In this document: positions 1-64,000 of the stretch, piece after piece
How positions within the stretch are numbered: position 1 is the stretch's first letter
How the letters are laid out: each line of letters begins with the position of its first letter
NCBI RefSeq assembly: GCF_003546865.1
Contig: NZ_CP023434.1
Coordinates: forward strand, 1,488,001 to 1,552,000
Direction: 5' to 3'
Source: Suicoccus acidiformans
GTDB lineage: Bacteria; Bacillota; Bacilli; Lactobacillales; Aerococcaceae
Length of the DNA stretch: 64,000 bases
The notes under the pieces: model-generated
The model's input: only the letters and a program-made list of their open reading frames with translations
Database searches by the model: none
Told to the model about the DNA's origin: nothing
Position numbers and translations under genes: made by a program

Positions 1-25
1 CTGTTAAGGCTCTTTTTTTCTTCCT

Positions 26-78
26 CTTTGAATAGTAATTTACCCCGAAGGTGGTCCCTTTTTAGATTACAACAAACA
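26..78 (-). mobile_element. Left end of a second IS21-family element (remnant)
   Basis: Read on the minus strand, these bases match the left terminus of the IS21 element at 4501 almost exactly: TGTTTGTTGTAATCT, then the AAAAAGGGACCACC block, then about 20 more bases. The match stops near position 26. The junction at 78/79 falls inside a relaxase reading frame, so the element truncated that gene. Whether more of it lies left of the window cannot be seen, because bases 1-25 no longer resemble the intact copy. Confidence 0.75.
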
Positions 79-607
79 ACTTTTCTTGTCTTAGGTTTTC
101 CATTTTTGTTTAATACTTTTTCTCCTTTTTCATCTAGGATATATTCTTTTTTACTTTTTTGCCCCCATCTTCCATCTTCATTTATTGGTCTTACTATGGT
201 CATTATATGAGCATGAATGTTTTGATTTTCCTCTCTACTTTCATCATGAATTGCTAGGTCTACTATCATTCCCTCTTTTGCAAAGTTGGTTTGAACATAT
301 TCTTCTATGCTTAACTCTTTTGGTAAAGATATGATAAAGTTTCTTGCAAGTTGGGCATTAGAATTTTTTCAAATAGTTCTACCGAGTTCCACAAGGTTTT
401 TCGGTCTTTATATTCTTCTGGTGCGTGATCTGGTAAATATATTTCTTTGCTAATTACTCCTTGTTTTTTGGTGTAGTCATGGGTTACTCCGTCCCATTCA
501 TTTTTTATTTTTTCTCCACTTATATATGCTGCACTTTTGCCTTTTTCTCTTGATATTATGTTTACTGAAAAATGAAACTGTCTGCCATTTTTATCACTTC
601 CTTTCAT
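79..607 (-). pseudogene. MobA/MobL (MobQ) relaxase, N-terminal fragment
   Basis: Broken plasmid-mobilization relaxase. The start region carries FHFSVNIISREKGKSAAYIS, typical of MobA/MobL nickases. After about 75 codons a frameshift near 365 moves the rest into another frame. That frame continues with EYVQTNFAKEGMIVDLAIHD and the metal-binding His motif NIHAHIMT, then GRWGQKSKKEY, until the IS21 end at 78. A one-base loss near 583 is also plausible, because the best ribosome binding site (AGGAAGTG) precedes the ATG at 586, which is out of frame with the longer ORF. The C-terminal helicase/primase-like part is absent. In this family the enzyme nicks oriT; a candidate oriT lies upstream at 2342-2383. 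It is not an allele of the plus-strand relaxase at 3865-7347, since the shared SKKEYIL region differs in sequence. Confidence 0.8.
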
Positions 608-755
608 TTTTTGTTGTTTTAGGTGGAGGCTTAATAGTTTTTTTTATATCCACTTTGTGAATGAGCGTTTTGAAATGATAGAATTAAAAAAAGCAGACTA
701 CTGAATTAATTTTGTTGTTTCAGTATGTCGGCTTAATTGTTACTTTCATTTCAAA

Positions 756-771
756 TTTTAAAAGCCAAGGG
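756..771. repeat. Left arm of an inverted repeat split by ISL3
   Basis: The 16 bases TTTTAAAAGCCAAGGG pair with CCCTTGACTTTTAAAA at 2275-2290 with one mismatch. With the ISL3 element and one copy of its 8-bp target removed, the two arms lie about 22 bases apart and form a strong hairpin. The ISL3 element therefore landed in the loop. Confidence 0.7.
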
Positions 772-793
772 CGAGCGTTAGCGAGTTTATTTA

Positions 794-2266
794 GGTTCTA
801 AAATAAATACGGTTGATGGAAATTTCTCGACCGTTTTTAAGTGCAAAAAACGCAGATGTTCTTTAATATTAAAGTTGACCCAATAATAAAGGAGAACATC
901 TACGTATGAATCATTTTATCGAAAAAACCTTCCAATTAAAAGACAAAAACATTGAAATCGATATGGATTATTGTGAAGAGATAGAATTCAAAGGGCGAAC
1001 ATCGCTCTTTTATCGAGGAACATTGGCATATAAACCGGAGGCTTGTCCTCATTGTGGCATTGCCAATAATGATTATGTCATTGTCAGTAATGGAAAACGC
1101 TCCTCTCGTCTGACATTAACAGCCAAATCAGGCTTACCTGCTTACTTAATCCTAGCTAAGCAACGCTTTTTATGCAAAGCCTGTGGGCGGTCATTTACAG
1201 CGAAGACATCCATCGTTAATCCTGACTGCTATATTACGAATCAAGTCAAACAACAGATTATGGACCGCGCCACAAGAGTCACTTGTGAAACAGATATCGC
1301 CAAAGATACTTTTGTATCACCAAATACAGTCCGACGGGTGATTCATGAAACCGCTCGAGCTATTCGAATACGGTCCACTGAACAGTTGCCTAAGCATCTA
1401 TCCTTTGATGAATTTAAAAGCGTTAAGTCGGTTAAAGCAGCGATGAGCTTCATCTGTTGTGATACACTGTCACATAAAATCGTAGATGTGGTCGAAGACA
1501 GAAAAACACACTCACTCAGTGCTTATTTCTCAAGGTTTAGTCGCCAAGCACGTTACCAAGTTCAAACCATTACGATAGATATGTACGAACCATACATGCA
1601 CCTGGCAAAGCGATGGTTTCCAAATGCAAAGATTATTCTTGATCCGTTCCATTTAATTCAAGCCTTAAATCGCGAATTAGATCGGACACGAATTCGTTAC
1701 ATGAACGAGGTTCGTTATAAAGATTCAAGACTCTATAATAAACTTAAGCGTTATTGGAAATTAATACTCAAACCAAAAAGCGACTTAATGTCTACTGAAT
1801 ACCATCGCTTCCCACTGTTTGATTGGTTAACCAATACTCGTAGCATTGTGGACTATCTCATTCAGCACGACGACGTCTTGAAGGATACCTATCAAATGGT
1901 GCATCAATTGGGCGATGCCTTAAGGGATAGGAACTGGCAACGATATCAAGAGATTTTGGCACAAAGCCGGTCCATGACACTTTCAAAAGGCTTAAGGCGT
2001 GTATTAAGGACGTTCAGAAAGTATGGGGAATATATCCACAACACACTCACACATGCAGGCCTTAGTAATGGTCCTATCGAAGGGATTAATAATAAGATTA
2101 AACTACTCAAACGCAATGGTTATGGTTACAGAAACTTCAGTCATTTTAGAGACAGAATATTACTCATGTGCCGACTTTATGAACCTAAGAACAAAGAAAA
2201 AGATCAAGCAACAAATTTAGTCGCTTGACCTTAAATTTACTCATCAACCCTATTTGACAAAGAGCC
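794..2266 (+). mobile_element. Complete ISL3-family insertion sequence
   Basis: A 1,473-bp element with one transposase gene. The right end reads CATCAACCCTATTTGACAAA followed by GAGCC. The left end (GGTTCTAAAATAAATACGG, then TTGATG) is its imperfect inverse. Directly outside lie identical 8-bp target duplications, TTTATTTA, at 786-793 and 2267-2274. Eight-base duplications are the rule for ISL3, so the boundaries are firm and the insertion looks fairly recent. The divergent left terminal repeat may lower transposition efficiency; that is inference. Confidence 0.92.
906..2228 (+). CDS. tnp: ISL3-family transposase
   Basis: Full-length 440-aa DDE transposase that catalyses cut-and-paste movement of the surrounding element. 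An N-terminal zinc-binding region is visible as CPHCG (about residue 47) and CKACGRSF (about residue 95), followed by a helix-turn-helix region. The catalytic core includes SFDEFKS near residue 165, IDMYEPYMHLAKRWFPNA, and the conserved DPFHLIQALNRELDRTR block. The C-terminal GPIEGINNKIKLLKRNGYGY motif carries the catalytic Glu. The ATG at 906 sits behind AAAGGAGAACATCTACGT. No frameshift or early stop is seen, so the protein is probably active. Confidence 0.95.
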   Translation: MNHFIEKTFQLKDKNIEIDMDYCEEIEFKGRTSLFYRGTLAYKPEACPHCGIANNDYVIVSNGKRSSRLTLTAKSGLPAYLILAKQRFLCKACGRSFTAKTSIVNPDCYITNQVKQQIMDRATRVTCETDIAKDTFVSPNTVRRVIHETARAIRIRSTEQLPKHLSFDEFKSVKSVKAAMSFICCDTLSHKIVDVVEDRKTHSLSAYFSRFSRQARYQVQTITIDMYEPYMHLAKRWFPNAKIILDPFHLIQALNRELDRTRIRYMNEVRYKDSRLYNKLKRYWKLILKPKSDLMSTEYHRFPLFDWLTNTRSIVDYLIQHDDVLKDTYQMVHQLGDALRDRNWQRYQEILAQSRSMTLSKGLRRVLRTFRKYGEYIHNTLTHAGLSNGPIEGINNKIKLLKRNGYGYRNFSHFRDRILLMCRLYEPKNKEKDQATNLVA

Positions 2267-2341
2267 TTTATTTACCCTTGACTTTTAAAAAGCGAATGGT
2301 TGTTGCTCCCTGCAAGAGTTTGGCTCTAAAGGCACGCAAGC

Positions 2342-2383
2342 ACCCTTTAGGGGGTATAATTGCGCCCTTAGAAAATCTAAGGG
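2342..2383 (+). other. Candidate oriT of MobQ (RSF1010/pIP501-like) type
   Basis: The 14 bases TAATTGCGCCCTTA at 2357-2370 match the nic-region core TAAnTGCGCCCT shared by RSF1010/R1162- and pIP501-like origins of transfer (established family knowledge). A short inverted repeat ACCCTTTAGGGGGT precedes it, and CCCTTAG/CTAAGGG at 2365-2383 forms a stem. Without the ISL3 insertion the site would lie roughly 290 bp upstream of the relaxase start at 607, the normal oriT-relaxase arrangement. The relaxase is broken, so the site could only be used in trans. Confidence 0.6.
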
Positions 2384-2406
2384 AGATTTGATTATTTACT
2401 TCTCAT

Positions 2407-2980
2407 TTATTTGTCTTGAATTGAATGCAAATTATATAAGCCGTAGCTAGCTAATATAATTAGTATTACACCTAAAATTATTGATTTATAATCAATTACA
2501 TTAAATAAAGCTAATATTATTAAAAGGACAGAGAAAAAATAAAAAATAGTAATATGGAGCTTTTCTTCTATTTATATCTAAATTTTTACTTTCTTTATCA
2601 GAAAAAATAGGTATTTCCTTACTTCCATCTGTTTCAATTATCAAGATTTCTTTGTTGATCATTCCTGGAGAAGTCGCTATCATACTTTTGAGGGAGTTGT
2701 AAGGTCTTAATTTTATATTCCCAAAACTAAGTTTCCCAATATTAAGCGGAGCAGTAAAAACTTTTAAATTCATACTATTTAAAAATTCTGTGTATTTTTT
2801 TCTTTCTTTGTTATTCATATATCCAATATACTCAACAGCGTATCTATAATTCGAATTAGTTTTTTCAAATTCATGCACGATGGATCCACTTCTTACAAGT
2901 CGATACCCCTCACTGGCTATATGATTTAAGTATTCTTCCCTATCTTCTATGGGATTTAGAAAAAATTTTATTTTATTCAT
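2407..2980 (-). pseudogene. DUF2812 membrane protein, frameshifted
   Basis: The first 140 or so residues form a DUF2812 domain (FFLNPIEDREEYLNHIASEG near the start). The reading frame slips in a T-rich run near 2540. In the next frame the sequence continues as two hydrophobic segments (LLIILALFNVIDYKSIILGV and IILASYGLY) ending at the TAA at 2407-2409. The intact protein would be a cytoplasmic domain with two C-terminal membrane helices, the usual DUF2812 layout. It overlaps the PadR gene by 8 bp. PadR/DUF2812 pairs are common in Firmicutes and the PadR partner usually controls the membrane protein. The frameshift could also be a sequencing error in the homopolymer. Confidence 0.75.
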
Positions 2981-3317
2981 AGTCTTCCTCCTTTTTAACT
3001 TTCTTTTCTCCTTTTAAAACCAAATTTCTCATTCTCTTAATTTCTAATGAAACTAACTCTCTCCCAATATCTGTGGCTATATAAACCTTTTTACCACTAT
3101 TATCTTTATTAACTAATTTAATCCATCCTTTCTTATTAAGGTTATTTATAGCTCCATATAATGTTCCAGGGCCTAGAATAATTCTTCCGTTGGTTATTTC
3201 TTCAACATCTTGTGAAACTTTATAACCATAATTTTCTTCTAGCATTGTAAATAAAACAAGAAACATTGTTTCGGTTAAAGGAATGTGTTTCTGTAAATTA
3301 TTTTCCATTGATAACAC
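2973..3317 (-). CDS. PadR-family transcriptional regulator
   Basis: A 114-aa protein with the PadR winged-helix signature: a helical start (LTETMFLVLFTMLEENYGY), the motif ILGPGTLYGAINNLNKKGWI near residue 50, and a basic C-terminal helix. The ATG at 3317 overlaps no neighbour. A second ATG three codons on, MENNLQKHIP, is an equally good start. It is co-transcribed with the DUF2812 gene, with an 8-bp overlap. PadR proteins are repressors that often bind their own promoter, and the AT-rich bases 3318-3400 upstream would be the expected operator region. The ligand is unknown. Confidence 0.88.
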   Translation of the reverse strand: MLSMENNLQKHIPLTETMFLVLFTMLEENYGYKVSQDVEEITNGRIILGPGTLYGAINNLNKKGWIKLVNKDNSGKKVYIATDIGRELVSLEIKRMRNLVLKGEKKVKKEEDYE

Positions 3318-3427
3318 CTCTGTATTTGATTATCTAAATTATATCGCCAAACATACTACGTGTCAAATAGTATTTTAAACAACTCGGAACTATTATCAAT
3401 TTTGCTCTTTTTATTTTGCTACTATTT

Positions 3428-3602
3428 CCTGACTTTCGTTGTTTAAAAATTTTTTCCTATCTTAAAACGTTGATATCATACGCTTTATCGCCGGTTTCTT
3501 TCATATATTTTGTCCACTTATATTCACTCATTATTAAAATCATGGTTTAATAGTCTTAACGACTAAGTGAGGTGAAATCGATGTATGTAACGGTAAGTGG
3601 GT
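3428..3602 (+). mobile_element. Left-end remnant of an IS1634-family element
   Basis: From CCTGACTTTCGTTGTTTA at 3428 this stretch parallels the left end of the element at 8491 (over about 175 bp, with scattered differences). It includes the hairpin upstream of the transposase and the start ATGTATGTAACGGTAAGTGG at 3581. The copy is cut off at about 3602, where an IS21 right end begins. Only the first few transposase codons survive. Confidence 0.8.
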
Positions 3603-3607
3603 CCGAG

Positions 3608-3864
3608 TGTATATGTCAAGTGAAAAAGGGACCACCCTTTGGGTCAATGTAACGGCTTAGACTAGTTTTTGAAAAGTTAGTTAAGAGGAAAGTGTCTCAG
3701 CGTTTCATACCTCCTATTGGCTGGCTTGCGCCTCCTTCCAGGCACTGGCCTGCTTCATCCGATAACTCTCCCCTCGCATGTCCACAACATGCACCTTAAA
3801 GGCTAAACGATCCATCAGGGCTCCCGTTAAGGTCGGATCTTTAAAGCATTCCTGCCAGCGATCA
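3608..3864 (-). mobile_element. Right-end remnant of an IS21-family element with istB 3' end
   Basis: On the minus strand these 257 bp match the end of the complete IS21 copy (about 6722-6978). They contain the last 45 or so codons of istB, the stop, and the terminal repeat TGTATATGTCAAGTG followed by AAAAAGGGACCACC. A one-base difference turns the istB lysine codon before the last residues into a stop. This copy has a single terminal block, whereas the complete copy has a duplicated one. The inner breakpoint at 3864 is fused to a relaxase reading frame, which suggests a deletion after insertion. Confidence 0.85.
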
Positions 3865-4500
3865 TGAAAGCAAAATCAAAAAAGGAATATATCCTTGATA
3901 AAAATGGCGAGAAAGTAAAACTTAAAAATGGTAATTACAAAACAAGAAAAATAGATACAGTAGATTGAAACGAGCAAGATAAAGCAGAGCAGTGGCGGAA
4001 GTCGTGGGCAGATATTACAAACAAACATCTTGAAGAAAACAGTATACAGGAAAAAATGGATCATCGCTCCTATGAAAGACAAGGCATAGAACAGATACCG
4101 ACCATTCATTTAGGCGTATCAGCAAGTCAAATGGAGAAAAAAGTATTGTTACCGACAGAGAAAATATCAACAGAAAAATCAAACATCAAAACAAGATATT
4201 AAGAGAAATAGCAAGAAGAATAAAAGCCTTAATGAGATGGATAAGAAGTTTGACGAAAGATAAAAATAATGATACTCCGAAAGACAAACAGTTCGATATA
4301 TCTTTACAATCCACCACCCTGCCAAGACAAAATGATTTAACAGATATACTCTCCCATCTCATAAAAGAAAATGCAGATAATAGTAATATAAACTTAGAAA
4401 AATATATTGAAAGCTATCAATTTCTTAAAGAGAAAAATATTACATCAATACCCGAATTGAAAGAATGTATATCAGCATTAAGAGATAAGAACTACAAGAG
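3865..4500 (+). pseudogene. MobA/MobL relaxase, middle part
   Basis: The frame opens right at the IS21 remnant with SKKEYILDKNGEKVKLKNG, a MobA/MobL block after the His motif. It continues with WRKSWADITNKHLEEN and DHRSYERQGIEQIPTIHLG, the family's conserved core. A TGG-to-TGA change near 3967 gives a nonsense codon. A two-base loss near 4137-4145 shifts the frame before NINRKIKHQNKILREIARR. The last part (4232-4500) is open and is interrupted by the IS21 element after KNYK. The N-terminal catalytic part is missing. Nothing here can make a working relaxase. Confidence 0.82.
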
Positions 4501-4615
4501 TGTTTGTTGTAATCTAAAAAGGGACCACCTTCGGGGTAAATTGCTATTCAAAAAGGGACCACTTGCCATACCTTCCCATCTATAATAAACGTATTATAGA
4601 TGGAGGTGCCAAGGA

Positions 4616-6103
4616 GTGATTCGTATCAATAAAGAATTCGAAGTGATTCACCGTTTTAGAAATGGGGAATCCATTAGGAAAATTAGCAGAGACATGGACA
4701 TTGATAGAAAAACGGTTCGAAGAATAAGGGATCGATACCAAGCAGGTACAGATGCTTTGGATGACGCTCAAAATGAGAAAGAAATCGAAGCAGCAACCGA
4801 GCAATTAGTCTTAGAAAGAAAATATGATACTTCCAATCGGAAAAAAAGAACCTTTACACCAGAGGTGGAAGCTAGAATGAGCGAATTACTGGAAAAAGAA
4901 AGAGAAAAGGATCGAAGGCTAGGACCTCATAAACAAGCACTAACGGCTAAGGCTGTTTATGAAATCCTAGCAGAGGAAGGGTATGCGATTAAATACCGGA
5001 CAGTCGCTCATTACTGGTCAAAAATGAAAGAGAAAGCTAAAGAGGCTTTTATCAAGCAAAATTATGCATTGGGTGCACGGGTGGAGTTCGATTTTGGAGA
5101 GGTCAAATTAGAAATTGAGGGCGTGGTTAAAATCTATTATCTCGCTGTGTGGGCTAGCCCTGCTTCAGATTATTACTGGGCTTACCTCTATACCAACCAG
5201 AAAAAAGCTGTCTTTCAGGATGCGCATGTGCGATTTTTTGAAAACCTGGGTGGGGTGTATGCGGAGCTTGTCTATGACAATATGAGAAATGTGGTCACTC
5301 GTTTTATTGGGCGTAATGAAAAGGAGCTAAACCCCCAACTCATCCAATTAGCCACTTATTATGGGTTTAATATTAATGTCACCAACTGCTTCAGTGGGAA
5401 TGAGAAGGGAACAGTGGAGAGTCGTGTAAAGCATGTCAGACAAAACTGTTTCACCAAAAAATATCAATTTCAATCTTTAGATGAAGCTCGCCAGCACTTG
5501 GAAGAGTCCTTACGGACTTTGAATCAAGATAGTCGTTTGCAAGAAGAAAAAGGCCACCTTCTTAAATACCGTCCTCCCTTTGAACTGGCAGAACTTTGTC
5601 AGCTCAGCGTCACAAAGTATGCCACGATTCATTATCAGAAGAATCAGTATTCTGTCCCTGACTACTTAGTAAGGCAGCGAGTTCAGATCAAGGCTTATGC
5701 CGATTATCTCGTGGTTTATGCCAATGAACAAGAAGTGGCCAGGCATAATAAAATAGAGGGTTCCCATGGGTTTCAGCTTGATATCAGTCACTATATCAAA
5801 ACCCTCAAGAAGAAACCTGGTGCTCTGGAACACTCGCTGGTTCTTCAACAAACCCCCGGCTTGGAAACACTCTATCATAAATATTATAGCGGACACCCTA
5901 AAGAATTCATAGAACAACTTGAGAAATACCAAAGCCTCAGTGGAGAGGCTTTGTGCCAGCAATTGGCCTATGATCAGTTGGTGCAACGTGTCACAACGGA
6001 AAATGAGGGTGTTCCTAAAAATCAGGAGGCGATTCTTCATCAGACAGAAGCAACGCTCCATCAATTAAATGCTCTCTATGGTTTGGAGGAAAGCTTATGT
6101 TAA
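4616..6103 (+). CDS. istA: IS21 transposase IstA
   Basis: A 495-aa DDE transposase. The N-terminal helix-turn-helix reads ESIRKISRDMDIDRKTVRRI (about residues 20-40). The catalytic core shows VEFDFGEV near residue 158, the second Asp in ELVYDNMRNVV near residue 220, and the Glu in GNEKGTVESRVKHVRQ near residue 267. Length and layout match IS21 IstA. The start is a GTG at 4616 behind GGAGGTGCCAAGGA, and no ATG lies nearby in frame. It overlaps istB by 7 bp, suggesting translational coupling. Together IstA and IstB move the element. Confidence 0.94.
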   Translation: MIRINKEFEVIHRFRNGESIRKISRDMDIDRKTVRRIRDRYQAGTDALDDAQNEKEIEAATEQLVLERKYDTSNRKKRTFTPEVEARMSELLEKEREKDRRLGPHKQALTAKAVYEILAEEGYAIKYRTVAHYWSKMKEKAKEAFIKQNYALGARVEFDFGEVKLEIEGVVKIYYLAVWASPASDYYWAYLYTNQKKAVFQDAHVRFFENLGGVYAELVYDNMRNVVTRFIGRNEKELNPQLIQLATYYGFNINVTNCFSGNEKGTVESRVKHVRQNCFTKKYQFQSLDEARQHLEESLRTLNQDSRLQEEKGHLLKYRPPFELAELCQLSVTKYATIHYQKNQYSVPDYLVRQRVQIKAYADYLVVYANEQEVARHNKIEGSHGFQLDISHYIKTLKKKPGALEHSLVLQQTPGLETLYHKYYSGHPKEFIEQLEKYQSLSGEALCQQLAYDQLVQRVTTENEGVPKNQEAILHQTEATLHQLNALYGLEESLC

Positions 6104-6858
6104 CAATCGCAGAAGCCGCTAATGAACTAAAACTTCCCTATCTGAAGGAAAATTACCAACACCTGCTCCTGGAATATACGAGTCGCGGACTGGATTTGGA
6201 AGAAGCCCTCACAGAGATATTGACAGAGGAGGTGGAACAACGTCGAAATCGAAGCTATCAAAGAAGGATTCGACAGGCCAAGTTTAGCCAAAAGAAGTAC
6301 CTGATGGACTTTGACGAGAAAGTGTTTAAGGAAGGTGTTCGCCAACAACTACGCGAATTAAAGACCCTGAATTTTATTCAAGAGAAACAGAACGTCATTC
6401 TTATTGGCAACCCTGGAACAGGGAAGACGCATTTTAGCATTGGTCTTGGCATGGAGGCCTGTCTGCAGAATTATCATGTACAGTTCGTAAATGCCCCAAA
6501 TCTTGTTATTGAATTAAGAGAGGCCGTCACGCAAAGTCAATTTTATCGCTTCAAACAGCGATTAAATAAGGTCGATCTCTTGATTGTCGATGAATTAGGT
6601 TATTTATCCTTTGATGAAGCCGGGGCTGAGCTTCTGTTTAATCTTCTTTCTAATCGGATGGGAAAGGGCTCTACAATGATTACGACGAACCTTACCTTTG
6701 ATCGCTGGCAGGAATGCTTTAAAGACCCGACCTTAACGGGAGCCCTGGTGGATCGTTTAGCCTTTAAGGCGCATGTTGTGGACATGCGAGGGGAGAGTTA
6801 TCGGATGAAGCAGACCAGTGCCTGGAAGGAGGCGCAAGCCAGCCAAAAGGAGGTATGA
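6097..6858 (+). CDS. istB: IS21 helper ATPase IstB
   Basis: A 253-aa AAA+ ATPase of the DnaC/IstB type that controls IstA and target choice. Walker A is GNPGTGKTH near residue 105, Walker B LLIVDELGYL near residue 160, and sensor-like residues follow in TMITTNLTFDRWQECF. Length is typical. The start overlaps the end of istA. Downstream lies the right end of the element with its repeated transposase-binding blocks. The truncated sister copy at 3608-3864 is nearly identical in the C-terminal part. Confidence 0.94.
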   Translation: MLTIAEAANELKLPYLKENYQHLLLEYTSRGLDLEEALTEILTEEVEQRRNRSYQRRIRQAKFSQKKYLMDFDEKVFKEGVRQQLRELKTLNFIQEKQNVILIGNPGTGKTHFSIGLGMEACLQNYHVQFVNAPNLVIELREAVTQSQFYRFKQRLNKVDLLIVDELGYLSFDEAGAELLFNLLSNRMGKGSTMITTNLTFDRWQECFKDPTLTGALVDRLAFKAHVVDMRGESYRMKQTSAWKEAQASQKEV

Positions 6859-6983
6859 AACGCTGAGACACTTTCTTCTTAACTAACTTTTCAAAAACTA
6901 GTCTAAGCCGTTACATTGATCCAAAGGGTGGTCCCTTTTTCAACGGCAAGGTGGTCCCTTTTTCATTTGACATATACAAAGAG

Positions 6984-7347
6984 TACAAGAGCTATCAAAA
7001 ATACCGAAAAGAAAACCAATGACAAAGTAGAGCTTATCGACCAAGCAGAAAAATATTTGAAACATAAAGACACATACAAAACCTATGTCAAGTTGAAGAA
7101 AAGCAAGCAAGAAAATTTTTATAACGAACATACAGCAGAGATTTTTTTATTTGAGAGTACAAGAAAATATCTAAAAGAGCATTTAGGAGATAGCAAGACC
7201 TTAAATATATCTAAATGGAAATCAGAATTTGCTAGTATGAAGAAAGAGAAAAATAGTCTATATAATCAAATATTGGAGATACGAGAGGAAGTAGGACAAG
7301 CAGAAAAAGTTAAAACCTGTATAGAGCAGTTACAGGAACAAGAATAG
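6984..7347 (+). pseudogene. MobA/MobL relaxase, C-terminal part
   Basis: This is the continuation of the relaxase cut by IS21. Joining codons before 4500 to 6984 gives an uninterrupted frame (KNYK then STRAIKNTEKKTNDKVEL). The remaining 120 residues are highly charged and predicted coiled-coil, with DQAEKYLKHKDTYKTYVKLK and KVKTCIEQLQEQE at the end. Such lysine- and glutamate-rich tails are normal for Gram-positive MobA/MobL proteins. The gene as a whole is dead because of the N-terminal loss, the nonsense codon, the frameshift and the insertion. Confidence 0.8.
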
Positions 7348-7502
7348 CGACCATCACAGGTAAAGTGGAATGAGTTAGAACTATAAAAACGAAAAGTGAA
7401 ATATTTATAACTTTTCTATCGAAATTAAAATTATTATGTGATATATTTATAACATCGAGTTAGAAATATATCACTTTAAATTATATGTAAGGAGAATATG
7501 AA

Positions 7503-7919
7503 ATGAAAAACAAAGTATCTATACGAGAAGTTGTTGCAACAAAAATTATTATTGCAATTTTAATTGCAGGGTATTATTGGTTGTGGAGTAGAAGCGACTA
7601 TCAGCCTGAATATCGACAATTTTCAAGCTATTGGGGTTTTCTTTTATTTTTGATACTGATAGTACATTGTTTTAGAGTAAGAAAATATAAGAAAGAATAC
7701 TTTGATGAATTTGCAGAAAAAAATCTACTCAGATGTGATGCGATATGCTTGAAAGTTTTTTGTCTTTTGATGGTGATTATAGCATATTTAGGAGGAATTT
7801 TAGGCCATGTAAACGCAATTTCAACAGCAGTTATGGGATGGCTTATTATCGGAAGCGTAATTGCAATTACAATACTTCGTACGATGATATTTTTAATTAT
7901 GGATTCTAAAGGGGTATAA
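7503..7919 (+). CDS. Small integral membrane protein paired with an XRE regulator
   Basis: A 138-aa protein with about four membrane helices (residues 10-27, 43-60, 85-103 and 108-128). A cytoplasmic basic loop RVRKYKKEYFDEFAEKN lies between helices 2 and 3. The ribosome binding site is AAGGAG, 8 bases before the ATG. It ends 2 bp before the XRE gene, so the two form one unit. Membrane-protein/short-XRE pairs of this shape are frequent on Firmicute mobile elements and chromosomes. The function of the membrane partner is not known, and I cannot assign a family with confidence. Confidence 0.8.
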   Translation: MKNKVSIREVVATKIIIAILIAGYYWLWSRSDYQPEYRQFSSYWGFLLFLILIVHCFRVRKYKKEYFDEFAEKNLLRCDAICLKVFCLLMVIIAYLGGILGHVNAISTAVMGWLIIGSVIAITILRTMIFLIMDSKGV

Positions 7920-7921
7920 TT

Positions 7922-8125
7922 ATGGCATTTATAACGAAAGTAAAAGAATATCGAGAAAAGGCAAAATATAAGCAATCTGAACTTGCTGAAATGGTAAATG
8001 CCAGAAGAGAAACTATTGTACATCTTGAAAATGGGAAATATAATCCATCATTAAAATTAGCCATGGATATTGCAAAAGTATTTAATGTTAGCGTAGAAGA
8101 TTTATTTGAATTTACAGATGATTGA
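7922..8125 (+). CDS. Short XRE/Cro-type transcriptional regulator
   Basis: A 67-aa protein that is almost only a helix-turn-helix domain. The pattern YKQSELAEMVNARRETIVHL followed by ENGKYNPSLKLAMDIAKVF is the YozG/Cro-like form, and the C-terminus FNVSVEDLFEF is also typical. The ribosome binding site AAAGGGG is 7 bases before the ATG. A terminator follows at 8170-8202. By analogy with the family it probably regulates its own operon, including the membrane protein just upstream. Confidence 0.92.
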   Translation: MAFITKVKEYREKAKYKQSELAEMVNARRETIVHLENGKYNPSLKLAMDIAKVFNVSVEDLFEFTDD

Positions 8126-8169
8126 GATACACAATTTAATTTAAGAAAATATAATATGCAATTCACAGT

Positions 8170-8202
8170 AACAGTAAATCAAAAAATGGTTTACTGTTTT
8201 TT
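8170..8202 (+). terminator. Rho-independent terminator after the XRE gene
   Basis: The stem AACAGTAAA/TTTACTGTT (9 bp) has an 11-base A-rich loop and is followed by TTTTT. Confidence 0.8.
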
Positions 8203-8229
8203 CTTGCCAAAAAACAGAAAGGGAGACAC

Positions 8230-8382
8230 ATGGAAGAAAAAAGAGAAATAAAAACACCACCACTTAAACAGTTAATAATGGATATTGGAAAGACAAAATA
8301 TACTGTAAACCAGCAAGGTACAGGCGAAACATACAAGGATAAAATACTAAAGCTAATCAAGAGAGAAACAGATAAGATATAA
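8230..8382 (+). CDS. TnpW-like small transposon protein
   Basis: A 50-aa ORF with a strong ribosome binding site (AAAGGGAGACAC before the ATG). The core IGKTKYTVNQQGTGETYKDK followed by ILKLIKRE resembles the TnpW family of small proteins carried by Firmicute conjugative and mobilizable transposons, whose biochemical role is not established. It is too short for most gene-length cut-offs. The relaxase remnants and candidate oriT nearby fit a mobile-element origin. The family name is from memory of the motif and is only moderately secure. Confidence 0.55.
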   Translation: MEEKREIKTPPLKQLIMDIGKTKYTVNQQGTGETYKDKILKLIKRETDKI

Positions 8383-8490
8383 ATTTGTCAAAGAAATTTT
8401 GTTTATGTCCTTGACAAATCTTCCCGAAAGGCACACTTGTGTTAGAGTGTGGAAAAATGCTTTATGAAAATGGATATGACATAAAGATGT

Positions 8491-10488
8491 CCTGACTTTC
8501 GTTGTTTATAATTAATTTTCTATCTTAAAACGGTGATATCATACGCTTTATCGCCGTTTTCTTTTATATATTTTTCTCCACTTATGTTCACTTATTATAA
8601 TCATGGTATACTAGTCTTAACGACTAAGTGAGGTGAAATCGATGTATGTAACGGTAAGTGGATCTGGAAAATAGCGAGTGATTCAATTCGTTGAACAATA
8701 CCGCATTCCCAATACCAAGAAGAAGAAAACAAAAGTTATTGAAACAGTTGGGAATTACGAAAAGATGCTTGCGGAAGATCCCGACATCATGGAAAAGCTT
8801 AGAGCAGAAGCAAAGAAACGCACGCAAGAAAAGAAAAATGCTAAGCAACCTGTCCAAGTAGAAATAAAGAAAGAACTATTGAATGATATATCTCAGTCAC
8901 ATACCAGCTATCACATTGGCCATTCTGTCATATTACAGATGTGGAAAGACTTAGCGATAGATACATTCTTCGCGAAGCATTTAGCTAAACGCTATCCTAG
9001 GAAAGTACAAGAAGCTATCTTCTCACTCGTTCTACATCGGATGCTAGTCCCCCAAAGTATTCGGGCCACTCACCGTGATTTGCCTTTCTATGCCGGTGTC
9101 CGTTGCCATCATAAAGATCTCTATTATCAAGTATTGGACGTCTTAGATGAACTATCGGATGATCTGATGAATCATCTTTGTAAGCAATTTGAGCAGAAGA
9201 CGGAACGTTCAGGTCCTGTTGCGTACTATGATGTCACTACATTCTCCTTCGAAAGTGTCCAAGCTGGAGAACTTCGCATGTTTAGTTATTCAAAGGACCA
9301 CAAGAACAATGAAGTTCAAGTCGTGATGGGACTTCTTATGGATAACCAAGGGATTCCTATCAGCTACCAATTATTTCCAGGAAATACAATGGATCAACGA
9401 ACACTGAAAGACGCTGTGTCCGAACTAAAACAACGCTACAATATGAACAAAATCGTCATCGTAGCCGACCGTGGTCTCAACAGTAAGGATAACCTCGCCA
9501 TGTTAGTTGAGAAAGGTCATGACTTTGTCATCAGTTATAGCTTGAAGAAGGCCCCTGCGTATATCAAAGAAGTTGCCCTAAATGAAGGTGACTGGCAGAC
9601 TGTGAAAGCAAAGGGTCAAGGAGAGGTTTACTACCGTTCAAAAATCATTGAGCATCTCCTCGATGTGAAAGTTGAGTTAACAGAAGAAGAGAGGAAGGCT
9701 TTACCTAAACGCCCCGGAAGGCCTCGCAAGTACAAGACGATACAAATTCCCGTACATATTCATGTGACGTGGGAGGCGAAGCGAGCGGCAAAAGACCGAA
9801 AAGATCGAGAGAAAAGTGTTGAGAAGGCACAAGAAGCTGTTGATCAACCAAGCAAATTGAAGTCATCAGTGAAACGTGGCCGTAATCAGTACATTCACTT
9901 TGATGTAGATACTGAAGGCATCGAATTAGATAAGGCAAAAATTCAAGAGCAAGCCATGTATGATGATTATTATGCCATCATCACGAATCAACTAGACCTT
10001 ACGACAGCGGAAGTCATCGGGACCTATGGTGGTTTATGGCAAATTGAGGAGAGTTTTCGTGTCTTGAAGACGGATTTACGCTCGCGACCCGTCTTTGTTT
10101 GGACGGATGCTCGTTCTCTGCTTCTTAAGTCTTTGTCTTATGCGATATTTACAGTATCGTGTCAAGAAAAGTACTGGGTTATCGATATCATGTGATGCAC
10201 TCAGTCAGTCTATGGACGAAGCGATTGTGACTGCCTTAGGTCATTACCCAGACATCCAATTGGTTCCAAGCAACATCAGCCAAACTTATTTAACAATACA
10301 GAAGGCAATGAAGATGCCAGAACTTTTAACCATTATGACACGTTCTGAATTTAAGAAAATTACTCAACTAGACTTGAATAAGAACTATAATCCCTAAGTG
10401 GACATATTTTCCACCTAAAAAACAGCCTTAAAAACCGTTATTTCAACGTTTTAAGGCTGTTTTTTGATTTTAAACAATGAAACTCAGG
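8491..10488 (+). mobile_element. IS1634-family element, inactivated
   Basis: A roughly 2-kb element. The ends are CCTGACTTTCGTTGTTTA on the left and, read inward, CCTGAGTTTCATTGTTTA on the right, an 18-bp terminal repeat with two mismatches. Inside the left end a hairpin with a T-run (AAAACGG...CCGTTTT) may block incoming transcription. A similar hairpin with T-run lies inside the right end (10417-10466). No clear target duplication is visible, which fits decay of the flanks. Its transposase gene is broken at both ends. Confidence 0.85.
8642..10397 (+). pseudogene. IS1634-family transposase, interrupted
   Basis: The natural start ATGTATGTAACGGTAAGTGG at 8642 gives MYVTVSGSGK followed by an in-frame TAG at 8672. 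The frame then reopens with VIQFVEQYRIPNTKKKK. The DDE core is visible: AYYDVTTFSFES, IVADRGLNSKDN and YGGLWQIEESFRVLKTDL. Near 10110-10130, after FVWTD, the frame changes and the C-terminus (CFLSLCLMRYLQYRVKKSTG onward) continues in another frame to 10397. The expected segment between is partly missing, so a small deletion is likely. A restart at the GTG at 8678 could yield 505 residues without the normal C-terminus. Confidence 0.85.
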
Positions 10489-10566
10489 CTTTAAATATTC
10501 TTTTTCATCTTGTAAAACCTCATACTTTATAGCTTCTTGTATATTCTTAAAATCATTTACTTGCAT
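10489..10566 (-). pseudogene. 5' fragment of an unknown gene cut by IS1634
   Basis: A minus-strand start with a perfect ribosome binding site (AAAGGAGGTAGGAA before the ATG at 10566) encodes MQVNDFKNIQEAIKYEVLQD and a few more residues, then runs into the IS1634 right end. The rest of the gene is not found on the other side of the element. I do not recognise the family. Confidence 0.5.
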
Positions 10567-10590
10567 TTCCTACCTCCTTTTTAGATCAAC

Positions 10591-10625
10591 AAAAAAAGAC
10601 GATAGATTTTAATTTTCTACCGTCC
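10591..10625 (-). terminator. Terminator after the alpha/beta hydrolase gene
   Basis: On the minus strand the stem GACGGTAGA/TCTATCGTC (one G-T pair) is followed by TTTTTTT, about 20 bp past the hydrolase stop codon. Confidence 0.8.
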
Positions 10626-10645
10626 TTAAATACCCTAGTAATTTT

Positions 10646-11671
10646 CTATTTATGATTTTCTTTTAAGAAAGCATCAATAGTTTTTCTTGATTCACTTTCT
10701 GCTTTATCATTGCTTTCAGCTGTTCCACCTGTTGCAATTCTAATTTTTCCTGAATTTAAAACACCATTGCCAGCAAATATATGCCCTGCCCCTTTATATG
10801 AATAAATCTTTGCCTTAGAGTTTTGTTCTTTTATTTTATTTGCCATAGCAAGGCTATCCCACATCAAATCATCCTCGCCTACAATCATCAATATATTTGC
10901 CTTAATATCTTTGACTGGTATTAATTTTTCTTGGCTTGATGAGTCTTCTTTTATTGCACTGTTATAAGTTTCTTTATAGCTAATCGGACTTTCAATAATA
11001 GACGGAGCAATAATATTTTTTAAAAATGAGTTAAATGATGATTTTTTAATATCTATATATGGAAGTTCCTTGCCTTTATATGACCATGATGAACCATAGT
11101 CATTAAAATCTAAACCAGCAAAATTATAAGATGAAGGTGCCATTAAAATCAGATTATCTATTTCAGGATATTTGCTAGCCAAATTAAGGGCATATTCTGC
11201 ACCTTTTGACGCTCCAAAAACACTTATCGGTTTATTGTCTTTGATATTTTCATTTATATAATTGATAACGTCTTCAAATTGTTCTAAAGGGATTTTTGTC
11301 AGAGTTTGTTCTTGGTTTTTCATACCAAACATAAATAGTGCAAAGGTTTCATATCCCTCTTCAGCCAATCTATTGGCAGTTTCAAAATTTGGACCTCCCT
11401 CAGAACCTCCAAAACAAATTACAAGACCCTTATGTGATTTTTCCTTAGGCACAAATCTAAAGCCTTGCATCCTACCCTCATCTACATAATTTACATCAAC
11501 TCCATCAATATCTGTAGGATATAAACTTATATTAGTAACATCCTTATAATATTCAGGAAATTTAAAAGTATTGATATCTTTATACTTATGGTCATTATAT
11601 ATTCTAAGAATAAAAACTAAAACTACGAAAATAATAACTATTGAAAAGATTCTAAAAAATATTCTCTTCAT
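10646..11671 (-). CDS. Membrane-anchored alpha/beta hydrolase (BAAT/acyl-CoA thioester hydrolase-like)
   Basis: A 341-aa protein with an N-terminal membrane anchor (residues 5-23, FFRIFSIVIIFVVLVFIL). An extracytoplasmic alpha/beta hydrolase domain follows. The oxyanion-region motif is CFGGSEGG near residue 86, the nucleophile elbow GASKGAE near residue 155, the acidic residue GEDDLMW near residue 268, and the catalytic His GAGHIF near residue 300. The layout resembles the C-terminal domain of bile acid-CoA:amino acid N-acyltransferase and acyl-CoA thioesterases, but the substrate is unknown. AAAGGATGGG precedes the ATG, and a terminator follows at 10591. It looks intact and stands alone among broken mobile genes, so it may be accessory cargo. 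Confidence 0.85.
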   Translation of the reverse strand: MKRIFFRIFSIVIIFVVLVFILRIYNDHKYKDINTFKFPEYYKDVTNISLYPTDIDGVDVNYVDEGRMQGFRFVPKEKSHKGLVICFGGSEGGPNFETANRLAEEGYETFALFMFGMKNQEQTLTKIPLEQFEDVINYINENIKDNKPISVFGASKGAEYALNLASKYPEIDNLILMAPSSYNFAGLDFNDYGSSWSYKGKELPYIDIKKSSFNSFLKNIIAPSIIESPISYKETYNSAIKEDSSSQEKLIPVKDIKANILMIVGEDDLMWDSLAMANKIKEQNSKAKIYSYKGAGHIFAGNGVLNSGKIRIATGGTAESNDKAESESRKTIDAFLKENHK

Positions 11672-12004
11672 TTTATTCCCATCCTTTAAAATAGCATACA
11701 GATTCTACTAGTATATATAAAATCTATTTGTAGTTATTTTATCATTTTCAGAATATTATTTACACTAATCTACATGAACACTTTAATAATAATCATTAAA
11801 ACATCAAGCCCAATAGAATTGCTGGCCTGCTTATATAGCTTGCTTGAAGTACAATTTTTTCTTGGATATGCTTCTTCTAGTTTGTTAATATCACTGTCAT
11901 CAAAACCCATGAGTCTTAAACATTCTCTTTCTGTTAAATGCCTATATTTACCATTTCCAATATCTATTATTCCATAATTGGGTACTCTCATCTGTTTTGT
12001 AGAA

Positions 12005-12042
12005 ATAGTATAAGAAAAATCTTTAATCACTTTGAGTCGCCC
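12005..12042. repeat. 38-bp direct repeat, copy 1
   Basis: The sequence ATAGTATAAGAAAAATCTTT through CACTTTGAGTCGCCC is identical to 12377-12414. Both copies are methyltransferase coding sequence and flank the 334-bp insert. The length is far above normal IS target duplications. Confidence 0.9.
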
Positions 12043-12376
12043 AGGACTTTGACACTTGTCAGCTTAAAAAATCTCTCTAAACGTTGGTATATAGCACTTA
12101 TATTATCAAATATTTCGTGCATATTTTTCGTACTATTTTTTCATCAGCTACAAATATGACAAAAACATTGTTATTATCGCATTTTCCTTGTATAAAACCG
12201 CTCTATGAATTAGATTGCTTTGACACTTATATTATACTTCATGCTTCAAAAAAAATTAAATATTTTTTGTATTAAAGTACGAATAGTACGCTTTTTTCGT
12301 TGGCATAAATTCCTCCGAAATGTTGATTTAAAGAGGTTTTAGATACCCTTTGGCCTTTAGAAGTGTCAAACGCGAG
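12043..12376. mobile_element. 334-bp insert of unknown type with short inverted ends
   Basis: The insert sits between the 38-bp repeats. TTTGACACTT at 12048-12057 and its inverse AAGTGTCAAA at 12361-12370 mark the ends, and a further TTTGACACTT occurs inside near 12217. On the minus strand the right end is followed by GGAGGAATTTATG and a 16-codon ORF (MPTKKAYYSYFNTKNI). That resembles the 5' end of an IS rather than an empty MITE. A deleted IS1182-like element is one possibility but I cannot confirm it. Confidence 0.5.
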
Positions 12377-12414
12377 ATAGTATAAGAAAAATCTTTAATC
12401 ACTTTGAGTCGCCC
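12377..12414. repeat. 38-bp direct repeat, copy 2
   Basis: Second exact copy of the repeat at 12005-12042, on the other side of the 334-bp insert. Confidence 0.9.
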
Positions 12415-12641
12415 TCTAAAACTGTTATCTATGCCTTTATTGAAAAATTTGAGCATATAAGGTTGGGTTATTGTGTAAAGTTTACTTACATCTTTTTCTA
12501 AAAAATCACTTAGTGGCCTTGTTTCTTTCCTCTCTAAATTTACTAAAAGCCTGAATTGTAAAATTAAGCTAGAAAAACAAATAAGACCATTTGTACTACG
12601 CTATTTATGAGAGCAATCAAAAATAAAGGAGTAGACACAAA

Positions 12642-12890
12642 ATGGCCTACACACATCTTACCACGAAAGAATTGACTTGGATAGAAAACTATTACGAAAT
12701 TATCGAAAAAGCATACATAGTCGCTAAAAAGTTAAGAAGATCTGCTCAAACCATCTATAATGTCTATCATTATTTAGACGATGGTAGGACTATCATCAAC
12801 TATTATGAACGCTACAAAGCTAACAAATCTAAGTGTGTCACCAAGTTCAATCACTCATCATATAGTGTAGAAATTTCTAACTTAAATTGA
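12642..12890 (+). pseudogene. IS30-family transposase, N-terminal fragment
   Basis: The first 62 or so codons (MAYTHLTTKELTWIENYYE, RRSAQTIYNVYHYLDDG, INYYERYKANK) match the N-terminal helix-turn-helix of Lactobacillales IS30 transposases. After that the sequence runs into unrelated codons and stops at 82 residues; the full protein has over 300. The ribosome binding site AAAGGAG is kept. The bases 12551-12641 upstream probably include the left end of the element. The DDE domain is missing. Confidence 0.85.
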
Positions 12891-12978
12891 CAATCAAGAT
12901 ATAATAAGAACCTCTCAATGCACCGAGACTGCTGAAAACCCCAAACAAGCGTTCCAATGCACCAAATATCTTTTTCAT
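12877..12978 (-). CDS. Possible 33-residue peptide, unknown
   Basis: A small ORF with a good ribosome binding site (AAAGGAGTGATTTGA before the ATG) encodes MKKIFGALERLFGVFSSLGA and 13 more, mostly hydrophobic, residues. It overlaps the end of the IS30 fragment by 14 bp. The amphipathic, membrane-active look would fit a small toxin or leaderless bacteriocin-like peptide, but it may equally be the start of a truncated gene. No partner gene is visible. Confidence 0.3.
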   Translation of the reverse strand: MKKIFGALERLFGVFSSLGALRGSYYILIVNLS

Positions 12979-13444
12979 TCAAATCACTCCTTTAAATTTC
13001 TCTTCACTTATAGTTTAACGGAAACGGAAGATTTTAGCGTTTTCCTGCCTGAGTGGGCAGAATTTATCCTTGAATGGTATAGCAGTTGAATCCTCCATTA
13101 CTGAACCCGTCCAAATTGGCGATTGCCAGCCCAAACGCTTCGACTGAATGCTTATTATTCCTCTTTTTCACCATTGACTAGCTTTATTAATACTAGAAGC
13201 CAATCCTGTATTAATAAAATCCCATAGCACTTCCCATAAACAATCCACCACCCCCATACCACAAAGATTCATCCTTCAACAAACTACTGATAAAACTCCG
13301 GCACATCAACCAAGTCCCATCCAACGAGCTCCAGTAATGATTAAATCGACACATTTCTTCAATATTAGTAAAAACACATTTTTCCTCACCATATTTTTAT
13401 GATATACTTATTAAAATTTGTATGGAAATGAGGACAGATTGATT
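12979..13444. other. Non-coding stretch before the M20 operon
   Basis: No convincing ORF is seen. It marks the change from AT-rich mobile DNA to the chromosomal operons. A weak hairpin (GGAAACG...CGTTTTCC) lies near 13020-13046. An AT-rich promoter-like stretch (TATGATATACT near 13398) precedes the peptidase gene. Confidence 0.5.
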
Positions 13445-14587
13445 ATGAATCAGAACAAAGCAGTCACAACGTTGCAAGACATCATCCGCATTCCGTCTGT
13501 GAATGACAGGGAGCATGATGTTGCTCAATATATTCAAGGTCTATTAGCCGAATACGGGATTAATAGCGAACTGGTTGAATACCAACCGGGTCGTTCGAAT
13601 CTTGTAGCTGAACTCAAAGGTACCGAAGATGGCAAGATACTTGTCTTCTCTGGTCACATGGATGTTGTTGCGGCTGGGGATCCAGTAGATTGGACCTATC
13701 CGCCGTTTGACGCGCATATTGAAGATGATCGCATGTATGGTCGCGGTACAACGGATATGAAAGCTGGTGTGATGGCGCTTGTATGGGCGATGATTCGCCT
13801 AAAAGAAGACGCTGTTGCGTTTAAAGGAACCCTTCGCCTGGTGCTTACTGTGGGTGAAGAAATTGGTATGTACGGTTCCAAGCAAATGACGGAGTTAGGC
13901 TATGTGGATGATGCGGACGCTATTTTGATTGCGGAGCCTTCGGGACCGGATCAAGTTATATACGCCCACCGCGGATCCTTGCAGTACCAAGTCATTGCCA
14001 AGGGTAAAGCAGCCCATTCGTCCACACCTGAGAACGGGATTGACGCCTTGCAACTAATTGTTGACTATATTCAAGAATCGAATCGTCGTTTCGCCGAAGC
14101 CCTACCGCATAAGGTTAATCCAGACATGGGGGCCAGCTTTAATGTGAACACTGTTATCCAAGGAGGCGACCAGATTAACTCTGTTGCTGGCCAAGTCACC
14201 TTATCAGCCAATGCGCGGACTGTACCTGAATTCAGCAATGACGAAATTATCGCCATTATCGAAGACGTTATGGCTGAGTTGAGTAGCGAAACCACAGGGC
14301 AACTGGAGCTCAACGTCTTACAGAACAACCCGCCAGCAGCCGGCGGACATGATTCCGCCTTGGTTCAAGCCATCCGCCAAGCAACGGGCAGAGACATCCC
14401 GGCAACCGTCTTAGCCGGTGCAACGGATGCATCGAACTTTGGCCGTGTTGAAAAGCCGCATGATTTAGCTATTTTCGGGCCAGGTGTCTTCAACTTAGCC
14501 CACGCGCTGGATGAGTATGTTTCTGTCTCTGAGTATTTGGAATTTATTGATATATTCACTGAGTCAGCGAAGGCTTACTTAGTCTAG
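13445..14587 (+). CDS. M20-family ArgE/DapE-type deacylase or peptidase
   Basis: A zinc-dependent M20 amidohydrolase of about 380 residues that removes an acyl or peptidyl group from an amino acid substrate. The metal and catalytic motifs are all present: SGHMDVV near residue 72, GRGTTDMKAG near residue 100, the general base in VGEEIGMYG near residue 138, IAEPSG near residue 165, and the C-terminal His in NLAHALDEYVS. A dimerisation lid lies between. I chose the ATG at 13445 (MNQNKAV) because GAGGACAG lies 10 bases upstream; the longer TTG start lacks this. It is followed within 10 bp by two membrane-protein genes, suggesting that its substrate is imported or exported by them. The exact substrate cannot be read from the sequence. 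Confidence 0.9.
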   Translation: MNQNKAVTTLQDIIRIPSVNDREHDVAQYIQGLLAEYGINSELVEYQPGRSNLVAELKGTEDGKILVFSGHMDVVAAGDPVDWTYPPFDAHIEDDRMYGRGTTDMKAGVMALVWAMIRLKEDAVAFKGTLRLVLTVGEEIGMYGSKQMTELGYVDDADAILIAEPSGPDQVIYAHRGSLQYQVIAKGKAAHSSTPENGIDALQLIVDYIQESNRRFAEALPHKVNPDMGASFNVNTVIQGGDQINSVAGQVTLSANARTVPEFSNDEIIAIIEDVMAELSSETTGQLELNVLQNNPPAAGGHDSALVQAIRQATGRDIPATVLAGATDASNFGRVEKPHDLAIFGPGVFNLAHALDEYVSVSEYLEFIDIFTESAKAYLV

Positions 14588-14596
14588 GAGGTCCCT

Positions 14597-15325
14597 ATGA
14601 ACGAAGAAATGCATTATTTAGACGTCGCCAATAGTCCCATCATCTTTATTCTCTGTGCCGTGGTGATTCTGGTTGTGGCCGTTCAAGCCATCCTATTCAT
14701 CCGCAAAGGGCTCAAGCGCGGCCGTGAGTTAGGCATGAGCGAAACCACTCTCAAAAAAGCGATCACCAACTCAGTCATGCTATCGATTGTCCCATCCTTG
14801 CCAATTATCGTTATGATGCTGGCCCTGTCCGTGCCACTTGGGAAATACTTCCCTTGGCTCCGCCTATCAATCGTAGGATCGGCCGTTTATGAAGGAACTG
14901 CAGCCAACGTTGCCGCCCAAAGTCAAGGCTTGGCAGACATTTCTGATCCTGGCATGACACCGAATGTTTTCGTTGTCGTTATGTTTGTAATGACCATTGG
15001 AATCATTTGGGGCATTGTCTTCAATATTCTCTTCATGAACCAACTCGACAAATTCTCACAAAAAGCCAAGCAATCCGGCAGTACTTTTGTGCCTGTCTTC
15101 TCAGCGGCCCTATTTACCGCCATGCTGATTACCCTTTCCATGCCTTATGTGGCAAACACCCGCAACTTGGAAAGTATTGTAGCCTTTGTTACAGCTGGAT
15201 TGACCACTATTTTGTGTAATTATTTAGCCAAACGTTTCAACAAGCCGTTGATTAACGACTTCTCCCTGCCCATCGCTTTAATCGTGGGGATGGCGTCCGT
15301 TATCGTCTACGCGCAAATTGTTTAG
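14597..15325 (+). CDS. DUF5058 family membrane protein
   Basis: A 242-aa protein with about six membrane segments (for example residues 13-35, 59-78, 120-145, 165-183, 187-205 and 220-240). AGGAGGTCCCT precedes the ATG. The family is DUF5058, whose function is not established. It lies between an M20 peptidase and another membrane protein with 9-bp gaps each side, so all three are very probably one operon. The two membrane proteins may form a transporter whose substrate the peptidase processes; this is inference from context. A conserved-looking loop is YEGTAANVAAQSQGL near residue 98. Confidence 0.82.
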   Translation: MNEEMHYLDVANSPIIFILCAVVILVVAVQAILFIRKGLKRGRELGMSETTLKKAITNSVMLSIVPSLPIIVMMLALSVPLGKYFPWLRLSIVGSAVYEGTAANVAAQSQGLADISDPGMTPNVFVVVMFVMTIGIIWGIVFNILFMNQLDKFSQKAKQSGSTFVPVFSAALFTAMLITLSMPYVANTRNLESIVAFVTAGLTTILCNYLAKRFNKPLINDFSLPIALIVGMASVIVYAQIV

Positions 15326-15334
15326 GAGGTTCTC

Positions 15335-16024
15335 ATGACTAACCACACACATAACGAAGCGTCAGCCCAATACAGCCGCGAAATTAATCGCCTGGGACGC
15401 ATTACCAGTATTATTGCCCTTATCGCCATGTTCTCAGTTCCCCTCGGCACCGCCTACTACTACGGTATCGGCCTCAACTTAAGTGAAGCACTCGGTGCTG
15501 CCTCTGGCCTTATTGCAATCTTCCTGCCAACCGCCGTCGTTGAGAACTTATCCTTCTACAACGTCCTAGGAGCAGGCGGCATGTACTTATCCTCGATTAC
15601 AGGAAACATCACCAACATGAAGATGCCCGTTACCATCTCCGGCCAGAAAATCGCAGGCGTGGAACCCGGCACTGAGAAAGGCGACGTTATCGCCGTCATC
15701 TCCGTTGGCGTCTCCTCCATCGTGACCATTATCATACTCATCCTGGGAATGTTCCTTATCGGAACTTGGCTCGTTCCAATCCTCAACCACCCCGTGTTGA
15801 AACCCGGCTTCGACCACATTACCCCAGCTCTATATGGCGCGATTACCGTCCCACAAATCCTCAATAACAAAAAACTATCCGTCACGCCAATCATCTTCAC
15901 CGCCGTCCTCTTCTTCGTCCTCTCTGCAGAAGGCTACGGCCAATATCAAAGTTACATTCTCATCTCCTGCATGCTTATATCTGTCCTAGCAGCTTACATC
16001 ATGCACAAGAAAGATCAACTATAA
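15335..16024 (+). CDS. Membrane protein partner of DUF5058
   Basis: A 229-aa protein with roughly six to seven membrane segments, starting after a short cytoplasmic N-terminus rich in His and Asn. AGGAGGTTCTC precedes the ATG. The central loop has GAGGMYLSSITGNITNMKMP, a Gly/Asn-rich stretch that could line a substrate path. It is the last gene of the M20/DUF5058 operon, and a terminator follows directly. I recognise no named family. It is likely the second half of a two-protein permease with the DUF5058 protein. Confidence 0.75.
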   Translation: MTNHTHNEASAQYSREINRLGRITSIIALIAMFSVPLGTAYYYGIGLNLSEALGAASGLIAIFLPTAVVENLSFYNVLGAGGMYLSSITGNITNMKMPVTISGQKIAGVEPGTEKGDVIAVISVGVSSIVTIIILILGMFLIGTWLVPILNHPVLKPGFDHITPALYGAITVPQILNNKKLSVTPIIFTAVLFFVLSAEGYGQYQSYILISCMLISVLAAYIMHKKDQL

Positions 16025-16030
16025 AACTCC

Positions 16031-16080
16031 AACCCCTCGGAAACCCAGCAACCTGCTGAACTCCGAGGGGTTTATTGTTT
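16031..16080 (+). terminator. Terminator of the M20/DUF5058 operon
   Basis: The stem AACCCCTCGG/CCGAGGGGTT has an inner CAGCA/TGCTG helix and is followed by TTATTGTTT, 7 bp after the last stop codon. Confidence 0.85.
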
Positions 16081-16166
16081 ATCTGCCTCATAAGGTAATC
16101 TTGCCGCTGTTTAAGCAAACGACAAAAGACTTCTGCATTCATCCTACTATCAGTAAATAAAGCTAT

Positions 16167-16400
16167 CTATTCTACTAAATAATCCAGCAAGATCTTAGGA
16201 TTTTTGAACACTTTACCCTGCCCGCTCAAAGCAGCCTCCCTTGCCAACAAATTTACATCCAGAAAAGAAACATTCCCTTCCTGAACACTCTTCTCCAAAA
16301 ACAAGCTAATCCCTGTTTCAAAATCCATTCCCAGCTGGTCGAAAAGCCGCCTAGCTTCTCTTTCCAATGTATCATCTATATCGAAGCTTAACTCCGCCTT
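16167..16400 (-). pseudogene. RelB/DinJ-type antitoxin with a lost start codon
   Basis: The protein reads AELSFDIDDTLEREARRLFD, then QLGMDFETGISLFLEKSVQE, a ribbon-helix-helix RelB/DinJ antitoxin N-terminus with a normal length of about 77 residues. A strong ribosome binding site, GAGGAGGGG, lies five bases before the codon that should be ATG, but that codon is AAG (16400-16398). No other ATG, GTG or TTG exists in frame until a TTG 11 codons later, which would remove the DNA-binding strand. No toxin gene is adjacent. It is probably a solitary, silenced antitoxin. Confidence 0.7.
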
Positions 16401-16561
16401 GCAATCCCCTCCTCTACATCATCATTATATAATGTAACCAGTCCGGCCTCATCTATAAAGCTTCATCTTCTTCACTATCATCCTAACCCACACCCTAAAA
16501 AACCCCAGAAATCCAGCACTAAACCAGATTTCTGAGGTTAATCCATCGATAATCTATTCAT

Positions 16562-18097
16562 TTAACCTTGACGCAATAAGTAATCATAAGCTCCCAGCGC
16601 AGCGGTAGCCCCTGAACCAGAAGAGATAATAATCTGCTTGAAGACTTGATCTGTACAGTCTCCGGCTGCATAGACACCCTCCAAGCTCGTTGCACCGCGT
16701 TCGTCAACAATGATTTCACCGCGGCCATTGCGTTCAATGGTCTCCGGCAACCATTCATTGTTCGGCACTAAGCCAACCAGAATGAACAATCCACCAATAT
16801 CTAACGTGTGCTCCTCACCACTTTCGCGGTCTTTGTAGACTAATTGCTCTACTTGACCGTCGCCTAAAATGGCTTGCGTATCAGCATTGAGAACGACACG
16901 GACATTATCCAGTTCATTCAAGCGATCTTGTAGGACTTGGTCAGCTTTCAAGGTATCCAAGAATTCCAAGACAATGACCTCTTTGGCTAAACCTGCCATA
17001 TCTAAGGCTGCTTCAATTCCAGAGTTACCGCCACCAATGATAGCCACAACTTTGTCCTTGTATAGGGGACCATCACAGTGGGTACAGTAGGAAATCCCTT
17101 TATTCTTGAATTCCTGCTCACCTGGCACATTAATCGCACGCCAACGCGCCCCTGTAGCTAGCACAGCGGTTTTGGCTGTGAGGCTTTGACCGTCTTCCAT
17201 CGTTAAGGTCAATGCGCTGTCTTCACGTTCAACATTGGCTACACGCTGATGTTCGATAATATCCACCTTGTACGACTCTACATGACGGCGCATATTTGCC
17301 ATCAATTGTGGTCCTTCGATATATTCAGTACCAATGAAGTTCTCGATACCTAACGTATCCAATACTTGTCCACCAAATTCATCTGCGACTAAGCCAACCT
17401 CAATGCCTTTACGGGCCGCATATACCGCCGCAGCTGCACCAGCTGGACCTCCACCGACCACTAAGACATCGAAGGTACCTTTCTCAGATAAGTCGGCTTT
17501 AGCGACTTCTTCGCCTAAGTTTTCGAGAATCTTTTCGATAGAAATCCGCCCACTTGCGAATTCTTCATCATTCAAGTAAATCGTTGGTACCGCAAGAATA
17601 TTACGCGCTTCAACTTCCGAACGGAACATGCCGCCTTCCACCATCGTATGATGAATGTTCGGATTCAACCGCGCCATAATATTTAAGTTCTGCACAACGT
17701 CCGGGCAATTCTGACACGTTAAACTCACATAAGTGACGAAATGGAGCTCCTGCTGAATGCCTTGAATTTGTGCTTTCAATTCATCTGAAATCTTCGGTGC
17801 CCGACCGCTTACTTGTAGAATCGCCAGTACTAAGGACGAGAACTCATGTCCGAGGGGCAGCCCCGCAAAGACAATACCTGTCTCTTCGTCTGGTGTATCC
17901 ACTGCAAAGCTTGGTTTCAAGGGAAGTTCTTTCTCAACAACGCTTAATTGGTCGCTCATCTGTGCTACTTCATGGACGAAGTCGGCGACTTTTTGTGAAT
18001 CTTCGCTGTCGTCGGTTGAAAGACCGAAGACTACGGGGCCTTCGAGTAAGGCAAAGTATTGTTTCAGTTGGGCTTTTAATTCTTGATCTAGTGCCAT
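16562..18097 (-). CDS. ahpF: Alkyl hydroperoxide reductase subunit F
   Basis: A 511-aa flavoprotein that passes electrons from NADH through FAD and two disulfides to AhpC. The N-terminal double-thioredoxin domain carries CQNC at residues 128-131. The FAD site is GGGPAGAAAA from residue 215, the redox-active thioredoxin-reductase-type pair is CTHC at 338-341, and the NAD site is IIGGGNSGIEAA soon after. The C-terminal FAD motif is GVYAAGDCTD. Length and domain order match bacterial AhpF. It starts at the stop codon of ahpC (one-base overlap), so the two are co-translated. Regulation is through the ahpC promoter and PerR box. Confidence 0.97.
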   Translation of the reverse strand: MALDQELKAQLKQYFALLEGPVVFGLSTDDSEDSQKVADFVHEVAQMSDQLSVVEKELPLKPSFAVDTPDEETGIVFAGLPLGHEFSSLVLAILQVSGRAPKISDELKAQIQGIQQELHFVTYVSLTCQNCPDVVQNLNIMARLNPNIHHTMVEGGMFRSEVEARNILAVPTIYLNDEEFASGRISIEKILENLGEEVAKADLSEKGTFDVLVVGGGPAGAAAAVYAARKGIEVGLVADEFGGQVLDTLGIENFIGTEYIEGPQLMANMRRHVESYKVDIIEHQRVANVEREDSALTLTMEDGQSLTAKTAVLATGARWRAINVPGEQEFKNKGISYCTHCDGPLYKDKVVAIIGGGNSGIEAALDMAGLAKEVIVLEFLDTLKADQVLQDRLNELDNVRVVLNADTQAILGDGQVEQLVYKDRESGEEHTLDIGGLFILVGLVPNNEWLPETIERNGRGEIIVDERGATSLEGVYAAGDCTDQVFKQIIISSGSGATAALGAYDYLLRQG

Positions 18098-18660
18098 TAG
18101 ATCTTACCTACTAAATCAATACCTGGGGTCAAGGTTGCGGCATTTTCTTCCCATTTAGCAGGGCACACTTCATCTGGATGCTCGCGAACATATTGAGCTG
18201 CCTTCAATTTCGGAAGCAAGGTTGCTGCGTCACGTCCGATTCCGTCCGCATTAATTTCCACTGTTTGCACCACACCGTCAGGGTCGATGATAAAAGTGCC
18301 GCGTTGAGCTAGACCTTCTTCCTCATCGAAGACATCAAACATCCGCGAAATCTTCGCACTTGGGTCACCAATCATGATATATTCAAGCTTATTAATTGCA
18401 TCAGAGTGATCATGCCAAGCTTTGTGCACGAAATGCGTATCCGTCGACACAGAATAGACCTCTGCCCCTAAATCTTTCAACTCAGCGTAATAGCTTTGGA
18501 CATCTTCTAATTCTGTCGGACACACAAATGAGAAATCAGCAGGATAAAAGACAAAAATACTCCACTGCCCTTTCAAATCCTCATTTGACACCTCGATAAA
18601 CTCACCACCGTGATATGCATTGGCCGTAAATTCCTCAACAGCTTTTCCAATCATTGACAT
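18097..18660 (-). CDS. ahpC: Alkyl hydroperoxide reductase peroxiredoxin subunit C
   Basis: A 187-aa typical 2-Cys peroxiredoxin that reduces hydrogen peroxide and organic hydroperoxides in the cytoplasm. The peroxidatic Cys47 lies in [11 protein letters not shown] and the resolving Cys166 in DEVCPAKW; the [13 protein letters not shown] segment is also characteristic. AAGGAGGTCATTGT precedes the ATG at 18660. It is the first gene of ahpCF, behind a consensus promoter (18703-18731) and a PerR box (18677-18691). Confidence 0.97.
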
Positions 18661-18676
18661 ACAATGACCTCCTTAT

Positions 18677-18691
18677 TTATAATAATTCTAA
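18677..18691 (-). promoter_or_regulatory. PerR operator of ahpCF
   Basis: Read on the minus strand, TTAGAATTATTATAA matches the PerR box TTATAATnATTATAA at 13 of 14 defined positions. It lies between the predicted transcription start and the ribosome binding site, a typical repression position. Confidence 0.8.
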
Positions 18692-18702
18692 CCTACAACG
18701 CT

Positions 18703-18731
18703 ATCATACCTCACCTATGTTAGAAATGCAA
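18703..18731 (-). promoter_or_regulatory. Sigma-A promoter of ahpCF
   Basis: TTGCAT, a 17-base spacer and TATGAT on the minus strand. Transcription would start near 18696, just ahead of the PerR box. Confidence 0.8.
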
Positions 18732-18746
18732 GAGATAGCAGTTTTA

Positions 18747-18760
18747 TTAGGTCAACCTAA
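18747..18760. promoter_or_regulatory. DtxR/MntR-like palindrome
   Basis: TTAGGTCAACCTAA has 6-base perfect arms around two bases and resembles operators of DtxR-family metal regulators (MntR/IdeR type). It lies about 16 bp upstream of the ahpC -35 box. The binding protein is not in the window, so this is only a candidate. Confidence 0.4.
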
Positions 18761-18789
18761 ATAAATTATAGTATAAAACTCATTTTATG

Positions 18790-18820
18790 GCTACAAAAAA
18801 GCTGCCAGAAGCTAGCTTTT
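18790..18820 (-). terminator. Terminator after the Gfo/Idh/MocA remnant
   Basis: The minus-strand hairpin AAAAGCT...AGCTTTT is followed by further T residues, 13 bp past the stop codon of the fragment at 18833. Confidence 0.6.
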
Positions 18821-18832
18821 CTTTCGCAGATC

Positions 18833-18957
18833 TTATGCAAGTTGACTCAGTTGGCTTAAGACTTTATTCACGCGCTGAATTAAGTCAGTTAAAACATCAC
18901 AGGTTTCCTGGTCACCCATCTGAATGATTTCTGCGAAAGCCAAAGCCTCATCGTACA
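18833..18957 (-). pseudogene. Gfo/Idh/MocA-type oxidoreductase, C-terminal fragment
   Basis: About 42 codons remain (SNPLYDEALAFAEIIQMGD, TDLIQRVNKVLSQLSQLA). They fit the last helices of Gfo/Idh/MocA oxidoreductases, where an acidic AF..I..GD block precedes a final helix. The 5' part is gone; at about 18957 the sequence switches into a plus-strand PTS IIB frame. One deletion appears to have removed the heads of two divergent genes. Confidence 0.5.
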
Positions 18958-18969
18958 ATGGATTGGAAA

Positions 18970-19185
18970 CCGGATACTGGCGTACAGTTTGATGCGGTAA
19001 ACCTAGGCTCAATGGCTCATACGGAAGGTAAGACCATGGTTTCACGGGCTATCTCGGTTGACCAAGATGACATTCAGACACTCAAAGGAATTCAAGACCG
19101 TGGTGTCAAATTCGATATGCGTAAGGCTTTAGACGACTCGCCAGAAAACCTAGAGCATTTATTGAAGAAAGACAATTTAATTTAA
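18970..19185 (+). pseudogene. Mannose-family PTS IIB, C-terminal fragment
   Basis: The visible part reads VQFDAVNLGSMAHTEGKTMV, then SRAISVDQDDIQTLKGIQD, matching the C-terminal half of IIB of the mannose/sorbose PTS family. The phosphorylated His of the N-terminal half is missing. It lies 16 bp before the IIC gene in normal IIB-IIC-IID-manO order, so it belongs to the same ruined operon. Confidence 0.75.
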
Positions 19186-19201
19186 CGAAGGAGGTTTAAT
19201 A

Positions 19202-19636
19202 ATGGCTGATTGGTCCGTAATACAAATTATTTTGATTTTGCTTGTGGGTTTATTTGCTGGCTTTGAAAGTGTGCTAGATGAATTTCAACTTCACCAACCC
19301 ATTATTACTTGTTCGCTCATTGGACTTATTACAGGAGATTTAGCAACCGGCCTTTATATAGGCGGTAGCTTACAATTGGTATCATTAGATTGGATGAACG
19401 TTGGGGCAGCGATGGCACCGGATGTGGCAATCGCAGGTGCCGTAGCCGCAATTCTAACACTAGCTCAAGGGGCTGAAGCGTCAACGGCTATCGCCATTGA
19501 GATTTCACTAGCAATCGCAGGCCAAGTGCTCACTATCTTCGGCCGGACACTTGCTGCCAGTTTAGGTCACTTCGCTGATCGCCAAGCAAAGGTGCCCTCG
19601 CCGACATCTTTGAAGACTACTAGAAAGGAGCACATC
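19202..19636 (+). pseudogene. Mannose-family PTS IIC, internally deleted
   Basis: The first 128 residues are a good IIC membrane domain (GLITGDLATGLYIGGSLQLV, GQVLTIFGRTLAASLGH) with a ribosome binding site AAGGAGG. After HFADR the rest of the protein is missing. The normal C-terminus (GALADIFEDY) is still readable in a different frame just before IID. The shifted frame instead runs straight into IID, producing a IIC-IID N-terminal fusion that cannot function as a permease. Confidence 0.82.
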
Positions 19637-20606
19637 ATGACTGAAGTGAACAAAACAGAAGCAAACATGCCAAACGGCAAAGGAATCGAACTCAGCAAGC
19701 GAGACCGGATGAATGTTGCATGGCACCGGCAATTTATGAAGGCCAACTGTAACTATGAACGGATGCACAATGTGGGCTTTGCCTTCCAAATGGCACCCGT
19801 CATCCGCAAACTATACCAAACAAAAGAAGAACGAAGCGCAGCCTTGAAACGTCATTTGGAATTTGTCAACACTTGTCCTTACATCTACGGTCAATTAACG
19901 GAGTTGTTCTAGCCCTCGAAGAAGAAAAAGCCAACGGCACCGATATTTCCGGCGAAACCATTCTAGGGGTTAAAATCGGTATGATGGAACCGCTTGCCGC
20001 GGTTGGTGACCCGATTTTCTGGGGAACTTTACGGCCCGTAATTGGTGTCTTCGCTGCCTCCCTCGCCCTTTCCGGCTCAGCCATGGGACCGATTATCTTC
20101 TTCCTCGCCTGGCATATTATTCGGATTGCCTTTACTTGGTATGCCCAAGAATTAGGCTACCGATCTGGTGCACAAATTACGAATGACTTAGGTAGCGGTA
20201 TCTTACAGAAAGTAACAAGCATTGCGTCCATTCTCGGTATGTATATCAGGGGGTTCTCGTACCTCGCTGGACGACCATGAACTTCCCAGTTGTCTTATCA
20301 ACCATTGAAGCAGGCCCAGAAGCAACCGTTGATTACGCAAGCTTAGCTGAACAAGCTAACAGTAACACCATTACCGTTGATAAGTTGTAAGAGATTACCT
20401 TACAAATTCAAGACGACTTAAGCGTCACTGGCATAAACATCCAAACCCCCCAGAATGTCTTGGATCAATTGCTACCCAGTTTAATGCCCCTCCTCTTAAC
20501 TTTCTTATGTATCTACTTATTACGTAAGAACGTGAGTGCCATTAAGATTATTTTCAAAATATTTATCCTGGGTATCGCCATGTATGCTTTAGGTATTATG
20601 GGTTAA
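19637..20606 (+). pseudogene. Mannose-family PTS IID, two frameshifts and a stop
   Basis: The IID protein starts at 19637 (MTEVNKTEANMPNGKG) behind AAAGGAG and shows MNVAWHRQFMKANCNYERMH. The frame breaks near 19890 and continues with NGVVLALEEEKANG, GVKIGMMEPLAAVGDPIFWG. It breaks again near 20250 (after LGMYI) and continues with VPRWTTMNFPVVLSTIEAGP. A TAA interrupts at 20388. The last helix (NVSAIKIIFKIFILGIAMYA) ends at 20606. Many independent lesions show long-standing loss of selection. Confidence 0.85.
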
Positions 20607-20607
20607 G

Positions 20608-20982
20608 ATGACTGAACAACTGAATTCCCAAGTAGAATATATGATCCGTGCCAACTCCTTCTACAATCCTCTCATCCCCAAAGCGGGAATCTTCCTTGTT
20701 GGGGACAAAGGGATTGAATTTATGGCGAAATCAGGTACAGGCTTTATCCAAATTCCTTGGACATCCATTGAGCAAGTTCGCGTGCAATTATTCTTCGGCG
20801 GCCGCTATGTCAGAGGCTTCTTCATTGATACCGATGAAGATGATTCGCTCGAATTTGTCATCAGTGACGGCAAAGCCTGCCTACGCGCCATGCGTAGGCA
20901 TTTAGCCCGCGAGAAATTCTCAGCCATTGAAGAAAGTTTCCAACTATTTTTTCGAAAAGGCAATCAAAATAATCCGACTTAA
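20608..20982 (+). CDS. manO: DUF956 (ManO) family protein
   Basis: An intact 124-aa protein of the DUF956 family, the small gene that ends manLMN operons in Lactobacillales. Typical segments are NPLIPKAGIFLVGDKGIEFM and FFGGRYVRGFFIDTDED. Its role is thought to be linked to mannose PTS control but is not well defined. It starts one base after the IID stop and ends in a strong terminator. It has outlived its PTS partners, either by chance or because it serves another system. Confidence 0.88.
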   Translation: MTEQLNSQVEYMIRANSFYNPLIPKAGIFLVGDKGIEFMAKSGTGFIQIPWTSIEQVRVQLFFGGRYVRGFFIDTDEDDSLEFVISDGKACLRAMRRHLAREKFSAIEESFQLFFRKGNQNNPT

Positions 20983-21016
20983 TCCTTGCCTTAGCAAGGA
21001 TTAAGTCGGATTTTTA
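20971..21016 (+). terminator. Strong terminator after manO
   Basis: A perfect 19-bp stem (AATCCGACTTAATCCTTGC and its inverse) with a 4-base loop and a T-run. It overlaps the manO stop codon. Confidence 0.92.
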
Positions 21017-21120
21017 TATGGCGCTATGAATGGCCTTGCGCTTGATCTTGGCACTCATGCACTTAATGCCTCAAGGGCATGCTTTCTTACGCTGGATTTC
21101 ATAGCTATTTCGCCTGAGGT

Positions 21121-23076
21121 TTATTTCACTTCTTTGAGAATTTCATAGACCTCTTCTTGGGTACTAGCATTTAATAAGGACGTAGTAAAGTTTTCGTCCA
21201 TCAATTTTCTAGCAAGTAATTGAAGAATTCTTAGATGCATATCGCCCTTATGTTTCTCAGGCACTAGAATTAAGAAGCTCACATGAACTGGTTGCCCATC
21301 TAAACTATCCCACTCAATACCTGTATCTGACTTACCAAAAAGGACCGTCGGTACAATAACTTGATTGGACTTGGCATGCGGAATAGCAATCCCATCCCCC
21401 ATACCGGTCGAACCTTCGGATTCACGTTTTTTGACTGCTTGAAGGACTTGGTCTCTTTCGCCTAAGCGATTTTCCAAGGCTGGTAGAGCTAAGTATTCTT
21501 CAAAAGCAGCGAATTTATCATCGGCTTGTAAATTCATAATGATTAAATCTTCTGTCATTAAATCAGTTAAGGCAACATCTTCTGGTGCTACGTCCGTTTC
21601 GTTTACCACGCCAACTGCTTGGACTTCTTCTGTATCATTTGACATATCTTCTGCTAAGGTTTGATCTTCGATTGCTTCAATTTCAAGATCTAAATTAGGC
21701 ATTAGAATTCCAATTAGCACAACAGAGACGATCACACCTAAGAGAACAGCTAGGAAATACATCATAACATTGTCCACTGCCCCTAACAAGGCAACAATCG
21801 GTCCACCATGGGCAACGTGTCCACCGACACCAGAAAGCATGGCGACAATCGAACCGACAATGGCTCCACCCATAATAGCTGGGATAACGCGAGCTGGGTT
21901 CTTCGCCGCGAAAGGAATCGCACCTTCAGTAATACCAAAGAAGCCCATAATAACTGCCGCTGTTCCTGCTTGACGATCCGCTTCGGAGAATTTGTTTTTG
22001 AAGACATGTGAAGCAATTCCAATAGCAATCGGTGGAATACAGACGGCTACCGCAACAGCTCCCATTACACTGTATACCCCTTCAGAAATTAATCCCGAAC
22101 CGAAGAGGAAGGCTGTCTTGTTGAAAGGCCCACCCATATCAAATGAAATCATTGCACCTATGATAGTTGCTAGAACAACTGAGTTGGCTCCTTGCATTCC
22201 TGCCAGCCATGAAGTGAGGCCTGAGAATAATGCTGCCACCGGTTGGCCGATTAAATAGATGAATAATAAGCCAACAATTAATGAGGATAGAACTGGAATA
22301 ATGATAATAGGCATAATTGAATTGAGTGCTTTAGGCACTTTAATGCTTTTGATGGCTTTAGCAATGTAACCAGCTAAGAACCCGGCAATAATCCCACCAA
22401 TGAAACCGGTATTGGCTTCAGAGCCATAGAAGGAACCGTTCGCTGCGATAAAGCCACCTACCATACCTGGCACAAGCCCTGGTCGATCCGCAATCGCATA
22501 GGCGATATATCCTGCTAAGATAGGAATCATAAAGCCCATTGCTGCGCCACCAATGGCATTCATATTGCTCCAGAAGGTCCCTTCAGGAATTACAAAGCCA
22601 GTGGACGTTGGTTCCCCACCAATCGATAGAGCTACCGCAATGAGTAAACCTCCGGTAACAACAAACGGAACCATATAAGAAACACCGTTCATCAAGGCAC
22701 GGTAAATCGGATTACCGCCTTCATCACTAGCGGAACTAGTGGCCTGTTTGGCTCCACCAAAAATTTTGCCTTGACCGTCCAGAATACTTTGGATAAGTTC
22801 TTGAGGGCGGTCAATCCCATCTCTTACAGGCACCTCAATAATACGCTTGCCTGCGAAGCGACTTTTATCAATGTCCTTATCTGAAGCAATAATGATGCCA
22901 TCTGCCTGCTGAATATCATCGGCTGTAAAAGGGTTCTCAATCCCAATCGAACCGTGGGTTTCAACTTTGATGTCTATCCCCATCTCTTTGCCGGTTTTTT
23001 CTAAATTTTCAGCAGCCATATAAGTATGGGCAACGCCCACTGGACACGCCGTAATGGCTAATACTTTCTGTGTCAT
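21121..23076 (-). CDS. manP: Mannose-type PTS transporter, EIIBCA (fructose family)
   Basis: A roughly 650-aa three-domain permease that takes up and phosphorylates a hexose, probably mannose. The IIB domain at the N-terminus has the phospho-Cys in ITACPVGVAHTYMA. The IIC membrane domain (about residues 125-470) contains FDMGGPFNKTAFLFG and GFFGITEGAIPFAAK. The C-terminal IIA domain (about 510-650) has its His in GIAIPHAKS. The B-C-A order and the neighbours manA and a ManR-type regulator match B. subtilis ManP. I chose the ATG at 23076 (MTQKVLAIT) because GGAGAG lies six bases upstream; the longer start overlaps manR. It probably takes over the role of the broken Man-family PTS next door. 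Confidence 0.88.
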   Translation of the reverse strand: MTQKVLAITACPVGVAHTYMAAENLEKTGKEMGIDIKVETHGSIGIENPFTADDIQQADGIIIASDKDIDKSRFAGKRIIEVPVRDGIDRPQELIQSILDGQGKIFGGAKQATSSASDEGGNPIYRALMNGVSYMVPFVVTGGLLIAVALSIGGEPTSTGFVIPEGTFWSNMNAIGGAAMGFMIPILAGYIAYAIADRPGLVPGMVGGFIAANGSFYGSEANTGFIGGIIAGFLAGYIAKAIKSIKVPKALNSIMPIIIIPVLSSLIVGLLFIYLIGQPVAALFSGLTSWLAGMQGANSVVLATIIGAMISFDMGGPFNKTAFLFGSGLISEGVYSVMGAVAVAVCIPPIAIGIASHVFKNKFSEADRQAGTAAVIMGFFGITEGAIPFAAKNPARVIPAIMGGAIVGSIVAMLSGVGGHVAHGGPIVALLGAVDNVMMYFLAVLLGVIVSVVLIGILMPNLDLEIEAIEDQTLAEDMSNDTEEVQAVGVVNETDVAPEDVALTDLMTEDLIIMNLQADDKFAAFEEYLALPALENRLGERDQVLQAVKKRESEGSTGMGDGIAIPHAKSNQVIVPTVLFGKSDTGIEWDSLDGQPVHVSFLILVPEKHKGDMHLRILQLLARKLMDENFTTSLLNASTQEEVYEILKEVK

Positions 23077-23077
23077 A

Positions 23078-24997
23078 TTAATCTCTCCAATCATCTCTCA
23101 GGAAGGCGAATAATTGCTCCCTGTCTTTAATTTCATTCAATTTTTCTAAGAAGCTCTGTCTTGAAATGAGCTCATTAAATTCCTTATAGAACCGATCAAC
23201 TTTGAAGTCATCATACGGATTAAAGGCCATAAAGAAGACAATCTTGATAATTTGGTCGCCCCATTGAATGCCATGAGGGTTATAGTAGACGGCCATCACG
23301 GATTTCTCTATATACTCCACTTCACCATGCGGCAAAGCGAAGAAATGGAAAGCTGTTGAAGCAATTTCTTCGCGTTGCAGCGCACTTTCGAGTAAGCCAA
23401 CCTTCGCATAACCCCTATAAATAAGGTGAGTGACTAAGTTGGTTAATACGGACCTTCGATTATCATTGCGCCGTTCTGAGACGAAAACTAGATCACTCAC
23501 CAATAATTTCTGCAATTCATTAATCTGTAAGGCCTGCTTTTCGATAAAGTTTGAAAGTAGATAACGATCGTGATTGGTTAACAAAGGGCTCACCGTAATA
23601 ATATTATCCCGGTCTGATTCAATTGGAATCGTACTAATAATTAATTGATTATCACCATCGATGAGCTCCAACTCTCTGAGACCAACCGTCTCTTTGATTT
23701 GGATATACTCCCCAAATTGTTGTTTCAGGCGCTGTTCTAAGAGCCTGACGGTGCCATAGCCACTGGCACAGACGAGAATTACCTCAATCTTTTCCTCATC
23801 TTTTCTTTCCAAGAAACTTTGAATATGGATGGCTATGTATGAAATTTCGTCAGAATTAATAATTACCTGCGCTTCTTGCGAAATATCCAGGGCAATTTCA
23901 ACCGCATTATTAAAGGCAGTGCTATAATCCGCTTTGATTTTTTCTTTATACGGATTTTTGATGGTAATGTTCTGCTTTAATCTCTTGAGGGAAGTATTTA
24001 AGTGGACCGCTAAATCCTGCTTCAATATTTCATCTGGCTTTAGAACTTGGAGATGCTTATCAATCGCATTCTGGATGATGTCACTGTATTCTAAGTGCTG
24101 AATCATCTCACCATCCCGGTGGCTAGCAGCGTTGTTCGTAAAACCCTCCACATGCATATTCAAGAAGGCAATCTCATGATTAGGAATCGTGACGTTAAAT
24201 TTACTTTCAAGCATCTTTACCAATTGCTGAGTAAGAAGATTATCAACCACTTGGCTAAATTCCGCTTCTTCTATGTATCGCTCTTTAAGAATCCGATCGA
24301 TTGCAATGGATATATGGATAATCACCGATTGATATTGGTAATCTGTTACATCCAAATCATTCACATAAACGAACTCATTGATGATTCGCTGCGTTTCGTC
24401 AATAAGATACTTATCAACCATCATATCGGTTTGAATATTCAAGGAGATATTTAAGGGCAACTTCTCCGCCGAATGGGTATTGATAATCATGCCCGCCAAG
24501 TAATGTTGAAATAAACTAGCCAGAATTTCCCGCTTGGACTCTTCACTCGCTTCCAAGACGAGACCGCGATTGCTACCGATTATTTCCGCCTCATAGTCCT
24601 CGATAAATTCCCGGGCTTGGGTCACCGTTTTTTCAACCGTGGAACGGGCCACATGCATTCGCTCTGATAATTCTCCAATCGTAATCGCCTGCTTGGCATT
24701 CAGCAGGGTGCCGATAATAAAGGCCACTCGATCCTTCTCATAATTAACCGATAGTTGGTTTAATTTCTGGATAATTAACTTCAGCCGATTGGTGTCCCCG
24801 CTTAATTTCAAAGCGTTCCCCTCATTGATTAAAGCAACTTCAAAAGATAATTCCCGAATCAAATTTTCGACTTCTAGTAAATATCTTTGAATCGTCTTCG
24901 TCGATACCTTTAAATGCCCAGCTAATTCCTCAATCGATACCGTTGTATTGTTAATTAAAAAGGACAAAATTTGGATAGTATGATGTTCAATTCTCAT
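23078..24997 (-). CDS. manR: ManR-like PRD-containing transcriptional activator
   Basis: A 639-aa BglG/MtlR-type activator. Two N-terminal helix-turn-helix regions (EELAGHLKVSTKTIQRYL near residue 20, GELSERMHVARSTVEKTV near residue 104) are followed by two PRD domains with His residues. Then come a GatB-like EIIB domain (EVILVCASGYGTVRLLEQ) and a C-terminal EIIA domain with FFALPHGEVEYI. Such proteins sense PTS phosphorylation and switch on the cognate operon. It lies between manA and manP, with gaps of 22 bp and 1 bp. The expected target is the manA promoter at 26008-26035. Confidence 0.88.
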   Translation of the reverse strand: MRIEHHTIQILSFLINNTTVSIEELAGHLKVSTKTIQRYLLEVENLIRELSFEVALINEGNALKLSGDTNRLKLIIQKLNQLSVNYEKDRVAFIIGTLLNAKQAITIGELSERMHVARSTVEKTVTQAREFIEDYEAEIIGSNRGLVLEASEESKREILASLFQHYLAGMIINTHSAEKLPLNISLNIQTDMMVDKYLIDETQRIINEFVYVNDLDVTDYQYQSVIIHISIAIDRILKERYIEEAEFSQVVDNLLTQQLVKMLESKFNVTIPNHEIAFLNMHVEGFTNNAASHRDGEMIQHLEYSDIIQNAIDKHLQVLKPDEILKQDLAVHLNTSLKRLKQNITIKNPYKEKIKADYSTAFNNAVEIALDISQEAQVIINSDEISYIAIHIQSFLERKDEEKIEVILVCASGYGTVRLLEQRLKQQFGEYIQIKETVGLRELELIDGDNQLIISTIPIESDRDNIITVSPLLTNHDRYLLSNFIEKQALQINELQKLLVSDLVFVSERRNDNRRSVLTNLVTHLIYRGYAKVGLLESALQREEIASTAFHFFALPHGEVEYIEKSVMAVYYNPHGIQWGDQIIKIVFFMAFNPYDDFKVDRFYKEFNELISRQSFLEKLNEIKDREQLFAFLRDDWRD

Positions 24998-25019
24998 TAT
25001 TCTATCCTTCCCACCTTTA

Positions 25020-25976
25020 CTAAAATACAGGCTTTGATATAACTAATTCCATATCACCTGAGAATGTAACGTCTTTAGGCCCATACGGAAGAATGAATGA
25101 ATCCGCAATCTTTAATGGATAGGTCTCCTGATCTAAAGTCACCTCTCCGGACCCTTTAACAACGGTAGCTAAATAATAATCTTCCTCAAATGCATAAGCC
25201 TGTTCAACTGTAACATCTAACTTATACACAACAAAATAATCATTGGCGACTAATTCCGTTAATTCATTAGCCTTGACCTTCAGGTCACGCTTCGTATGCT
25301 CACTATCTTGGTGAGGAATTAATGAGACATCAATCGATTGCTGTAAATGCAACTCCCGTTCCTTACCTGAGTCATCCTTCCGATTGTAATCAAACACCCG
25401 GTAAGTAGTGTCCGAACTTTGTTGGGTCTCAAGAATCGTAATACCTGCACCAATCGCGTGAATGGTTCCCGCAGGCACATCATAGAATTCACCCGCTTTG
25501 ACTTCAACCTCTCTAAATAACCCGTCGAAATCACCTTTTTCGACATAAGCCTCAAATTCCTCCTTGGTAGAAGCGTTATGGCCGTAAATAATTTTGGCCC
25601 CTTCTTCTGCTGAAAGAATATACCAACACTCCGTCTTGCCTAACTCATTTGGTCCTTCGTGCGCTTGAGCATAAGCATCATCCGGATGCACTTGCACCGA
25701 TAAATTATCATTCGCATCTAAAATCTTCACCAATAAAGGGAATGGCTCCGGATGATTTGGCCCGAATAGTTGTGGCTCCCGCTCATACAACTCCGCCAAG
25801 GTTTGCCCGGCATAAGCCTCAGGACGCTTTACCACTGATGGCCCATTTGGATGCGCACTAATCACCCAAGCTTCCCCGGTCTTATCACTTGGAATATCTA
25901 AATGAAACTCCGTACTTAACTTCTTGCCTCCCCAAATTTTCTCTTGCAACACAGGCTCTAAGAAAATTGCTTCCAT
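25020..25976 (-). CDS. manA: Mannose-6-phosphate isomerase, class I
   Basis: About 318 residues; converts mannose-6-phosphate to fructose-6-phosphate for glycolysis. The zinc-binding cupin motifs are LSVQVHPDD near residue 90, GKTECWYIL near residue 108 and GTIHAIGAG near residue 165. The start MEAIFLEPVLQEKIWGG is the usual one, with AAAGGGG seven bases upstream, so the longer ORF start at 26003 is rejected. It is the first gene of manA-manR-manP and supplies the step after PTS uptake. Confidence 0.94.
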   Translation of the reverse strand: MEAIFLEPVLQEKIWGGKKLSTEFHLDIPSDKTGEAWVISAHPNGPSVVKRPEAYAGQTLAELYEREPQLFGPNHPEPFPLLVKILDANDNLSVQVHPDDAYAQAHEGPNELGKTECWYILSAEEGAKIIYGHNASTKEEFEAYVEKGDFDGLFREVEVKAGEFYDVPAGTIHAIGAGITILETQQSSDTTYRVFDYNRKDDSGKERELHLQQSIDVSLIPHQDSEHTKRDLKVKANELTELVANDYFVVYKLDVTVEQAYAFEEDYYLATVVKGSGEVTLDQETYPLKIADSFILPYGPKDVTFSGDMELVISKPVF

Positions 25977-26007
25977 ATTACTACCCCTTTCATTTATTGT
26001 CATTTAT

Positions 26008-26044
26008 ATCATATTACATTTAATAGATTTGACCACGTTTTCAT
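26008..26044 (-). promoter_or_regulatory. manA promoter with overlapping cre-like site
   Basis: On the minus strand TGGTCA, 16 bases and TATGAT form a promoter with a poor -35 box, as expected for an activator-dependent operon. ATGAAAACGTGGTCA (26030-26044) fits the CcpA cre consensus WTGNAANCGNWNNCW with one mismatch and covers the -35 box. Confidence 0.55.
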
Positions 26045-26075
26045 TGTCTTTTTTTCAGACAAAAAGAAGGTCAAC

Positions 26076-26723
26076 TTAATTCACCCATTTGGCTTTCACT
26101 TCGAATAAATCCTTGGCTTGACCGTACAACTCCGCTTCCAGTTCCTCGCTCGGTTGAACCAAATCAGGCACCATCACTACCTTTAAGCCCGCATCGATTG
26201 CAGAGCGCACCCCATTGAGTGAATCCTCTAAAACCATCACTTGGCTAGGGTTCAAGTTAAAGTCCGCCAACGCTTTTTGGTAAATATCAGGCGCCGGTTT
26301 CGAATGTTCCACCTCGTCCCCACTCATCACCCCTTTGAAGAAATGCCGAATACCATGGTCTTGCAGGTGCTGCTCAATCCTCTCAGCAGTACTCGACGAG
26401 ACAATGTAAGCCATCATTTCTTTTTGATCTAGGGCTTCAAGCAAAGACTTGGCGCCTTTTTTCATTTCGAGTTCACCTGTTGCAATGAACCGCTCGAAAT
26501 TCTCGACAAAATCATGCATCACGCTTTCAGCAAGGGAGCGACTGCCATAGTTCTCCTCAATGACCTGCAGCGTATCCGCATCGCTCATGCCGAGAAACAT
26601 TCGGTAATCGTCCAAGGAAAAATGAACCCCCTGGTCTACAAATGCTTGCTTCATTGCCCGCGCGTACAACTTCTCAGTGTCGAACAATAAACCATCCATA
26701 TCGAATAAAATCGTTTGAATCAT
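26076..26723 (-). CDS. HAD-superfamily phosphatase (beta-phosphoglucomutase/PGP-like)
   Basis: A 215-aa cytoplasmic hydrolase. The nucleophile motif I is LFDMDGLLFDT near residue 6, motif II VSSSTAERI near residue 105, and motif III/IV are KPAPDIYQKAL and VLEDSLNGVRSAIDAG. A helical cap lies between. This pattern is typical of subfamily IA phosphatases and beta-phosphoglucomutases, and the specificity is unknown. The ATG at 26723 follows GGGAGGAG by a few bases and starts one base after the stop of the dead monooxygenase gene, so it was translationally coupled to that gene. Confidence 0.88.
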   Translation of the reverse strand: MIQTILFDMDGLLFDTEKLYARAMKQAFVDQGVHFSLDDYRMFLGMSDADTLQVIEENYGSRSLAESVMHDFVENFERFIATGELEMKKGAKSLLEALDQKEMMAYIVSSSTAERIEQHLQDHGIRHFFKGVMSGDEVEHSKPAPDIYQKALADFNLNPSQVMVLEDSLNGVRSAIDAGLKVVMVPDLVQPSEELEAELYGQAKDLFEVKAKWVN

Positions 26724-26724
26724 C

Positions 26725-27840
26725 TTACTCCTCCCGAAATTCCCAAGTAAACCGCTGTCCACCTTGCACTAAAGCCCGAACCTTCACCAAACGTTCAGCC
26801 TCATAAGCCAGTAGCTGCCCTAGTACTCCACTCATCGCCAAGTCTCCCGCGGCCAACTTCTCAGCCAGAATCAACACATCCTGCGAGGCTGCATTAAAGC
26901 CCATACCCGTCCACGACGTTGCTAAATGCACTGCATCGCCCACCAAGGCCATGCGCCCATTGACTAAGCCCTCCGGTACATACTCCTTGAGGAGAATTCC
27001 ATTGAAATCACGCCTTTCAAAGGCTAATAACATCGCCGACTGGAAAGGCTCCGGCCAAGGATAGGCATGCGCTCTTTCGATTAGACTTGCAATCTTTGCC
27101 TCCGTTAAAGCACTGTCGGCAATCGAATGCATCGCCTTCGTACCCTTTAAGGCACCGATTCATCGGGCAATCGCATTGGAGCGAGCATCATATTGGCCAA
27201 ACATCACCGTCCGCTCCTCCGGCTTATCACTGCCATCAGGACCCAGCACGACAAAACCAATCAATATCTTGCCTGGACCATCTATAACATATTCATAACC
27301 AATTTCCACCTTCAAGCCCTGCGCAGCAGCTGGCAAATCAGCTTCCAGCACCTGGCCGCCCCAATCGAGGTGACCCGCATACGTCGCATCAGGTTTATCT
27401 GGATTTGCCAAAGCCCGAACAAGCGACCGATGCCCATCAGCCCAATTAACAAATCCCCGGCAATACGCTCTGTGCCAACTTCAAGATAAGCCCCCGCCGG
27501 AGTTTGCCCCGCAGCCATCACTCGGCAATCGAAATAAAGCACCATATCGGTTTCTTCTTCTAAGTATGAGCGATACGTCTGGTAAATATCTTCCTAACGG
27601 CGAAAAATGTGCCCATAAGAGACCCGGGCCGGATTGGCTTCTGTTTGAATTAAATGTTTGAGCTTCTTAGCAATCGCATTATCTGTTGCTTGAATCGTCT
27701 GAGCACCTAAGCCACCGGCCGTATCCGATATCCGGCGTCCGCGCCTTTTTCTCCCAAAGTTCAACTTCTACACCGACCTCATTTAAAGCAATCGTCGTAC
27801 TCAATCCTGCCAACGAACCGCCCACAATCAACGCCTTCAT
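26725..27840 (-). pseudogene. FAD-dependent monooxygenase, degraded
   Basis: The start at 27840 gives MKALIVGGSLAGLSTTIALN, an FAD-binding motif. The frame slips near 27730, meets a TAG (Trp codon change) near 27595, shifts again around 27430, and meets a TGA near 27170. Pieces in between read AGQTPAGAYLEVGTERIAGD and LDWGGQVLEADLPAAA. The end carries the second FAD motif ALVGDAVHLATSWTGMG. The order matches flavin monooxygenases of the PHBH/UbiH type. At least four lesions show it is dead; only the distal HAD gene of the unit remains intact. Confidence 0.85.
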
Positions 27841-27849
27841 CCTAGCCCC

Positions 27850-28533
27850 CTACTCATCAATCCGCAAGCCCTGCTCATCCAGTAAATCATCATACGTCAC
27901 CAAAGTCAATTCACCGCCATAACTCAACTCCCCATAAAAGACATCCTGAACCCGCAGACCTCGCGCCTTAACCTCATGCTCCAACCACTGCTTCGGCTTA
28001 CCAACCGTCCCCTCCAGCACATCCAACTCAATATGCCCATCATCAATCACCAACACCGTAAACTCATCCTGGCGATCCTTAGGCACCACCGTCAACTGCC
28101 CATCCACCTCTAAGATTGCATAAGCCACATTCGCCAGCCCATAATAACCTTGCGAACGCAACAATTTCCGCAACTGCTCAGTCTTCAACTGATTATAATT
28201 CAAGGCCGCCCGATTAATCCTCCCATCAACAACCAACATCGAAGGCGTCCCCTCAACCCACAAACTTACATTATTCGACTCTTCAATCACCTTCTGCATC
28301 GCAAAAATCAACACCGCCCAAGCCACCGTCCCAAAAACATTCTTCCACACACTAATCCCATCATCATAAATCGCATCCGTCATCAAATCCCCCAGAACCA
28401 TCACATAAAGAATATCAAACGGCGTCAACTCAGACCGCGACTTCTTACCCAACAACCGAATCACCAGAAAACCCGTAATCCCCACCAATACAATTTTGAC
28501 GAAAATTTGTAAATATTCCATCAGATTCACCAT
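27850..28533 (-). CDS. DUF421 (YetF-like) membrane protein
   Basis: A 227-aa protein. Three N-terminal membrane helices (about residues 8-27, 37-55 and 60-80) are followed by a cytoplasmic domain. The YetF/DUF421 hallmarks are GKKSRSELTPFDILYVMVLG and LVVDGRINRAALNYNQLKTE. The family is widespread in Firmicutes, and some members sit in spore membranes; the molecular role is open. A possible start six codons later (MEYLQIF) has no better ribosome binding site. The 3' end is close to the monooxygenase remnant, in the same direction. Confidence 0.88.
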   Translation of the reverse strand: MVNLMEYLQIFVKIVLVGITGFLVIRLLGKKSRSELTPFDILYVMVLGDLMTDAIYDDGISVWKNVFGTVAWAVLIFAMQKVIEESNNVSLWVEGTPSMLVVDGRINRAALNYNQLKTEQLRKLLRSQGYYGLANVAYAILEVDGQLTVVPKDRQDEFTVLVIDDGHIELDVLEGTVGKPKQWLEHEVKARGLRVQDVFYGELSYGGELTLVTYDDLLDEQGLRIDE

Positions 28534-28620
28534 CCCATCTATCTATTAATCCGCTTCCATCTCACTCCCATTGTACCAGAGAACCCCAAATTTACCGACT
28601 AGACAACTCAAGTGAAACCC

Positions 28621-28643
28621 AAAAAACCACGGCACAGCCGTGG
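28621..28643 (-). terminator. Minus-strand terminator
   Basis: The stem CCACGGC/GCCGTGG with a 3-base loop is followed by TTTTTT on the minus strand. It lies upstream of the DUF421 gene and over 400 bp after hisK, so it may end a separate small transcript. Confidence 0.8.
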
Positions 28644-29074
28644 CTAATATTTATCGAGGGCGCGTAACAATACCTGCCCACAATACTATTAGAAAACGAT
28701 AATCCGCACCAGTAGGATAACGGGCGTATCGCCTAGCCTCAGAGTGAAGCTGAAGAGACTGTTGTTGCTTCAGCAACTTACAGACTTACATGCGTAACGA
28801 AGTGGAGTGACAGAGGCTAGGCATAGCCAGACAAGCATGAAAGCTCGGCAAAGCCAGCTGGAAGGCGGTCCCTGCAGCAAAAACACACAATCTCGCAGAG
28901 ACTCATTCCCTGCACAAACCTCATCCCGCACCAACCCTCCACCCCTCCCAAAGGGAGTGGGGGTGTTTGACCATCAGCACCGAAATCATTCCCGAAAAAA
29001 TTGCGCGATTTTTCGGGAATGATTGCCATGCACAAACCCACTGCACAAACCCCGGACTACAAAGCCAATACTAA
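28644..29074. other. Structured non-coding region, possible ncRNA
   Basis: No ORF is supported in 430 bp. GCCTAGCCTC (28731-28740) pairs with GAGGCTAGGC (28813-28822), and the enclosed part has GCTGAAG/CTTCAGC and GTTGC/GCAAC stems. A perfect 16-bp palindrome, AATCATTCCCGAAAAA and its inverse, sits at 28984-29024. GGTTTGTGCA recurs three times on the minus strand. With the minus-strand terminator at 28621-28643, this could be a structured RNA or a cluster of REP-like repeats. Confidence 0.45.
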
Positions 29075-29854
29075 CTAAGACACACTCACCAAATTCACCT
29101 GACCCTGCTCAAACAAAGCCACCTCCCGCACACCAAAGCGCTCCAACAAAGCACCCATCTCAGCAAAGCCACTCATCCACTCCTCAGCCACATGACAATC
29201 CGAACCCAAACTAAACAACTCCCCACCCAAATCCTGGTATAAAGGAATCGCCCACTCATACAGCGCCTTTTTGTCATATTTAAGAATACTCTTGCTATTT
29301 AACTCAAAAGCCAGCTCGCGCGCAATCATCGCCTCGAAAATCGCCACAAATTGGTCCCGGTAATGTGCCTCCAATAAAGACGACCCCACTTCCGGATGAA
29401 TCCGAAAACCATAATCGAAATGCGTCAGCACCTGCGCCCCCTCAAAGGTCGTCACGGCCTCATACAGCTGGGCCACATAGGCATCCATCCGTGCTTGGGG
29501 CGTATCGGGGGATTCAGGCTCCATGTAGTCCTCGCGCAAATTGTGGTGGCAGCTCAATAACTTCACGTCAAAGTCATAAGGCGCTAGAACCTCAGCTAAA
29601 CGCTCAGCCTGTCCGGGCGCATAGCCTACTTCCACACCGAGTAACATCTTTACCCCGGTTTGCTCATAAATTTCTTTCTGCCAAGTTTGGTATTGGTCAA
29701 AGTCAGGAATATCATCCTGGCCGGTAACTGGGTTTGCCAAGTCTAAATGATCTGTCAGAACGAAGGTGTCCATGCCGTGCTTTAAGTAATCCCAGGGATT
29801 CGCCTCGCTATCAAAGGACAAACTGGAGTGGCAATGTTGGTCATAAAGCTTCAT
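29075..29854 (-). CDS. hisK: Histidinol-phosphatase, PHP type
   Basis: A 259-aa PHP-family phosphatase for the penultimate step of histidine synthesis. The metal-binding motifs DQHCHSSLSFDSE (residue 5 on), LTDHLD, GVEVGYAPG, LSCHHNL, THFDYGF and GSDCHV are all present. Ribosome binding site AGGAGG. It is the last gene of the his operon, 12 bp after hisIE. In Lactobacillales this enzyme replaces the phosphatase domain of enterobacterial HisB. The symbol hisJ is also used for the same enzyme. Confidence 0.93.
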   Translation of the reverse strand: MKLYDQHCHSSLSFDSEANPWDYLKHGMDTFVLTDHLDLANPVTGQDDIPDFDQYQTWQKEIYEQTGVKMLLGVEVGYAPGQAERLAEVLAPYDFDVKLLSCHHNLREDYMEPESPDTPQARMDAYVAQLYEAVTTFEGAQVLTHFDYGFRIHPEVGSSLLEAHYRDQFVAIFEAMIARELAFELNSKSILKYDKKALYEWAIPLYQDLGGELFSLGSDCHVAEEWMSGFAEMGALLERFGVREVALFEQGQVNLVSVS

Positions 29855-29866
29855 CGCGTTATCCTC

Positions 29867-30496
29867 CTACCATTCTTCGATTTCAGAGCGCACGGAATAC
29901 ACTTGCTTTTCCCCGTGACGCTCAGCCAATTGTGCCTTTACATCGGCCAAGGACACATCTTGTTGATTCAATAAGACCAGTAAGTGATATAAGAAGTCAC
30001 TCGTTTCGGCAATTAATTCTTCCCGGTCCTGATTCTTCGCGGCAATAATTACTTCGGCAGCCTCTTCGCCTACTTTTTTTAATATTTTGTCCAGGCCTTC
30101 TGAGACTAGATAATTTGTGTAGGAGCCAGGCTGGGGATTGCGGACCTTCTTGGCCACCGTCTGCTCTAACATTTCCAAGTTAAACGTCCGGTCGCCGAAG
30201 CAACTCTGTGTGCCTAAGTGACAGGTCGGCCCTGCCGGGTCGACTAGCACCAAGAGGGTGTCCTGGTCACAATCCAAGCGAATCTCTTTGACTCGTTGAA
30301 TATTGCCACTTTCCTCGCCTTTCATCCATAGACGACCTTTAGAACGCGAATAGAACCAAGCCACCTTTTCCTCGCGGGTCCGCTGATAGGCTTCCTCATT
30401 CATATAACCTAGCATTAAGACTTGGCCAGTCCGCACATCCTGCAGAATAGCCGGCACCAGACCATCATTCTTAGCAAAATCTATTTGCTCAGTCAT
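29867..30496 (-). CDS. hisI: Bifunctional phosphoribosyl-AMP cyclohydrolase / phosphoribosyl-ATP pyrophosphatase
   Basis: A 209-aa fusion (HisIE) catalysing the second and third steps of histidine synthesis. The HisI half (residues 1-115) shows GQVLMLGYMNEEAYQRT, SRSKGRLWMKGEESGN and the zinc-binding DCDQDTLLVLV and TCHLGTQSCF. The HisE half (about 120-209) shows GLDKILKKVGEEAAEVIIAA and ETSDFLYHLLVLL. It overlaps hisF by 8 bp. Confidence 0.95.
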   Translation of the reverse strand: MTEQIDFAKNDGLVPAILQDVRTGQVLMLGYMNEEAYQRTREEKVAWFYSRSKGRLWMKGEESGNIQRVKEIRLDCDQDTLLVLVDPAGPTCHLGTQSCFGDRTFNLEMLEQTVAKKVRNPQPGSYTNYLVSEGLDKILKKVGEEAAEVIIAAKNQDREELIAETSDFLYHLLVLLNQQDVSLADVKAQLAERHGEKQVYSVRSEIEEW

Positions 30497-31241
30497 TTAC
30501 TTCAATCCCTTCTGCTTGCAAACGGGCCTTCAATTCAGGAATCGCCACTTCCCCATAGTGGAAAATACTGGCGGCTAAGCCACTTTCAACCGTAGTCCTC
30601 TGGAATAATTCCACGAAATCCTCGATGGAGCCGGCCCCGCCACTGGCAATAATCGGCACTTCCACCCGCTCTTTGGCTTGGCTAAGAAAAGGCAGATCAA
30701 AACCTTGTTTGGCGCCATCATGGTTGACACTTGTAATCAACAGTTCACCTGCCCCGCGTTCAACTACTTCTTCCACCCAGTCCAAAGCCAAGCGGTCTTC
30801 TTTTTGCTGGCCACCGTGGCTATATACATAGTGCTGGCCGTCGTCCAAGCCCATGTCAACAGCAACCACAATCTTCTCAGAGCCGAAACGCGCCACGGCT
30901 TCATTAATAAATTCCGGACGACTTAAGGCAGCTGAACTAATGGACACTTTCGCAGCCCCTGCTCCTAAGGTTGCTTCAATCTCTTCGAGACTGCCGATGC
31001 CGCCACCAACCGTTAATGGAATCGCAATCGCTTGGGCCACCTCTTGAATCATCTCCAAGCGCAGAGCATGGCCGGCCTCTGTCTTAGTTATGTCCAAGAG
31101 GACTAATTCATCCGCCCCGTCCTGGTCGTACTTCACCGCATAATCTACCGGTGTGCCCAGTTCTTTAATGTCGACGAAGTTCACCCCTTTGACCAATTGG
31201 CCGTCCCGGGTATCTAAACATGGAATAATCTTGCGTTTCAC
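30489..31241 (-). CDS. hisF: Imidazole glycerol phosphate synthase, cyclase subunit
   Basis: A (beta/alpha)8 barrel of about 250 residues that uses ammonia to turn PRFAR into imidazole glycerol phosphate and AICAR. KRKIIPCLDTRDGQLVKGV is the N-terminal signature and holds the catalytic Asp; the second catalytic Asp is in VAVDMGLDDG near residue 128, and phosphate loops are GGGIGSLEE and ASGGAGSIEDF. I place the start at the GTG at 31241, which overlaps the hisA stop as GTGA with GGGAGG upstream. The glutaminase partner HisH is not encoded in this operon. Confidence 0.95.
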   Translation of the reverse strand: MKRKIIPCLDTRDGQLVKGVNFVDIKELGTPVDYAVKYDQDGADELVLLDITKTEAGHALRLEMIQEVAQAIAIPLTVGGGIGSLEEIEATLGAGAAKVSISSAALSRPEFINEAVARFGSEKIVVAVDMGLDDGQHYVYSHGGQQKEDRLALDWVEEVVERGAGELLITSVNHDGAKQGFDLPFLSQAKERVEVPIIASGGAGSIEDFVELFQRTTVESGLAASIFHYGEVAIPELKARLQAEGIEVND

Positions 31242-31939
31242 TCTAATCCCTCCCAAAATTCATCCGATTGGGCCGCCTTGCCCACAATTGCTTCACTTAC
31301 TCCTACGGCTTCCAAGGCCGTTAAATCTACTTGACCGCGCACACCACCGCTGGCTACAACTTTATGGCGGGTAGACGCTTGTAGCTGCCCTGTCCGCTCC
31401 ACATTCGGCCCTTGCTCCATACCGTCACGAGCAATATCCGTATAAATAATTCCGGCTAAATCTAAAGGCTCAATAGCCGCCAAATAATCATCCATTTGCC
31501 AGCCACTCGCCTCGGTCCAGCCATTCACATATAATTCCTCACCCCGGGCATCCATCCCGACAAAAATCCGCCCAGGATACTTTGCTACCATCTCCTTGAG
31601 CCAAGCCAAATCTTGAATCGCCCGACTGCCTAATATAAAGTAATCAATCCCCAGCTCATCATAGGCATCCAAGGTCGCCTCGTCCCGTAAGCCCCCACCA
31701 ATCTGCAAAGACAGATCGGTCAGCTGCTTCAACTCGGCAATTACATTCTGCTCGCGAACTTCTTGTTCTAAGGCCCCCATCAAGTCGACGACGTGAATGC
31801 GTCCGACTTGCGCAAATTGGCTATAATAGGCCACAGCTTCTTGAGGTGTCTTGGGCATCATAATCTTCTCATCATAGTCACCCTGGCTCAGGCGCACGCT
31901 CGCTCCGTCAATTAAATCAATTGCTGGTATAACTTTCAT
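31238..31939 (-). CDS. hisA: ProFAR isomerase
   Basis: A 233-aa half-barrel-duplicated isomerase for the fourth step of the pathway. The start MKVIPAIDLIDGASVRLSQG holds the catalytic Asp, IGGGLRDEATLD is the first phosphate loop, IIYTDIARDGMEQG carries the second catalytic Asp, and VASGGVRGQVDL is the second loop. It follows hisB after only 12 bp; hisH would normally stand in this gap. Confidence 0.95.
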   Translation of the reverse strand: MKVIPAIDLIDGASVRLSQGDYDEKIMMPKTPQEAVAYYSQFAQVGRIHVVDLMGALEQEVREQNVIAELKQLTDLSLQIGGGLRDEATLDAYDELGIDYFILGSRAIQDLAWLKEMVAKYPGRIFVGMDARGEELYVNGWTEASGWQMDDYLAAIEPLDLAGIIYTDIARDGMEQGPNVERTGQLQASTRHKVVASGGVRGQVDLTALEAVGVSEAIVGKAAQSDEFWEGLE

Positions 31940-31951
31940 AGATTTTCCTTT

Positions 31952-32533
31952 CTAGGCAATTAAGCCCTTCGACGAAGGCACCCCACCAGACGCCGGCGCT
32001 AAGGCGATTTTCAAGCTTCTGGCGAAGGCCTTAAAGATTGCTTCGATCTCATGGTGGCTATTGCCGCCCTTTAAGAGATCGATATGCAAGGTCATACGAC
32101 TATTCATGGCCACCGCCCGGAAGAATTCCTCCACCAGTTCCGTATCAAAGTTACCAACCTTCTCCCTTGAGAAATAGGCAGCAAATTCCAAATGAGGCCG
32201 GCCTGATAAATCCAAGACCACCCGGGCTAAGACTTCATCCATCGGCAAATAGAAGCTACCGTAACGCTCATAGGAGCCTAGACTTTGATAAAGATCGCGA
32301 ATCGCTTCACCTAGCACAATCCCAATATCTTCCACCGTATGGTGATCGTCCACATAGGTATCCCCGTCTGCTTCCACTTTTAAATACAAGCCCGAGTGAA
32401 AGCTGAACAATGTTAACATATGATCAAAGAAACCAACCCCCGTATCCAGCTTACTCTCCAAGCCAGCAGGTGCTTCTTGGGCAAGCTCCAAGCGAATTTT
32501 CGTTTCTTTTGTCTCTCGTTCTTTCAATATCAT
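31952..32533 (-). CDS. hisB: Imidazoleglycerol-phosphate dehydratase
   Basis: A 193-aa monofunctional dehydratase with the usual manganese-binding His motifs: GVGFFDHMLTLFSFHSG near residue 30, DDHHTVEDIGIVLGEA, and GGNSHHEIEAIFKAFA near the end. The start is the ATG at 32533 (MILKERETKE), which overlaps the hisC stop by one base with GGAGG eight bases upstream; the longer ORF start at 32548 is rejected. There is no phosphatase domain, consistent with a separate hisK. Confidence 0.95.
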   Translation of the reverse strand: MILKERETKETKIRLELAQEAPAGLESKLDTGVGFFDHMLTLFSFHSGLYLKVEADGDTYVDDHHTVEDIGIVLGEAIRDLYQSLGSYERYGSFYLPMDEVLARVVLDLSGRPHLEFAAYFSREKVGNFDTELVEEFFRAVAMNSRMTLHIDLLKGGNSHHEIEAIFKAFARSLKIALAPASGGVPSSKGLIA

Positions 32534-33513
32534 CAAGCATTCCTCCACTCATTAATCGCTGCTTCCAAGGCATCATAATCTTCCAAGCGAATAATTGAAT
32601 AACGCACAACATTCGCTAAATTCTCCTGGCTATACATTCTAGGCAAAAAGCCTTTGGTTACCAGATATTCACCCAATTCCTTAGCCCGTCCTCCATAGGT
32701 AAAGACGAAATTACTCTGGGTATCCTTGACTTTCATCACGTCTGTTAACCCTTGGAAAATGGCGACAAGGCGTTCCCGAGACGCTTTCTGGTAAGCCACT
32801 AGCTCTTTAAGGCGTTCTGGGTCTTCAAATAAGGCATTGGCTAAATTCAAAGATATATTATTCACCGGATAGGGGTGATTAATCGCAGTTAAACGGTCAA
32901 AGGTTGTGCCTTGAGCATAGGCAATCCCAATGCGCAGACCCGCCATGGCATACATTTTGCTGAGGGTGCGGACAATGATGACATTTGGATTGGTCGGCCG
33001 CTGGTAGTCCTCGCCAAATTCAATATAAGCCTCATCAATAACGAAATAGCCCGCTACTGCCTCCATCGCATCGGCCATCTGCTGCAGATCCGCAGCTGGA
33101 AACTGGTAGCCCGTCGGATTATGCGGATTAGATAGGATAAAGAGAGAGGGGCGAATGTCCTCAATCGCTACTAGAATATCGGACGTATCAAAGTTATAGT
33201 CTTGATCGCTGGTCACATAATGCATTTGGCGGCCAATTTGCTGGGCGTATTCCTCATACATGAAGAAATCCGGGTCCAAAGCAAGGACACCCCCAGCGCC
33301 AAATTGAATCATCAGCTTCTGCAACCACTCATCGGAGCCGTTGGCAAGCTCTATTTGCCCTTGGGGAAGCCCGGATTGCTCGGCGTAAAGGGCCTTAAAG
33401 CGGGCTAACTCCTCTTCAGGATACTGGCTTATAAGCGTCCTTTCCGCAACTTTAGCAATCGCATCATTCGACAAGGCTTCAATCGGACTCGTGTTCCGGT
33501 TCATAATAATCAT
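32533..33513 (-). CDS. hisC: Histidinol-phosphate aminotransferase
   Basis: A 326-aa fold-type I PLP enzyme that transfers the amino group to imidazole acetol phosphate. NPHNPTGY (near residue 130), FVIDEAYIEFG, and the PLP-binding Lys in TLSKMYAMAGLRIG (near residue 184) are visible. It is slightly shorter than the common 350-360 residues at the N-terminus. AGGAGG precedes the ATG, overlapping the end of hisD. Position inside the operon makes HisC the most likely role, though paralogs can act on aromatic amino acids. Confidence 0.93.
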   Translation of the reverse strand: MIIMNRNTSPIEALSNDAIAKVAERTLISQYPEEELARFKALYAEQSGLPQGQIELANGSDEWLQKLMIQFGAGGVLALDPDFFMYEEYAQQIGRQMHYVTSDQDYNFDTSDILVAIEDIRPSLFILSNPHNPTGYQFPAADLQQMADAMEAVAGYFVIDEAYIEFGEDYQRPTNPNVIIVRTLSKMYAMAGLRIGIAYAQGTTFDRLTAINHPYPVNNISLNLANALFEDPERLKELVAYQKASRERLVAIFQGLTDVMKVKDTQSNFVFTYGGRAKELGEYLVTKGFLPRMYSQENLANVVRYSIIRLEDYDALEAAINEWRNA

Positions 33514-33516
33514 ACT

Positions 33517-34749
33517 TTATTTCCTCCTGATCGCTAAAGATTTGCGGTGGCAATCTAAGCCCTCTGCTTGGGCAATGATTTCCCCGGCCGGGGCAATTGT
33601 TTCAAAGGTTTCCTGACTCACTTGAATAATGGCATGGCTAGTGCGGAAGTCATTGGCATTCAAGCCATGGCTAAAACGGGCCGTTTGGTTAGTCGGCAAG
33701 ACGTGGGACGGTCCGCCGACATAATCACCCACTGCTTCTGGCGAATAAGCCCCCACGAAGACGGCTCCGGCATAATTGAAGGCTTGGGCAATCACCTCTT
33801 GCTCCCGGTGTTGAATCGATACGTGTTCAGCTGCAATATCATTGGCTAAAGCTAATAAGGCTTTCCGCTCATCCACTACAACGTAGTGATGATTCGCTAA
33901 AGAACCTGCAATAATATCGCGCCGCACTTGCTCTGGTAATAAAGCTTCAATCCGTGCCTCTACTTTAGCTACGAATTCTGCGTCCTCACTTAAGAGGAAG
34001 GTTCGAGCATTGGTGTCGTGTTCAGCTTGGGCAAAGACGTCATAGACAACCGCATCCACATCCGCTGAATCATCGACATATAAGAGGATTTCACTCGGGC
34101 CGGCAATGGAATCAATGCCCACATCGCCAAAGACTAAACGCTTAGCCATCGCAACGTAAGCATTGCCTGGGCCAACAATTTTGTCCACTTTTGGCACGGA
34201 TTCGGTTCCATAAGCTAGCGCCGCAATCGCTTGTGCGCCCCCTAAAGTCAGCACCCGCTCCACCCCGCATAAATATAAGGCAGCAAAGGTAATATTTGTT
34301 TCATTAAAAGTCGGCGTCGTGGCAATAATTTCCCCAACACCTGCCACCTGAGCCGGCAAAACAGTCATCAAGACACTTGAGGGATACAAAGCAGTCCCCC
34401 CAGGAATATAGACCCCAACCCGCTCCAATGGCCGGTAAACATAGCTCAATTCCTCACCTAAGTTATCTTCATACAAAATCCGCTCTTCATAAGCAATAAT
34501 GCGGTCTTTTGCTAATTTGAGCGCCTTCTGTAAGTCCGTATCCAGGGCATCCCAGCTGGCTTTAAGCTGCTCCGGCTTAACCCAGAAATCCTCAAGGTCC
34601 ACCCCATCCAAAGTTTGGGTATAAGTTCGCAAGGCTGCATCACCTTGATTTCGAACGGTTTGAATAATTTCCTGAGTGGCCAGTAGCATATCGCCGTCTA
34701 AGGCCATCACATCTTCTTGTAAGCATGCTCGTGCTTCTGCTGCATTCAT
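33517..34749 (-). CDS. hisD: Histidinol dehydrogenase
   Basis: A 410-aa NAD-dependent enzyme that performs the last two oxidations to histidine. PGGTALYPSSVLMTVLPAQV, DKIVGPGNAYVAMAKR, DSIAGPSEILL and the zinc-site region AQAEHDTNA are typical. VGDYVGGPSHVLPTNQTARF lies near the C-terminus. It begins immediately after the hisG stop, so the two are translationally coupled. Confidence 0.96.
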   Translation of the reverse strand: MNAAEARACLQEDVMALDGDMLLATQEIIQTVRNQGDAALRTYTQTLDGVDLEDFWVKPEQLKASWDALDTDLQKALKLAKDRIIAYEERILYEDNLGEELSYVYRPLERVGVYIPGGTALYPSSVLMTVLPAQVAGVGEIIATTPTFNETNITFAALYLCGVERVLTLGGAQAIAALAYGTESVPKVDKIVGPGNAYVAMAKRLVFGDVGIDSIAGPSEILLYVDDSADVDAVVYDVFAQAEHDTNARTFLLSEDAEFVAKVEARIEALLPEQVRRDIIAGSLANHHYVVVDERKALLALANDIAAEHVSIQHREQEVIAQAFNYAGAVFVGAYSPEAVGDYVGGPSHVLPTNQTARFSHGLNANDFRTSHAIIQVSQETFETIAPAGEIIAQAEGLDCHRKSLAIRRK

Positions 34750-35358
34750 TTATAACACTCCTAATTCTTGAATAAAGTCATACATAGCCGCTTCCTTGGT
34801 GTAGAAGCTCTGTTTATTAGCAATCAATCGCGCCTGAATCGGCAAAATTTCCTCATACTCAACTAGGCCATTAGCTTTCAAAGTGGTCCCCGTTTGCACA
34901 ATATCGACAATCGCATCCGTCAGACCCAAAAGTGGAGCTAATTCCACTGACCCGTGCAAATGCACCACTTCCACATCCATCCGCTCCTTAAGGAAATGCT
35001 CTTCAGCCAAGTTCACAAATGACGTCGCCGCCGAGCGAATATCCCCTTTGGCCAAATTCGGCAGGCCGCAAATGGATAAACGACACTTCCCAAAAGGCAA
35101 CTTAGCCAATTTCATCACATCAAAGGACTGCTCGCGAATAGTATCCTCACCTACAATACCCAGGTCAGCAATACCATTTTCGACATAGACGGGAACATCG
35201 GCTCCTTTAGCAAAGATAAAGCGCACATCGCCTACTTCCGTATATAAATTCCGGCCCGGATCGACTAAGGCTGCTTCATATTGAGGCAAATTGCCCTCCT
35301 TGAGAAAACGCTGGAAATCCTTAAGCAAACGACCTTTGGATAGGGCTACTGTAATCAT
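34750..35358 (-). CDS. hisG: ATP phosphoribosyltransferase, short catalytic subunit
   Basis: A 202-aa HisG of the short form that lacks the C-terminal regulatory domain and needs HisZ. The motif VDIVQTGTTLKANGLVE near residue 160 binds the PRPP phosphates, and NGIADLGIVGEDTI is also characteristic. It catalyses the first, committed step of histidine synthesis. A 4-base ATGA overlap links it to hisZ, its partner subunit. Confidence 0.95.
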   Translation of the reverse strand: MITVALSKGRLLKDFQRFLKEGNLPQYEAALVDPGRNLYTEVGDVRFIFAKGADVPVYVENGIADLGIVGEDTIREQSFDVMKLAKLPFGKCRLSICGLPNLAKGDIRSAATSFVNLAEEHFLKERMDVEVVHLHGSVELAPLLGLTDAIVDIVQTGTTLKANGLVEYEEILPIQARLIANKQSFYTKEAAMYDFIQELGVL

Positions 35359-36155
35359 GAAAGACCTCCTTGTGATAAATCAATCCCGATGCCAAAAGAC
35401 TGATTGCCATACTGGCCACCGGTTAAAATCGGCTGATAATCCGTTAAGAAAGCTTGGAAGTAAATACCATTGTAGTAACTATGCGGTGGCGTAAAGGATA
35501 AGTCCACCAGAAATTTACTTTGGCTCCCCTCAAGCAAGGCTTGTAAGCCTTCAAGAAAAGCTAAATCCGCCTCCCCCTTAAATTCAGCTTGAATTTGGGC
35601 AAATTGTTGCTTAACCGGCTGGGCAAGTAGCTGATAAATGGCATGTTCCCGCCCTAATAACTCCGCTAAACTCGATAAATCTTTCTCGGCCACAACCTGC
35701 ATGACCTCCTCGGATAAGTCGTATTTAGTCTGATATTTACCGAGAATACGTAAATCGTTGACGATAATCGTTTGAATGTTCGTGCCAGCCTCAGCCTGGA
35801 TAAAATCTAAATGCATTTGAATTGCTGCCAACATTTCTGGCAACTCCGCTTGATACAGCTCCATCCCCGCCTGATAATACGTCCGCTTATGGCGTACTAC
35901 CGGACCGAAATACCCATACCGCGATAAAGCTTTATCAAAGGCATCACTATAGGCTACCAAGCTGCGCGTCCAGTCACTGCGCAAATGATACCAACGCCCT
36001 CCACGCTCAAAAGTATTTTCCGAATTCATGCCCAAAGCATCCTTGGCATCGATCGGTTCAATTAAGTTCAAATCAATCAAGCGATAATCGGCATCCGCCA
36101 GCATCTCTAAATACTTGGCTGCTAACACGGTCCGCTTCAAAATCGACGTTGTCAT
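35355..36155 (-). CDS. hisZ: ATP phosphoribosyltransferase regulatory subunit HisZ
   Basis: A 266-aa HisRS-like protein without aminoacylation activity that activates short HisG and gives histidine feedback. FERGGRWYHLRSDWTRSLVA matches motif 2 of class II synthetase folds and SYYNGIYFQAFL the HisZ/HisRS active-site loop; GGQYGNQSFGIGIDL is motif 3-like. It is clearly shorter than the common 320-400 residues, with a compressed middle, but no lesion is visible. It is the first gene of the operon, after the T-box. Confidence 0.88.
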   Translation of the reverse strand: MTTSILKRTVLAAKYLEMLADADYRLIDLNLIEPIDAKDALGMNSENTFERGGRWYHLRSDWTRSLVAYSDAFDKALSRYGYFGPVVRHKRTYYQAGMELYQAELPEMLAAIQMHLDFIQAEAGTNIQTIIVNDLRILGKYQTKYDLSEEVMQVVAEKDLSSLAELLGREHAIYQLLAQPVKQQFAQIQAEFKGEADLAFLEGLQALLEGSQSKFLVDLSFTPPHSYYNGIYFQAFLTDYQPILTGGQYGNQSFGIGIDLSQGGLS

Positions 36156-36179
36156 ATTCTCATCCTTTCTAACAAAAAA

Positions 36180-36425
36180 GCGCCCTCTAATCTATAAAGA
36201 TTAAAGGACGTTCATACGTGGTTCCACCTTCATTTCCTAACACTTCGCAGTGCTAAGCTTACGGAGTCAGAGACTCCAGCCGTAACGGGGCAAGCGCTGA
36301 GAAGGATAACGAAGGTGTGCTAAGGGGATAGACGGTGAGCCTTACAGCCAGTGGACTCACTCTCTTTTCATCAATCGCTTCCCTTACGGGGCTTCGCATT
36401 CTCATTGGTTTGTCATAATTATTAA
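36180..36425 (-). promoter_or_regulatory. T-box riboswitch of the his operon
   Basis: The minus-strand leader contains the T-box AAGGTGGAACCACG (36217-36230). The terminator stem CGTCCTTTAATCT/AGATTAGAGGGCG is followed by TTTTTT (about 36180-36213). Upstream is a long Stem I region with AGAGAGTGAGTCCACTGG. A CAC triplet followed by A (in TTAGCACACC, near 36313-36320) is a good specifier for histidine. Uncharged tRNA-His would stabilise the antiterminator and allow hisZGDCBAF-IE-K transcription. Confidence 0.92.
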
Positions 36426-36434
36426 ATTGCATTC

Positions 36435-36462
36435 ATTTTAACAGGATGACAAATAAAGTCAA
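36435..36462 (-). promoter_or_regulatory. Promoter of the his operon
   Basis: TTGACT, a 16-base spacer and TAAAAT on the minus strand, directly upstream of the T-box leader. Confidence 0.75.
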
Positions 36463-37615
36463 GGGATATTCCTAAAATAATGATAATTTAATTAAACAAT
36501 AAGATGAAGACTTTTGTTATTATAATTCAATTTTAATCTTTATGCGAAAATTATTTCTCTTGTTAGGAAAACATTTAGTAAAATTGTTAGCAACTTTAGC
36601 CTGCTCACTTCCGGTAAAAACACTTATATCAAGCTACTTCATGACTCAAAGCTTATTTGGCGACCAGTTTTTTTATTTTTTGAAATTAAATCCGGTATTT
36701 GACCCTAATATGAGTATATATAATATAGGGGCATCGCAAGTGCTCCTCATTACAAAGTGGCTCGAGTATTTTGAGCTAGCTTTTACAGAAAGGAGGTATG
36801 ACTATTCCCTAACTTAACCCGGGAACATTTAGCGCTGATTGTCAGAGCATTTGCCAGGAAAGCAAGCATATTCAATGCGCAAAGCTGCTTGCTCATTTTC
36901 ATGCAAGTGTAATACACCTCGTCCTTATCATTCTCCCTTATCTAAGCCGTAATACTTGGTAATACAATCATAAACCAACTCCTTTCACTTAGTATTTCGG
37001 CAAGATAAGAGAATGCACATACACTCTATCAATAGGAAGCAAATGACTGATTGTGCGTTCCCTTACCACGGGTCCATTGTGATTTTAGGACCTAGCAGAA
37101 AGCAGGTAATAAAAATTTTAATTATGGTATGAGCTTCCATAAAACTTAAGATAAATCCAGTTAAAATCATCACTTTTCTATAAGGAGACTCATACCACCT
37201 CACACATTTGTGTGATATAGATATAAGCATGGATAAAAACCTTATCTAACTTAATAAATAGCATAAGTTAGACAATTCGAGTGAAAATCATAAATACCGT
37301 CCTAACCTAGGCTTAGCGCATGTTGACAATCACTCAAGCCGTCTTTACCTAGCCAGACTTGTGTTCTTCAATGATGGTTACCTCCTACTATACTATCCAT
37401 GGAGCACAAGGTAAGGCACAACTCTACCGTTTAAGTATGTTTCATGTGATATGGCTTGCCCATAACAAGCCTAAGTCTTAGCCTTCTAAATAGATAACTC
37501 TCCGTCAGTGTAGACTTATCGGAATTCGTTGGGCTTTCTCTTGTATCGCTGGCTAGCCTGAAGCTTTAGTGTTTCTGCGCTAAGTAACTAGGTTTATCCT
37601 TTTATTTGATATATC
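36463..37615. other. ORF-poor region, possible large ncRNA or decayed DNA
   Basis: No convincing gene in about 1.15 kb. A 91-codon plus-strand ORF (36542-36817) has no recognisable domain or good ribosome binding site. A minus-strand AAAGGAG precedes an ATG near 36975 but the frame stops after nine codons, which fits a broken gene. TGGTATGAG near 37122 pairs with CTCATACCA near 37189. The stretch ends in a strong plus-strand terminator (37616-37658) that has no gene to serve, so a non-coding transcript is possible. Confidence 0.4.
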
Positions 37616-37658
37616 AACTACCCCATTGCTTTTCCTAGCAGGAGTGGGGTAGTTTTTT
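37616..37658 (+). terminator. Plus-strand terminator without an upstream gene
   Basis: AACTACCCCA pairs with TGGGGTAGTT and is followed by TTTT. The only plus-strand sequence upstream is the ORF-poor region. Confidence 0.85.
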
Positions 37659-37752
37659 GGGTTTTGCTTATATTAATTGGTGTATTGTTTATCTATATTA
37701 ATGCCCTCACTCTTTTGTTTTTGTCAAAATTAATAATTTAACACCCTGAAAG

Positions 37753-37780
37753 CAAAAAAGACCTGACTTGCGCCAGATCT
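37753..37780 (-). terminator. Terminator after the M20 amidohydrolase
   Basis: On the minus strand AGATCTG/CAGGTCT (one G-T pair) is followed by TTTTTT. Confidence 0.8.
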
Positions 37781-37789
37781 CCAACTTGA

Positions 37790-38974
37790 TTAACCAACAA
37801 ATTCATCAACGACAGTAGCCATCGCTTTGACTGAGATAGTTAAGGCTTGTTCATCCATAAAGAATTTCGGATGATGATGTGGGAAGGCTTCCTGCCCTTC
37901 CGGAGTACAGCCGACATAGAAGAAGGTTGCCGGTATCTTCTCAGCATAGAAAGCAAAGTCTTCTGAGGGGGCTTGCTTAGGGCTTTCCTCCAGCTCAACC
38001 CCTGGCACATTCATATCTTCCAAGGCTTTCCACACTCGCTCAGTCACTCCTTCGTCATTATGAAGCACTGGATAATCATAAGCAAAATCCAAATCAACAT
38101 CCACCTGATACATCTCCCGAATCCCATCAGCAAAGTGATGCATGTATTTCATAATCGTCTCAGATGCCTGCGTGGACATCGTTCGCACATCCCCGTCCAA
38201 TTGCACATGATCGTTAATCACATTCGCTTGGCCCGTCCCATCGAAATTACCAATCGTAAAGACAGCCATATCAAAAGGATCAATCCGTCGACTAATCATC
38301 GACTGAACATTCGTGACAAAAGCAGCCGCTGCCACAATCGCATCATTGGCTTGATGCGGACTCGAGCCGTGTCCAGATTTACCGCGAACCGTCATAGAAA
38401 AGTTCGAGCGACCAGTCTGCACATTCCCCTTACGCACTTGAACTATCCCCGTTTGCGCATTGGTCATGACATGAATACCAAACATCGCCTCCACATCATC
38501 TAATAAACCAGACTCTAGAATCGTCTTCGCTCCACCCGGCGAAACTTCTTCGGCTGGCTGATGAACGATTTTGACCGTGCCTTTAATTTGATCCTTTAAC
38601 TCAATCAGCGACTCAGCCAAAATTAATAAGTACGCAGTATGGCCATCATGCCCACACGCATGCATGACACCATCCACCTTTGATGCAAAAGGCAAACCAG
38701 TATCCTCTTGAATAGGCAAGGCATCAAAGTCCGCCCGCAAAGCAATCGTTGGACCCGCTTGGCCTCCTTGAATCGTCACAACACTCCCATTCATCCCACC
38801 AACGTTTGTCTCAATGCCATCATGCGGCAAATCCTTGTAGAAATCCACAATATATTGCCCCGTCTTCTCTTCCTCAAAAGACAACTCCGGATGCTCATGC
38901 AAATAACGCCGAATATCAATCATCCGCTCCGTCTTCGCATCAATCTTCTCAAACAATTGCTCCTTTAAACTCAT
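37790..38974 (-). CDS. M20-family amidohydrolase (N-acyl amino acid / IAA-amino acid hydrolase type)
   Basis: A 394-aa metallo-hydrolase that cleaves N-acyl amino acids or related amides. DIRRYLHEHPELSFEEEKTG is the family's N-terminal signature. The metal ligands lie in MHACGHDGHTAYLL near residue 103, HQPAEEVSPGGA near residue 139, FGIHVM near residue 166 and the last His in PHHHPKFFMDE. It is monocistronic, with its own terminator. Amidohydrolases of this group include HipO and YxeP-like enzymes, and the true substrate is unknown. Confidence 0.9.
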   Translation of the reverse strand: MSLKEQLFEKIDAKTERMIDIRRYLHEHPELSFEEEKTGQYIVDFYKDLPHDGIETNVGGMNGSVVTIQGGQAGPTIALRADFDALPIQEDTGLPFASKVDGVMHACGHDGHTAYLLILAESLIELKDQIKGTVKIVHQPAEEVSPGGAKTILESGLLDDVEAMFGIHVMTNAQTGIVQVRKGNVQTGRSNFSMTVRGKSGHGSSPHQANDAIVAAAAFVTNVQSMISRRIDPFDMAVFTIGNFDGTGQANVINDHVQLDGDVRTMSTQASETIMKYMHHFADGIREMYQVDVDLDFAYDYPVLHNDEGVTERVWKALEDMNVPGVELEESPKQAPSEDFAFYAEKIPATFFYVGCTPEGQEAFPHHHPKFFMDEQALTISVKAMATVVDEFVG

Positions 38975-39210
38975 ATAAATCCCTTCTTCTATTATTATAT
39001 AATCATGATACGCCTCTTTAAATCAATTGTCTAGGCTCGCCTAAAAATAAAAAGTTTTATAAAATTGCTAATAATAAGCGTCAGGATAAGCCTGAAACCC
39101 AAGTCGGACATAAAACATATGCCCTGCTATGGTTATGAGTTGGAATTCGTAAGGCGGACGCTCGCAAAAAAACACAGTGAAGACCTATCCGGATAATCCG
39201 CAATCTTTTG

Positions 39211-39370
39211 ACTGTCGTGGTAGACACCTACCACGACAGTCTGCACACCCCTGAATGACGTGGTAGACACCTACCACGATAGTCTGCGCACCCCTGAATG
39301 ACGTGGTAGACACCTGCCACGATAGTCTGCACACCCCTGAATGACGTGGTAGACACCTACCACGATAGTC
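39211..39370. repeat. Array of four 43-bp palindromic repeats
   Basis: Units start at 39216, 39259, 39302 and 39345, an exact 43-bp period. Each has the hairpin CGTGGTAG-ACAC-CTACCACG and the linker ATAGTCTGCACACCCCTGAA followed by TGA. The first unit has a perfect 13-bp stem (ACTGTCGTGGTAG and its inverse). The third has CTGCCACG, which breaks one pair. The linkers are nearly identical, so this is not a CRISPR array. No ORF in the surrounding 38975-39823 is convincing; the minus-strand 66-codon frame across the repeats is a repeat artefact. Confidence 0.92.
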
Positions 39371-39629
39371 AACTTCCTGCACCATGCCAAAAACGCTCTC
39401 CTCCAGTAAATAAAGCTACAAAATCAGATCCATGCACCAATTCCACTCAGTTAGCCCACCCATACTAAGTTCAGCTCACCAACAAAAGATCAGCACCTTC
39501 CTCGGATTAAATAAAGATTGATGCCACGGCGGTCGTCGTGGCTTCCTTATCTTAATTTAGAGTTTGTGCCCCAAATTTCATTGAGGGAAAGAAGCGCAGG
39601 CTACGGATATGCCACTTTGACTAATTCTG

Positions 39630-39698
39630 ACTATCGTGGTAGACACCTACCACGATAGTCTGCACACCCCTGAATGGCGTGGTACCCATCCACCACGC
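39630..39698. repeat. Second block of the 43-bp palindromic repeat
   Basis: A unit at 39635 has a perfect 14-bp stem (GACTATCGTGGTAG and its inverse). A degenerate unit follows at 39678 (CGTGGT...ACCACG), again exactly 43 bp later. Between this block and the first lies a GCCACG/CGTGGC hairpin near 39525, unrelated in linker sequence. Confidence 0.9.
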
Positions 39699-39784
39699 AA
39701 ATCAAGCTAAGGTCATCCTCCTAAGCCTCCAACCGCTTACATCACCATCTTCTACCCTCCATCCCAGCAGACCACCCCAACGCA

Positions 39785-39816
39785 GCAAAAAACCTACTGC
39801 CTTCCACAGTAGGTTT
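39785..39816 (-). terminator. Terminator of the pyr operon
   Basis: AAACCTACTG/CAGTAGGTTT with a 7-base loop and a minus-strand T-run, just after the pyrD stop codon. Confidence 0.88.
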
Positions 39817-39823
39817 CCACAAA

Positions 39824-40735
39824 TTATGCGTCAAAACGCTTAATGTCTGCTAATATTTCAATGCCTAGTTCATCCATTCGCTTCGGCAAGGCTTCGATAA
39901 TATCAGGTCCGGCCATTGGATTGGCATAATTTACTGAACCGATTTGAACCGCTGTTGCACCAACCATCAACATTTCTAGCACGTCGTCTACAGTTGAAAT
40001 ACCGCCTACGCCGATTACCGGAATATCAACCGTACTAGCAATTTGGTGCACCATACGCAAGGCGATATGCTTCAAGCTTGAGCCGGATAAACCGCCGGTC
40101 ACATTGCCTAGCATTGGTTGGCCGGTTTCAACATTGATGGCCAAGCCGGTCACAGTATTGATTGCGGTAATCGCGTCAGCACCTGCTTCTTCAACTGCTT
40201 TAGCAATAACCGTAATGTCGGTAACATTGGGAGTCAATTTCACGTATAGAGGCACCGTGATAACTGCTTTGACCTTGCGGACTAATTGGGCCACAATATC
40301 GGGATCGGTACCAAAGGTGATGCCGCCTTCTTTAACGTTTGGACAAGATACGTTTAATTCGATAGCTTTCACATTTTCCGCTTGAGTAATTTGCTCACAT
40401 ACGGCGATGTAATCTTCTTCTGTAGAGCCAGCCACACTAGCAATAATCGGCAAGTCGAATTGGGCTAAGAAAGGCAATTTCTCCGCCATAACAACGTCAA
40501 TTCCCGGGTTTTTCAAGCCCACCGCGTTCAAAATACCATCTTTCGTATGAGCATATTTAGGGTCAGGGTTGCCTAGACGCTCTTCTAAGGTCGTACTTTT
40601 GATAACTAATGAGCCGAGGAGGCCGAGGTCATACTTCTCTGAAAGACTTTCACCATAGCCTACACAGCCAGAAGCTGGAATGATTGGATTCTTCAACGTC
40701 ATGCCTGGTAATTGAACTTCTAAACGGTTTGTCAT
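39824..40735 (-). CDS. pyrD: Dihydroorotate dehydrogenase, class 1 (B type)
   Basis: A 303-aa FMN enzyme oxidising dihydroorotate to orotate. The active-site Cys is in ELNVSCPNVKEGG near residue 127; FMN-binding parts are NPIIPASGCVGYG, TAINTVTGLAIN and VIGVGGISTVDD. The sequence type matches the NAD-linked PyrD-B catalytic subunit, which normally works with the iron-sulfur/FAD subunit PyrK. No pyrK lies in this operon, so the partner must be elsewhere or another acceptor is used. It starts directly behind pyrC. Confidence 0.94.
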   Translation of the reverse strand: MTNRLEVQLPGMTLKNPIIPASGCVGYGESLSEKYDLGLLGSLVIKSTTLEERLGNPDPKYAHTKDGILNAVGLKNPGIDVVMAEKLPFLAQFDLPIIASVAGSTEEDYIAVCEQITQAENVKAIELNVSCPNVKEGGITFGTDPDIVAQLVRKVKAVITVPLYVKLTPNVTDITVIAKAVEEAGADAITAINTVTGLAINVETGQPMLGNVTGGLSGSSLKHIALRMVHQIASTVDIPVIGVGGISTVDDVLEMLMVGATAVQIGSVNYANPMAGPDIIEALPKRMDELGIEILADIKRFDA

Positions 40736-41923
40736 TTATTCATTCTCCCTTTCAAATTTAACTTCTCCTCCAACAATCGTCATTTCAATCAGTCCATTGA
40801 AGCTTTCTCCGGTAAATGGACTATTTTGTGATTTGGATGCAAAGTTTGTCGCTGTATAAGTTTTCTCTAAATCAATTACGGTTAGGTCTGCATCATAGCC
40901 GACTTCTAAACGGCCTTTATTTAAGCCCATAATCTCTGCTGGGCGACTACTCATCAAGCGGGCGACAAGTTCTAGCGGTTGCCCATATTCTTCCACAAGG
41001 ACCTTGTAAGTAATGGGGAAAGCTGTTTCCAAGCCAATCATACCTGGTGAGCCATTGGCTTTATCTTCAGCCGAATGAGGGGCGTGGTCCGTCGCAATCG
41101 CATCGACTGTGCCGTCCAGAATGCCTGCAATTAAAGCCTCCACATCAGCTTTCGCCCGAATCGGTGGGTGGACTTTATAATCGGAATCGTACAAGTAAAT
41201 GTGGTGTGGCGTCACTTCCATCGTCACCGGCCAACCCTTGGCCTTGCCGTAACGCACTGCGTCAAGAGAATCTTCCGTAGACACGTGGCAGAAATGTACT
41301 GGGTTACCAATCTTGCCGGCGAAATATACGTCGCGCCAAGTATGCACATCTTCTGCGTAGCGATAATCAATTTCGGAAAGCTCTTTATCTTCTTCATGAA
41401 TCATAATTCCTAAGCCCTTATCACGCAAAATCTCGAAAAGCTCAAAGGTCTGCTTGTTATTGAATAAGCCAAAGCCGTCATCGGAAAGGAATTTCACGGA
41501 TTCAGGAATGGTCGCAAAGTCCACAAATTCTTCGCCCGCTAGGTTTTTACTGACGGCATAGTTTTGGAAGATGTTGATTAAGTCCAGCTCCTTGCCCCGG
41601 GCCATAATATCTTCGTATACTTCCGGAGTGTCTACCACCGGTTTCGTATTGGCCATCAAATTCACCGTCCCAAAGCCTCCTTGCAGGGCAGCTTGAGAAC
41701 CGGAGGCCAAGTCTTCCTTATAAGTAAAGCCAGGGTCACGAAAATGCGCGTGCAGTTCCACAAAAGCGGGCATGACTACCTTGCCGGTAGCGTCAATAAC
41801 CCGTTCCCCGTCAGCGGCTGGTAAGTCTTGGCCGATGGCTACGATTTGACCGTCTTTCAATTGAATATCTGCTTGATAGGACGCATGGGCATCAACTAGG
41901 CGTCCGTTCTTAATTAAAGTCAT
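40736..41923 (-). CDS. pyrC: Dihydroorotase
   Basis: A 395-aa amidohydrolase of the multi-domain (type I) dihydroorotase class, which closes carbamoyl aspartate to dihydroorotate. Zinc ligands are in ELHAHFRDPGFTYKED near residue 58, HEEDKELSE near residue 175, FCHVSTEDSLDAV near residue 209 and ATDHAPHSAEDK near residue 283. It overlaps pyrI by four bases and adjoins pyrD. Third gene of the operon. Confidence 0.94.
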   Translation of the reverse strand: MTLIKNGRLVDAHASYQADIQLKDGQIVAIGQDLPAADGERVIDATGKVVMPAFVELHAHFRDPGFTYKEDLASGSQAALQGGFGTVNLMANTKPVVDTPEVYEDIMARGKELDLINIFQNYAVSKNLAGEEFVDFATIPESVKFLSDDGFGLFNNKQTFELFEILRDKGLGIMIHEEDKELSEIDYRYAEDVHTWRDVYFAGKIGNPVHFCHVSTEDSLDAVRYGKAKGWPVTMEVTPHHIYLYDSDYKVHPPIRAKADVEALIAGILDGTVDAIATDHAPHSAEDKANGSPGMIGLETAFPITYKVLVEEYGQPLELVARLMSSRPAEIMGLNKGRLEVGYDADLTVIDLEKTYTATNFASKSQNSPFTGESFNGLIEMTIVGGEVKFERENE

Positions 41924-42357
41924 TTAATCTCCTCCGCATCATATAAGTGATCACAATATTCACAAGCATAAACACTCTCTTCAGCATCCACTAAGACAAA
42001 ACTAGGTTGAGCGTAGCGCTCTGTTTGCGTAATGCAACGCGGGTTCGTACAAGACAAGTAGGAATGAATGCGCTCAGGCAGTTCGACAGAGCCTTTCTTA
42101 ATAATTTGACCGTTTTGGATGTAGTTGACGGTAATATGTGGGTCAACCACGCCTAGAATATCAAAGTCCATATGGGTTAAATCGCCTTGAATTTTGATAA
42201 TGTCTTTGCGACCTTGCAGTTGACTATCCACATTCATCATCAAGGCCACCCGGTCATCGAACTGATCGAGCCGGAGCAAATTGAAAATCTTAATCCCATG
42301 CCCAGGATGAATGTGGTCAATGACAATACCATTCTCAATAGAGGTTACTTCTAACAT
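41920..42357 (-). CDS. pyrI: Aspartate carbamoyltransferase regulatory subunit
   Basis: A 145-aa PyrI. The N-terminal nucleotide-binding half (TSIENGIVIDHIHPGHGIKI) is followed by the zinc domain, with Cys103, Cys108, Cys132 and Cys135 in SCTNPRC and CEYC. In known enzymes it makes the PyrB trimers allosteric to CTP and ATP. PyrI is usual in enterobacteria, archaea and many clostridia but unusual in Bacilli, where PyrB commonly acts alone. It starts right behind pyrB. Confidence 0.93.
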   Translation of the reverse strand: MLEVTSIENGIVIDHIHPGHGIKIFNLLRLDQFDDRVALMMNVDSQLQGRKDIIKIQGDLTHMDFDILGVVDPHITVNYIQNGQIIKKGSVELPERIHSYLSCTNPRCITQTERYAQPSFVLVDAEESVYACEYCDHLYDAEEIK

Positions 42358-43281
42358 TTATTTCACTCCTAACAATTTCAAGATTAGCGCCATCCGCACC
42401 TTCACACCATAACCCACTTGGTCGAAATACTTCGCCCGAGGGTCTGCGTCGACTTCCACATGAATTTCATTCACCCGTGGGAGGGGATGAAGAATAGCTA
42501 GGTCTGCTTTAGCCAACTTCAACTTATATATATCAAGAATATAACTATCTTTCAAGCGCTCATAATCCGCCTCGTTGAAGAAACGCTCTTTTTGAACCCG
42601 CGTCATATACAAGACATCCAGTTGATCAATCACATGCTCTAAACGCTCTTCCATCACAAATTCAACATTCTGCTGCTTCAAGAGCATCAGAATATAATCT
42701 GGCACTACCAACTCTTCCGGCGATATAAGCACAAAGCGGTTATTCGGATATTGAATCATCATGTGAATGAGTGAATGAACCGTCCGGCCAAACTTCAAAT
42801 CTCCACATAGGCCAATCGTCAAGCCTTCTAAAGTCCCTTTCGTCTCTAGAATCGTCAATAAGTCCGTTAACGTTTGCGTCGGATGCTGATGACCGCCGTC
42901 CCCAGCATTAATAAGCGGCACGCCACTAGCTTGACGGGCAATCATGGCACTCCCTTCCTTAGGATGGCGCATAGCGATAATATCCGTATACTGAGAGACC
43001 GTCCGAATCGTATCGGCTAAAGTTTCCCCTTTGGCAGTTGACGAAGAACTCGCTTCCGAAAAGCCAATACTTGACCCACCTAAACGCCGAATCGCCGATT
43101 CGAAACTTAAGCGGGTACGGGTCGAAGGCTCAAAAAAAAGTGTCCCTAAAATGATACCATCACATAAATGTGAATAATCATTGGGACACTTAATTATTTC
43201 CTGCGCTAAAGTCAATACTTCATTGATTTCAGAAACAGAAAAGTCATTGATATTAATAAGATGATTGCTTGCTAATGCCAT
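42358..43281 (-). CDS. pyrB: Aspartate carbamoyltransferase catalytic subunit
   Basis: A 307-aa catalytic subunit for the first committed step of pyrimidine synthesis. The carbamoyl phosphate motif is [14 protein letters not shown] from residue 50, [12 protein letters not shown] follows near residue 133, and [14 protein letters not shown] is near residue 265. The start at 43281 (MALASNH) has GGGGAG six bases upstream; the ORF start at 43299 is rejected. It leads pyrB-I-C-D. The 5' leader is only about 30 bases, too short for a PyrR attenuator. Confidence 0.95.
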
Positions 43282-43319
43282 AGCATACTCCCCTTTCAAA
43301 TAATGCTCAAATTGTTAGT

Positions 43320-43348
43320 ATTCTACCTTGACTATTTAAAAGTGTCAA
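43320..43348 (-). promoter_or_regulatory. Promoter of the pyr operon
   Basis: TTGACA, a 17-base spacer and TAGAAT on the minus strand, giving a start near 43312 and a leader of about 30 bases. Confidence 0.85.
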
Positions 43349-43492
43349 GATAAGTTTTATGAGAAAATGAGGATAATTTTCAAAGGGAGTATGCTTACTG
43401 AGGTTTCACACCTCCTTGCACTCCATCTACTTCAATGTTTACTTGCAATTCAAATCTGTTCAGCTACCAGCTCCGATGCACTTACGTTGCCC

Positions 43493-45271
43493 TTAACCCA
43501 TGGTCTGTCCTTGCAGGCTTTGCAGGCGATACATATCGTAGTAAGTCCCCTCTTGGGCAATTAAGGCATCATGCTGACCAGATTCGATAATCTTACCGTG
43601 TTCTAGCACGAAGATTTGATCGGCATCCTTTATCGTTGATAAGCGATGGGCAATGACAATTAGCGTATGCTTTTGGCGAATTTGGCCTAAGCTTTCTTGA
43701 ATTTGCTGCTCGGTTTGGCTGTCGATATTCGCTGTCGCCTCGTCAAAGATTAAAATCGGCGTCTGCCGTAAAACCGCCCGAGCAATGCTAACAAGTTGCT
43801 TTTGGCCGGCGGACAGGGAGGTGCCCCCTTCAGATATCATCGTCTGATAGCCTTCGGGTAAGTTGGAGATAAAGTCATGGGCACCGGAGAATTTCGCGGC
43901 CGCTTCAACTTCTTCATCAGAGTAAGCCCCGTTCAGGCGAATATTATCATAGAAATTCCCATAGAACATGAAGCTATCTTGTTGGACAAAGCTAAGCTGT
44001 GAGCGCAAACTTTCCTTGGTATAGGCCCGAATGCTCCGACCATCATACAAGATCTCCCCCGTCTCAAATTCATAAAAGCGCATTAGAAGATTAATCAAAG
44101 TACTCTTGCCCGCTCCCGTATGACCCACAAAGGCTAACATCTCCCCGGCCTCACCCGTTAAATGAATATCTTCTAAGACCGGTGTTACCCCATCATAGGA
44201 GAAACTTAAATCACGCATGGTTAAGCTACCATCCATAGCCACATCCAAAGCATCTGGTGCTTGCTTCGGTTCCAAACGCTCATCAGCTAAGAGATTCATA
44301 CCCCGATGGCCGGCAACTAAGGCATCTTGATACTGACTAAGACTGTCCATCATCTGTGCAATAGGACTAAAGAAAGATTGGGCATAAGACGTGAAGGCGT
44401 AAACCAAGCCAACTTCCAGGGCATGGCCATGCGTCAGCAAATAACCGAACAAGAGAATGACCGTCGCTAAGACGACTTGTTGAATTAAATTCACCGCCGG
44501 ATTTAACAAGAGCGCATTCATCTTGAACATCCGAATCCGCGCGTCCACATAATGCGCATCAATCGCTTCAAACTCCGCTGCCATCCGCTCTTCCTGATTA
44601 AAGTGCTGAATCACCCGCATGCCACCAATCGATTCACTCAAACGTGCATTAACTTGCGCAAGGGCATCCCGCATACGTTGGTACACGAGGGTCGAAGTTT
44701 TCTGATAGGTATAAATAAGTATGAGGACTAAGGGCACGAAAGCCATAAAAACCCAGGAAATCCGTGCACTCAAGGAGACCATCGCAAAGCCAATCATAAT
44801 CGCATTGGTCAACCCATCGAAGAAACTCAAGAACACATTCCAGAATTCTTTAATCGTCTCCGTATCATTGGTAATCCGCGAGACAACTTCCCCGTTCGGC
44901 GTCGTATGGAAATAAGCCATATTCATCTGGCCCAATTTACGATAAAGACGGTTGCGCATCTTGGCCACCGATCCTTCAGAGGCCAGCTTAAAAAGATAGT
45001 CTTGCACATAACCCATAGTACTGCGCACCAGTTCCAAGCCGATATAGACGCAGGCAACGCCCAAGGTCAACCTCAAATTGGCCCGTCCTGGAGCTAGTAC
45101 CTCATCGATATAGCGCTGAACAATAATCGGCAAATAAGCTGCAATAGTTGAAGCAATCAACATCAAAAGCATCGACAAGGCGAAATACCGCCGATACCCT
45201 TGTGTAAAGGCCAGCAGATAACGCAAAATCTCCCCCTGTTCTCGTAAATTAAAACGTCGTTTCTTCTGCAT
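43493..45271 (-). CDS. Heterodimeric ABC exporter, subunit with the consensus catalytic Walker B
   Basis: A 592-aa half-transporter with six membrane helices (about residues 25-320) and a C-terminal nucleotide-binding domain. Walker A is GHTGAGKSTLIN, the signature LSAGQKQLVSIARA, and Walker B ILIFDEATANID with the catalytic Glu; the H-loop is IAHRLSTI. It overlaps the upstream partner gene by 23 bp. Together they resemble LmrCD/BmrCD-type multidrug exporters, but no substrate can be read from sequence. Confidence 0.9.
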   Translation of the reverse strand: MQKKRRFNLREQGEILRYLLAFTQGYRRYFALSMLLMLIASTIAAYLPIIVQRYIDEVLAPGRANLRLTLGVACVYIGLELVRSTMGYVQDYLFKLASEGSVAKMRNRLYRKLGQMNMAYFHTTPNGEVVSRITNDTETIKEFWNVFLSFFDGLTNAIMIGFAMVSLSARISWVFMAFVPLVLILIYTYQKTSTLVYQRMRDALAQVNARLSESIGGMRVIQHFNQEERMAAEFEAIDAHYVDARIRMFKMNALLLNPAVNLIQQVVLATVILLFGYLLTHGHALEVGLVYAFTSYAQSFFSPIAQMMDSLSQYQDALVAGHRGMNLLADERLEPKQAPDALDVAMDGSLTMRDLSFSYDGVTPVLEDIHLTGEAGEMLAFVGHTGAGKSTLINLLMRFYEFETGEILYDGRSIRAYTKESLRSQLSFVQQDSFMFYGNFYDNIRLNGAYSDEEVEAAAKFSGAHDFISNLPEGYQTMISEGGTSLSAGQKQLVSIARAVLRQTPILIFDEATANIDSQTEQQIQESLGQIRQKHTLIVIAHRLSTIKDADQIFVLEHGKIIESGQHDALIAQEGTYYDMYRLQSLQGQTMG

Positions 45272-47024
45272 CTTCTACCTCCTCTCCACTTAATTTACGC
45301 TCCAATTGCTGCTGTTCGTACATTTTGTTATACCAGCCGTCTGCTTGGATTAATTCACCGTGACTACCGCGCTCAACTACCCGGCCTTTGCGCAAGACAA
45401 GAATTTCATCAGCGCCTTGAACAGTACTCATGCGATGAGCTGCGATAATATTCATTTGACCGCGCCGTTCTTCCTGTAAATTCGCCAAAATTTGCCGCTC
45501 CGTCTTGGCATCCACAGCCGATAGGGCATCATCAAATAAGAGCAAGTCTGGTTCCATGGCTAGCGTCCGGGCAATCGTCACCCTTTGCCGCTGACCACCA
45601 GATAAGGATACACCGCGCTCACCAACTTGGGTATCATAACCTTGCGGCAAGGCTAGAATATCCTCATGAACAGCCGCAAGTTTGGCATAGCGCTCAACTT
45701 CTGCCTGGCTTAATTCCGGGCGACCAAAGCGGATGTTATCCCGGATTGTGGTTGAAAAGAGGCGCCCATTCTGGCTGACATAACCAATTTGCTCATGAAG
45801 GACGTTTAAATCTAGCCGGTTAATAGAATCCTGGCCATAAGTCAACGTACCTGCATCAATATCATAAGAGCGGACCAGCAATTCAAAGATGGTTGATTTC
45901 CCAGAACCCGTTGGCCCCACTAGACCCAGTGTCTGGCCCGCTTCCAATTGAAAGGCCACATCCACCAAAGTCGGCTCCTGGCTTTCAGGATAGGTGAAAC
46001 GCTCAATTTCTACCTTTAACGGTGCCGCCTTAAAGTTGGTTACAGCACCATGAGGATTTTCAATCATTGCTTCCTCATCCAAAAGCGCCATCACCCGGTC
46101 ATAACTCACATTCCCCCGCTCCAGGGTATTAGCCAGACGACCGACCGCAATTAAAGGATACACCATCGTCCCTAAATAACTAAAGTAAGCCACCAAGTCT
46201 CCAATCGAAATACGGCCAGCTTGGACGAAATAAGTACCAAGGAACAAGGTTAAGCCATAGGTCAAGGCTGTTACCAAGCGAATTGCAGGCGTATAAGCCG
46301 CATCTAGGCGGTAAGCTTGCCGGTTCTGCTCAACCACATCTGCCGTTTGCTCCTCGAAGGCCCGATAATTCGCCTCCTCTTCGCCAAAGGTCTTAATGAC
46401 TTGCATGCCCGCCACTGATTCCTGCACATGATCATTCATCCGCGAGAAAGACGCCATAGCTTTCTGATAGTGGCCATTAATGCGCCGGGTTAAGACACGC
46501 ACCACAAAAGGTAGTAGCAGAAACGGTAAATTCGTCAATACCGTTAATTGCCCATCGATAAAGACAACCATAGACGTAAGCGTGACGAGACTAATCGCAA
46601 TAGAGTCCGTCAACGTAATAATCCCACCACCTGCCACAAATTTAATATAATTCAAATCATTCGTCGCATGCGCCAACAAATCCCCTGTCCGATAGCGATC
46701 AAAGAACGCCGCATCCATCTTCAAGAAATGATGATACAGCCGTTTGCGAAGCGTGGATTCTAAAAGCGTCGAATTGGTAAAGAGCTGACTGCGCCAAATA
46801 TAACGAAAGACATACATTACCAGACCAATCCCGAGCACCCAGCTAGCATGTTCTAACGTCGCTTGCCACGTCAACGTTCCCGCCAATAGTAAGTCGACGA
46901 AATTCCCCACAATCAGTGGAACAATCGCCGTCAGAATCGCACAGACCACCAATAACAACACGACAATCCCATAACTCTGCCAACGCCACTTAAAAAACCA
47001 AGCTAATTTGCGATAAATCGCCAC
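45249..47024 (-). CDS. Heterodimeric ABC exporter, subunit with a degenerate site
   Basis: A 591-aa half-transporter, membrane domain first, then the ATPase domain. Walker A is GPTGSGKSTIFELL and the signature LSGGQRQRVTIART. Walker B reads LLLFDDALSAVD, with Asp in place of the catalytic Glu, as in LmrC/BmrC-type subunits; the H-loop AAHRMSTV is kept. The start is a GTG with GGGGGA six bases upstream. It is transcribed with the gene at 43493. Confidence 0.9.
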   Translation of the reverse strand: MAIYRKLAWFFKWRWQSYGIVVLLLVVCAILTAIVPLIVGNFVDLLLAGTLTWQATLEHASWVLGIGLVMYVFRYIWRSQLFTNSTLLESTLRKRLYHHFLKMDAAFFDRYRTGDLLAHATNDLNYIKFVAGGGIITLTDSIAISLVTLTSMVVFIDGQLTVLTNLPFLLLPFVVRVLTRRINGHYQKAMASFSRMNDHVQESVAGMQVIKTFGEEEANYRAFEEQTADVVEQNRQAYRLDAAYTPAIRLVTALTYGLTLFLGTYFVQAGRISIGDLVAYFSYLGTMVYPLIAVGRLANTLERGNVSYDRVMALLDEEAMIENPHGAVTNFKAAPLKVEIERFTYPESQEPTLVDVAFQLEAGQTLGLVGPTGSGKSTIFELLVRSYDIDAGTLTYGQDSINRLDLNVLHEQIGYVSQNGRLFSTTIRDNIRFGRPELSQAEVERYAKLAAVHEDILALPQGYDTQVGERGVSLSGGQRQRVTIARTLAMEPDLLLFDDALSAVDAKTERQILANLQEERRGQMNIIAAHRMSTVQGADEILVLRKGRVVERGSHGELIQADGWYNKMYEQQQLERKLSGEEVEDAEETTF

Positions 47025-47043
47025 ATATATTCCCCCACTTCAT

Positions 47044-47085
47044 CAAAAAATATTTATTCTGAACCATTGCGTCCAGAATAAATAT
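47044..47085 (-). terminator. Terminator after the DsbA-like gene
   Basis: A perfect 12-bp stem ATATTTATTCTG/CAGAATAAATAT with a 12-base loop, followed on the minus strand by TTTTTT. It separates the redox operon from the ABC genes. Confidence 0.88.
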
Positions 47086-47100
47086 TCAGTTACTGCTAGT

Positions 47101-47733
47101 TTATGCTTCAGCTTCAATCTGCTTTAAGGCTTCAACGAAATACGCCACTGGTTGCGCCCCGGCGACCGCATACTGGTCATTAAATACATAGAAGGGCACC
47201 CCTTCTAAGTCCATATCGACAGCTTGTTGAATATCCTCGTTAACAACCTCATAGTAGACTGAATCATCCAAGAGAATTGCCTCCACCTGATCTAAGTCTA
47301 AGCCGATTTCTTCCGAAAGTTCCCTTAACGTCTGGGCATCTTCGATATTCAAACCTTCCGTAAAGTGGGCTTGGTATAAGCGGTTAAAGAAAACTTGCCC
47401 TTGCCCCACTTCTTTGGCATATTGAAAGATACGATGCGCTGTGAATGTATTGGCCGGAATAGCCTGAGCGAAGTTAAAGGCCAAGCCACTGGCTGCACCA
47501 TTCTGAGCAATGTGATGAAATATTTGGTCCACTTGCGCCTCAGGCATGCTCTGTCTCTCCACCATATACGTCTGATAATCTAAGCCCTCAACATAATGGG
47601 CATCCGCTTCCAATTCATAGGAATGGTAATTCAGCTCCGCAGCAAGCCCCACTTCTGCCAAGGCCTGCTTCAAATGACTCTCCCCCAAATAACAGAATGG
47701 GCACGTAAAGTCCGACCATACATCAATTTTCAT
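47101..47733 (-). CDS. DsbA-family oxidoreductase (FrnE-like)
   Basis: A 210-aa thioredoxin-fold protein with the active site CPFC at residues 11-14 in DVWSDFTCPFCYLGE and the cis-Pro loop DLEGVPFYVFND near residue 180. No signal peptide is seen, so it acts in the cytoplasm like FrnE/YwbO, which are linked to oxidative-stress and disulfide handling. AAAGGGGAG precedes the start, which overlaps the 52-codon gene upstream by 11 bp. It is the last gene of a three-gene thiol-related operon. Confidence 0.9.
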   Translation of the reverse strand: MKIDVWSDFTCPFCYLGESHLKQALAEVGLAAELNYHSYELEADAHYVEGLDYQTYMVERQSMPEAQVDQIFHHIAQNGAASGLAFNFAQAIPANTFTAHRIFQYAKEVGQGQVFFNRLYQAHFTEGLNIEDAQTLRELSEEIGLDLDQVEAILLDDSVYYEVVNEDIQQAVDMDLEGVPFYVFNDQYAVAGAQPVAYFVEALKQIEAEA

Positions 47734-47881
47734 CCTCTTTCTCCCCTTTCTCCACTTGCTTACCTATATCCAGCATTTGGATAACCGGTGCCGCCTCACT
47801 ATCTCTACTCTTCGTCTCTTTTAGACTGCAAATGCCTATGGTTAAGTCACAAGCCCAATGATGCTGCTCTTTTTCTGTCAC
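47723..47881 (-). CDS. 52-aa cysteine-containing small protein, unknown
   Basis: A short ORF from GTG at 47881 (GAGGGGG about eight bases upstream), reading TEKEQHHWACDLTIGICSLK and ending EKGEKEDEN. Two Cys flank DLTIGI and two His precede them, so metal or redox binding is possible. It starts about 20 bp after the ArsC-like gene and overlaps the DsbA-like start, a tight coupling that supports a real gene. I recognise no family. Confidence 0.55.
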   Translation of the reverse strand: MTEKEQHHWACDLTIGICSLKETKSRDSEAAPVIQMLDIGKQVEKGEKEDEN

Positions 47882-47903
47882 GCTTCGGACCCCCTCACAC
47901 AAT

Positions 47904-48260
47904 TTACAACCAAACTTCTCGCAAGTGTTCCTCCTTAGCACCAACCGTCGCCTGCTCACCGTCCGTAATGAGAGGACGCTTCACCAACATGCCGTTTTCG
48001 CTCAGAAGCTTCACCACGTCCGCTTCGCTCATATCGGCCAACTTATCTTTCAAGCCCAGCTCTCGGTATAAACCGCCCGAAGTGTTCATCACCTTACGCA
48101 CTTGATGATCCACGCCAGCTAAAGCCAAGCGAATCTCGGCTTCCGTCGGTGGATTCTCCCGAATATCAATCATGTCGGTATGTTCAAGGCCATGATCATC
48201 GAGAAACTTTTGCCCCCGTTTAGCGGTAGTACAATGTTTTAAACCATAAATTTTAAGCAT
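47904..48260 (-). CDS. ArsC/Spx-family protein
   Basis: A 118-aa thioredoxin-fold protein starting MLKIYGLKHCTTAKRG, with Cys10 in a CTTAK motif instead of the Spx CxxC pair. The RPL motif lies in VKRPLITDG near residue 92. Members include arsenate reductase-like enzymes and Spx/MgsR regulators; the single Cys argues against a redox-switch Spx. AAGGAGAAGGTT precedes the ATG; the longer ORF start at 48290 lacks a site. First gene of the redox operon, behind an extended -10 promoter (TGCTATACT). Confidence 0.85.
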   Translation of the reverse strand: MLKIYGLKHCTTAKRGQKFLDDHGLEHTDMIDIRENPPTEAEIRLALAGVDHQVRKVMNTSGGLYRELGLKDKLADMSEADVVKLLSENGMLVKRPLITDGEQATVGAKEEHLREVWL

Positions 48261-48372
48261 AACCTTCTCCTTTTTGCCTAAGTATAGCACACCTTACTTA
48301 GTGAGCATATTTTTTGAGCTTTTGGCAAAAATTATTAAGCTTAGAGCAGAAAATAAATTTGGAGGGATTGTT

Positions 48373-48834
48373 ATGTAAGAAAGAAAAGCAGTGGAACGTC
48401 GTCGTTATACCATCCGTGCCATTAATACCGGAGGACGCAATGGGGAAAGTCGACTCCTGGATGGCTCCTTGTCTTTTCAAGCTTCCATGCCTAAAGAAAT
48501 GGGCGGTACCGGTGAAGGAGTCAACCCTGAGCAACTTTTAGCCCTTGGTTGGAGTGCTTGCTACCATTCTGCTTTGGAACGCCATAAGAAAGATGCCGGG
48601 GTTGACGCTCCATCGAAAGTTGCCGTAGAAATCGGTTTAAATACCGACCCAGAAATAGGCGGCTTTAAATTATCTGCAATCATCGAAGTTGACATTGAAG
48701 GAGTCAACCGCGAAACCGTCCAAGCCTTAGCTGATAAGGCCCACGGCGACTGCGCTTATTCCAAAGCAACGCGCAACAATATCGATGTTCAAGTCCAGGT
48801 AACCGAGCCACACTTTATTGAAGATGTGCAGTAA
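48373..48834 (+). pseudogene. ohr: Ohr/OsmC-type organic hydroperoxide resistance protein with a stop at codon 2
   Basis: A 150-residue Ohr-like peroxidase: TGGRNGESRLLDGSLSFQAS, the peroxidatic Cys in WSACYHSALERH, and the second Cys in HGDCAYSKATRNN. The ribosome binding site GGAGGG serves the ATG at 48373, but the next codon is TAA. The frame then stays open from GAAAGAAAAGCAGTG. Translation could restart at the GTG at 48391, but no good site precedes it. The rest of the protein is undamaged, so the lesion is recent, the GTG is used, or the base call is wrong. Family members reduce organic peroxides with lipoyl thiols. Confidence 0.72.
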
Positions 48835-48911
48835 ACTTTGGGAGAGTTTAGCTTTCAGCTTGCTTGCATTCATAAGCTACTCGACTACCATAGCTAAGTT
48901 ATAACATAAGA

Positions 48912-48957
48912 AGAAGCATCTCCTTAACGGTTTGTGTTGTTAAGGAGATGCTTTTAC
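48912..48957. terminator. Bidirectional terminator
   Basis: The 15-bp stem GAAGCATCTCCTTAA/TTAAGGAGATGCTTT has T- and A-runs on its two sides, between the convergent ohr and baeRF genes. Confidence 0.88.
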
Positions 48958-48989
48958 TTTTATTTAGTAAATAAGTCGACTAATGACGC

Positions 48990-50135
48990 TTAATAGCGCA
49001 TTCTGGCTGTAATTTGAATATCATCCGGTAGATGATCAGCATCGAGCACAAATACTTTCCCGCGATTCATCAATACACGGTCGACGATTTGGTGAATGAC
49101 ATCGTTTGCGTCAGATTCCGCATCATACCGGCCCATTTCATCCATAGTACCCGGAGCTTCGTAACCCTTCTGTAAGACGAGTTCCTCAATACGCCCTTCG
49201 TTCGCTCTTACAGCTAAATCTTCAAGGTGATTATCCACTCGGAATTCTGGCGAGGTTTCTTGGAAGCGTTCAACAAGTACTTCGCGTTCTTTTTGGATGA
49301 CTTGTTCTAACTTATCAAGGGTCTTAGCTTTGATCTCTTGATCAGCTAAATTCGCCCCTGATTCACTCACACCCACCTCTAACAGATGTTCGTTGCTGGT
49401 AATATCACGGTAAACTGCTTGGTTCTCATCCAAGGCAAAAAGCATAAGCGGTTTCTGCTCAGGGTTTGAGTAATTGCGGTAAATATACTCATCGACAGCT
49501 CGGAAGTAGTTCTCACGGTCAATGTCTTTCTCTTGAGAGGTTTCTTGATGACCATGATAGAAGGCCCCGGTTGCTCCGCCCCGATTGTATGTACCATAGT
49601 TTAAATTGCCGCCATCCAATTCGGTTCCTAAAGCATCCGCCTTGGTTTGCGGTGCATCCTCATCTTGTTCTTTTAAATCTACTTCTGAGAAGACATCACC
49701 CGTTACGTGGAAGAAGCGAATATCTTCTTGATTTAATACCAGTAAATCAAAGTCATTCGTATATTGGAAATATTCCGTTAGCGGCAAGAGATTCGCTTTC
49801 GTATCCAACTGAACCACTTCGTCAACTGGTAAACCTAAGTGGTAATAGTAGATGTCTTCAGGGGACACGTACATCACTAAGCCACCTTTCGAGCTGACCA
49901 AGGTGCGCTCATCATTACGAATGCGCTCAATTTGCGCTTGTAACTGCGCTTTCTGTTCCTCGGAAGCAATGTCAGATTTCTCTAGTAATTTCTCCGCTTT
50001 ATCCAAAGCATTCTTGAAGAGGATTGCATCCTTATCAAATGTCATCGCTTCAGCGTGAAGCGGAAAAGCCACGGTCAATACGACAGTATCTAGAAAACTA
50101 AGGGCATCATTTGGAAAAGTATACAATTGTTCCAT
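48990..50135 (-). CDS. baeRF-type (archaeo-eukaryotic release factor-like) protein
   Basis: A 381-aa cytoplasmic protein related to bacterial archaeo-eukaryotic release factor families, probably family 6. The central RNase H-like domain includes YYYHLGLPVDEVVQLDTKAN and LLVLNQEDIRFFHVTGDVF. The later eL30-like part has FYHGHQETSQEKDIDRENYF and PLMLFALDENQAVYRDI. These families are predicted to act on stalled ribosomes or modified rRNA but remain mostly uncharacterised. It is monocistronic with its own promoter and terminator. Confidence 0.8.
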   Translation of the reverse strand: MEQLYTFPNDALSFLDTVVLTVAFPLHAEAMTFDKDAILFKNALDKAEKLLEKSDIASEEQKAQLQAQIERIRNDERTLVSSKGGLVMYVSPEDIYYYHLGLPVDEVVQLDTKANLLPLTEYFQYTNDFDLLVLNQEDIRFFHVTGDVFSEVDLKEQDEDAPQTKADALGTELDGGNLNYGTYNRGGATGAFYHGHQETSQEKDIDRENYFRAVDEYIYRNYSNPEQKPLMLFALDENQAVYRDITSNEHLLEVGVSESGANLADQEIKAKTLDKLEQVIQKEREVLVERFQETSPEFRVDNHLEDLAVRANEGRIEELVLQKGYEAPGTMDEMGRYDAESDANDVIHQIVDRVLMNRGKVFVLDADHLPDDIQITARMRY

Positions 50136-50186
50136 TGCAACTCCTACTTTCTATTGCTTGACTCCGTAACATATTCCTATTATATA

Positions 50187-50214
50187 ATTATAACACAGCT
50201 TTTATTGACACCAA
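50187..50214 (-). promoter_or_regulatory. Promoter of the baeRF-like gene
   Basis: TTGGTG, a 16-base spacer and TATAAT with an upstream TG (extended -10) on the minus strand. Confidence 0.7.
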
Positions 50215-50298
50215 AATAAAACGATTCCCTGCCGATAAAACTAATCGACACTTTAAATATAATTCCTTAGTTTAAAGTTTTTTGCCACTATATCGATG

Positions 50299-50326
50299 GA
50301 TAGCTCCGAACAGAATGAGCTATTTT
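50299..50326 (+). terminator. Possible plus-strand terminator in the 50.1-50.4 kb gap
   Basis: ATAGCTC/GAGCTAT with a 10-base loop and TTTT. No plus-strand gene precedes it. The rest of the gap 50215-50429 is AT-rich and shows nothing else that I can name. Confidence 0.4.
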
Positions 50327-50429
50327 TATTGATTTTTTATTTTAATGCATACAGCTGTATTATTTTGAATTATATTCTGTACATTATGCGAGCAATCGCA
50401 ACGGTAATCATTACTTAATCGCCCTGAGC

Positions 50430-52208
50430 CTAAATCGCTTCCCCCATAAACTGACTTTGGTACAAGTCATAATAATGACCCTTCCGGTCCATCAATTCCT
50501 CGTGAGAACCTTGTTCGACTACATTCCCAGCCTCCATAACGAGAATCGTATCCGCTCCTACAATCGTTGACAAGCGGTGGGCAATGACGAAATTGGTCCG
50601 CCCTTGCATTAAATTATTCATCCCTTCTTGGATAAGCTGCTCCGTACGGGTATCAACGGATGACGTGGCTTCATCTAAGACCAGAATATCTGGATCACTG
50701 ACAAAGGCGCGGGCAATGGTTAACAATTGCCTTTGCCCTTGGGAAATATTCGTTGCATCCTCATTCAGAATCGTCGCATACCCGTCCGGTAAAGTCTGAA
50801 TAAAGCGATGGGCGTGAGCAGCTTTTGCAGCTAGAACCACCTCTTCATCGGTCGCATCTTCCTTACCATAGCGGATATTATCAGCAATACTTCCTTGAAT
50901 AAGCCAGGTTTCCTGCAAGACCATGCCAAAGCACTGGCGCAAGGTGTCCCGCGATACATCCCGAATGTCCACTCCATTAATTGTAATACTGCCCCGACTT
51001 ACATCATAGAAACGCAAGAGTAAATTGACGAGGGTTGTTTTGCCTGCCCCTGTATGGCCGACAATCGCAATGGTCTCGCCTTGCTCTACCTTTAAATTAA
51101 AGTCCTGAATAACCGGCTGGTCCGCTTCATAAGCAAAGGAGACATGGTTAAATTCAATGCTTTGAATTGCTCCGTCAAGCCTTGCCTCCTGACGCTCCGC
51201 TTCTTCAGGTGCGTCCAATAAGGCAAAGACACGGTAGGCCGAAGCTAGCGTCTCTTGCAAGGTGTTGGCCATATCTGCGATAATATCTAAAGGCCGGCGA
51301 ATCGTTTGGCTATATTGAATAAAAGCCAGCACATCCCCGATTAAGATTCTTTGTTGAATCACCAGAAAGCCACCCACAATCGCAATAAAGACATAGGCTA
51401 AATTACCAATAAATGTCATAATCGGTAGCAAGATTCCACCCATAAAGCTAGCCTTATAAGACACTTCATACAAGGCATCATTAATCGCTTGGAAATCCTT
51501 GGCTGACTGTTCTTCATGGCCGTAAGCCTTAATTAAGTCGGTCCCCGTAAAGTTCTCTTCGACGAAGCCAACCATTTGTCCTAAGCCCTTCGACTTCGCC
51601 CGGAAATAACGCCTAGAACGATGTGTTATAAAGCGCGTCGCAAAGAAATTCAAAGGAATCGTTAAGAAAAAGACCGCTGATAAGACTGGACTTAGCCATA
51701 ACATCATGAGGATAATACCAAGCACCAATAATAAACTACTGAAAATTTGACTGACACTCAGCTGAATATTCCGACCCACCGTATCAATATCATTGGTCAT
51801 TCGACTTAGGACATCACCCGTTTGATGCTGATCGAAGTAACTCAAAGGAATACGACGTATCTTCTGGGACACATCTTCCCGCATATCACGAATGAGGCTT
51901 TGGGAGAGCTGGACTAAACTGCGCTCCGATACAATCTCCGCCCCTGAAGACAGCAAGTACATCCCTGCCAGAATAAGGGCTAAATTTAAGATATGGCGAA
52001 AATCAATCGCCTCACCTTGGGTCAAAACCCGCTGCAAGTAACTTAAAACCTCCCCCATAACAATTGGGGACGCAATCGAAATAAGAGTTACAAGGACGGT
52101 CATGGCAATGGTCAACCATAGCGTTTGCTGATAGGGTTTTAAATAGGCCAAAAGGCGTTTGATTGTATGCCTTTGCTCTGCTTTACTGCCCCCTTGCTTT
52201 TTAGCCAT
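50430..52208 (-). CDS. Heterodimeric ABC exporter (EfrB/LmrD-like), subunit with consensus ATPase
   Basis: About 592 residues, with a membrane domain (roughly 25-320) and an ATPase domain. Walker A GHTGAGKTTLVN, signature ISQGQRQLLTIARA, Walker B ILVLDEATSSVD with the catalytic Glu, and H-loop IAHRLSTI are all intact. The start is best placed at the ATG at 52208 (MAKKQGGSK), nine bases after GGAGG and overlapping the partner's stop by eight bases. It pairs with the degenerate subunit upstream, an arrangement shared with E. faecalis EfrAB. Drug or lipid export is likely; the substrate is not known. Confidence 0.9.
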   Translation of the reverse strand: MAKKQGGSKAEQRHTIKRLLAYLKPYQQTLWLTIAMTVLVTLISIASPIVMGEVLSYLQRVLTQGEAIDFRHILNLALILAGMYLLSSGAEIVSERSLVQLSQSLIRDMREDVSQKIRRIPLSYFDQHQTGDVLSRMTNDIDTVGRNIQLSVSQIFSSLLLVLGIILMMLWLSPVLSAVFFLTIPLNFFATRFITHRSRRYFRAKSKGLGQMVGFVEENFTGTDLIKAYGHEEQSAKDFQAINDALYEVSYKASFMGGILLPIMTFIGNLAYVFIAIVGGFLVIQQRILIGDVLAFIQYSQTIRRPLDIIADMANTLQETLASAYRVFALLDAPEEAERQEARLDGAIQSIEFNHVSFAYEADQPVIQDFNLKVEQGETIAIVGHTGAGKTTLVNLLLRFYDVSRGSITINGVDIRDVSRDTLRQCFGMVLQETWLIQGSIADNIRYGKEDATDEEVVLAAKAAHAHRFIQTLPDGYATILNEDATNISQGQRQLLTIARAFVSDPDILVLDEATSSVDTRTEQLIQEGMNNLMQGRTNFVIAHRLSTIVGADTILVMEAGNVVEQGSHEELMDRKGHYYDLYQSQFMGEAI

Positions 52209-53919
52209 CGACATTCGCCTCCTCTCCTTGAGAAATCGCAATATCACGGTAGACATCACTCTCCCGCATGAGCGTTTCATGATTACCCAAGCCTACACCA
52301 ACCCCTTCCTGCAAGACCAGAATTTGGTCCGCATGGCGAATGGTGGCCACCCGTTGGGCGATAATAATTGTCATTTTGTCTGATAAATGCTCCTTCAAAG
52401 CCTGGCGCAACTCGTAGTCTGTCCGGTAATCCAAGGCAGAGAAAGAATCATCGAAAATATACACCGACGCATCCCGCGTTAAAGCCCGGGCAATGGCCAA
52501 GCGCTGGCGCTGACCGCCTGAGAAGTTGCGTCCACCCCGATTTAAATGCGTATCTAAAGGAGCTTCATCCGGCAAGAAAGGACGCGCTTGGGCCGTTTCG
52601 AGCGAGTGAATCATCCGTTCATCCGACGCATCCTCTTGGCTGTAATAGAAGTTCTCCCGCAGTGAATCAGTAAAGAAGAAGTTCTGTTGCGGAACATAGC
52701 TCATTTCCTCTCGCAAATCTTCGGTTTGAATCTCCTCAATCGGTATGCCATTAATCAACAATTGGCCCGACGTCGGCTCATAAAACTGCATGAGCAACTT
52801 CACAAGAGTCGATTTACCTGACCCGGTTCCCCCAATAATCCCTAGTATTTCTCCTTGGGATACAGCAAAAGATAGATCTTGAATAACCGGTCTTTCCGCA
52901 TTCGGATAGGCAAAGGTTAGATTACGGGCAACAATCTCTTCAATAGGCTGATTTAACCTAGTTTGGCCCCCTGTTTGTCGTGATGGATAGGCCATTACCG
53001 CCTCCACCCGCTCAATCGAAGCCGTTGTACGAGGGATAAGAGTCGTCATTCGCGTCATTGTCACAAGTCCGGTTAAGGTTTGGGTTACATACTGGATATA
53101 TGCCATCAAAGCGCCAATCTCCATCGACCCCCTACTGATGGACCGTGCACCGAAATAGACAACCGCCACAATCCCCCAATTCAAAAGCAAGCTCATCAGC
53201 GGGCCAACAGTCGCTAATGATTGGTTAATCCATAAGCCTAAACGATAATAATCTTCATTAGCCTCCTGAAAAACCGCCTCTTCCAAATCATCTCGGGCAA
53301 AGGCGCGAACAACTTTCAAGCCAGTTAGCCGTTGCCTTAAAAGTAAGTTAATCCGGTCCAAAGCCGCCTGTAATTTCGGAAAGGACGGAATAACTTGCTT
53401 CAAGACATAGACTAGAATCATAACTAGCAAAGGTAGAATCAATAGAATCATAATGGACAAACGCGCATAGGTCATAATCGCCATGGCCAAGCCCCCGACA
53501 AACATTAAAGGCGCTCTCAGCAAAGGCCTTAAAGCCATCAACACAAATTGCTCAATCTGTCCGACATCATTCGTCGTCCGCGTAATTAAAGACGAAATAC
53601 CAAAGTGCTCCGTCTCATCAAAGGTCAGTTGATTGACCTTCTTGAACATATCTAGTCGCAAATCCCTGGAAAAGGCCATCGCCGCCTTAGACGAGAAATA
53701 AGAAGCCGAAGCGCGGAAGATGACGGTAACCAAGGCCACCAATAGCATCCATATACCCATCTCGATAATATAAGTAATATCGCCTGCTTGAACGCCCACA
53801 TCCACAATTTGTGACATCAGCGTCGGCAGCAATAACTCCCCAATCGAATTAAATAAGGTAAACAATACAACGATTAAAACCATCTCTTTTTGGTTTGTCA
53901 ATCGTTTCAAAATAGCCAA
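52201..53919 (-). CDS. Heterodimeric ABC exporter (EfrA/LmrC-like), degenerate subunit
   Basis: A 572-aa half-transporter. Walker A GGTGSGKSTLVKLL and signature FSGGQRQRLAIARA are good. Walker B is VYIFDDSFSALD, with Asp for the catalytic Glu, and the switch His is replaced by Gln in IIIAQRVATI. Both changes mark the non-catalytic site of asymmetric exporters. It starts with TTG behind GGGGAGG. The gene is upstream of and coupled to the partner at 50430, and starts 21 bp after sfsA. Confidence 0.9.
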   Translation of the reverse strand: MAILKRLTNQKEMVLIVVLFTLFNSIGELLLPTLMSQIVDVGVQAGDITYIIEMGIWMLLVALVTVIFRASASYFSSKAAMAFSRDLRLDMFKKVNQLTFDETEHFGISSLITRTTNDVGQIEQFVLMALRPLLRAPLMFVGGLAMAIMTYARLSIMILLILPLLVMILVYVLKQVIPSFPKLQAALDRINLLLRQRLTGLKVVRAFARDDLEEAVFQEANEDYYRLGLWINQSLATVGPLMSLLLNWGIVAVVYFGARSISRGSMEIGALMAYIQYVTQTLTGLVTMTRMTTLIPRTTASIERVEAVMAYPSRQTGGQTRLNQPIEEIVARNLTFAYPNAERPVIQDLSFAVSQGEILGIIGGTGSGKSTLVKLLMQFYEPTSGQLLINGIPIEEIQTEDLREEMSYVPQQNFFFTDSLRENFYYSQEDASDERMIHSLETAQARPFLPDEAPLDTHLNRGGRNFSGGQRQRLAIARALTRDASVYIFDDSFSALDYRTDYELRQALKEHLSDKMTIIIAQRVATIRHADQILVLQEGVGVGLGNHETLMRESDVYRDIAISQGEEANVDG

Positions 53920-53940
53920 ACAGCATTCCTCCCCTTTTCC

Positions 53941-54657
53941 TTAAGCGGTAAATTCCACAGTTATTTCCCGGCAAATATTCACCCGGCCTGGTTCGACTTC
54001 CAAGGTAAAGGCATAGACCTCTACCCCGATTTGACGCGCCCGTTCCAAAGTTTCAGCGAACACAGGATCTAAGTCCCGATGTGCTTTTAAAGTGCGGGCG
54101 TCGGAGCGTTGCACAATAAAGACGATGGCCGCCCGATTGCCAGCCCGCCGCAGCTCCATTAACTTCTCCAAGTGACGCGTACCCCGGGCCGTCACCGCAT
54201 CTGGAAATAAGGCTAGGCCGTCTGAGGTGACTAAATTGACACCCTTCACTTCGATATACAAATCCATTGCAGCCATTTCTACAAGAAAATCCAAGCGCGA
54301 ATGATCGGTCATACGTTCAGGGATGATGCACTTGCGCTGATTTAAATCTGGCAGAAGACCTTCTTCTAAGATACGCCCGACAATAAAATTCGGTAGCAAG
54401 GAATCCAAGTTAACAATCGTATTCTGTGAGCGAATCGCAATTAAATCGTAATTTGTCTTGCGATTGGGATTTTTCGCCTTCTCTAACCAGCAAATTTCTC
54501 CGGGAATCAGTAACTCTCGCATGCGCCCGGTATTTTTAATATGGGCGAAAACCTCTTGGCCTTTCAGCTCAACTAAGGCAACGAAGCGGTTAATGCGCTT
54601 CTTAAAGATTGCTGGGAGTACGGGACCACTATAATGGAATTGAATGTTAGAAAGCAT
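53941..54657 (-). CDS. sfsA: SfsA family nuclease-like protein
   Basis: A 238-aa SfsA protein. The N-terminal OB-like part has VAHIK-type sequence (VFAHIKNTGRMRELL), and the nuclease-fold core shows SRLDFLVE and the Asp/Glu/Lys set in DLYIEVKGVNLV, with FPDAVTARGTRHLEKLMEL after it. Named for sugar fermentation stimulation in E. coli; DNA binding or nuclease activity is proposed for the family. AAAGGAGAG precedes the ATG. It leads the unit with the two ABC genes and is divergent from the F420-ligase-like gene. Confidence 0.92.
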   Translation of the reverse strand: MLSNIQFHYSGPVLPAIFKKRINRFVALVELKGQEVFAHIKNTGRMRELLIPGEICWLEKAKNPNRKTNYDLIAIRSQNTIVNLDSLLPNFIVGRILEEGLLPDLNQRKCIIPERMTDHSRLDFLVEMAAMDLYIEVKGVNLVTSDGLALFPDAVTARGTRHLEKLMELRRAGNRAAIVFIVQRSDARTLKAHRDLDPVFAETLERARQIGVEVYAFTLEVEPGRVNICREITVEFTA

Positions 54658-54708
54658 GTGCCTTCTCTCCTTTCTGATGGGCGGTTATGTATTTTTTGTA
54701 GATTCTAA

Positions 54709-54737
54709 TTGTCATTTAAAAGAAATAAGTCTATAAT
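54709..54737 (+). promoter_or_regulatory. Promoter of the F420-0:glutamate ligase-like gene
   Basis: TTGTCA, a 17-base spacer and TATAAT, about 45 bp before the ATG at 54785. Confidence 0.85.
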
Positions 54738-54784
54738 GTGTGAGGTAGTTTTTGATTACAATTTAAATTACAAGGAGCGATTCT

Positions 54785-55975
54785 ATGAAACGAGTTGTTG
54801 GTACAGTTGTTAGAGGATTGAGAAGCCCTATTATCGACCAAGGAGATCCCTTAGCAGATATCGTTGTCGATACAGTCATCAACGCAAGTGAAGTTGAAGG
54901 TTACGCCCTTCGCGACCGTGACGTTGTAACGGTTACTGAATCCGTTGTTGCAAGAGCTCAAGGAAATTATGCTTCCATCGACGACATTGCCCGTGATGTG
55001 AAAAATAAATTCGGTGAGCAAACCATTGGTCTCGTTTTCCCTATACTCAGTCGTAATCGTTTCAGTATCCTACTCAGTGGGATTGCCAAAGGCGCTAAGA
55101 AAATTGTGCTCATGCTAAGTTATCCATCGGATGAAGTGGGCAACCATTTGGTTAGCTTGAAGAAGTTAGATGAACTGCAAGTAAACCCATGGCAAGACGT
55201 CTTAACTGAGGAAGAATTCCGGAGTCATTTCGGTGAAACACGCCACGTCTTTACAGATGTAGATTATATCACATATTATCGCAGTCTGATTGAAGAACAA
55301 GGTGCAGAATGCGAAATTATTTTTGCGAATAATGCGCAAGCTATTCTGGATTATACTGATACGGTCATTGCCTGTGATATTCACAGTCGCGAGCGTACCG
55401 TAGATTTATTAAAAGAAGGCGGCGTGAAATCAGTATGTAGCTTGGCCGATATTTTAAATGAACCTAATAGTGAACATGGCTATAACGAAACTTATGGCTT
55501 ACTGGGTTCCAACAAAGCGACCGATACAAGTGTTAAACTCTTCCCACGCGATTGCCAAGCCTTTGTCGATAAAGTACAAGCTCAATTAAAGGAACGCACT
55601 GGCAAAACCATCGAAGTGATGGTCTATGGCGATGGTGCCTTCAAGGATCCAGTTGGCCAAATTTGGGAATTAGCCGATCCGGTCGTCTCACCTGGTTATA
55701 CAGACGGCTTAGACGGTGTGCCGAACGAAGTGAAACTGAAATACTTAGCTGACAATGACTTTGCCGATAAGAGTGGTGAAGAATTGACTGAAGCGATTTC
55801 AGCTTACCTCCAAGACAAAGATACCAACGGCAATGAAGGCGCAAGCCTTGGGACGACACCACGTCGCATTACTGACTTAATCGGTTCACTTTCTGATTTA
55901 ACAAGCGGTAGTGGTGACAAAGGTACCCCAATTATTTATATCCAAGGTTACTTCGATAGCTATATCGCAGACTAG
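54785..55975 (+). CDS. Coenzyme F420-0:L-glutamate ligase-like protein
   Basis: A 396-aa protein of the CofE/FbiB-like family. The N-terminal part is typical: VVGTVVRGLRSPIIDQGDPL, LRDRDVVTVTESVVARAQGN. An Asp-rich metal region follows (VIACDIHSRERTVDLLKEGG), then EVMVYGDGAFKDPVGQIWEL. CofE adds glutamates to F420, a cofactor not made by Lactobacillales, and no other F420 gene is here. The protein probably joins glutamate or another amino acid to a different acceptor. A promoter and terminator frame it as a single gene. It is longer than archaeal CofE (about 250 residues). Confidence 0.8.
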   Translation: MKRVVGTVVRGLRSPIIDQGDPLADIVVDTVINASEVEGYALRDRDVVTVTESVVARAQGNYASIDDIARDVKNKFGEQTIGLVFPILSRNRFSILLSGIAKGAKKIVLMLSYPSDEVGNHLVSLKKLDELQVNPWQDVLTEEEFRSHFGETRHVFTDVDYITYYRSLIEEQGAECEIIFANNAQAILDYTDTVIACDIHSRERTVDLLKEGGVKSVCSLADILNEPNSEHGYNETYGLLGSNKATDTSVKLFPRDCQAFVDKVQAQLKERTGKTIEVMVYGDGAFKDPVGQIWELADPVVSPGYTDGLDGVPNEVKLKYLADNDFADKSGEELTEAISAYLQDKDTNGNEGASLGTTPRRITDLIGSLSDLTSGSGDKGTPIIYIQGYFDSYIAD

Positions 55976-55989
55976 GTCCCTTGGTTCAT

Positions 55990-56025
55990 AACGAAGCTAG
56001 GCTCAACGCTAGCTTCGTTTTTTAT
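55990..56025 (+). terminator. Terminator after the F420-ligase-like gene
   Basis: AACGAAGCTAG/CTAGCTTCGTT with an 8-base loop and a T-run. Confidence 0.9.
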
Positions 56026-56306
56026 TTCTACTTATAGAATAGCGATTTTACATAATATTGCAAAGGAAAATAAACTATTATAGAAATTGAGGTGTATAAT
56101 TTTGGAGGGAAGTTTAGATTTGAGAGTCATAAAGAACGAAAATTACCTGTGATGTGTTGCGTTTTTTTAATTTTACTGTGCAATTTCCCCTACAAATTTC
56201 CCATAATTAAATTCACTTTTAAAGCAAAGCAAACTTACCGAATAGAAACATTTCAAAAATCAAAGATTCTATCGTATAATACTTGGTATGAAGTGGGGGA
56301 TCGTTG

Positions 56307-56936
56307 ATGATTGATAAAATTCAAAGTATTCTGGCTGACTATCAGCCGGATATTCTTGGCAAGCAGCGCAAATTTGCGGTCTTACTGCCTTTAATTAAAG
56401 TGCATGATGCCTACCATGTGCTCTATCAAGTTCGTGCCAAGCATATTTCGCAAGGGGGACAAACGTCTTTTCCCGGCGGGTCGGTCGAAGTTGATGAAAG
56501 CTTTCAAGAAGCAGCCTTGCGCGAAACACGCGAAGAGTTACAACTTGAGGCTGCAAATATTCGTTTATTAGGTGAAATTGATTACATTGTCTCTGAATGG
56601 GCCATTGTTCATTGCTTTGTTGGAGAAATTATCGGCATTGCTTATGAAGATATTGTAGCCAACGAAGAAGTGGCTTATCTCTTCCTCGTGCCGCTGGATA
56701 CTTTGGTGAATTTGAAGCCGATTCATTATGACATTGAATTCGAAACCGTCCAAGACGATGAATTTCCCTTGCACTTGGTCAGTCGCGACCAGTCATTGCC
56801 GATTCATCGCCGTCACACTGTCTCTATTTATAACTTACCGAATGAAGAACTGCTCTGGGGCTTTACAGCCAATTTAACCGAGCGCTTTATCCAAATTTTG
56901 CAACAAGATGCTTCATTTAGAAAGGATACCAAATGA
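56307..56936 (+). CDS. Nudix hydrolase, CoA pyrophosphatase-like
   Basis: A 209-aa Nudix enzyme. The Nudix box is complete in FPGGSVEVDESFQEAALRET followed by REELQL. The preceding SQGGQTSFPGG fits the coenzyme A pyrophosphatase (NudL/YeaB) group, which cleaves CoA to phosphopantetheine and ADP. The ATG at 56307 has GGGGGA upstream. A -10-like TATAAT lies near 56275. The next gene overlaps by four bases (ATGA). Confidence 0.88.
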   Translation: MIDKIQSILADYQPDILGKQRKFAVLLPLIKVHDAYHVLYQVRAKHISQGGQTSFPGGSVEVDESFQEAALRETREELQLEAANIRLLGEIDYIVSEWAIVHCFVGEIIGIAYEDIVANEEVAYLFLVPLDTLVNLKPIHYDIEFETVQDDEFPLHLVSRDQSLPIHRRHTVSIYNLPNEELLWGFTANLTERFIQILQQDASFRKDTK

Positions 56937-57340
56937 AAGAAGAAATCTCTTGCGGTGCGGTTGTCTACCGCATGGAAACCAATAAACCTCTGTACCTTGT
57001 TATTCGCCACATGAATGGCGGACATTGGGCCTTTGCTAAAGGTCATGTGGAAGCCAATGAAACGGAAGAAGAAACCGCCTTGCGGGAAATTCAAGAAGAA
57101 ACCGGCCTCCATGTCGAACTCGATACGAACTTCCGTGAAGTTAATCGCTATAGCCCCGGGCCCGGTATTACCAAAGACGTTATTTACTTCTTAGCCCAAG
57201 CCCAAACGTCCGCTATTCAAGAACAGGCCATTGAAGTGACCGATAGCGCTTGGTTGCCTTTTGAGGAAGCAGTAGAACGCTTAACTTATGCCAATGATCA
57301 AGCTATTTTAACGAAGGCTCATCACTATCTTCAAGACTAA
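56933..57340 (+). CDS. Nudix hydrolase, diadenosine polyphosphate type
   Basis: A 135-aa Nudix protein with the box GHVEANETEEETALREIQEE. The start EEISCGAVVYRMETNKPLYL and the central GHWAFAKGHVE are typical of asymmetrical Ap4A/Ap6A hydrolases, and TKDVIYFLAQA is the usual family middle. It overlaps the CoA-type Nudix gene by four bases, so the two enzymes are made together and may clean up aberrant nucleotides. Confidence 0.9.
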   Translation: MKEEISCGAVVYRMETNKPLYLVIRHMNGGHWAFAKGHVEANETEEETALREIQEETGLHVELDTNFREVNRYSPGPGITKDVIYFLAQAQTSAIQEQAIEVTDSAWLPFEEAVERLTYANDQAILTKAHHYLQD

Positions 57341-57345
57341 GTGTC

Positions 57346-57375
57346 TTGACCTACATGGAAATTCCATGTTAGAAT
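57346..57375 (+). promoter_or_regulatory. Promoter with palindromic ArsR/SmtB operator
   Basis: TTGACC and TAGAAT are 18 bases apart. The spacer holds the perfect palindrome ACATGGAA-A-TTCCATGT (57353-57369). An operator inside the spacer is expected for a self-repressing ArsR gene, which begins at 57417. Confidence 0.78.
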
Positions 57376-57416
57376 ATAAAGCGTAATAGTTACTGTTTAT
57401 TGAAAGAAGTGATGAC

Positions 57417-57701
57417 ATGCCCTCTCGCCAAGAAATTATTGACGTTAGTAAATTTTTCAAAGTCATAAGTGACCCAACCCGGCTCACTATTTTATTTTTG
57501 CTCCGTAAGGAATCATTGAATGTAACCGAAATCGTCAACTACGTGGAAATGGAACAATCTGCTGTCTCCCATCAATTACGTATTCTACGTGAATCCCGCC
57601 TTGTCAAAAGCGAACGACAAGGTAAGACAGTCCGCTACCAACTCCTGGATGAGCACGTATTTGATATTTTAGACCAAGTATTAGACCATATCCGCGAATA
57701 A
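57417..57701 (+). CDS. ArsR/SmtB-family metal-sensing repressor (alpha-5 site)
   Basis: A 94-aa winged-helix repressor. The DNA-recognition helix is MEQSAVSHQLRILRESRLVK. The C-terminal helix carries Asp78, His80, His91 and Glu94, exactly the spacing of the zinc-binding alpha-5 residues of SmtB (D-x-H-x10-H-x2-E). Cys residues of the arsenic or cadmium type are absent. It is therefore probably a Zn(II)-released autorepressor. It stands 23 bp upstream of traX, which is not a known metal exporter, so the target genes may lie elsewhere. Confidence 0.88.
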   Translation: MPSRQEIIDVSKFFKVISDPTRLTILFLLRKESLNVTEIVNYVEMEQSAVSHQLRILRESRLVKSERQGKTVRYQLLDEHVFDILDQVLDHIRE

Positions 57702-57724
57702 GCCGGATAGATGAAAGGTAGCCT

Positions 57725-58450
57725 ATGCATATAACTGATCAGTCCAAGCCCTTTTCGGGAGGTTTCCTCAAGGCGGTGGCGATGATAACTATGTTTATCG
57801 ACCATTTCGCCGCTGTGGTTCTCCTCCCCTTATTGCAGAACCCGCCTAACCCTATGAGTGAAGTCCTTTGGCAACAAGGGGCGGATTACTACCAAATAAT
57901 GCGTATGATTGGCCGAATTGCTTTTCCTTTATTCGCTTTTTTAATCGTGGAAGGGGTATATCATACCAGTAATTTCTCCAAATACGCCACCCGTTTAGGT
58001 GTCTTTGCCCTATTATCGGAACTCCCCTTTAATATCGCCCTGAGGCAAAGCTGGTTGGCGCCTACTTCCCAGAATGTCTATTTTACCTTACTGCTGGGTG
58101 CATTGGCCATTGAAAACAACCGGCAGCATACGTATCCTATCCTCAAATGGCTCGGACCGCTTCTTTGTGCTTCCATAGGCAAGCTCATTCATTCCGACTA
58201 CGGCTTTTACGGGGTTCTGTTTATGCTCCTCTTGCATTTTCTGCGGGATAATCGTATCTTACAAGCGCTTATTAGCGGGATTGTCTTTTACCTACTTTAC
58301 CCGAATTGGACCGTTAGCATCGCCTTCCTGCTGATTGCCCTTTACAACGGTCAGAAAGGTCGCTTTTCTAGTCGCTGGCTTTATGCCTTTTATCCCATCC
58401 ATTTGCTTCTCTTTGCCTTCATTCGCAACCTCCTCTTTCGAATACTATAA
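57725..58450 (+). CDS. TraX family membrane protein
   Basis: A 241-aa protein with about seven membrane helices. GFLKAVAMITMFIDHFAAVV near the start and MIGRIAFPLFAFLIVEG are family signatures, and ALLSELPFNIAL is also conserved. TraX of F plasmids acetylates pilin, but chromosomal TraX proteins in Firmicutes are thought to be acyltransferases of unknown target. AAAGGTAGCCT precedes the ATG. It follows the SmtB-like gene and may share its zinc-controlled promoter. A terminator follows. Confidence 0.88.
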   Translation: MHITDQSKPFSGGFLKAVAMITMFIDHFAAVVLLPLLQNPPNPMSEVLWQQGADYYQIMRMIGRIAFPLFAFLIVEGVYHTSNFSKYATRLGVFALLSELPFNIALRQSWLAPTSQNVYFTLLLGALAIENNRQHTYPILKWLGPLLCASIGKLIHSDYGFYGVLFMLLLHFLRDNRILQALISGIVFYLLYPNWTVSIAFLLIALYNGQKGRFSSRWLYAFYPIHLLLFAFIRNLLFRIL

Positions 58451-58457
58451 TTAGATA

Positions 58458-58506
58458 AATTCCCTAGCCAAGGCCGCATTAACGGAAACTTAGCTGGGGA
58501 ATTTTT
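58458..58506. terminator. Terminator between traX and the repeat protein gene
   Basis: AATTCCCTAGC/GCTGGGGAATT (imperfect stem) with a T-run on the plus strand; the two flanking genes converge. Confidence 0.75.
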
Positions 58507-58517
58507 GAGATAGTTAT

Positions 58518-60005
58518 TTAATCTACGATTTCTCGTTCAAAGCCATATCCTTCCAGTAATTGCTTGGCTGATTCAAGCGTATAATTCTCCGGAAATTCAT
58601 AATGATAAGTTTCCATATCATCCAAAGCGGCCTCTTGTTGATTATTGATAAATAAATCTGTATAGCCGTGAACTAGCCACTGGCTTGAACGTAGATTCGT
58701 CTTCTGCCGGTCATACAGCTGAATTTGGAATAGGCCAATAAACGTTCCATCTTGGCTAACATTCTCTAAATCTAATAGATCATTCACCACCCGGTGCGGC
58801 CGGTAGTAATACGCCACGGGCTCTATTTCATAGGCCCCAAAGAACGTGTCTGGAAATTGATTGCGCAGATCCTCTTGAATCCTTTGGAAAATAGCTTCAT
58901 GATTGTGGATTTCATCGAAATGCTCAGCAACTTCTTTGAGATTACCGGCTTCACGCATAATTCTATCCGTTTCAAGCGCATAACCAGCTTCTTCCAAAGC
59001 TTGGCGAACATCGGCTTTAACAAGCAATTCGACCGTGTCACCATTGGCAATCCGCCCTTGCTGTGGAATATCAAAGGCCTCTGCGTCCAAGAAGTCACTA
59101 AAAGGCGGTTGGAAGGTCGTATCCAGCATAATTTCACCGGCACCACTCGTACCTTGGAAGCTGGCGACAACGTGACGTTCTAACAGTTCCTGAGACAAGC
59201 GTTCTCGCTCCGGTAAACCACCCACTTGGAAATACATTTTCGGCTTTTCCAGCTGATAGCCATGTTCTTGCAGCCAATCTTCGGCCTCAGCGGTTAAGAC
59301 TAGCGCTAATTGGTCACCATTGGCAACTTCCTGCCAGAAATGCTGCTCAAAGGTCAAATGCGTGTAAGGCTCCTGCTCACTTACCTTAAGCTGCGCTTCA
59401 GCACTGCCACTATAACCAGAAATATCCAATGCTAAATTCGCTGCTAAATCCGCTTCATTGATGATTTCATACGCATCCAGGCCACTTACTTGAATACTGC
59501 GCGGATTGCCATTGATATGCTTTTGATAAGCACCTGCTTCAAGGCTCACTTGCACCCGGTCGCCATTTTTAAGACCGCTATCCGGTTCAATCTGCAAATC
59601 GATTGCTCCCATGAATACGGCTAACTCTGCATCGCTGAGCCCTAAAGCTTGCTGGATAACAGGCTGATTGAAAGCATAGGTCACCGTACCTTCGCCGGTA
59701 TAGCCTTCAAATTGAAGGTCAAGAATATCCGCTAAATTAACGGTTACTAAGGATTCATCTAGTACAGGCTTTAGCTCAGCTTCCCAGTCAGAAGCTTCTT
59801 CCGTAGATGACGGAAGGTCGTTACTGCCTGGCACTTCAGAAGATTCCTCAGACTCAACTTTACTTTGTGAATAACTGCTATCAAGGGACTGGGCCACTTC
59901 GGTTGACTCACCAGATTCACCTGTTGGCTTAAAGTAATACCTGCTTCCAATACCCAAGGTTAGGACGACTAACAGAAGGATTAAATAATTTCTTCGATTT
60001 TGCAT
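58518..60005 (-). CDS. Membrane-anchored extracellular protein with three internal repeats
   Basis: A 495-aa protein. An N-terminal signal anchor (LILLLVVLTLGIG, about residues 8-20) is followed by a Ser/Glu-rich linker to about residue 75. Three repeats follow (about 98-177, 195-267 and 281-358). Each opens with an F-x-G-x-(T/S)-G motif (FEGYTG, ISGYSG, FQGTSG) and later has NGD followed by alternating hydrophobic residues (NGDRVQVSL, NGDQLALVL, NGDTVELLV), suggesting beta-sandwich domains. The last 130 residues are unlike the repeats. The start is the ATG with GGAGGTGCCT upstream. I recognise no named family; repeats of this kind occur in surface proteins of Lactobacillales with zinc-ribbon or TcaA-like architecture. 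A cell-wall-side binding role is likely. Confidence 0.75.
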   Translation of the reverse strand: MQNRRNYLILLLVVLTLGIGSRYYFKPTGESGESTEVAQSLDSSYSQSKVESEESSEVPGSNDLPSSTEEASDWEAELKPVLDESLVTVNLADILDLQFEGYTGEGTVTYAFNQPVIQQALGLSDAELAVFMGAIDLQIEPDSGLKNGDRVQVSLEAGAYQKHINGNPRSIQVSGLDAYEIINEADLAANLALDISGYSGSAEAQLKVSEQEPYTHLTFEQHFWQEVANGDQLALVLTAEAEDWLQEHGYQLEKPKMYFQVGGLPERERLSQELLERHVVASFQGTSGAGEIMLDTTFQPPFSDFLDAEAFDIPQQGRIANGDTVELLVKADVRQALEEAGYALETDRIMREAGNLKEVAEHFDEIHNHEAIFQRIQEDLRNQFPDTFFGAYEIEPVAYYYRPHRVVNDLLDLENVSQDGTFIGLFQIQLYDRQKTNLRSSQWLVHGYTDLFINNQQEAALDDMETYHYEFPENYTLESAKQLLEGYGFEREIVD

Positions 60006-60153
60006 AGGCACCTCCTATCACTTTGCTTATGCTTATTATAGCGCGTCTCATACTCTTTGCAAAGAAATTACCAACCAACCACAAGCACTAGGAGAACAGC
60101 CCCTTTCTATGGTATACTTACGATGAATGACTAGAAAGAAAATAGGTGATCAC

Positions 60154-61641
60154 ATGAATTATTTTAGTAGCCGCAACCGCACTGTCACTGCCAGCCCTTC
60201 ACAAGCCATTCTCGAGGGTTTAGCCAGCGACGGAGGTTTGTATGTCCCAGAAGCGATTCCACAATTTGAGAATAATTGGGACACCTTAGCGAAATTTACG
60301 TATCAGGAAATGGCCTTTTACGTCCTTAAACCATTCTTAAGCGATTTCTCTGACGAAGCCTTGCACAAATGCATCCAAGAAGCATACGATGAGAAATTTG
60401 ACACGGCAAGCATTGCCCCCCTCGTTAAAGTTGGCGAGAATTATCATTTGGAATTATTCCACGGCGCAACCATTGCCTTCAAGGATATGGCACTGTCCAT
60501 TCTGCCGCATTTAATGAGCGAATCTGCCAAAATTCAAGACAATACGAATGACATTGTCATCCTCACCGCAACTTCTGGCGATACAGGTAAAGCTGCAATG
60601 GCCGGCTTTGCGGACGTTCCCCATACGCAAATTATCGTCTTCTATCCTAAAGGCGGTGTCTCAAGTATCCAAGAAAGACAAATGTTAACGCAAAAAGGTG
60701 ACAACACCGCCGTAGTAGCAATTCACGGTAATTTCGATGATGCGCAAACAGAAGTTAAGCGCCTCTTTAATGACGAATCCCTAAGAGAGACCCTAGCCCT
60801 GGAGGGTAAGCAGTTCTCTTCTGCGAACTCTATGAATATTGGCCGACTCTTACCACAAGTGGTTTATTACTACTATGCCTATGCCCAATTAGTAGCTGAA
60901 GGTGCTATCCAAGCGGGCGACCGGATTAATGTGACCGTACCAACGGGGAACTTTGGTAATATTCTGGCTGCCTACTATGCCAAACAGACCGGCCTGCCTA
61001 TTGACCGCTTAGTTTGTGCTTCAAATGATAATACAGTCTTGTATGATTTCTTCCAATCTGGCCAATACAACCGCAATCGTCCATTTGAACTAACCATTTC
61101 TCCTTCCATGGACATTCTTGTCTCAAGTAACTTTGAGCGCTTATTATTCCATGCCCTAGACGAAGATACGGACCGGGTAGCCAGCCTAATGCAGCAATTG
61201 GAAGATGCAGGTGTTTACGAAGTGGATGCGCAAGAGAAAGTGAACTTTGAAGATTTCGTCGGCGCATATGCAAGCGAAGACGAAACCCGCGGAGAAATCA
61301 AAGAAGTATACGAGGCAACTGATTACGTTATGGACCCTCATACTGCCGTTGCTTCCAAAGCTTACCGCAAAGCGCGTGTTCAAGGTGAAATCGATCCAAA
61401 CCTCGCAAGTGTTATCGTATCAACCGCAAGTCCATATAAATTCCCGGAAGCCGTCCTTAATGCCTTAGATATTAATACGGATGCCCTGAATGATGAAGGC
61501 CTTCTCAAAGAACTCAAGAAAATTACCAACATTCCTTATCCTGAAGCCATTAACGAAGCAATGACTGGTGAAATTCGCCATGATAAGGTCATTGAAGTTC
61601 AGGATATGAAAGAAACCGTATTGGATATTATTCGTGGATAA
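60154..61641 (+). CDS. thrC: Threonine synthase
   Basis: A 495-aa fold-type II PLP enzyme converting O-phosphohomoserine to threonine. The start MNYFSSRNRTVTASPSQAIL, the PLP Lys in GATIAFKDMALSI near residue 110, the phosphate/PLP loop TATSGDTGKAAMAGF and VPTGNFGNILAAYYAK are all typical of the long (class II) form. The start at 60154 follows AGGTGATCAC; the longer ORF start at 60127 lacks a site. An extended -10 (TGGTATACT) lies just upstream. The GNAT gene follows 12 bp later. Confidence 0.95.
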   Translation: MNYFSSRNRTVTASPSQAILEGLASDGGLYVPEAIPQFENNWDTLAKFTYQEMAFYVLKPFLSDFSDEALHKCIQEAYDEKFDTASIAPLVKVGENYHLELFHGATIAFKDMALSILPHLMSESAKIQDNTNDIVILTATSGDTGKAAMAGFADVPHTQIIVFYPKGGVSSIQERQMLTQKGDNTAVVAIHGNFDDAQTEVKRLFNDESLRETLALEGKQFSSANSMNIGRLLPQVVYYYYAYAQLVAEGAIQAGDRINVTVPTGNFGNILAAYYAKQTGLPIDRLVCASNDNTVLYDFFQSGQYNRNRPFELTISPSMDILVSSNFERLLFHALDEDTDRVASLMQQLEDAGVYEVDAQEKVNFEDFVGAYASEDETRGEIKEVYEATDYVMDPHTAVASKAYRKARVQGEIDPNLASVIVSTASPYKFPEAVLNALDINTDALNDEGLLKELKKITNIPYPEAINEAMTGEIRHDKVIEVQDMKETVLDIIRG

Positions 61642-61653
61642 TAAGGAGTGCCT

Positions 61654-62163
61654 ATGACGCATCGAAGCATTCGCCCGGTCACCCTTGACGATGCCGCGGC
61701 TATTCTTGACATTTACCGCTATTATGTGGAAGAAACACCTTATACCTTTGAAGAATCAACGCCCAGCATAGCCGAGATTACACACCGAATTCAAACCATT
61801 CAAGCAACCCACCCTTATCTTGTTCTGGAAGAAGCCGGCCAAATCCAAGGCTACGCCTACGCCCACCCCTTCCACGAACGTGAAGCTTATCGCTATGCTG
61901 TGGAGATAAGTATCTATGTTGCTGACAAAACACGTAGCCGCGGAGCCGGAAGCTTACTCTATGAAGCCTTAGAAGAAGCACTGGTACAAGCTGGCTACAC
62001 CCTGCTCATTTCAATCATTACCGATACCAACACCGCAAGCCTCAACTTCCACCAGAAACACGGCTTTACCCAAGCCGGCCACCTGCCGAAGGTGGGCTAT
62101 CAATTCCAGCGATGGTATGGTACCTATTACTATATTAAGCCGCTTGAGCAGAATTCATTTTAA
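61654..62163 (+). CDS. GNAT N-acetyltransferase (phosphinothricin acetyltransferase-like)
   Basis: A 169-aa GNAT enzyme. The N-terminus (IRPVTLDDAAAILDIYRYY), TPYTFEE, the acetyl-CoA loop KTRSRGAGSLLYEALEE and NFHQKHGFTQAGHLPKVGY match the Pat/Bar/YwnH group that acetylates phosphinothricin or methionine sulfone type amino acids. The ATG at 61654 has AAGGAG five bases away. It probably shares the thrC transcript and ends in a bidirectional terminator. Confidence 0.9.
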   Translation: MTHRSIRPVTLDDAAAILDIYRYYVEETPYTFEESTPSIAEITHRIQTIQATHPYLVLEEAGQIQGYAYAHPFHEREAYRYAVEISIYVADKTRSRGAGSLLYEALEEALVQAGYTLLISIITDTNTASLNFHQKHGFTQAGHLPKVGYQFQRWYGTYYYIKPLEQNSF

Positions 62164-62203
62164 TCTTTTCACGTATTGGGAGTCTTCAAATCCGCACTAG
62201 CAT

Positions 62204-62250
62204 AAATAAACCGAGCTCACTGCTGCGTTTAGCAATGAGCTCGGTCTATT
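62204..62250. terminator. Bidirectional terminator
   Basis: ACCGAGCTCA/TGAGCTCGGT with an inner TGCT/AGCA helix, between the convergent GNAT and PNPOx-like genes. Confidence 0.85.
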
Positions 62251-62255
62251 CTGCC

Positions 62256-62687
62256 TTATTCCAGATCAAAGGAAAATTCTTCTGACACACGCTTTTGCAA
62301 GTGTTGGTAAGTTCCCTTGCCTTTATAAACTTGGAAGGCTTGGGCACTCTTCTGGTCTTCTGCATCAGGATAAACATCGTTCACATACGGATTATCTTGA
62401 AGAATTTCTTCTAAGCGGTCCTTGCCAATCTCACGAACTTGGCCTTCCACCCGAATGACTTGAATCCCCTTATCGTTATTTACCATACCCGTTATGGCAA
62501 CTTCAGGCTTGTCTTGCAATTGAGCATAGAATTGAGTCTTCGGTGACGTCATAAAGAAGATTCCATTCTCATCCGCGACCCCCACATTGGCAATGCGTGA
62601 ATGAGGATGACCGTCTTTATCTACCGTCGCAAAGACAGATGCACCGATTTCATCTTGGAGAATTTGCAAATAGTCTGTATAAGTCAT
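62256..62687 (-). CDS. Pyridoxamine 5'-phosphate oxidase-like flavin protein
   Basis: A 143-aa split-barrel protein of the PNPOx-like family (DKDGHPHSRIANVGVADENG, FFMTSPKTQFYAQL, VEGQVREIGKD). Such small proteins bind FMN or F420-type cofactors and act as reductases or heme-utilization-like proteins; true PdxH activity is not implied. GAGGGGAC precedes the ATG. A PerR-like sequence lies 19 bases upstream of the start, in the same place as in ahpC. Confidence 0.85.
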   Translation of the reverse strand: MTYTDYLQILQDEIGASVFATVDKDGHPHSRIANVGVADENGIFFMTSPKTQFYAQLQDKPEVAITGMVNNDKGIQVIRVEGQVREIGKDRLEEILQDNPYVNDVYPDAEDQKSAQAFQVYKGKGTYQHLQKRVSEEFSFDLE

Positions 62688-62705
62688 AGGTATTTGTCCC
62701 CTCTT

Positions 62706-62720
62706 TTATAATAATTTTAT
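62706..62720 (-). promoter_or_regulatory. Possible PerR-like box
   Basis: On the minus strand ATAAAATTATTATAA matches 12 of 14 defined positions of the PerR box. The local AT content makes chance matches fairly easy. Confidence 0.3.
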
Positions 62721-62721
62721 T

Positions 62722-63003
62722 TCACTCGTTTATCCATTCAAGGGCAATAATTTCAACCGGATACATTGCTTCAATTTCAGCAATTAGCTGCTGTAAATGG
62801 CGCTCGCCATGGGTATATCGATTGGTCACAAGACTAAAGCCCAAACCAGCCACATTTAATTGATTTAAAGCATCAATTTCCGCACTGCTCACCCCATATT
62901 TCTGCCGCATCTTCTGCAGAATACTTTGCACAACGCGCCTTTTATCCTTCAAGGAAAAACTCTCAAACAAACGCAAACGTACATACACAGCCAGAACATA
63001 CAT
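62722..63003 (-). CDS. DUF503 (YlxP-like) protein
   Basis: A 93-aa ferredoxin-like-fold protein of family DUF503: SFSLKDKRRVVQSILQKMRQ, NQLNVAGLGFSLVTNRYTHG and the C-terminal LIAEIEAMYPVEII. Family members often sit near ribosome maturation genes (ylxP-rbfA), with an unknown role. Here it lies 5 bp after coaBC and is probably co-transcribed with it. Confidence 0.9.
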   Translation of the reverse strand: MYVLAVYVRLRLFESFSLKDKRRVVQSILQKMRQKYGVSSAEIDALNQLNVAGLGFSLVTNRYTHGERHLQQLIAEIEAMYPVEIIALEWINE

Positions 63004-63008
63004 CAGCC

Positions 63009-64000
63009 CTAAGCCCTCTCATCACAATCAGCAAAAAGGGTCTGGAATACTTCCAAAGCAACTACTTCTTTACGCATACGTGGCAAACTGATTTCTTGGT
63101 CTTGAGAAATTAATGTGACCTGATTTTCATCACTATTAAAGCCAATGCTTTGATCACTCACATCATTAGCAATAATCCAGTCAGCCCCTTTACGACGCAA
63201 TTTCGCCCGGGCATTATCAAGCACATCATCCGTTTCGGCAGCAAAGCCGATTAACACTTGGTCCAATGCTTTCTTAGCCCCGAGACTCGCTAGGATATCC
63301 GGGTTTTCCTCCAAGTCGATTTGCATGACTTGCGTATCTTGCTGGGACTTCTTAATCTTTGAACTGGCGATATTTTTAGCCCGGTAATCACTCACAGCCG
63401 CCGCCATAATCACAATATCCGCCTGCTCGAAATAGTGATGCATGCGCTCATGCAATTCCCGAGCACTTTGCACATACTCTACCTGTACCCCTGCAGGCTC
63501 TGTCAGAGCTTTTGTGGTTGAAACTAACGTTACGTCACCACCAAGCCAACTGGCTGCTTGGGCGAGAGCATAGCCCATTTTGCCAGAGGAGCGGTTTGAA
63601 ATATAGCGCACGGGGTCAATTGCTTCAACCGTCCCACCCGCTGAAATAAGGACTCTTTGGCCAGAGAGGACTTGCGGTAAGGTATGTCGGGCAACGAATG
63701 CGGTGACTTCTTCCATTAACGTATCATAATCCGGCAGTCGCCCGCGCCCTTCATAACCTTCAGCAAGGAAGCCCGTGGCCGGCTGAACAATGTGCTTTCC
63801 ATCGGCTTCTAGCTGAGCGATATTTCGCTGGGTAGCCGGATTATCATACATCTTAGTATTCATCGCCGGAAAAACAATCGTCGGAACATTGGTTGCCATC
63901 AGACAACTTGAGACAATATCATCGGCAATGCCATGAGCCATTTTGCCAAGGATATTCGCCGTGGCGGGTGCAACAATGGCGAAATCAGTCCAATCAGCAA
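63009..64000 (-). CDS. coaBC: Phosphopantothenoylcysteine decarboxylase / phosphopantothenate-cysteine ligase, 5' end beyond the window
   Basis: Two steps of coenzyme A synthesis in one protein. The visible part begins in the CoaC flavodoxin-like domain (DFAIVAPATANILGKMAHGI and the substrate motif PAMNTKMYDNPATQRNI). The CoaB domain follows from about 300 codons before the stop: VLISAGGTVEAIDPVRYISN, SSGKMGYALAQAA, AAAVSDYRAKN and IGFAAETDD. The end, about residue 310 of the visible frame, is normal. The N-terminus with the catalytic His lies past position 64000. Confidence 0.95.
   Translation of the reverse strand, partial: ADWTDFAIVAPATANILGKMAHGIADDIVSSCLMATNVPTIVFPAMNTKMYDNPATQRNIAQLEADGKHIVQPATGFLAEGYEGRGRLPDYDTLMEEVTAFVARHTLPQVLSGQRVLISAGGTVEAIDPVRYISNRSSGKMGYALAQAASWLGGDVTLVSTTKALTEPAGVQVEYVQSARELHERMHHYFEQADIVIMAAAVSDYRAKNIASSKIKKSQQDTQVMQIDLEENPDILASLGAKKALDQVLIGFAAETDDVLDNARAKLRRKGADWIIANDVSDQSIGFNSDENQVTLISQDQEISLPRMRKEVVALEVFQTLFADCDERA

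Follow-up and report, generated by a model that had tools for sequence, protein, structure and literature searches.

Dispersed palindromes in bacterial chromosomes are usually read as REPs moved by RAYTs or as MITEs. The ram sites of RacA, the matS sites of MatP and the sites of Noc are clustered short inverted repeats over a large chromosome domain, bound by one protein, and lox or dif-like sites consist of two arms flanking an asymmetric centre. The enterococci, which fall in the same broad group as the genome studied here, carry EFAR, a modular assembly of palindromic repeats dispersed in the chromosome; to our knowledge, it has neither helical phasing nor four-unit groups, nor dyads that are specific to a genus. 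PMC3733652 labels EFAR of Enterococcus faecalis a MITE. According to PMC2817692, REPs and BIMEs are dispersed extragenic palindromes, often in more than 100 copies, and BIMEs are regularly spaced, alternating in orientation and protein-bound.

Here we analyze a palindromic array in a window of 64,000 nucleotides (bases 1488001-1552000 of a single 2,572,159-bp contig, genome G000), together with the repeat family to which the array belongs. The arrays of this family may well be phased double-stranded sites for a dimeric, sequence-specific putative DNA-binding protein, a reading that we hold tentatively, with belief and doubt nearly in balance.

Results

Anatomy of the array in the window

The array comprises six dyads, starting at 39216, 39259, 39302 and 39345 in a first block and at 39635 and 39678 in a second. 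Steps within both blocks are 43 bp, and the distance from the start of unit 4 to the start of unit 5 is 290 bp. Unit 1, CGTGGT-N8-ACCACG at 39216-39235, has arms extending to 14 bp (39210-39241). Unit 2 follows 43 bp further on (39259-39278), unit 3 (39302-39321) carries a single base change (ACCTGCC), and unit 4 (39345-39364) closes the four-unit group. Unit 5, supported by the sequence and by a half-site profile, opens the two-unit second group, again with 14-bp arms (39629-39660). The rightmost unit, at 39678-39697, has as read from the sequence another centre (CGTGGTACCCATCCACCACG) and arms of only about 7 bp. The six units in exact 43-bp phase within two blocks, as the initial annotation described them, are thus confirmed by the dyad positions. 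Its extended stems of 13-14 bp on the outermost units are found for unit 1, but the right-hand 14-bp stem is that of unit 5 rather than of the short-armed unit 6; the long stems belong to the block-leading units. With up to three mismatches allowed, CGTGGTAGACACCTACCACG matched the window five times vs none in 100 dinucleotide shuffles, unit 6 being too divergent to count. The linker sequence, described earlier as near-constant, indeed had four matches in the window vs none in the shuffles, and the linkers at 39237, 39280, 39323 and 39656 agree with at most one mismatch.

Units 4 and 5 are separated by 270 bp, which contain a second conserved palindrome, recovered by pattern search and by alignment of modules from different places in the genome. 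This core palindrome (AAAGATTGATGCCACGGCGGTCGTCGTGGCTTCCTTATC) lies on the plus strand at 39513-39551, with a hairpin at 39523-39542. Upstream of it is the variable part of the inter-group spacer (39365-39512, plus strand). Downstream come a variable middle of nearly fixed length (39552-39615, plus strand) and a pre-unit motif (39616-39634, plus strand; TTTGACTAATTCTGACTAT in the window).

Both flanking genes are on the minus strand. An M20-family peptidase of 394 aa (37790-38974; ORF and family profile) has its 5' end towards the array, and a 303-aa ORF (39824-40735), which from its sequence and neighbours we take to be dihydroorotate dehydrogenase-like, has its 3' end towards it. Because a terminator-like hairpin follows the latter gene (39787-39816, minus strand; read from the sequence and absent from the list of the terminator scan), transcription from it probably ends short of the array. 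The M20 gene has a promoter-like site at 39033-39005 on the minus strand (a consensus match, with 3 such sites vs 1.6 in shuffles). The array is upstream of this site, not downstream of the promoter as had been proposed.

The repeat family in the genome

Genome-wide, the exact pattern CGTGGT-N8-ACCACG occurs in 156 copies in 2.57 Mb vs a single copy for the reversed control pattern, and all 156 fall in 13 fetched stretches and the window. When near matches in phase were included, the 20 clusters held 206 units, a total in which one unit of L036 figures twice. The genome-wide count, which the initial annotation had suggested as a check, excludes a unit that is unique to the site and shows only random slippage. 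With a half-site profile the number came to 211 dyads, which fall into 45 groups; of these groups, 28 hold exactly four units, and the others hold 1, 2, 3, 5, 6, 10, 11 or 36. The clusters sit between longer ORFs with ordinary products. G000 also contains a second phased row of different sequence (L040:530-720, about 1410530-1410720), in which four TTCCGT...ACGGAA units follow each other at 42, 41 and 42 bp.

The column profile of 194 distinct units gave the consensus ACT-N2-CGTGGT-N8-ACCACG-N2-AGT. Between neighboring units, 154 of 160 intervals are 43 bp, five are 42 bp and one is 44 bp. Between-place identity over 14 separated groups was 91% for the half-sites (inflated, as the units were gathered by their arms), 37% for the centres and 27% for the linkers, the last being what random DNA would show. 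The linkers thus keep their length but not their sequence. Half-sites and spacing that are conserved around freely varying linkers are the pattern of a phased protein-binding array, here in units collected by their arms.

The core palindrome AAAGGTTGATGCCACGG...CCGTGGCTTCC, searched with up to three mismatches, gave 31 forward and 7 reverse matches (controls, 3 and 2). Arrays adjoin 33 of these 38 matches, and a core lies beside 16 of the 20 clusters, the four without one being single rows. The distance from core to next unit is 115-121 bp in 25 of 27 script-listed cores. One exception, at 412 bp, arises from an uncounted unit whose centre is shorter; the other (L041) has no unit on that side. 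With six cores added by hand the list came to 33, of which 27 were aligned. Excluding the L041 row, identity between places in this alignment of modules was 79% for the core, 78% for the pre-unit motif, 73% for the first unit and 39% for each variable part (upstream of the core, over the aligned part of about the last 55 bp).

Occurrence of the family in other genomes

The exact unit or pair pattern was found in 0 of 40 relatives, all of other genera, in 0 of 394 genomes sampled from the order and in 0 of 397 from the phylum (overlapping samples of larger groups). A sequence model, R1, found the array in 0 of 75 other genomes of the bacterial family under stricter filters. The core pattern likewise matched 0 of these 75 genomes and no stretch in a genome contig collection. 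The pair pattern had no match in viral contigs, the window array none in phages and the L040 array none in plasmids; the genome-contig, viral, phage and plasmid collections may omit records of G000 itself. Among the genomes searched, the CGTGGT dyad family thus appears to be confined to one species, and selection is accordingly read from copies within one genome. No earlier description of the CGTGGT-N8-ACCACG repeat was recognized in a literature search made mostly without subscription journals.

The pair pattern did match 10 stretches of the genome contig collection. Many of these contain pairs around GTAG-CGTGGGCATTCCTGCCCACG, mostly in Epsilonproteobacteria, with a spacing fixed by the search pattern. 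GTAG/CTAC stands on both sides in six stretches (L043, L046-L050) and CTAC on one side in L052, and we read these as REPIN-like. Three further stretches (L044, L045, L051) hold single pairs in GC-rich genomes and were set aside as chance or local duplication.

These pairs bear on whether the window family could itself be a REP/BIME family moved by a RAYT, as the BOX/REP-like label of the initial annotation implied. The likeness is real in a loose sense: the units are dispersed, intergenic, palindromic and regularly spaced, and 156 exact copies are a high copy number. However, the 194-unit profile shows ACT-N2 outside the stem where a GTAG-type tag would stand, and the REPIN-like pairs that the pair pattern matched in Epsilonproteobacteria differ in appearance. 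A search for the RAYT/transposase-like gene suggested earlier returned only two short matches to PF01797 (Y1_Tnp) in G000, both at one place (2125255-2125460; L053, L054) with a 72-aa open frame, and no intact RAYT. We give REP/BIME membership almost no credence; BOX was assessed by Rfam scan only.

Analogous rows in related genomes

We ran a generic phased-dyad scan on samples of twelve relatives. The scan is insensitive: it missed the window array, three other stretches of G000 and also G315, which holds 14 exact units of the genus g5 dyad described below. It returned phased rows of other sequence, with periods of 31-52 bp, in two of the twelve (G004 and G011), and none in 400 kb of mononucleotide-shuffled sequence. 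No rows were returned from G012 and G008 (400 kb each) or from G276, G071, G221, G187, G315, G013 and G272 (100 kb each). In G004, GTCCGAT-N11-ATCGGAC recurs every 52 bp in three rows; beside these strictly phased main rows, an irregular row of CTCCGG palindromes (L084:17246) has spacings of 58 and 50 bp. Fourteen rows came from G011, with periods of 31, 40, 41 and 43 bp (among them L091:12290, L094:13508, L096:3671, L096:7224, L101:1431, L102:1982, L104:6001, L104:12674 and L106:14220). This genome holds several different phased-palindrome families, with up to 17 units per row. Two rows with ACAAGC arms and 36/72-bp spacing in G354 (L199:4669 and 4921) are possibly a coding repeat, since the period is a multiple of three.

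G004 belongs to genus g5, where a search for the exact dyad was positive in 12 of 13 genomes; copy numbers ranged from 0 in G374 to 140 in G023 (control, 0). The 23 loci examined (L155-L174, L071, L072, L080) show rows in 52-bp phase. Several loci are orthologous across species, their best-matching flank pieces being 89-93% identical, and row length there varies by whole periods, for example with 4, 2, 4 and 3 units, or 3, 1 and 4.

The main rival explanation is a non-autonomous mobile repeat (MITE or satellite-like): a past or present transposase would have spread the core-plus-dyads module, tandem duplication would have followed, and the arms would be conserved for transposase binding rather than host function. 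The arrays are dispersed and intergenic, as such an element would be, and PMC3733652 classes EFAR of enterococci as MITEs. Moreover, comparing the flanks of the 20 clusters, we found that homology between places begins or fades near the core in several of them, which counts against phased sites in that it fits a mobile module too; sharp shared ends were absent. On the other hand, it is the linkers, not the arms or the spacing, that are randomized between places, which implies that the module copies are old. In addition, the Y1 transposase persists only as the pieces noted above, and several g5 sites are orthologous between species. We therefore consider the mobile explanation unlikely, if still one to be taken seriously, and a mobile or satellite origin is in any case compatible with later function.

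DNA site or RNA hairpin

If the dyads acted as RNA hairpins, changes in one arm should be compensated in the other. Across the six arm pairs of 174 distinct units, broken pairs were present and compensated changes numbered zero; in g5, 0 of 560 arm-pair cells were compensated and 14 were broken. Inside the centre, pair 9:10 was complementary in 14 of 174 units vs 27.3 expected from within-place shuffles (0 of 2000 as low), and pair 6:13 in 63 vs 77.5 (3 of 2000 as low). Pair 7:12 was slightly below expectation (49 vs 53.9) and 8:11 was not below it. By contrast, the outer pairs exceeded expectation in the same shuffles: -1:20 with 61 vs 45.1 (0 of 2000 as high), -2:21 with 66 vs 53.6 (13 of 2000 as high) and, slightly, 5:14 with 158 vs 156.3 (122 of 2000). 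An unstratified test gave larger negative z-scores; we relied on the within-place shuffles. The 56 distinct centres of g5 were also strongly asymmetric, against shuffles not stratified by place. With no compensation in the six arm pairs, and with two centre pairs less often complementary than in the shuffles even though two outer pairs are more often so, the dyads are better explained as double-stranded half-sites than as an RNA hairpin.

A transcribed element was the other possibility raised initially, as an RNA element downstream of the M20 promoter; more generally, the rows could be transcript-end hairpins that stop transcription or protect mRNA. Folding of the window stretch is much stronger than that of shuffles (z -8.66), but this is what palindromic DNA gives in any case. 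The core was listed as terminator-like by the scan, and g5 rows are enriched at convergent gene pairs (15 of 23, each orthologue being counted on its own, vs 62 of 386 in the background). Nevertheless, G000 itself shows no convergent bias (4 of 20 vs 24 of 115), the arms are uncompensated in both genera, and the centres are partly biased against pairing. At gathering scores, Rfam had no match in the window. For 27 module sequences RNAalifold gave a covariation term of 0.01; of 14 core pairs, only 2 had changed once on both sides, in each case in the L041 row, whose core has no unit after it. Together with the position of the array on the wrong side of the promoter-like site, these results speak against the RNA element, and transcript-end hairpins seem improbable.

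The asymmetric centres also recall rows of tyrosine-recombinase core sites. The arm-centre-arm layout would suit them, with centres of 8 bp in G000 and 11 bp in g5 and some positions less self-complementary than shuffles. However, about 211 direct repeats would delete the intervening DNA if active, and in many groups the centres vary from unit to unit, though they are identical in units 1, 2, 4 and 5 of the window. We regard recombinase sites as very improbable.

Helical phase of the periods

Eight listed periods (43, 42, 52, 31, 43, 41, 40 and 41 bp) lie near whole helical turns, and 10 of 100,000 random sets were as good; the list was compiled after the rows had been seen, with seven of the eight periods from two genomes. 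Collapsed to four periods, it was equalled by 200 of 100,000 random sets. The list omitted a further 41-bp row of G011, the off-phase 36-bp row of G354 and the irregular 58/50-bp row of G004. Once the 41-bp and 36-bp rows were included, 54 random sets in 100,000 equalled the list, and a set collapsed to five rows, the 36-bp one among them, was equalled by 3,468 in 100,000. We thus take the helical phasing of row periods as no more than a hint.

Genes near the arrays and their distribution on the chromosome

Searching Pfam with 40 proteins in or near the array flanks (with 10 rechecked or added; the window's own two flanking proteins are outside this set), we found no gene type common to the flanks and no Cas family at or above cut-off. 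Nor did a candidate binding protein emerge, the 40 proteins being ordinary. The protein-binding array proposed in the initial annotation is the option favoured by the half-sites, the spacing and the uncompensated arms. The positions of the arrays showed no preference for promoters: 13 of 20 lie between codirectional genes, 4 between convergent and 3 between divergent ones, vs 75, 24 and 16 in the background.

M20-family peptidases make up 4 of about 40 array-adjoining genes (the window gene at 37790-38974, L031:1159-2313, L037:4466-5647 and L041:9663-10961). The genome has 15 M20 matches, 14 of them over cut-off. Assuming about 2400 genes, 0.25 would be expected beside arrays (P ~1e-4, uncorrected and post hoc), and the M20 neighbours vary in side and orientation relative to the arrays. 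Separately, a 279-aa frame at about 6391-6684 in the window recurs at ten more places in G000 with identical Bac_DnaA profile scores; presumably it is an IS21-type helper ATPase.

Arrays are absent from 2031.7-2572 kb and 0-390 kb of G000, which is 36% of the chromosome, with dnaA at 3.45 kb. The probability of this origin-side gap is 0.0015 if the 20 clusters are independent, 0.017 for 14 merged groups and 0.05 for 11, so that statistically the gap is weak. GC skew of the fetched stretches was positive to 953 kb, negative at 1321-2036 kb and positive in a 3-kb piece at 2123 kb. Compared with this skew, core orientation was independent of the replication arms, and replication polarity was rejected.

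Discussion

The preferred reading is that of phased sites for a protein. Double-stranded half-sites with enforced spacing are favoured, and we therefore suppose a dimeric, cooperatively assembling protein. A module usually comprises a core palindrome and, about 118 bp further on, a row of most often four dyads, one per 43 bp or about four helical turns. Each dyad would be a double-stranded site for one dimer of a sequence-specific protein. The 43-bp spacing would place each dimer on almost the same face of the helix as the one before and so permit cooperative assembly, and the core may be a second contact or a nucleation site for the same complex. Rows could gain or lose whole periods through recombination between repeats. 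As to purpose, chromosome organization or insulation between transcription units is our guess.

A wider proposal would be that several genera of this bacterial family each keep their own chromosome-wide system of dyad arrays in helical phase; the dyad would be specific to the genus and served by a dedicated dimeric protein that evolves fast. Such arrays would form an unrecognized class of nucleoprotein scaffold, with sites here missing from the origin third. We regard this proposal as doubtful and offer it as speculation. Should a protein be found, the arrays would offer a simple, countable system for repeated sites that shape a chromosome and for the joint change of site and binder between genera. 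If there is no protein, the rows still show long palindromic satellites persisting at orthologous bacterial sites.

Compared with known systems, the window array shares with CRISPR a palindromic repeat at fixed spacing. Its linkers, however, are near-copies with at most one mismatch rather than unique spacers, and it recurs in 20 clusters. With EFAR the family has modular dispersed palindromes in common, a likeness at the level of general description. The RacA ram, MatP matS and Noc sites resemble it as scattered clusters of short inverted repeats, whereas the window family has a longer bipartite dyad, 43-bp rows and a core palindrome. REP, BIME and REPIN elements, as described in PMC2817692 and PMC3733652, are likewise dispersed extragenic palindromes of high copy number and regular spacing. 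The CGTGGT family differs from them in having no GTAG tag at the stem foot, a bipartite arm with two free bases, strict phasing at 43 bp with groups that often number four units, a companion core palindrome and no intact RAYT. Without REP signatures, it keeps its exact spacing while its linkers randomize, and the same layout is built from other sequences in two relatives.
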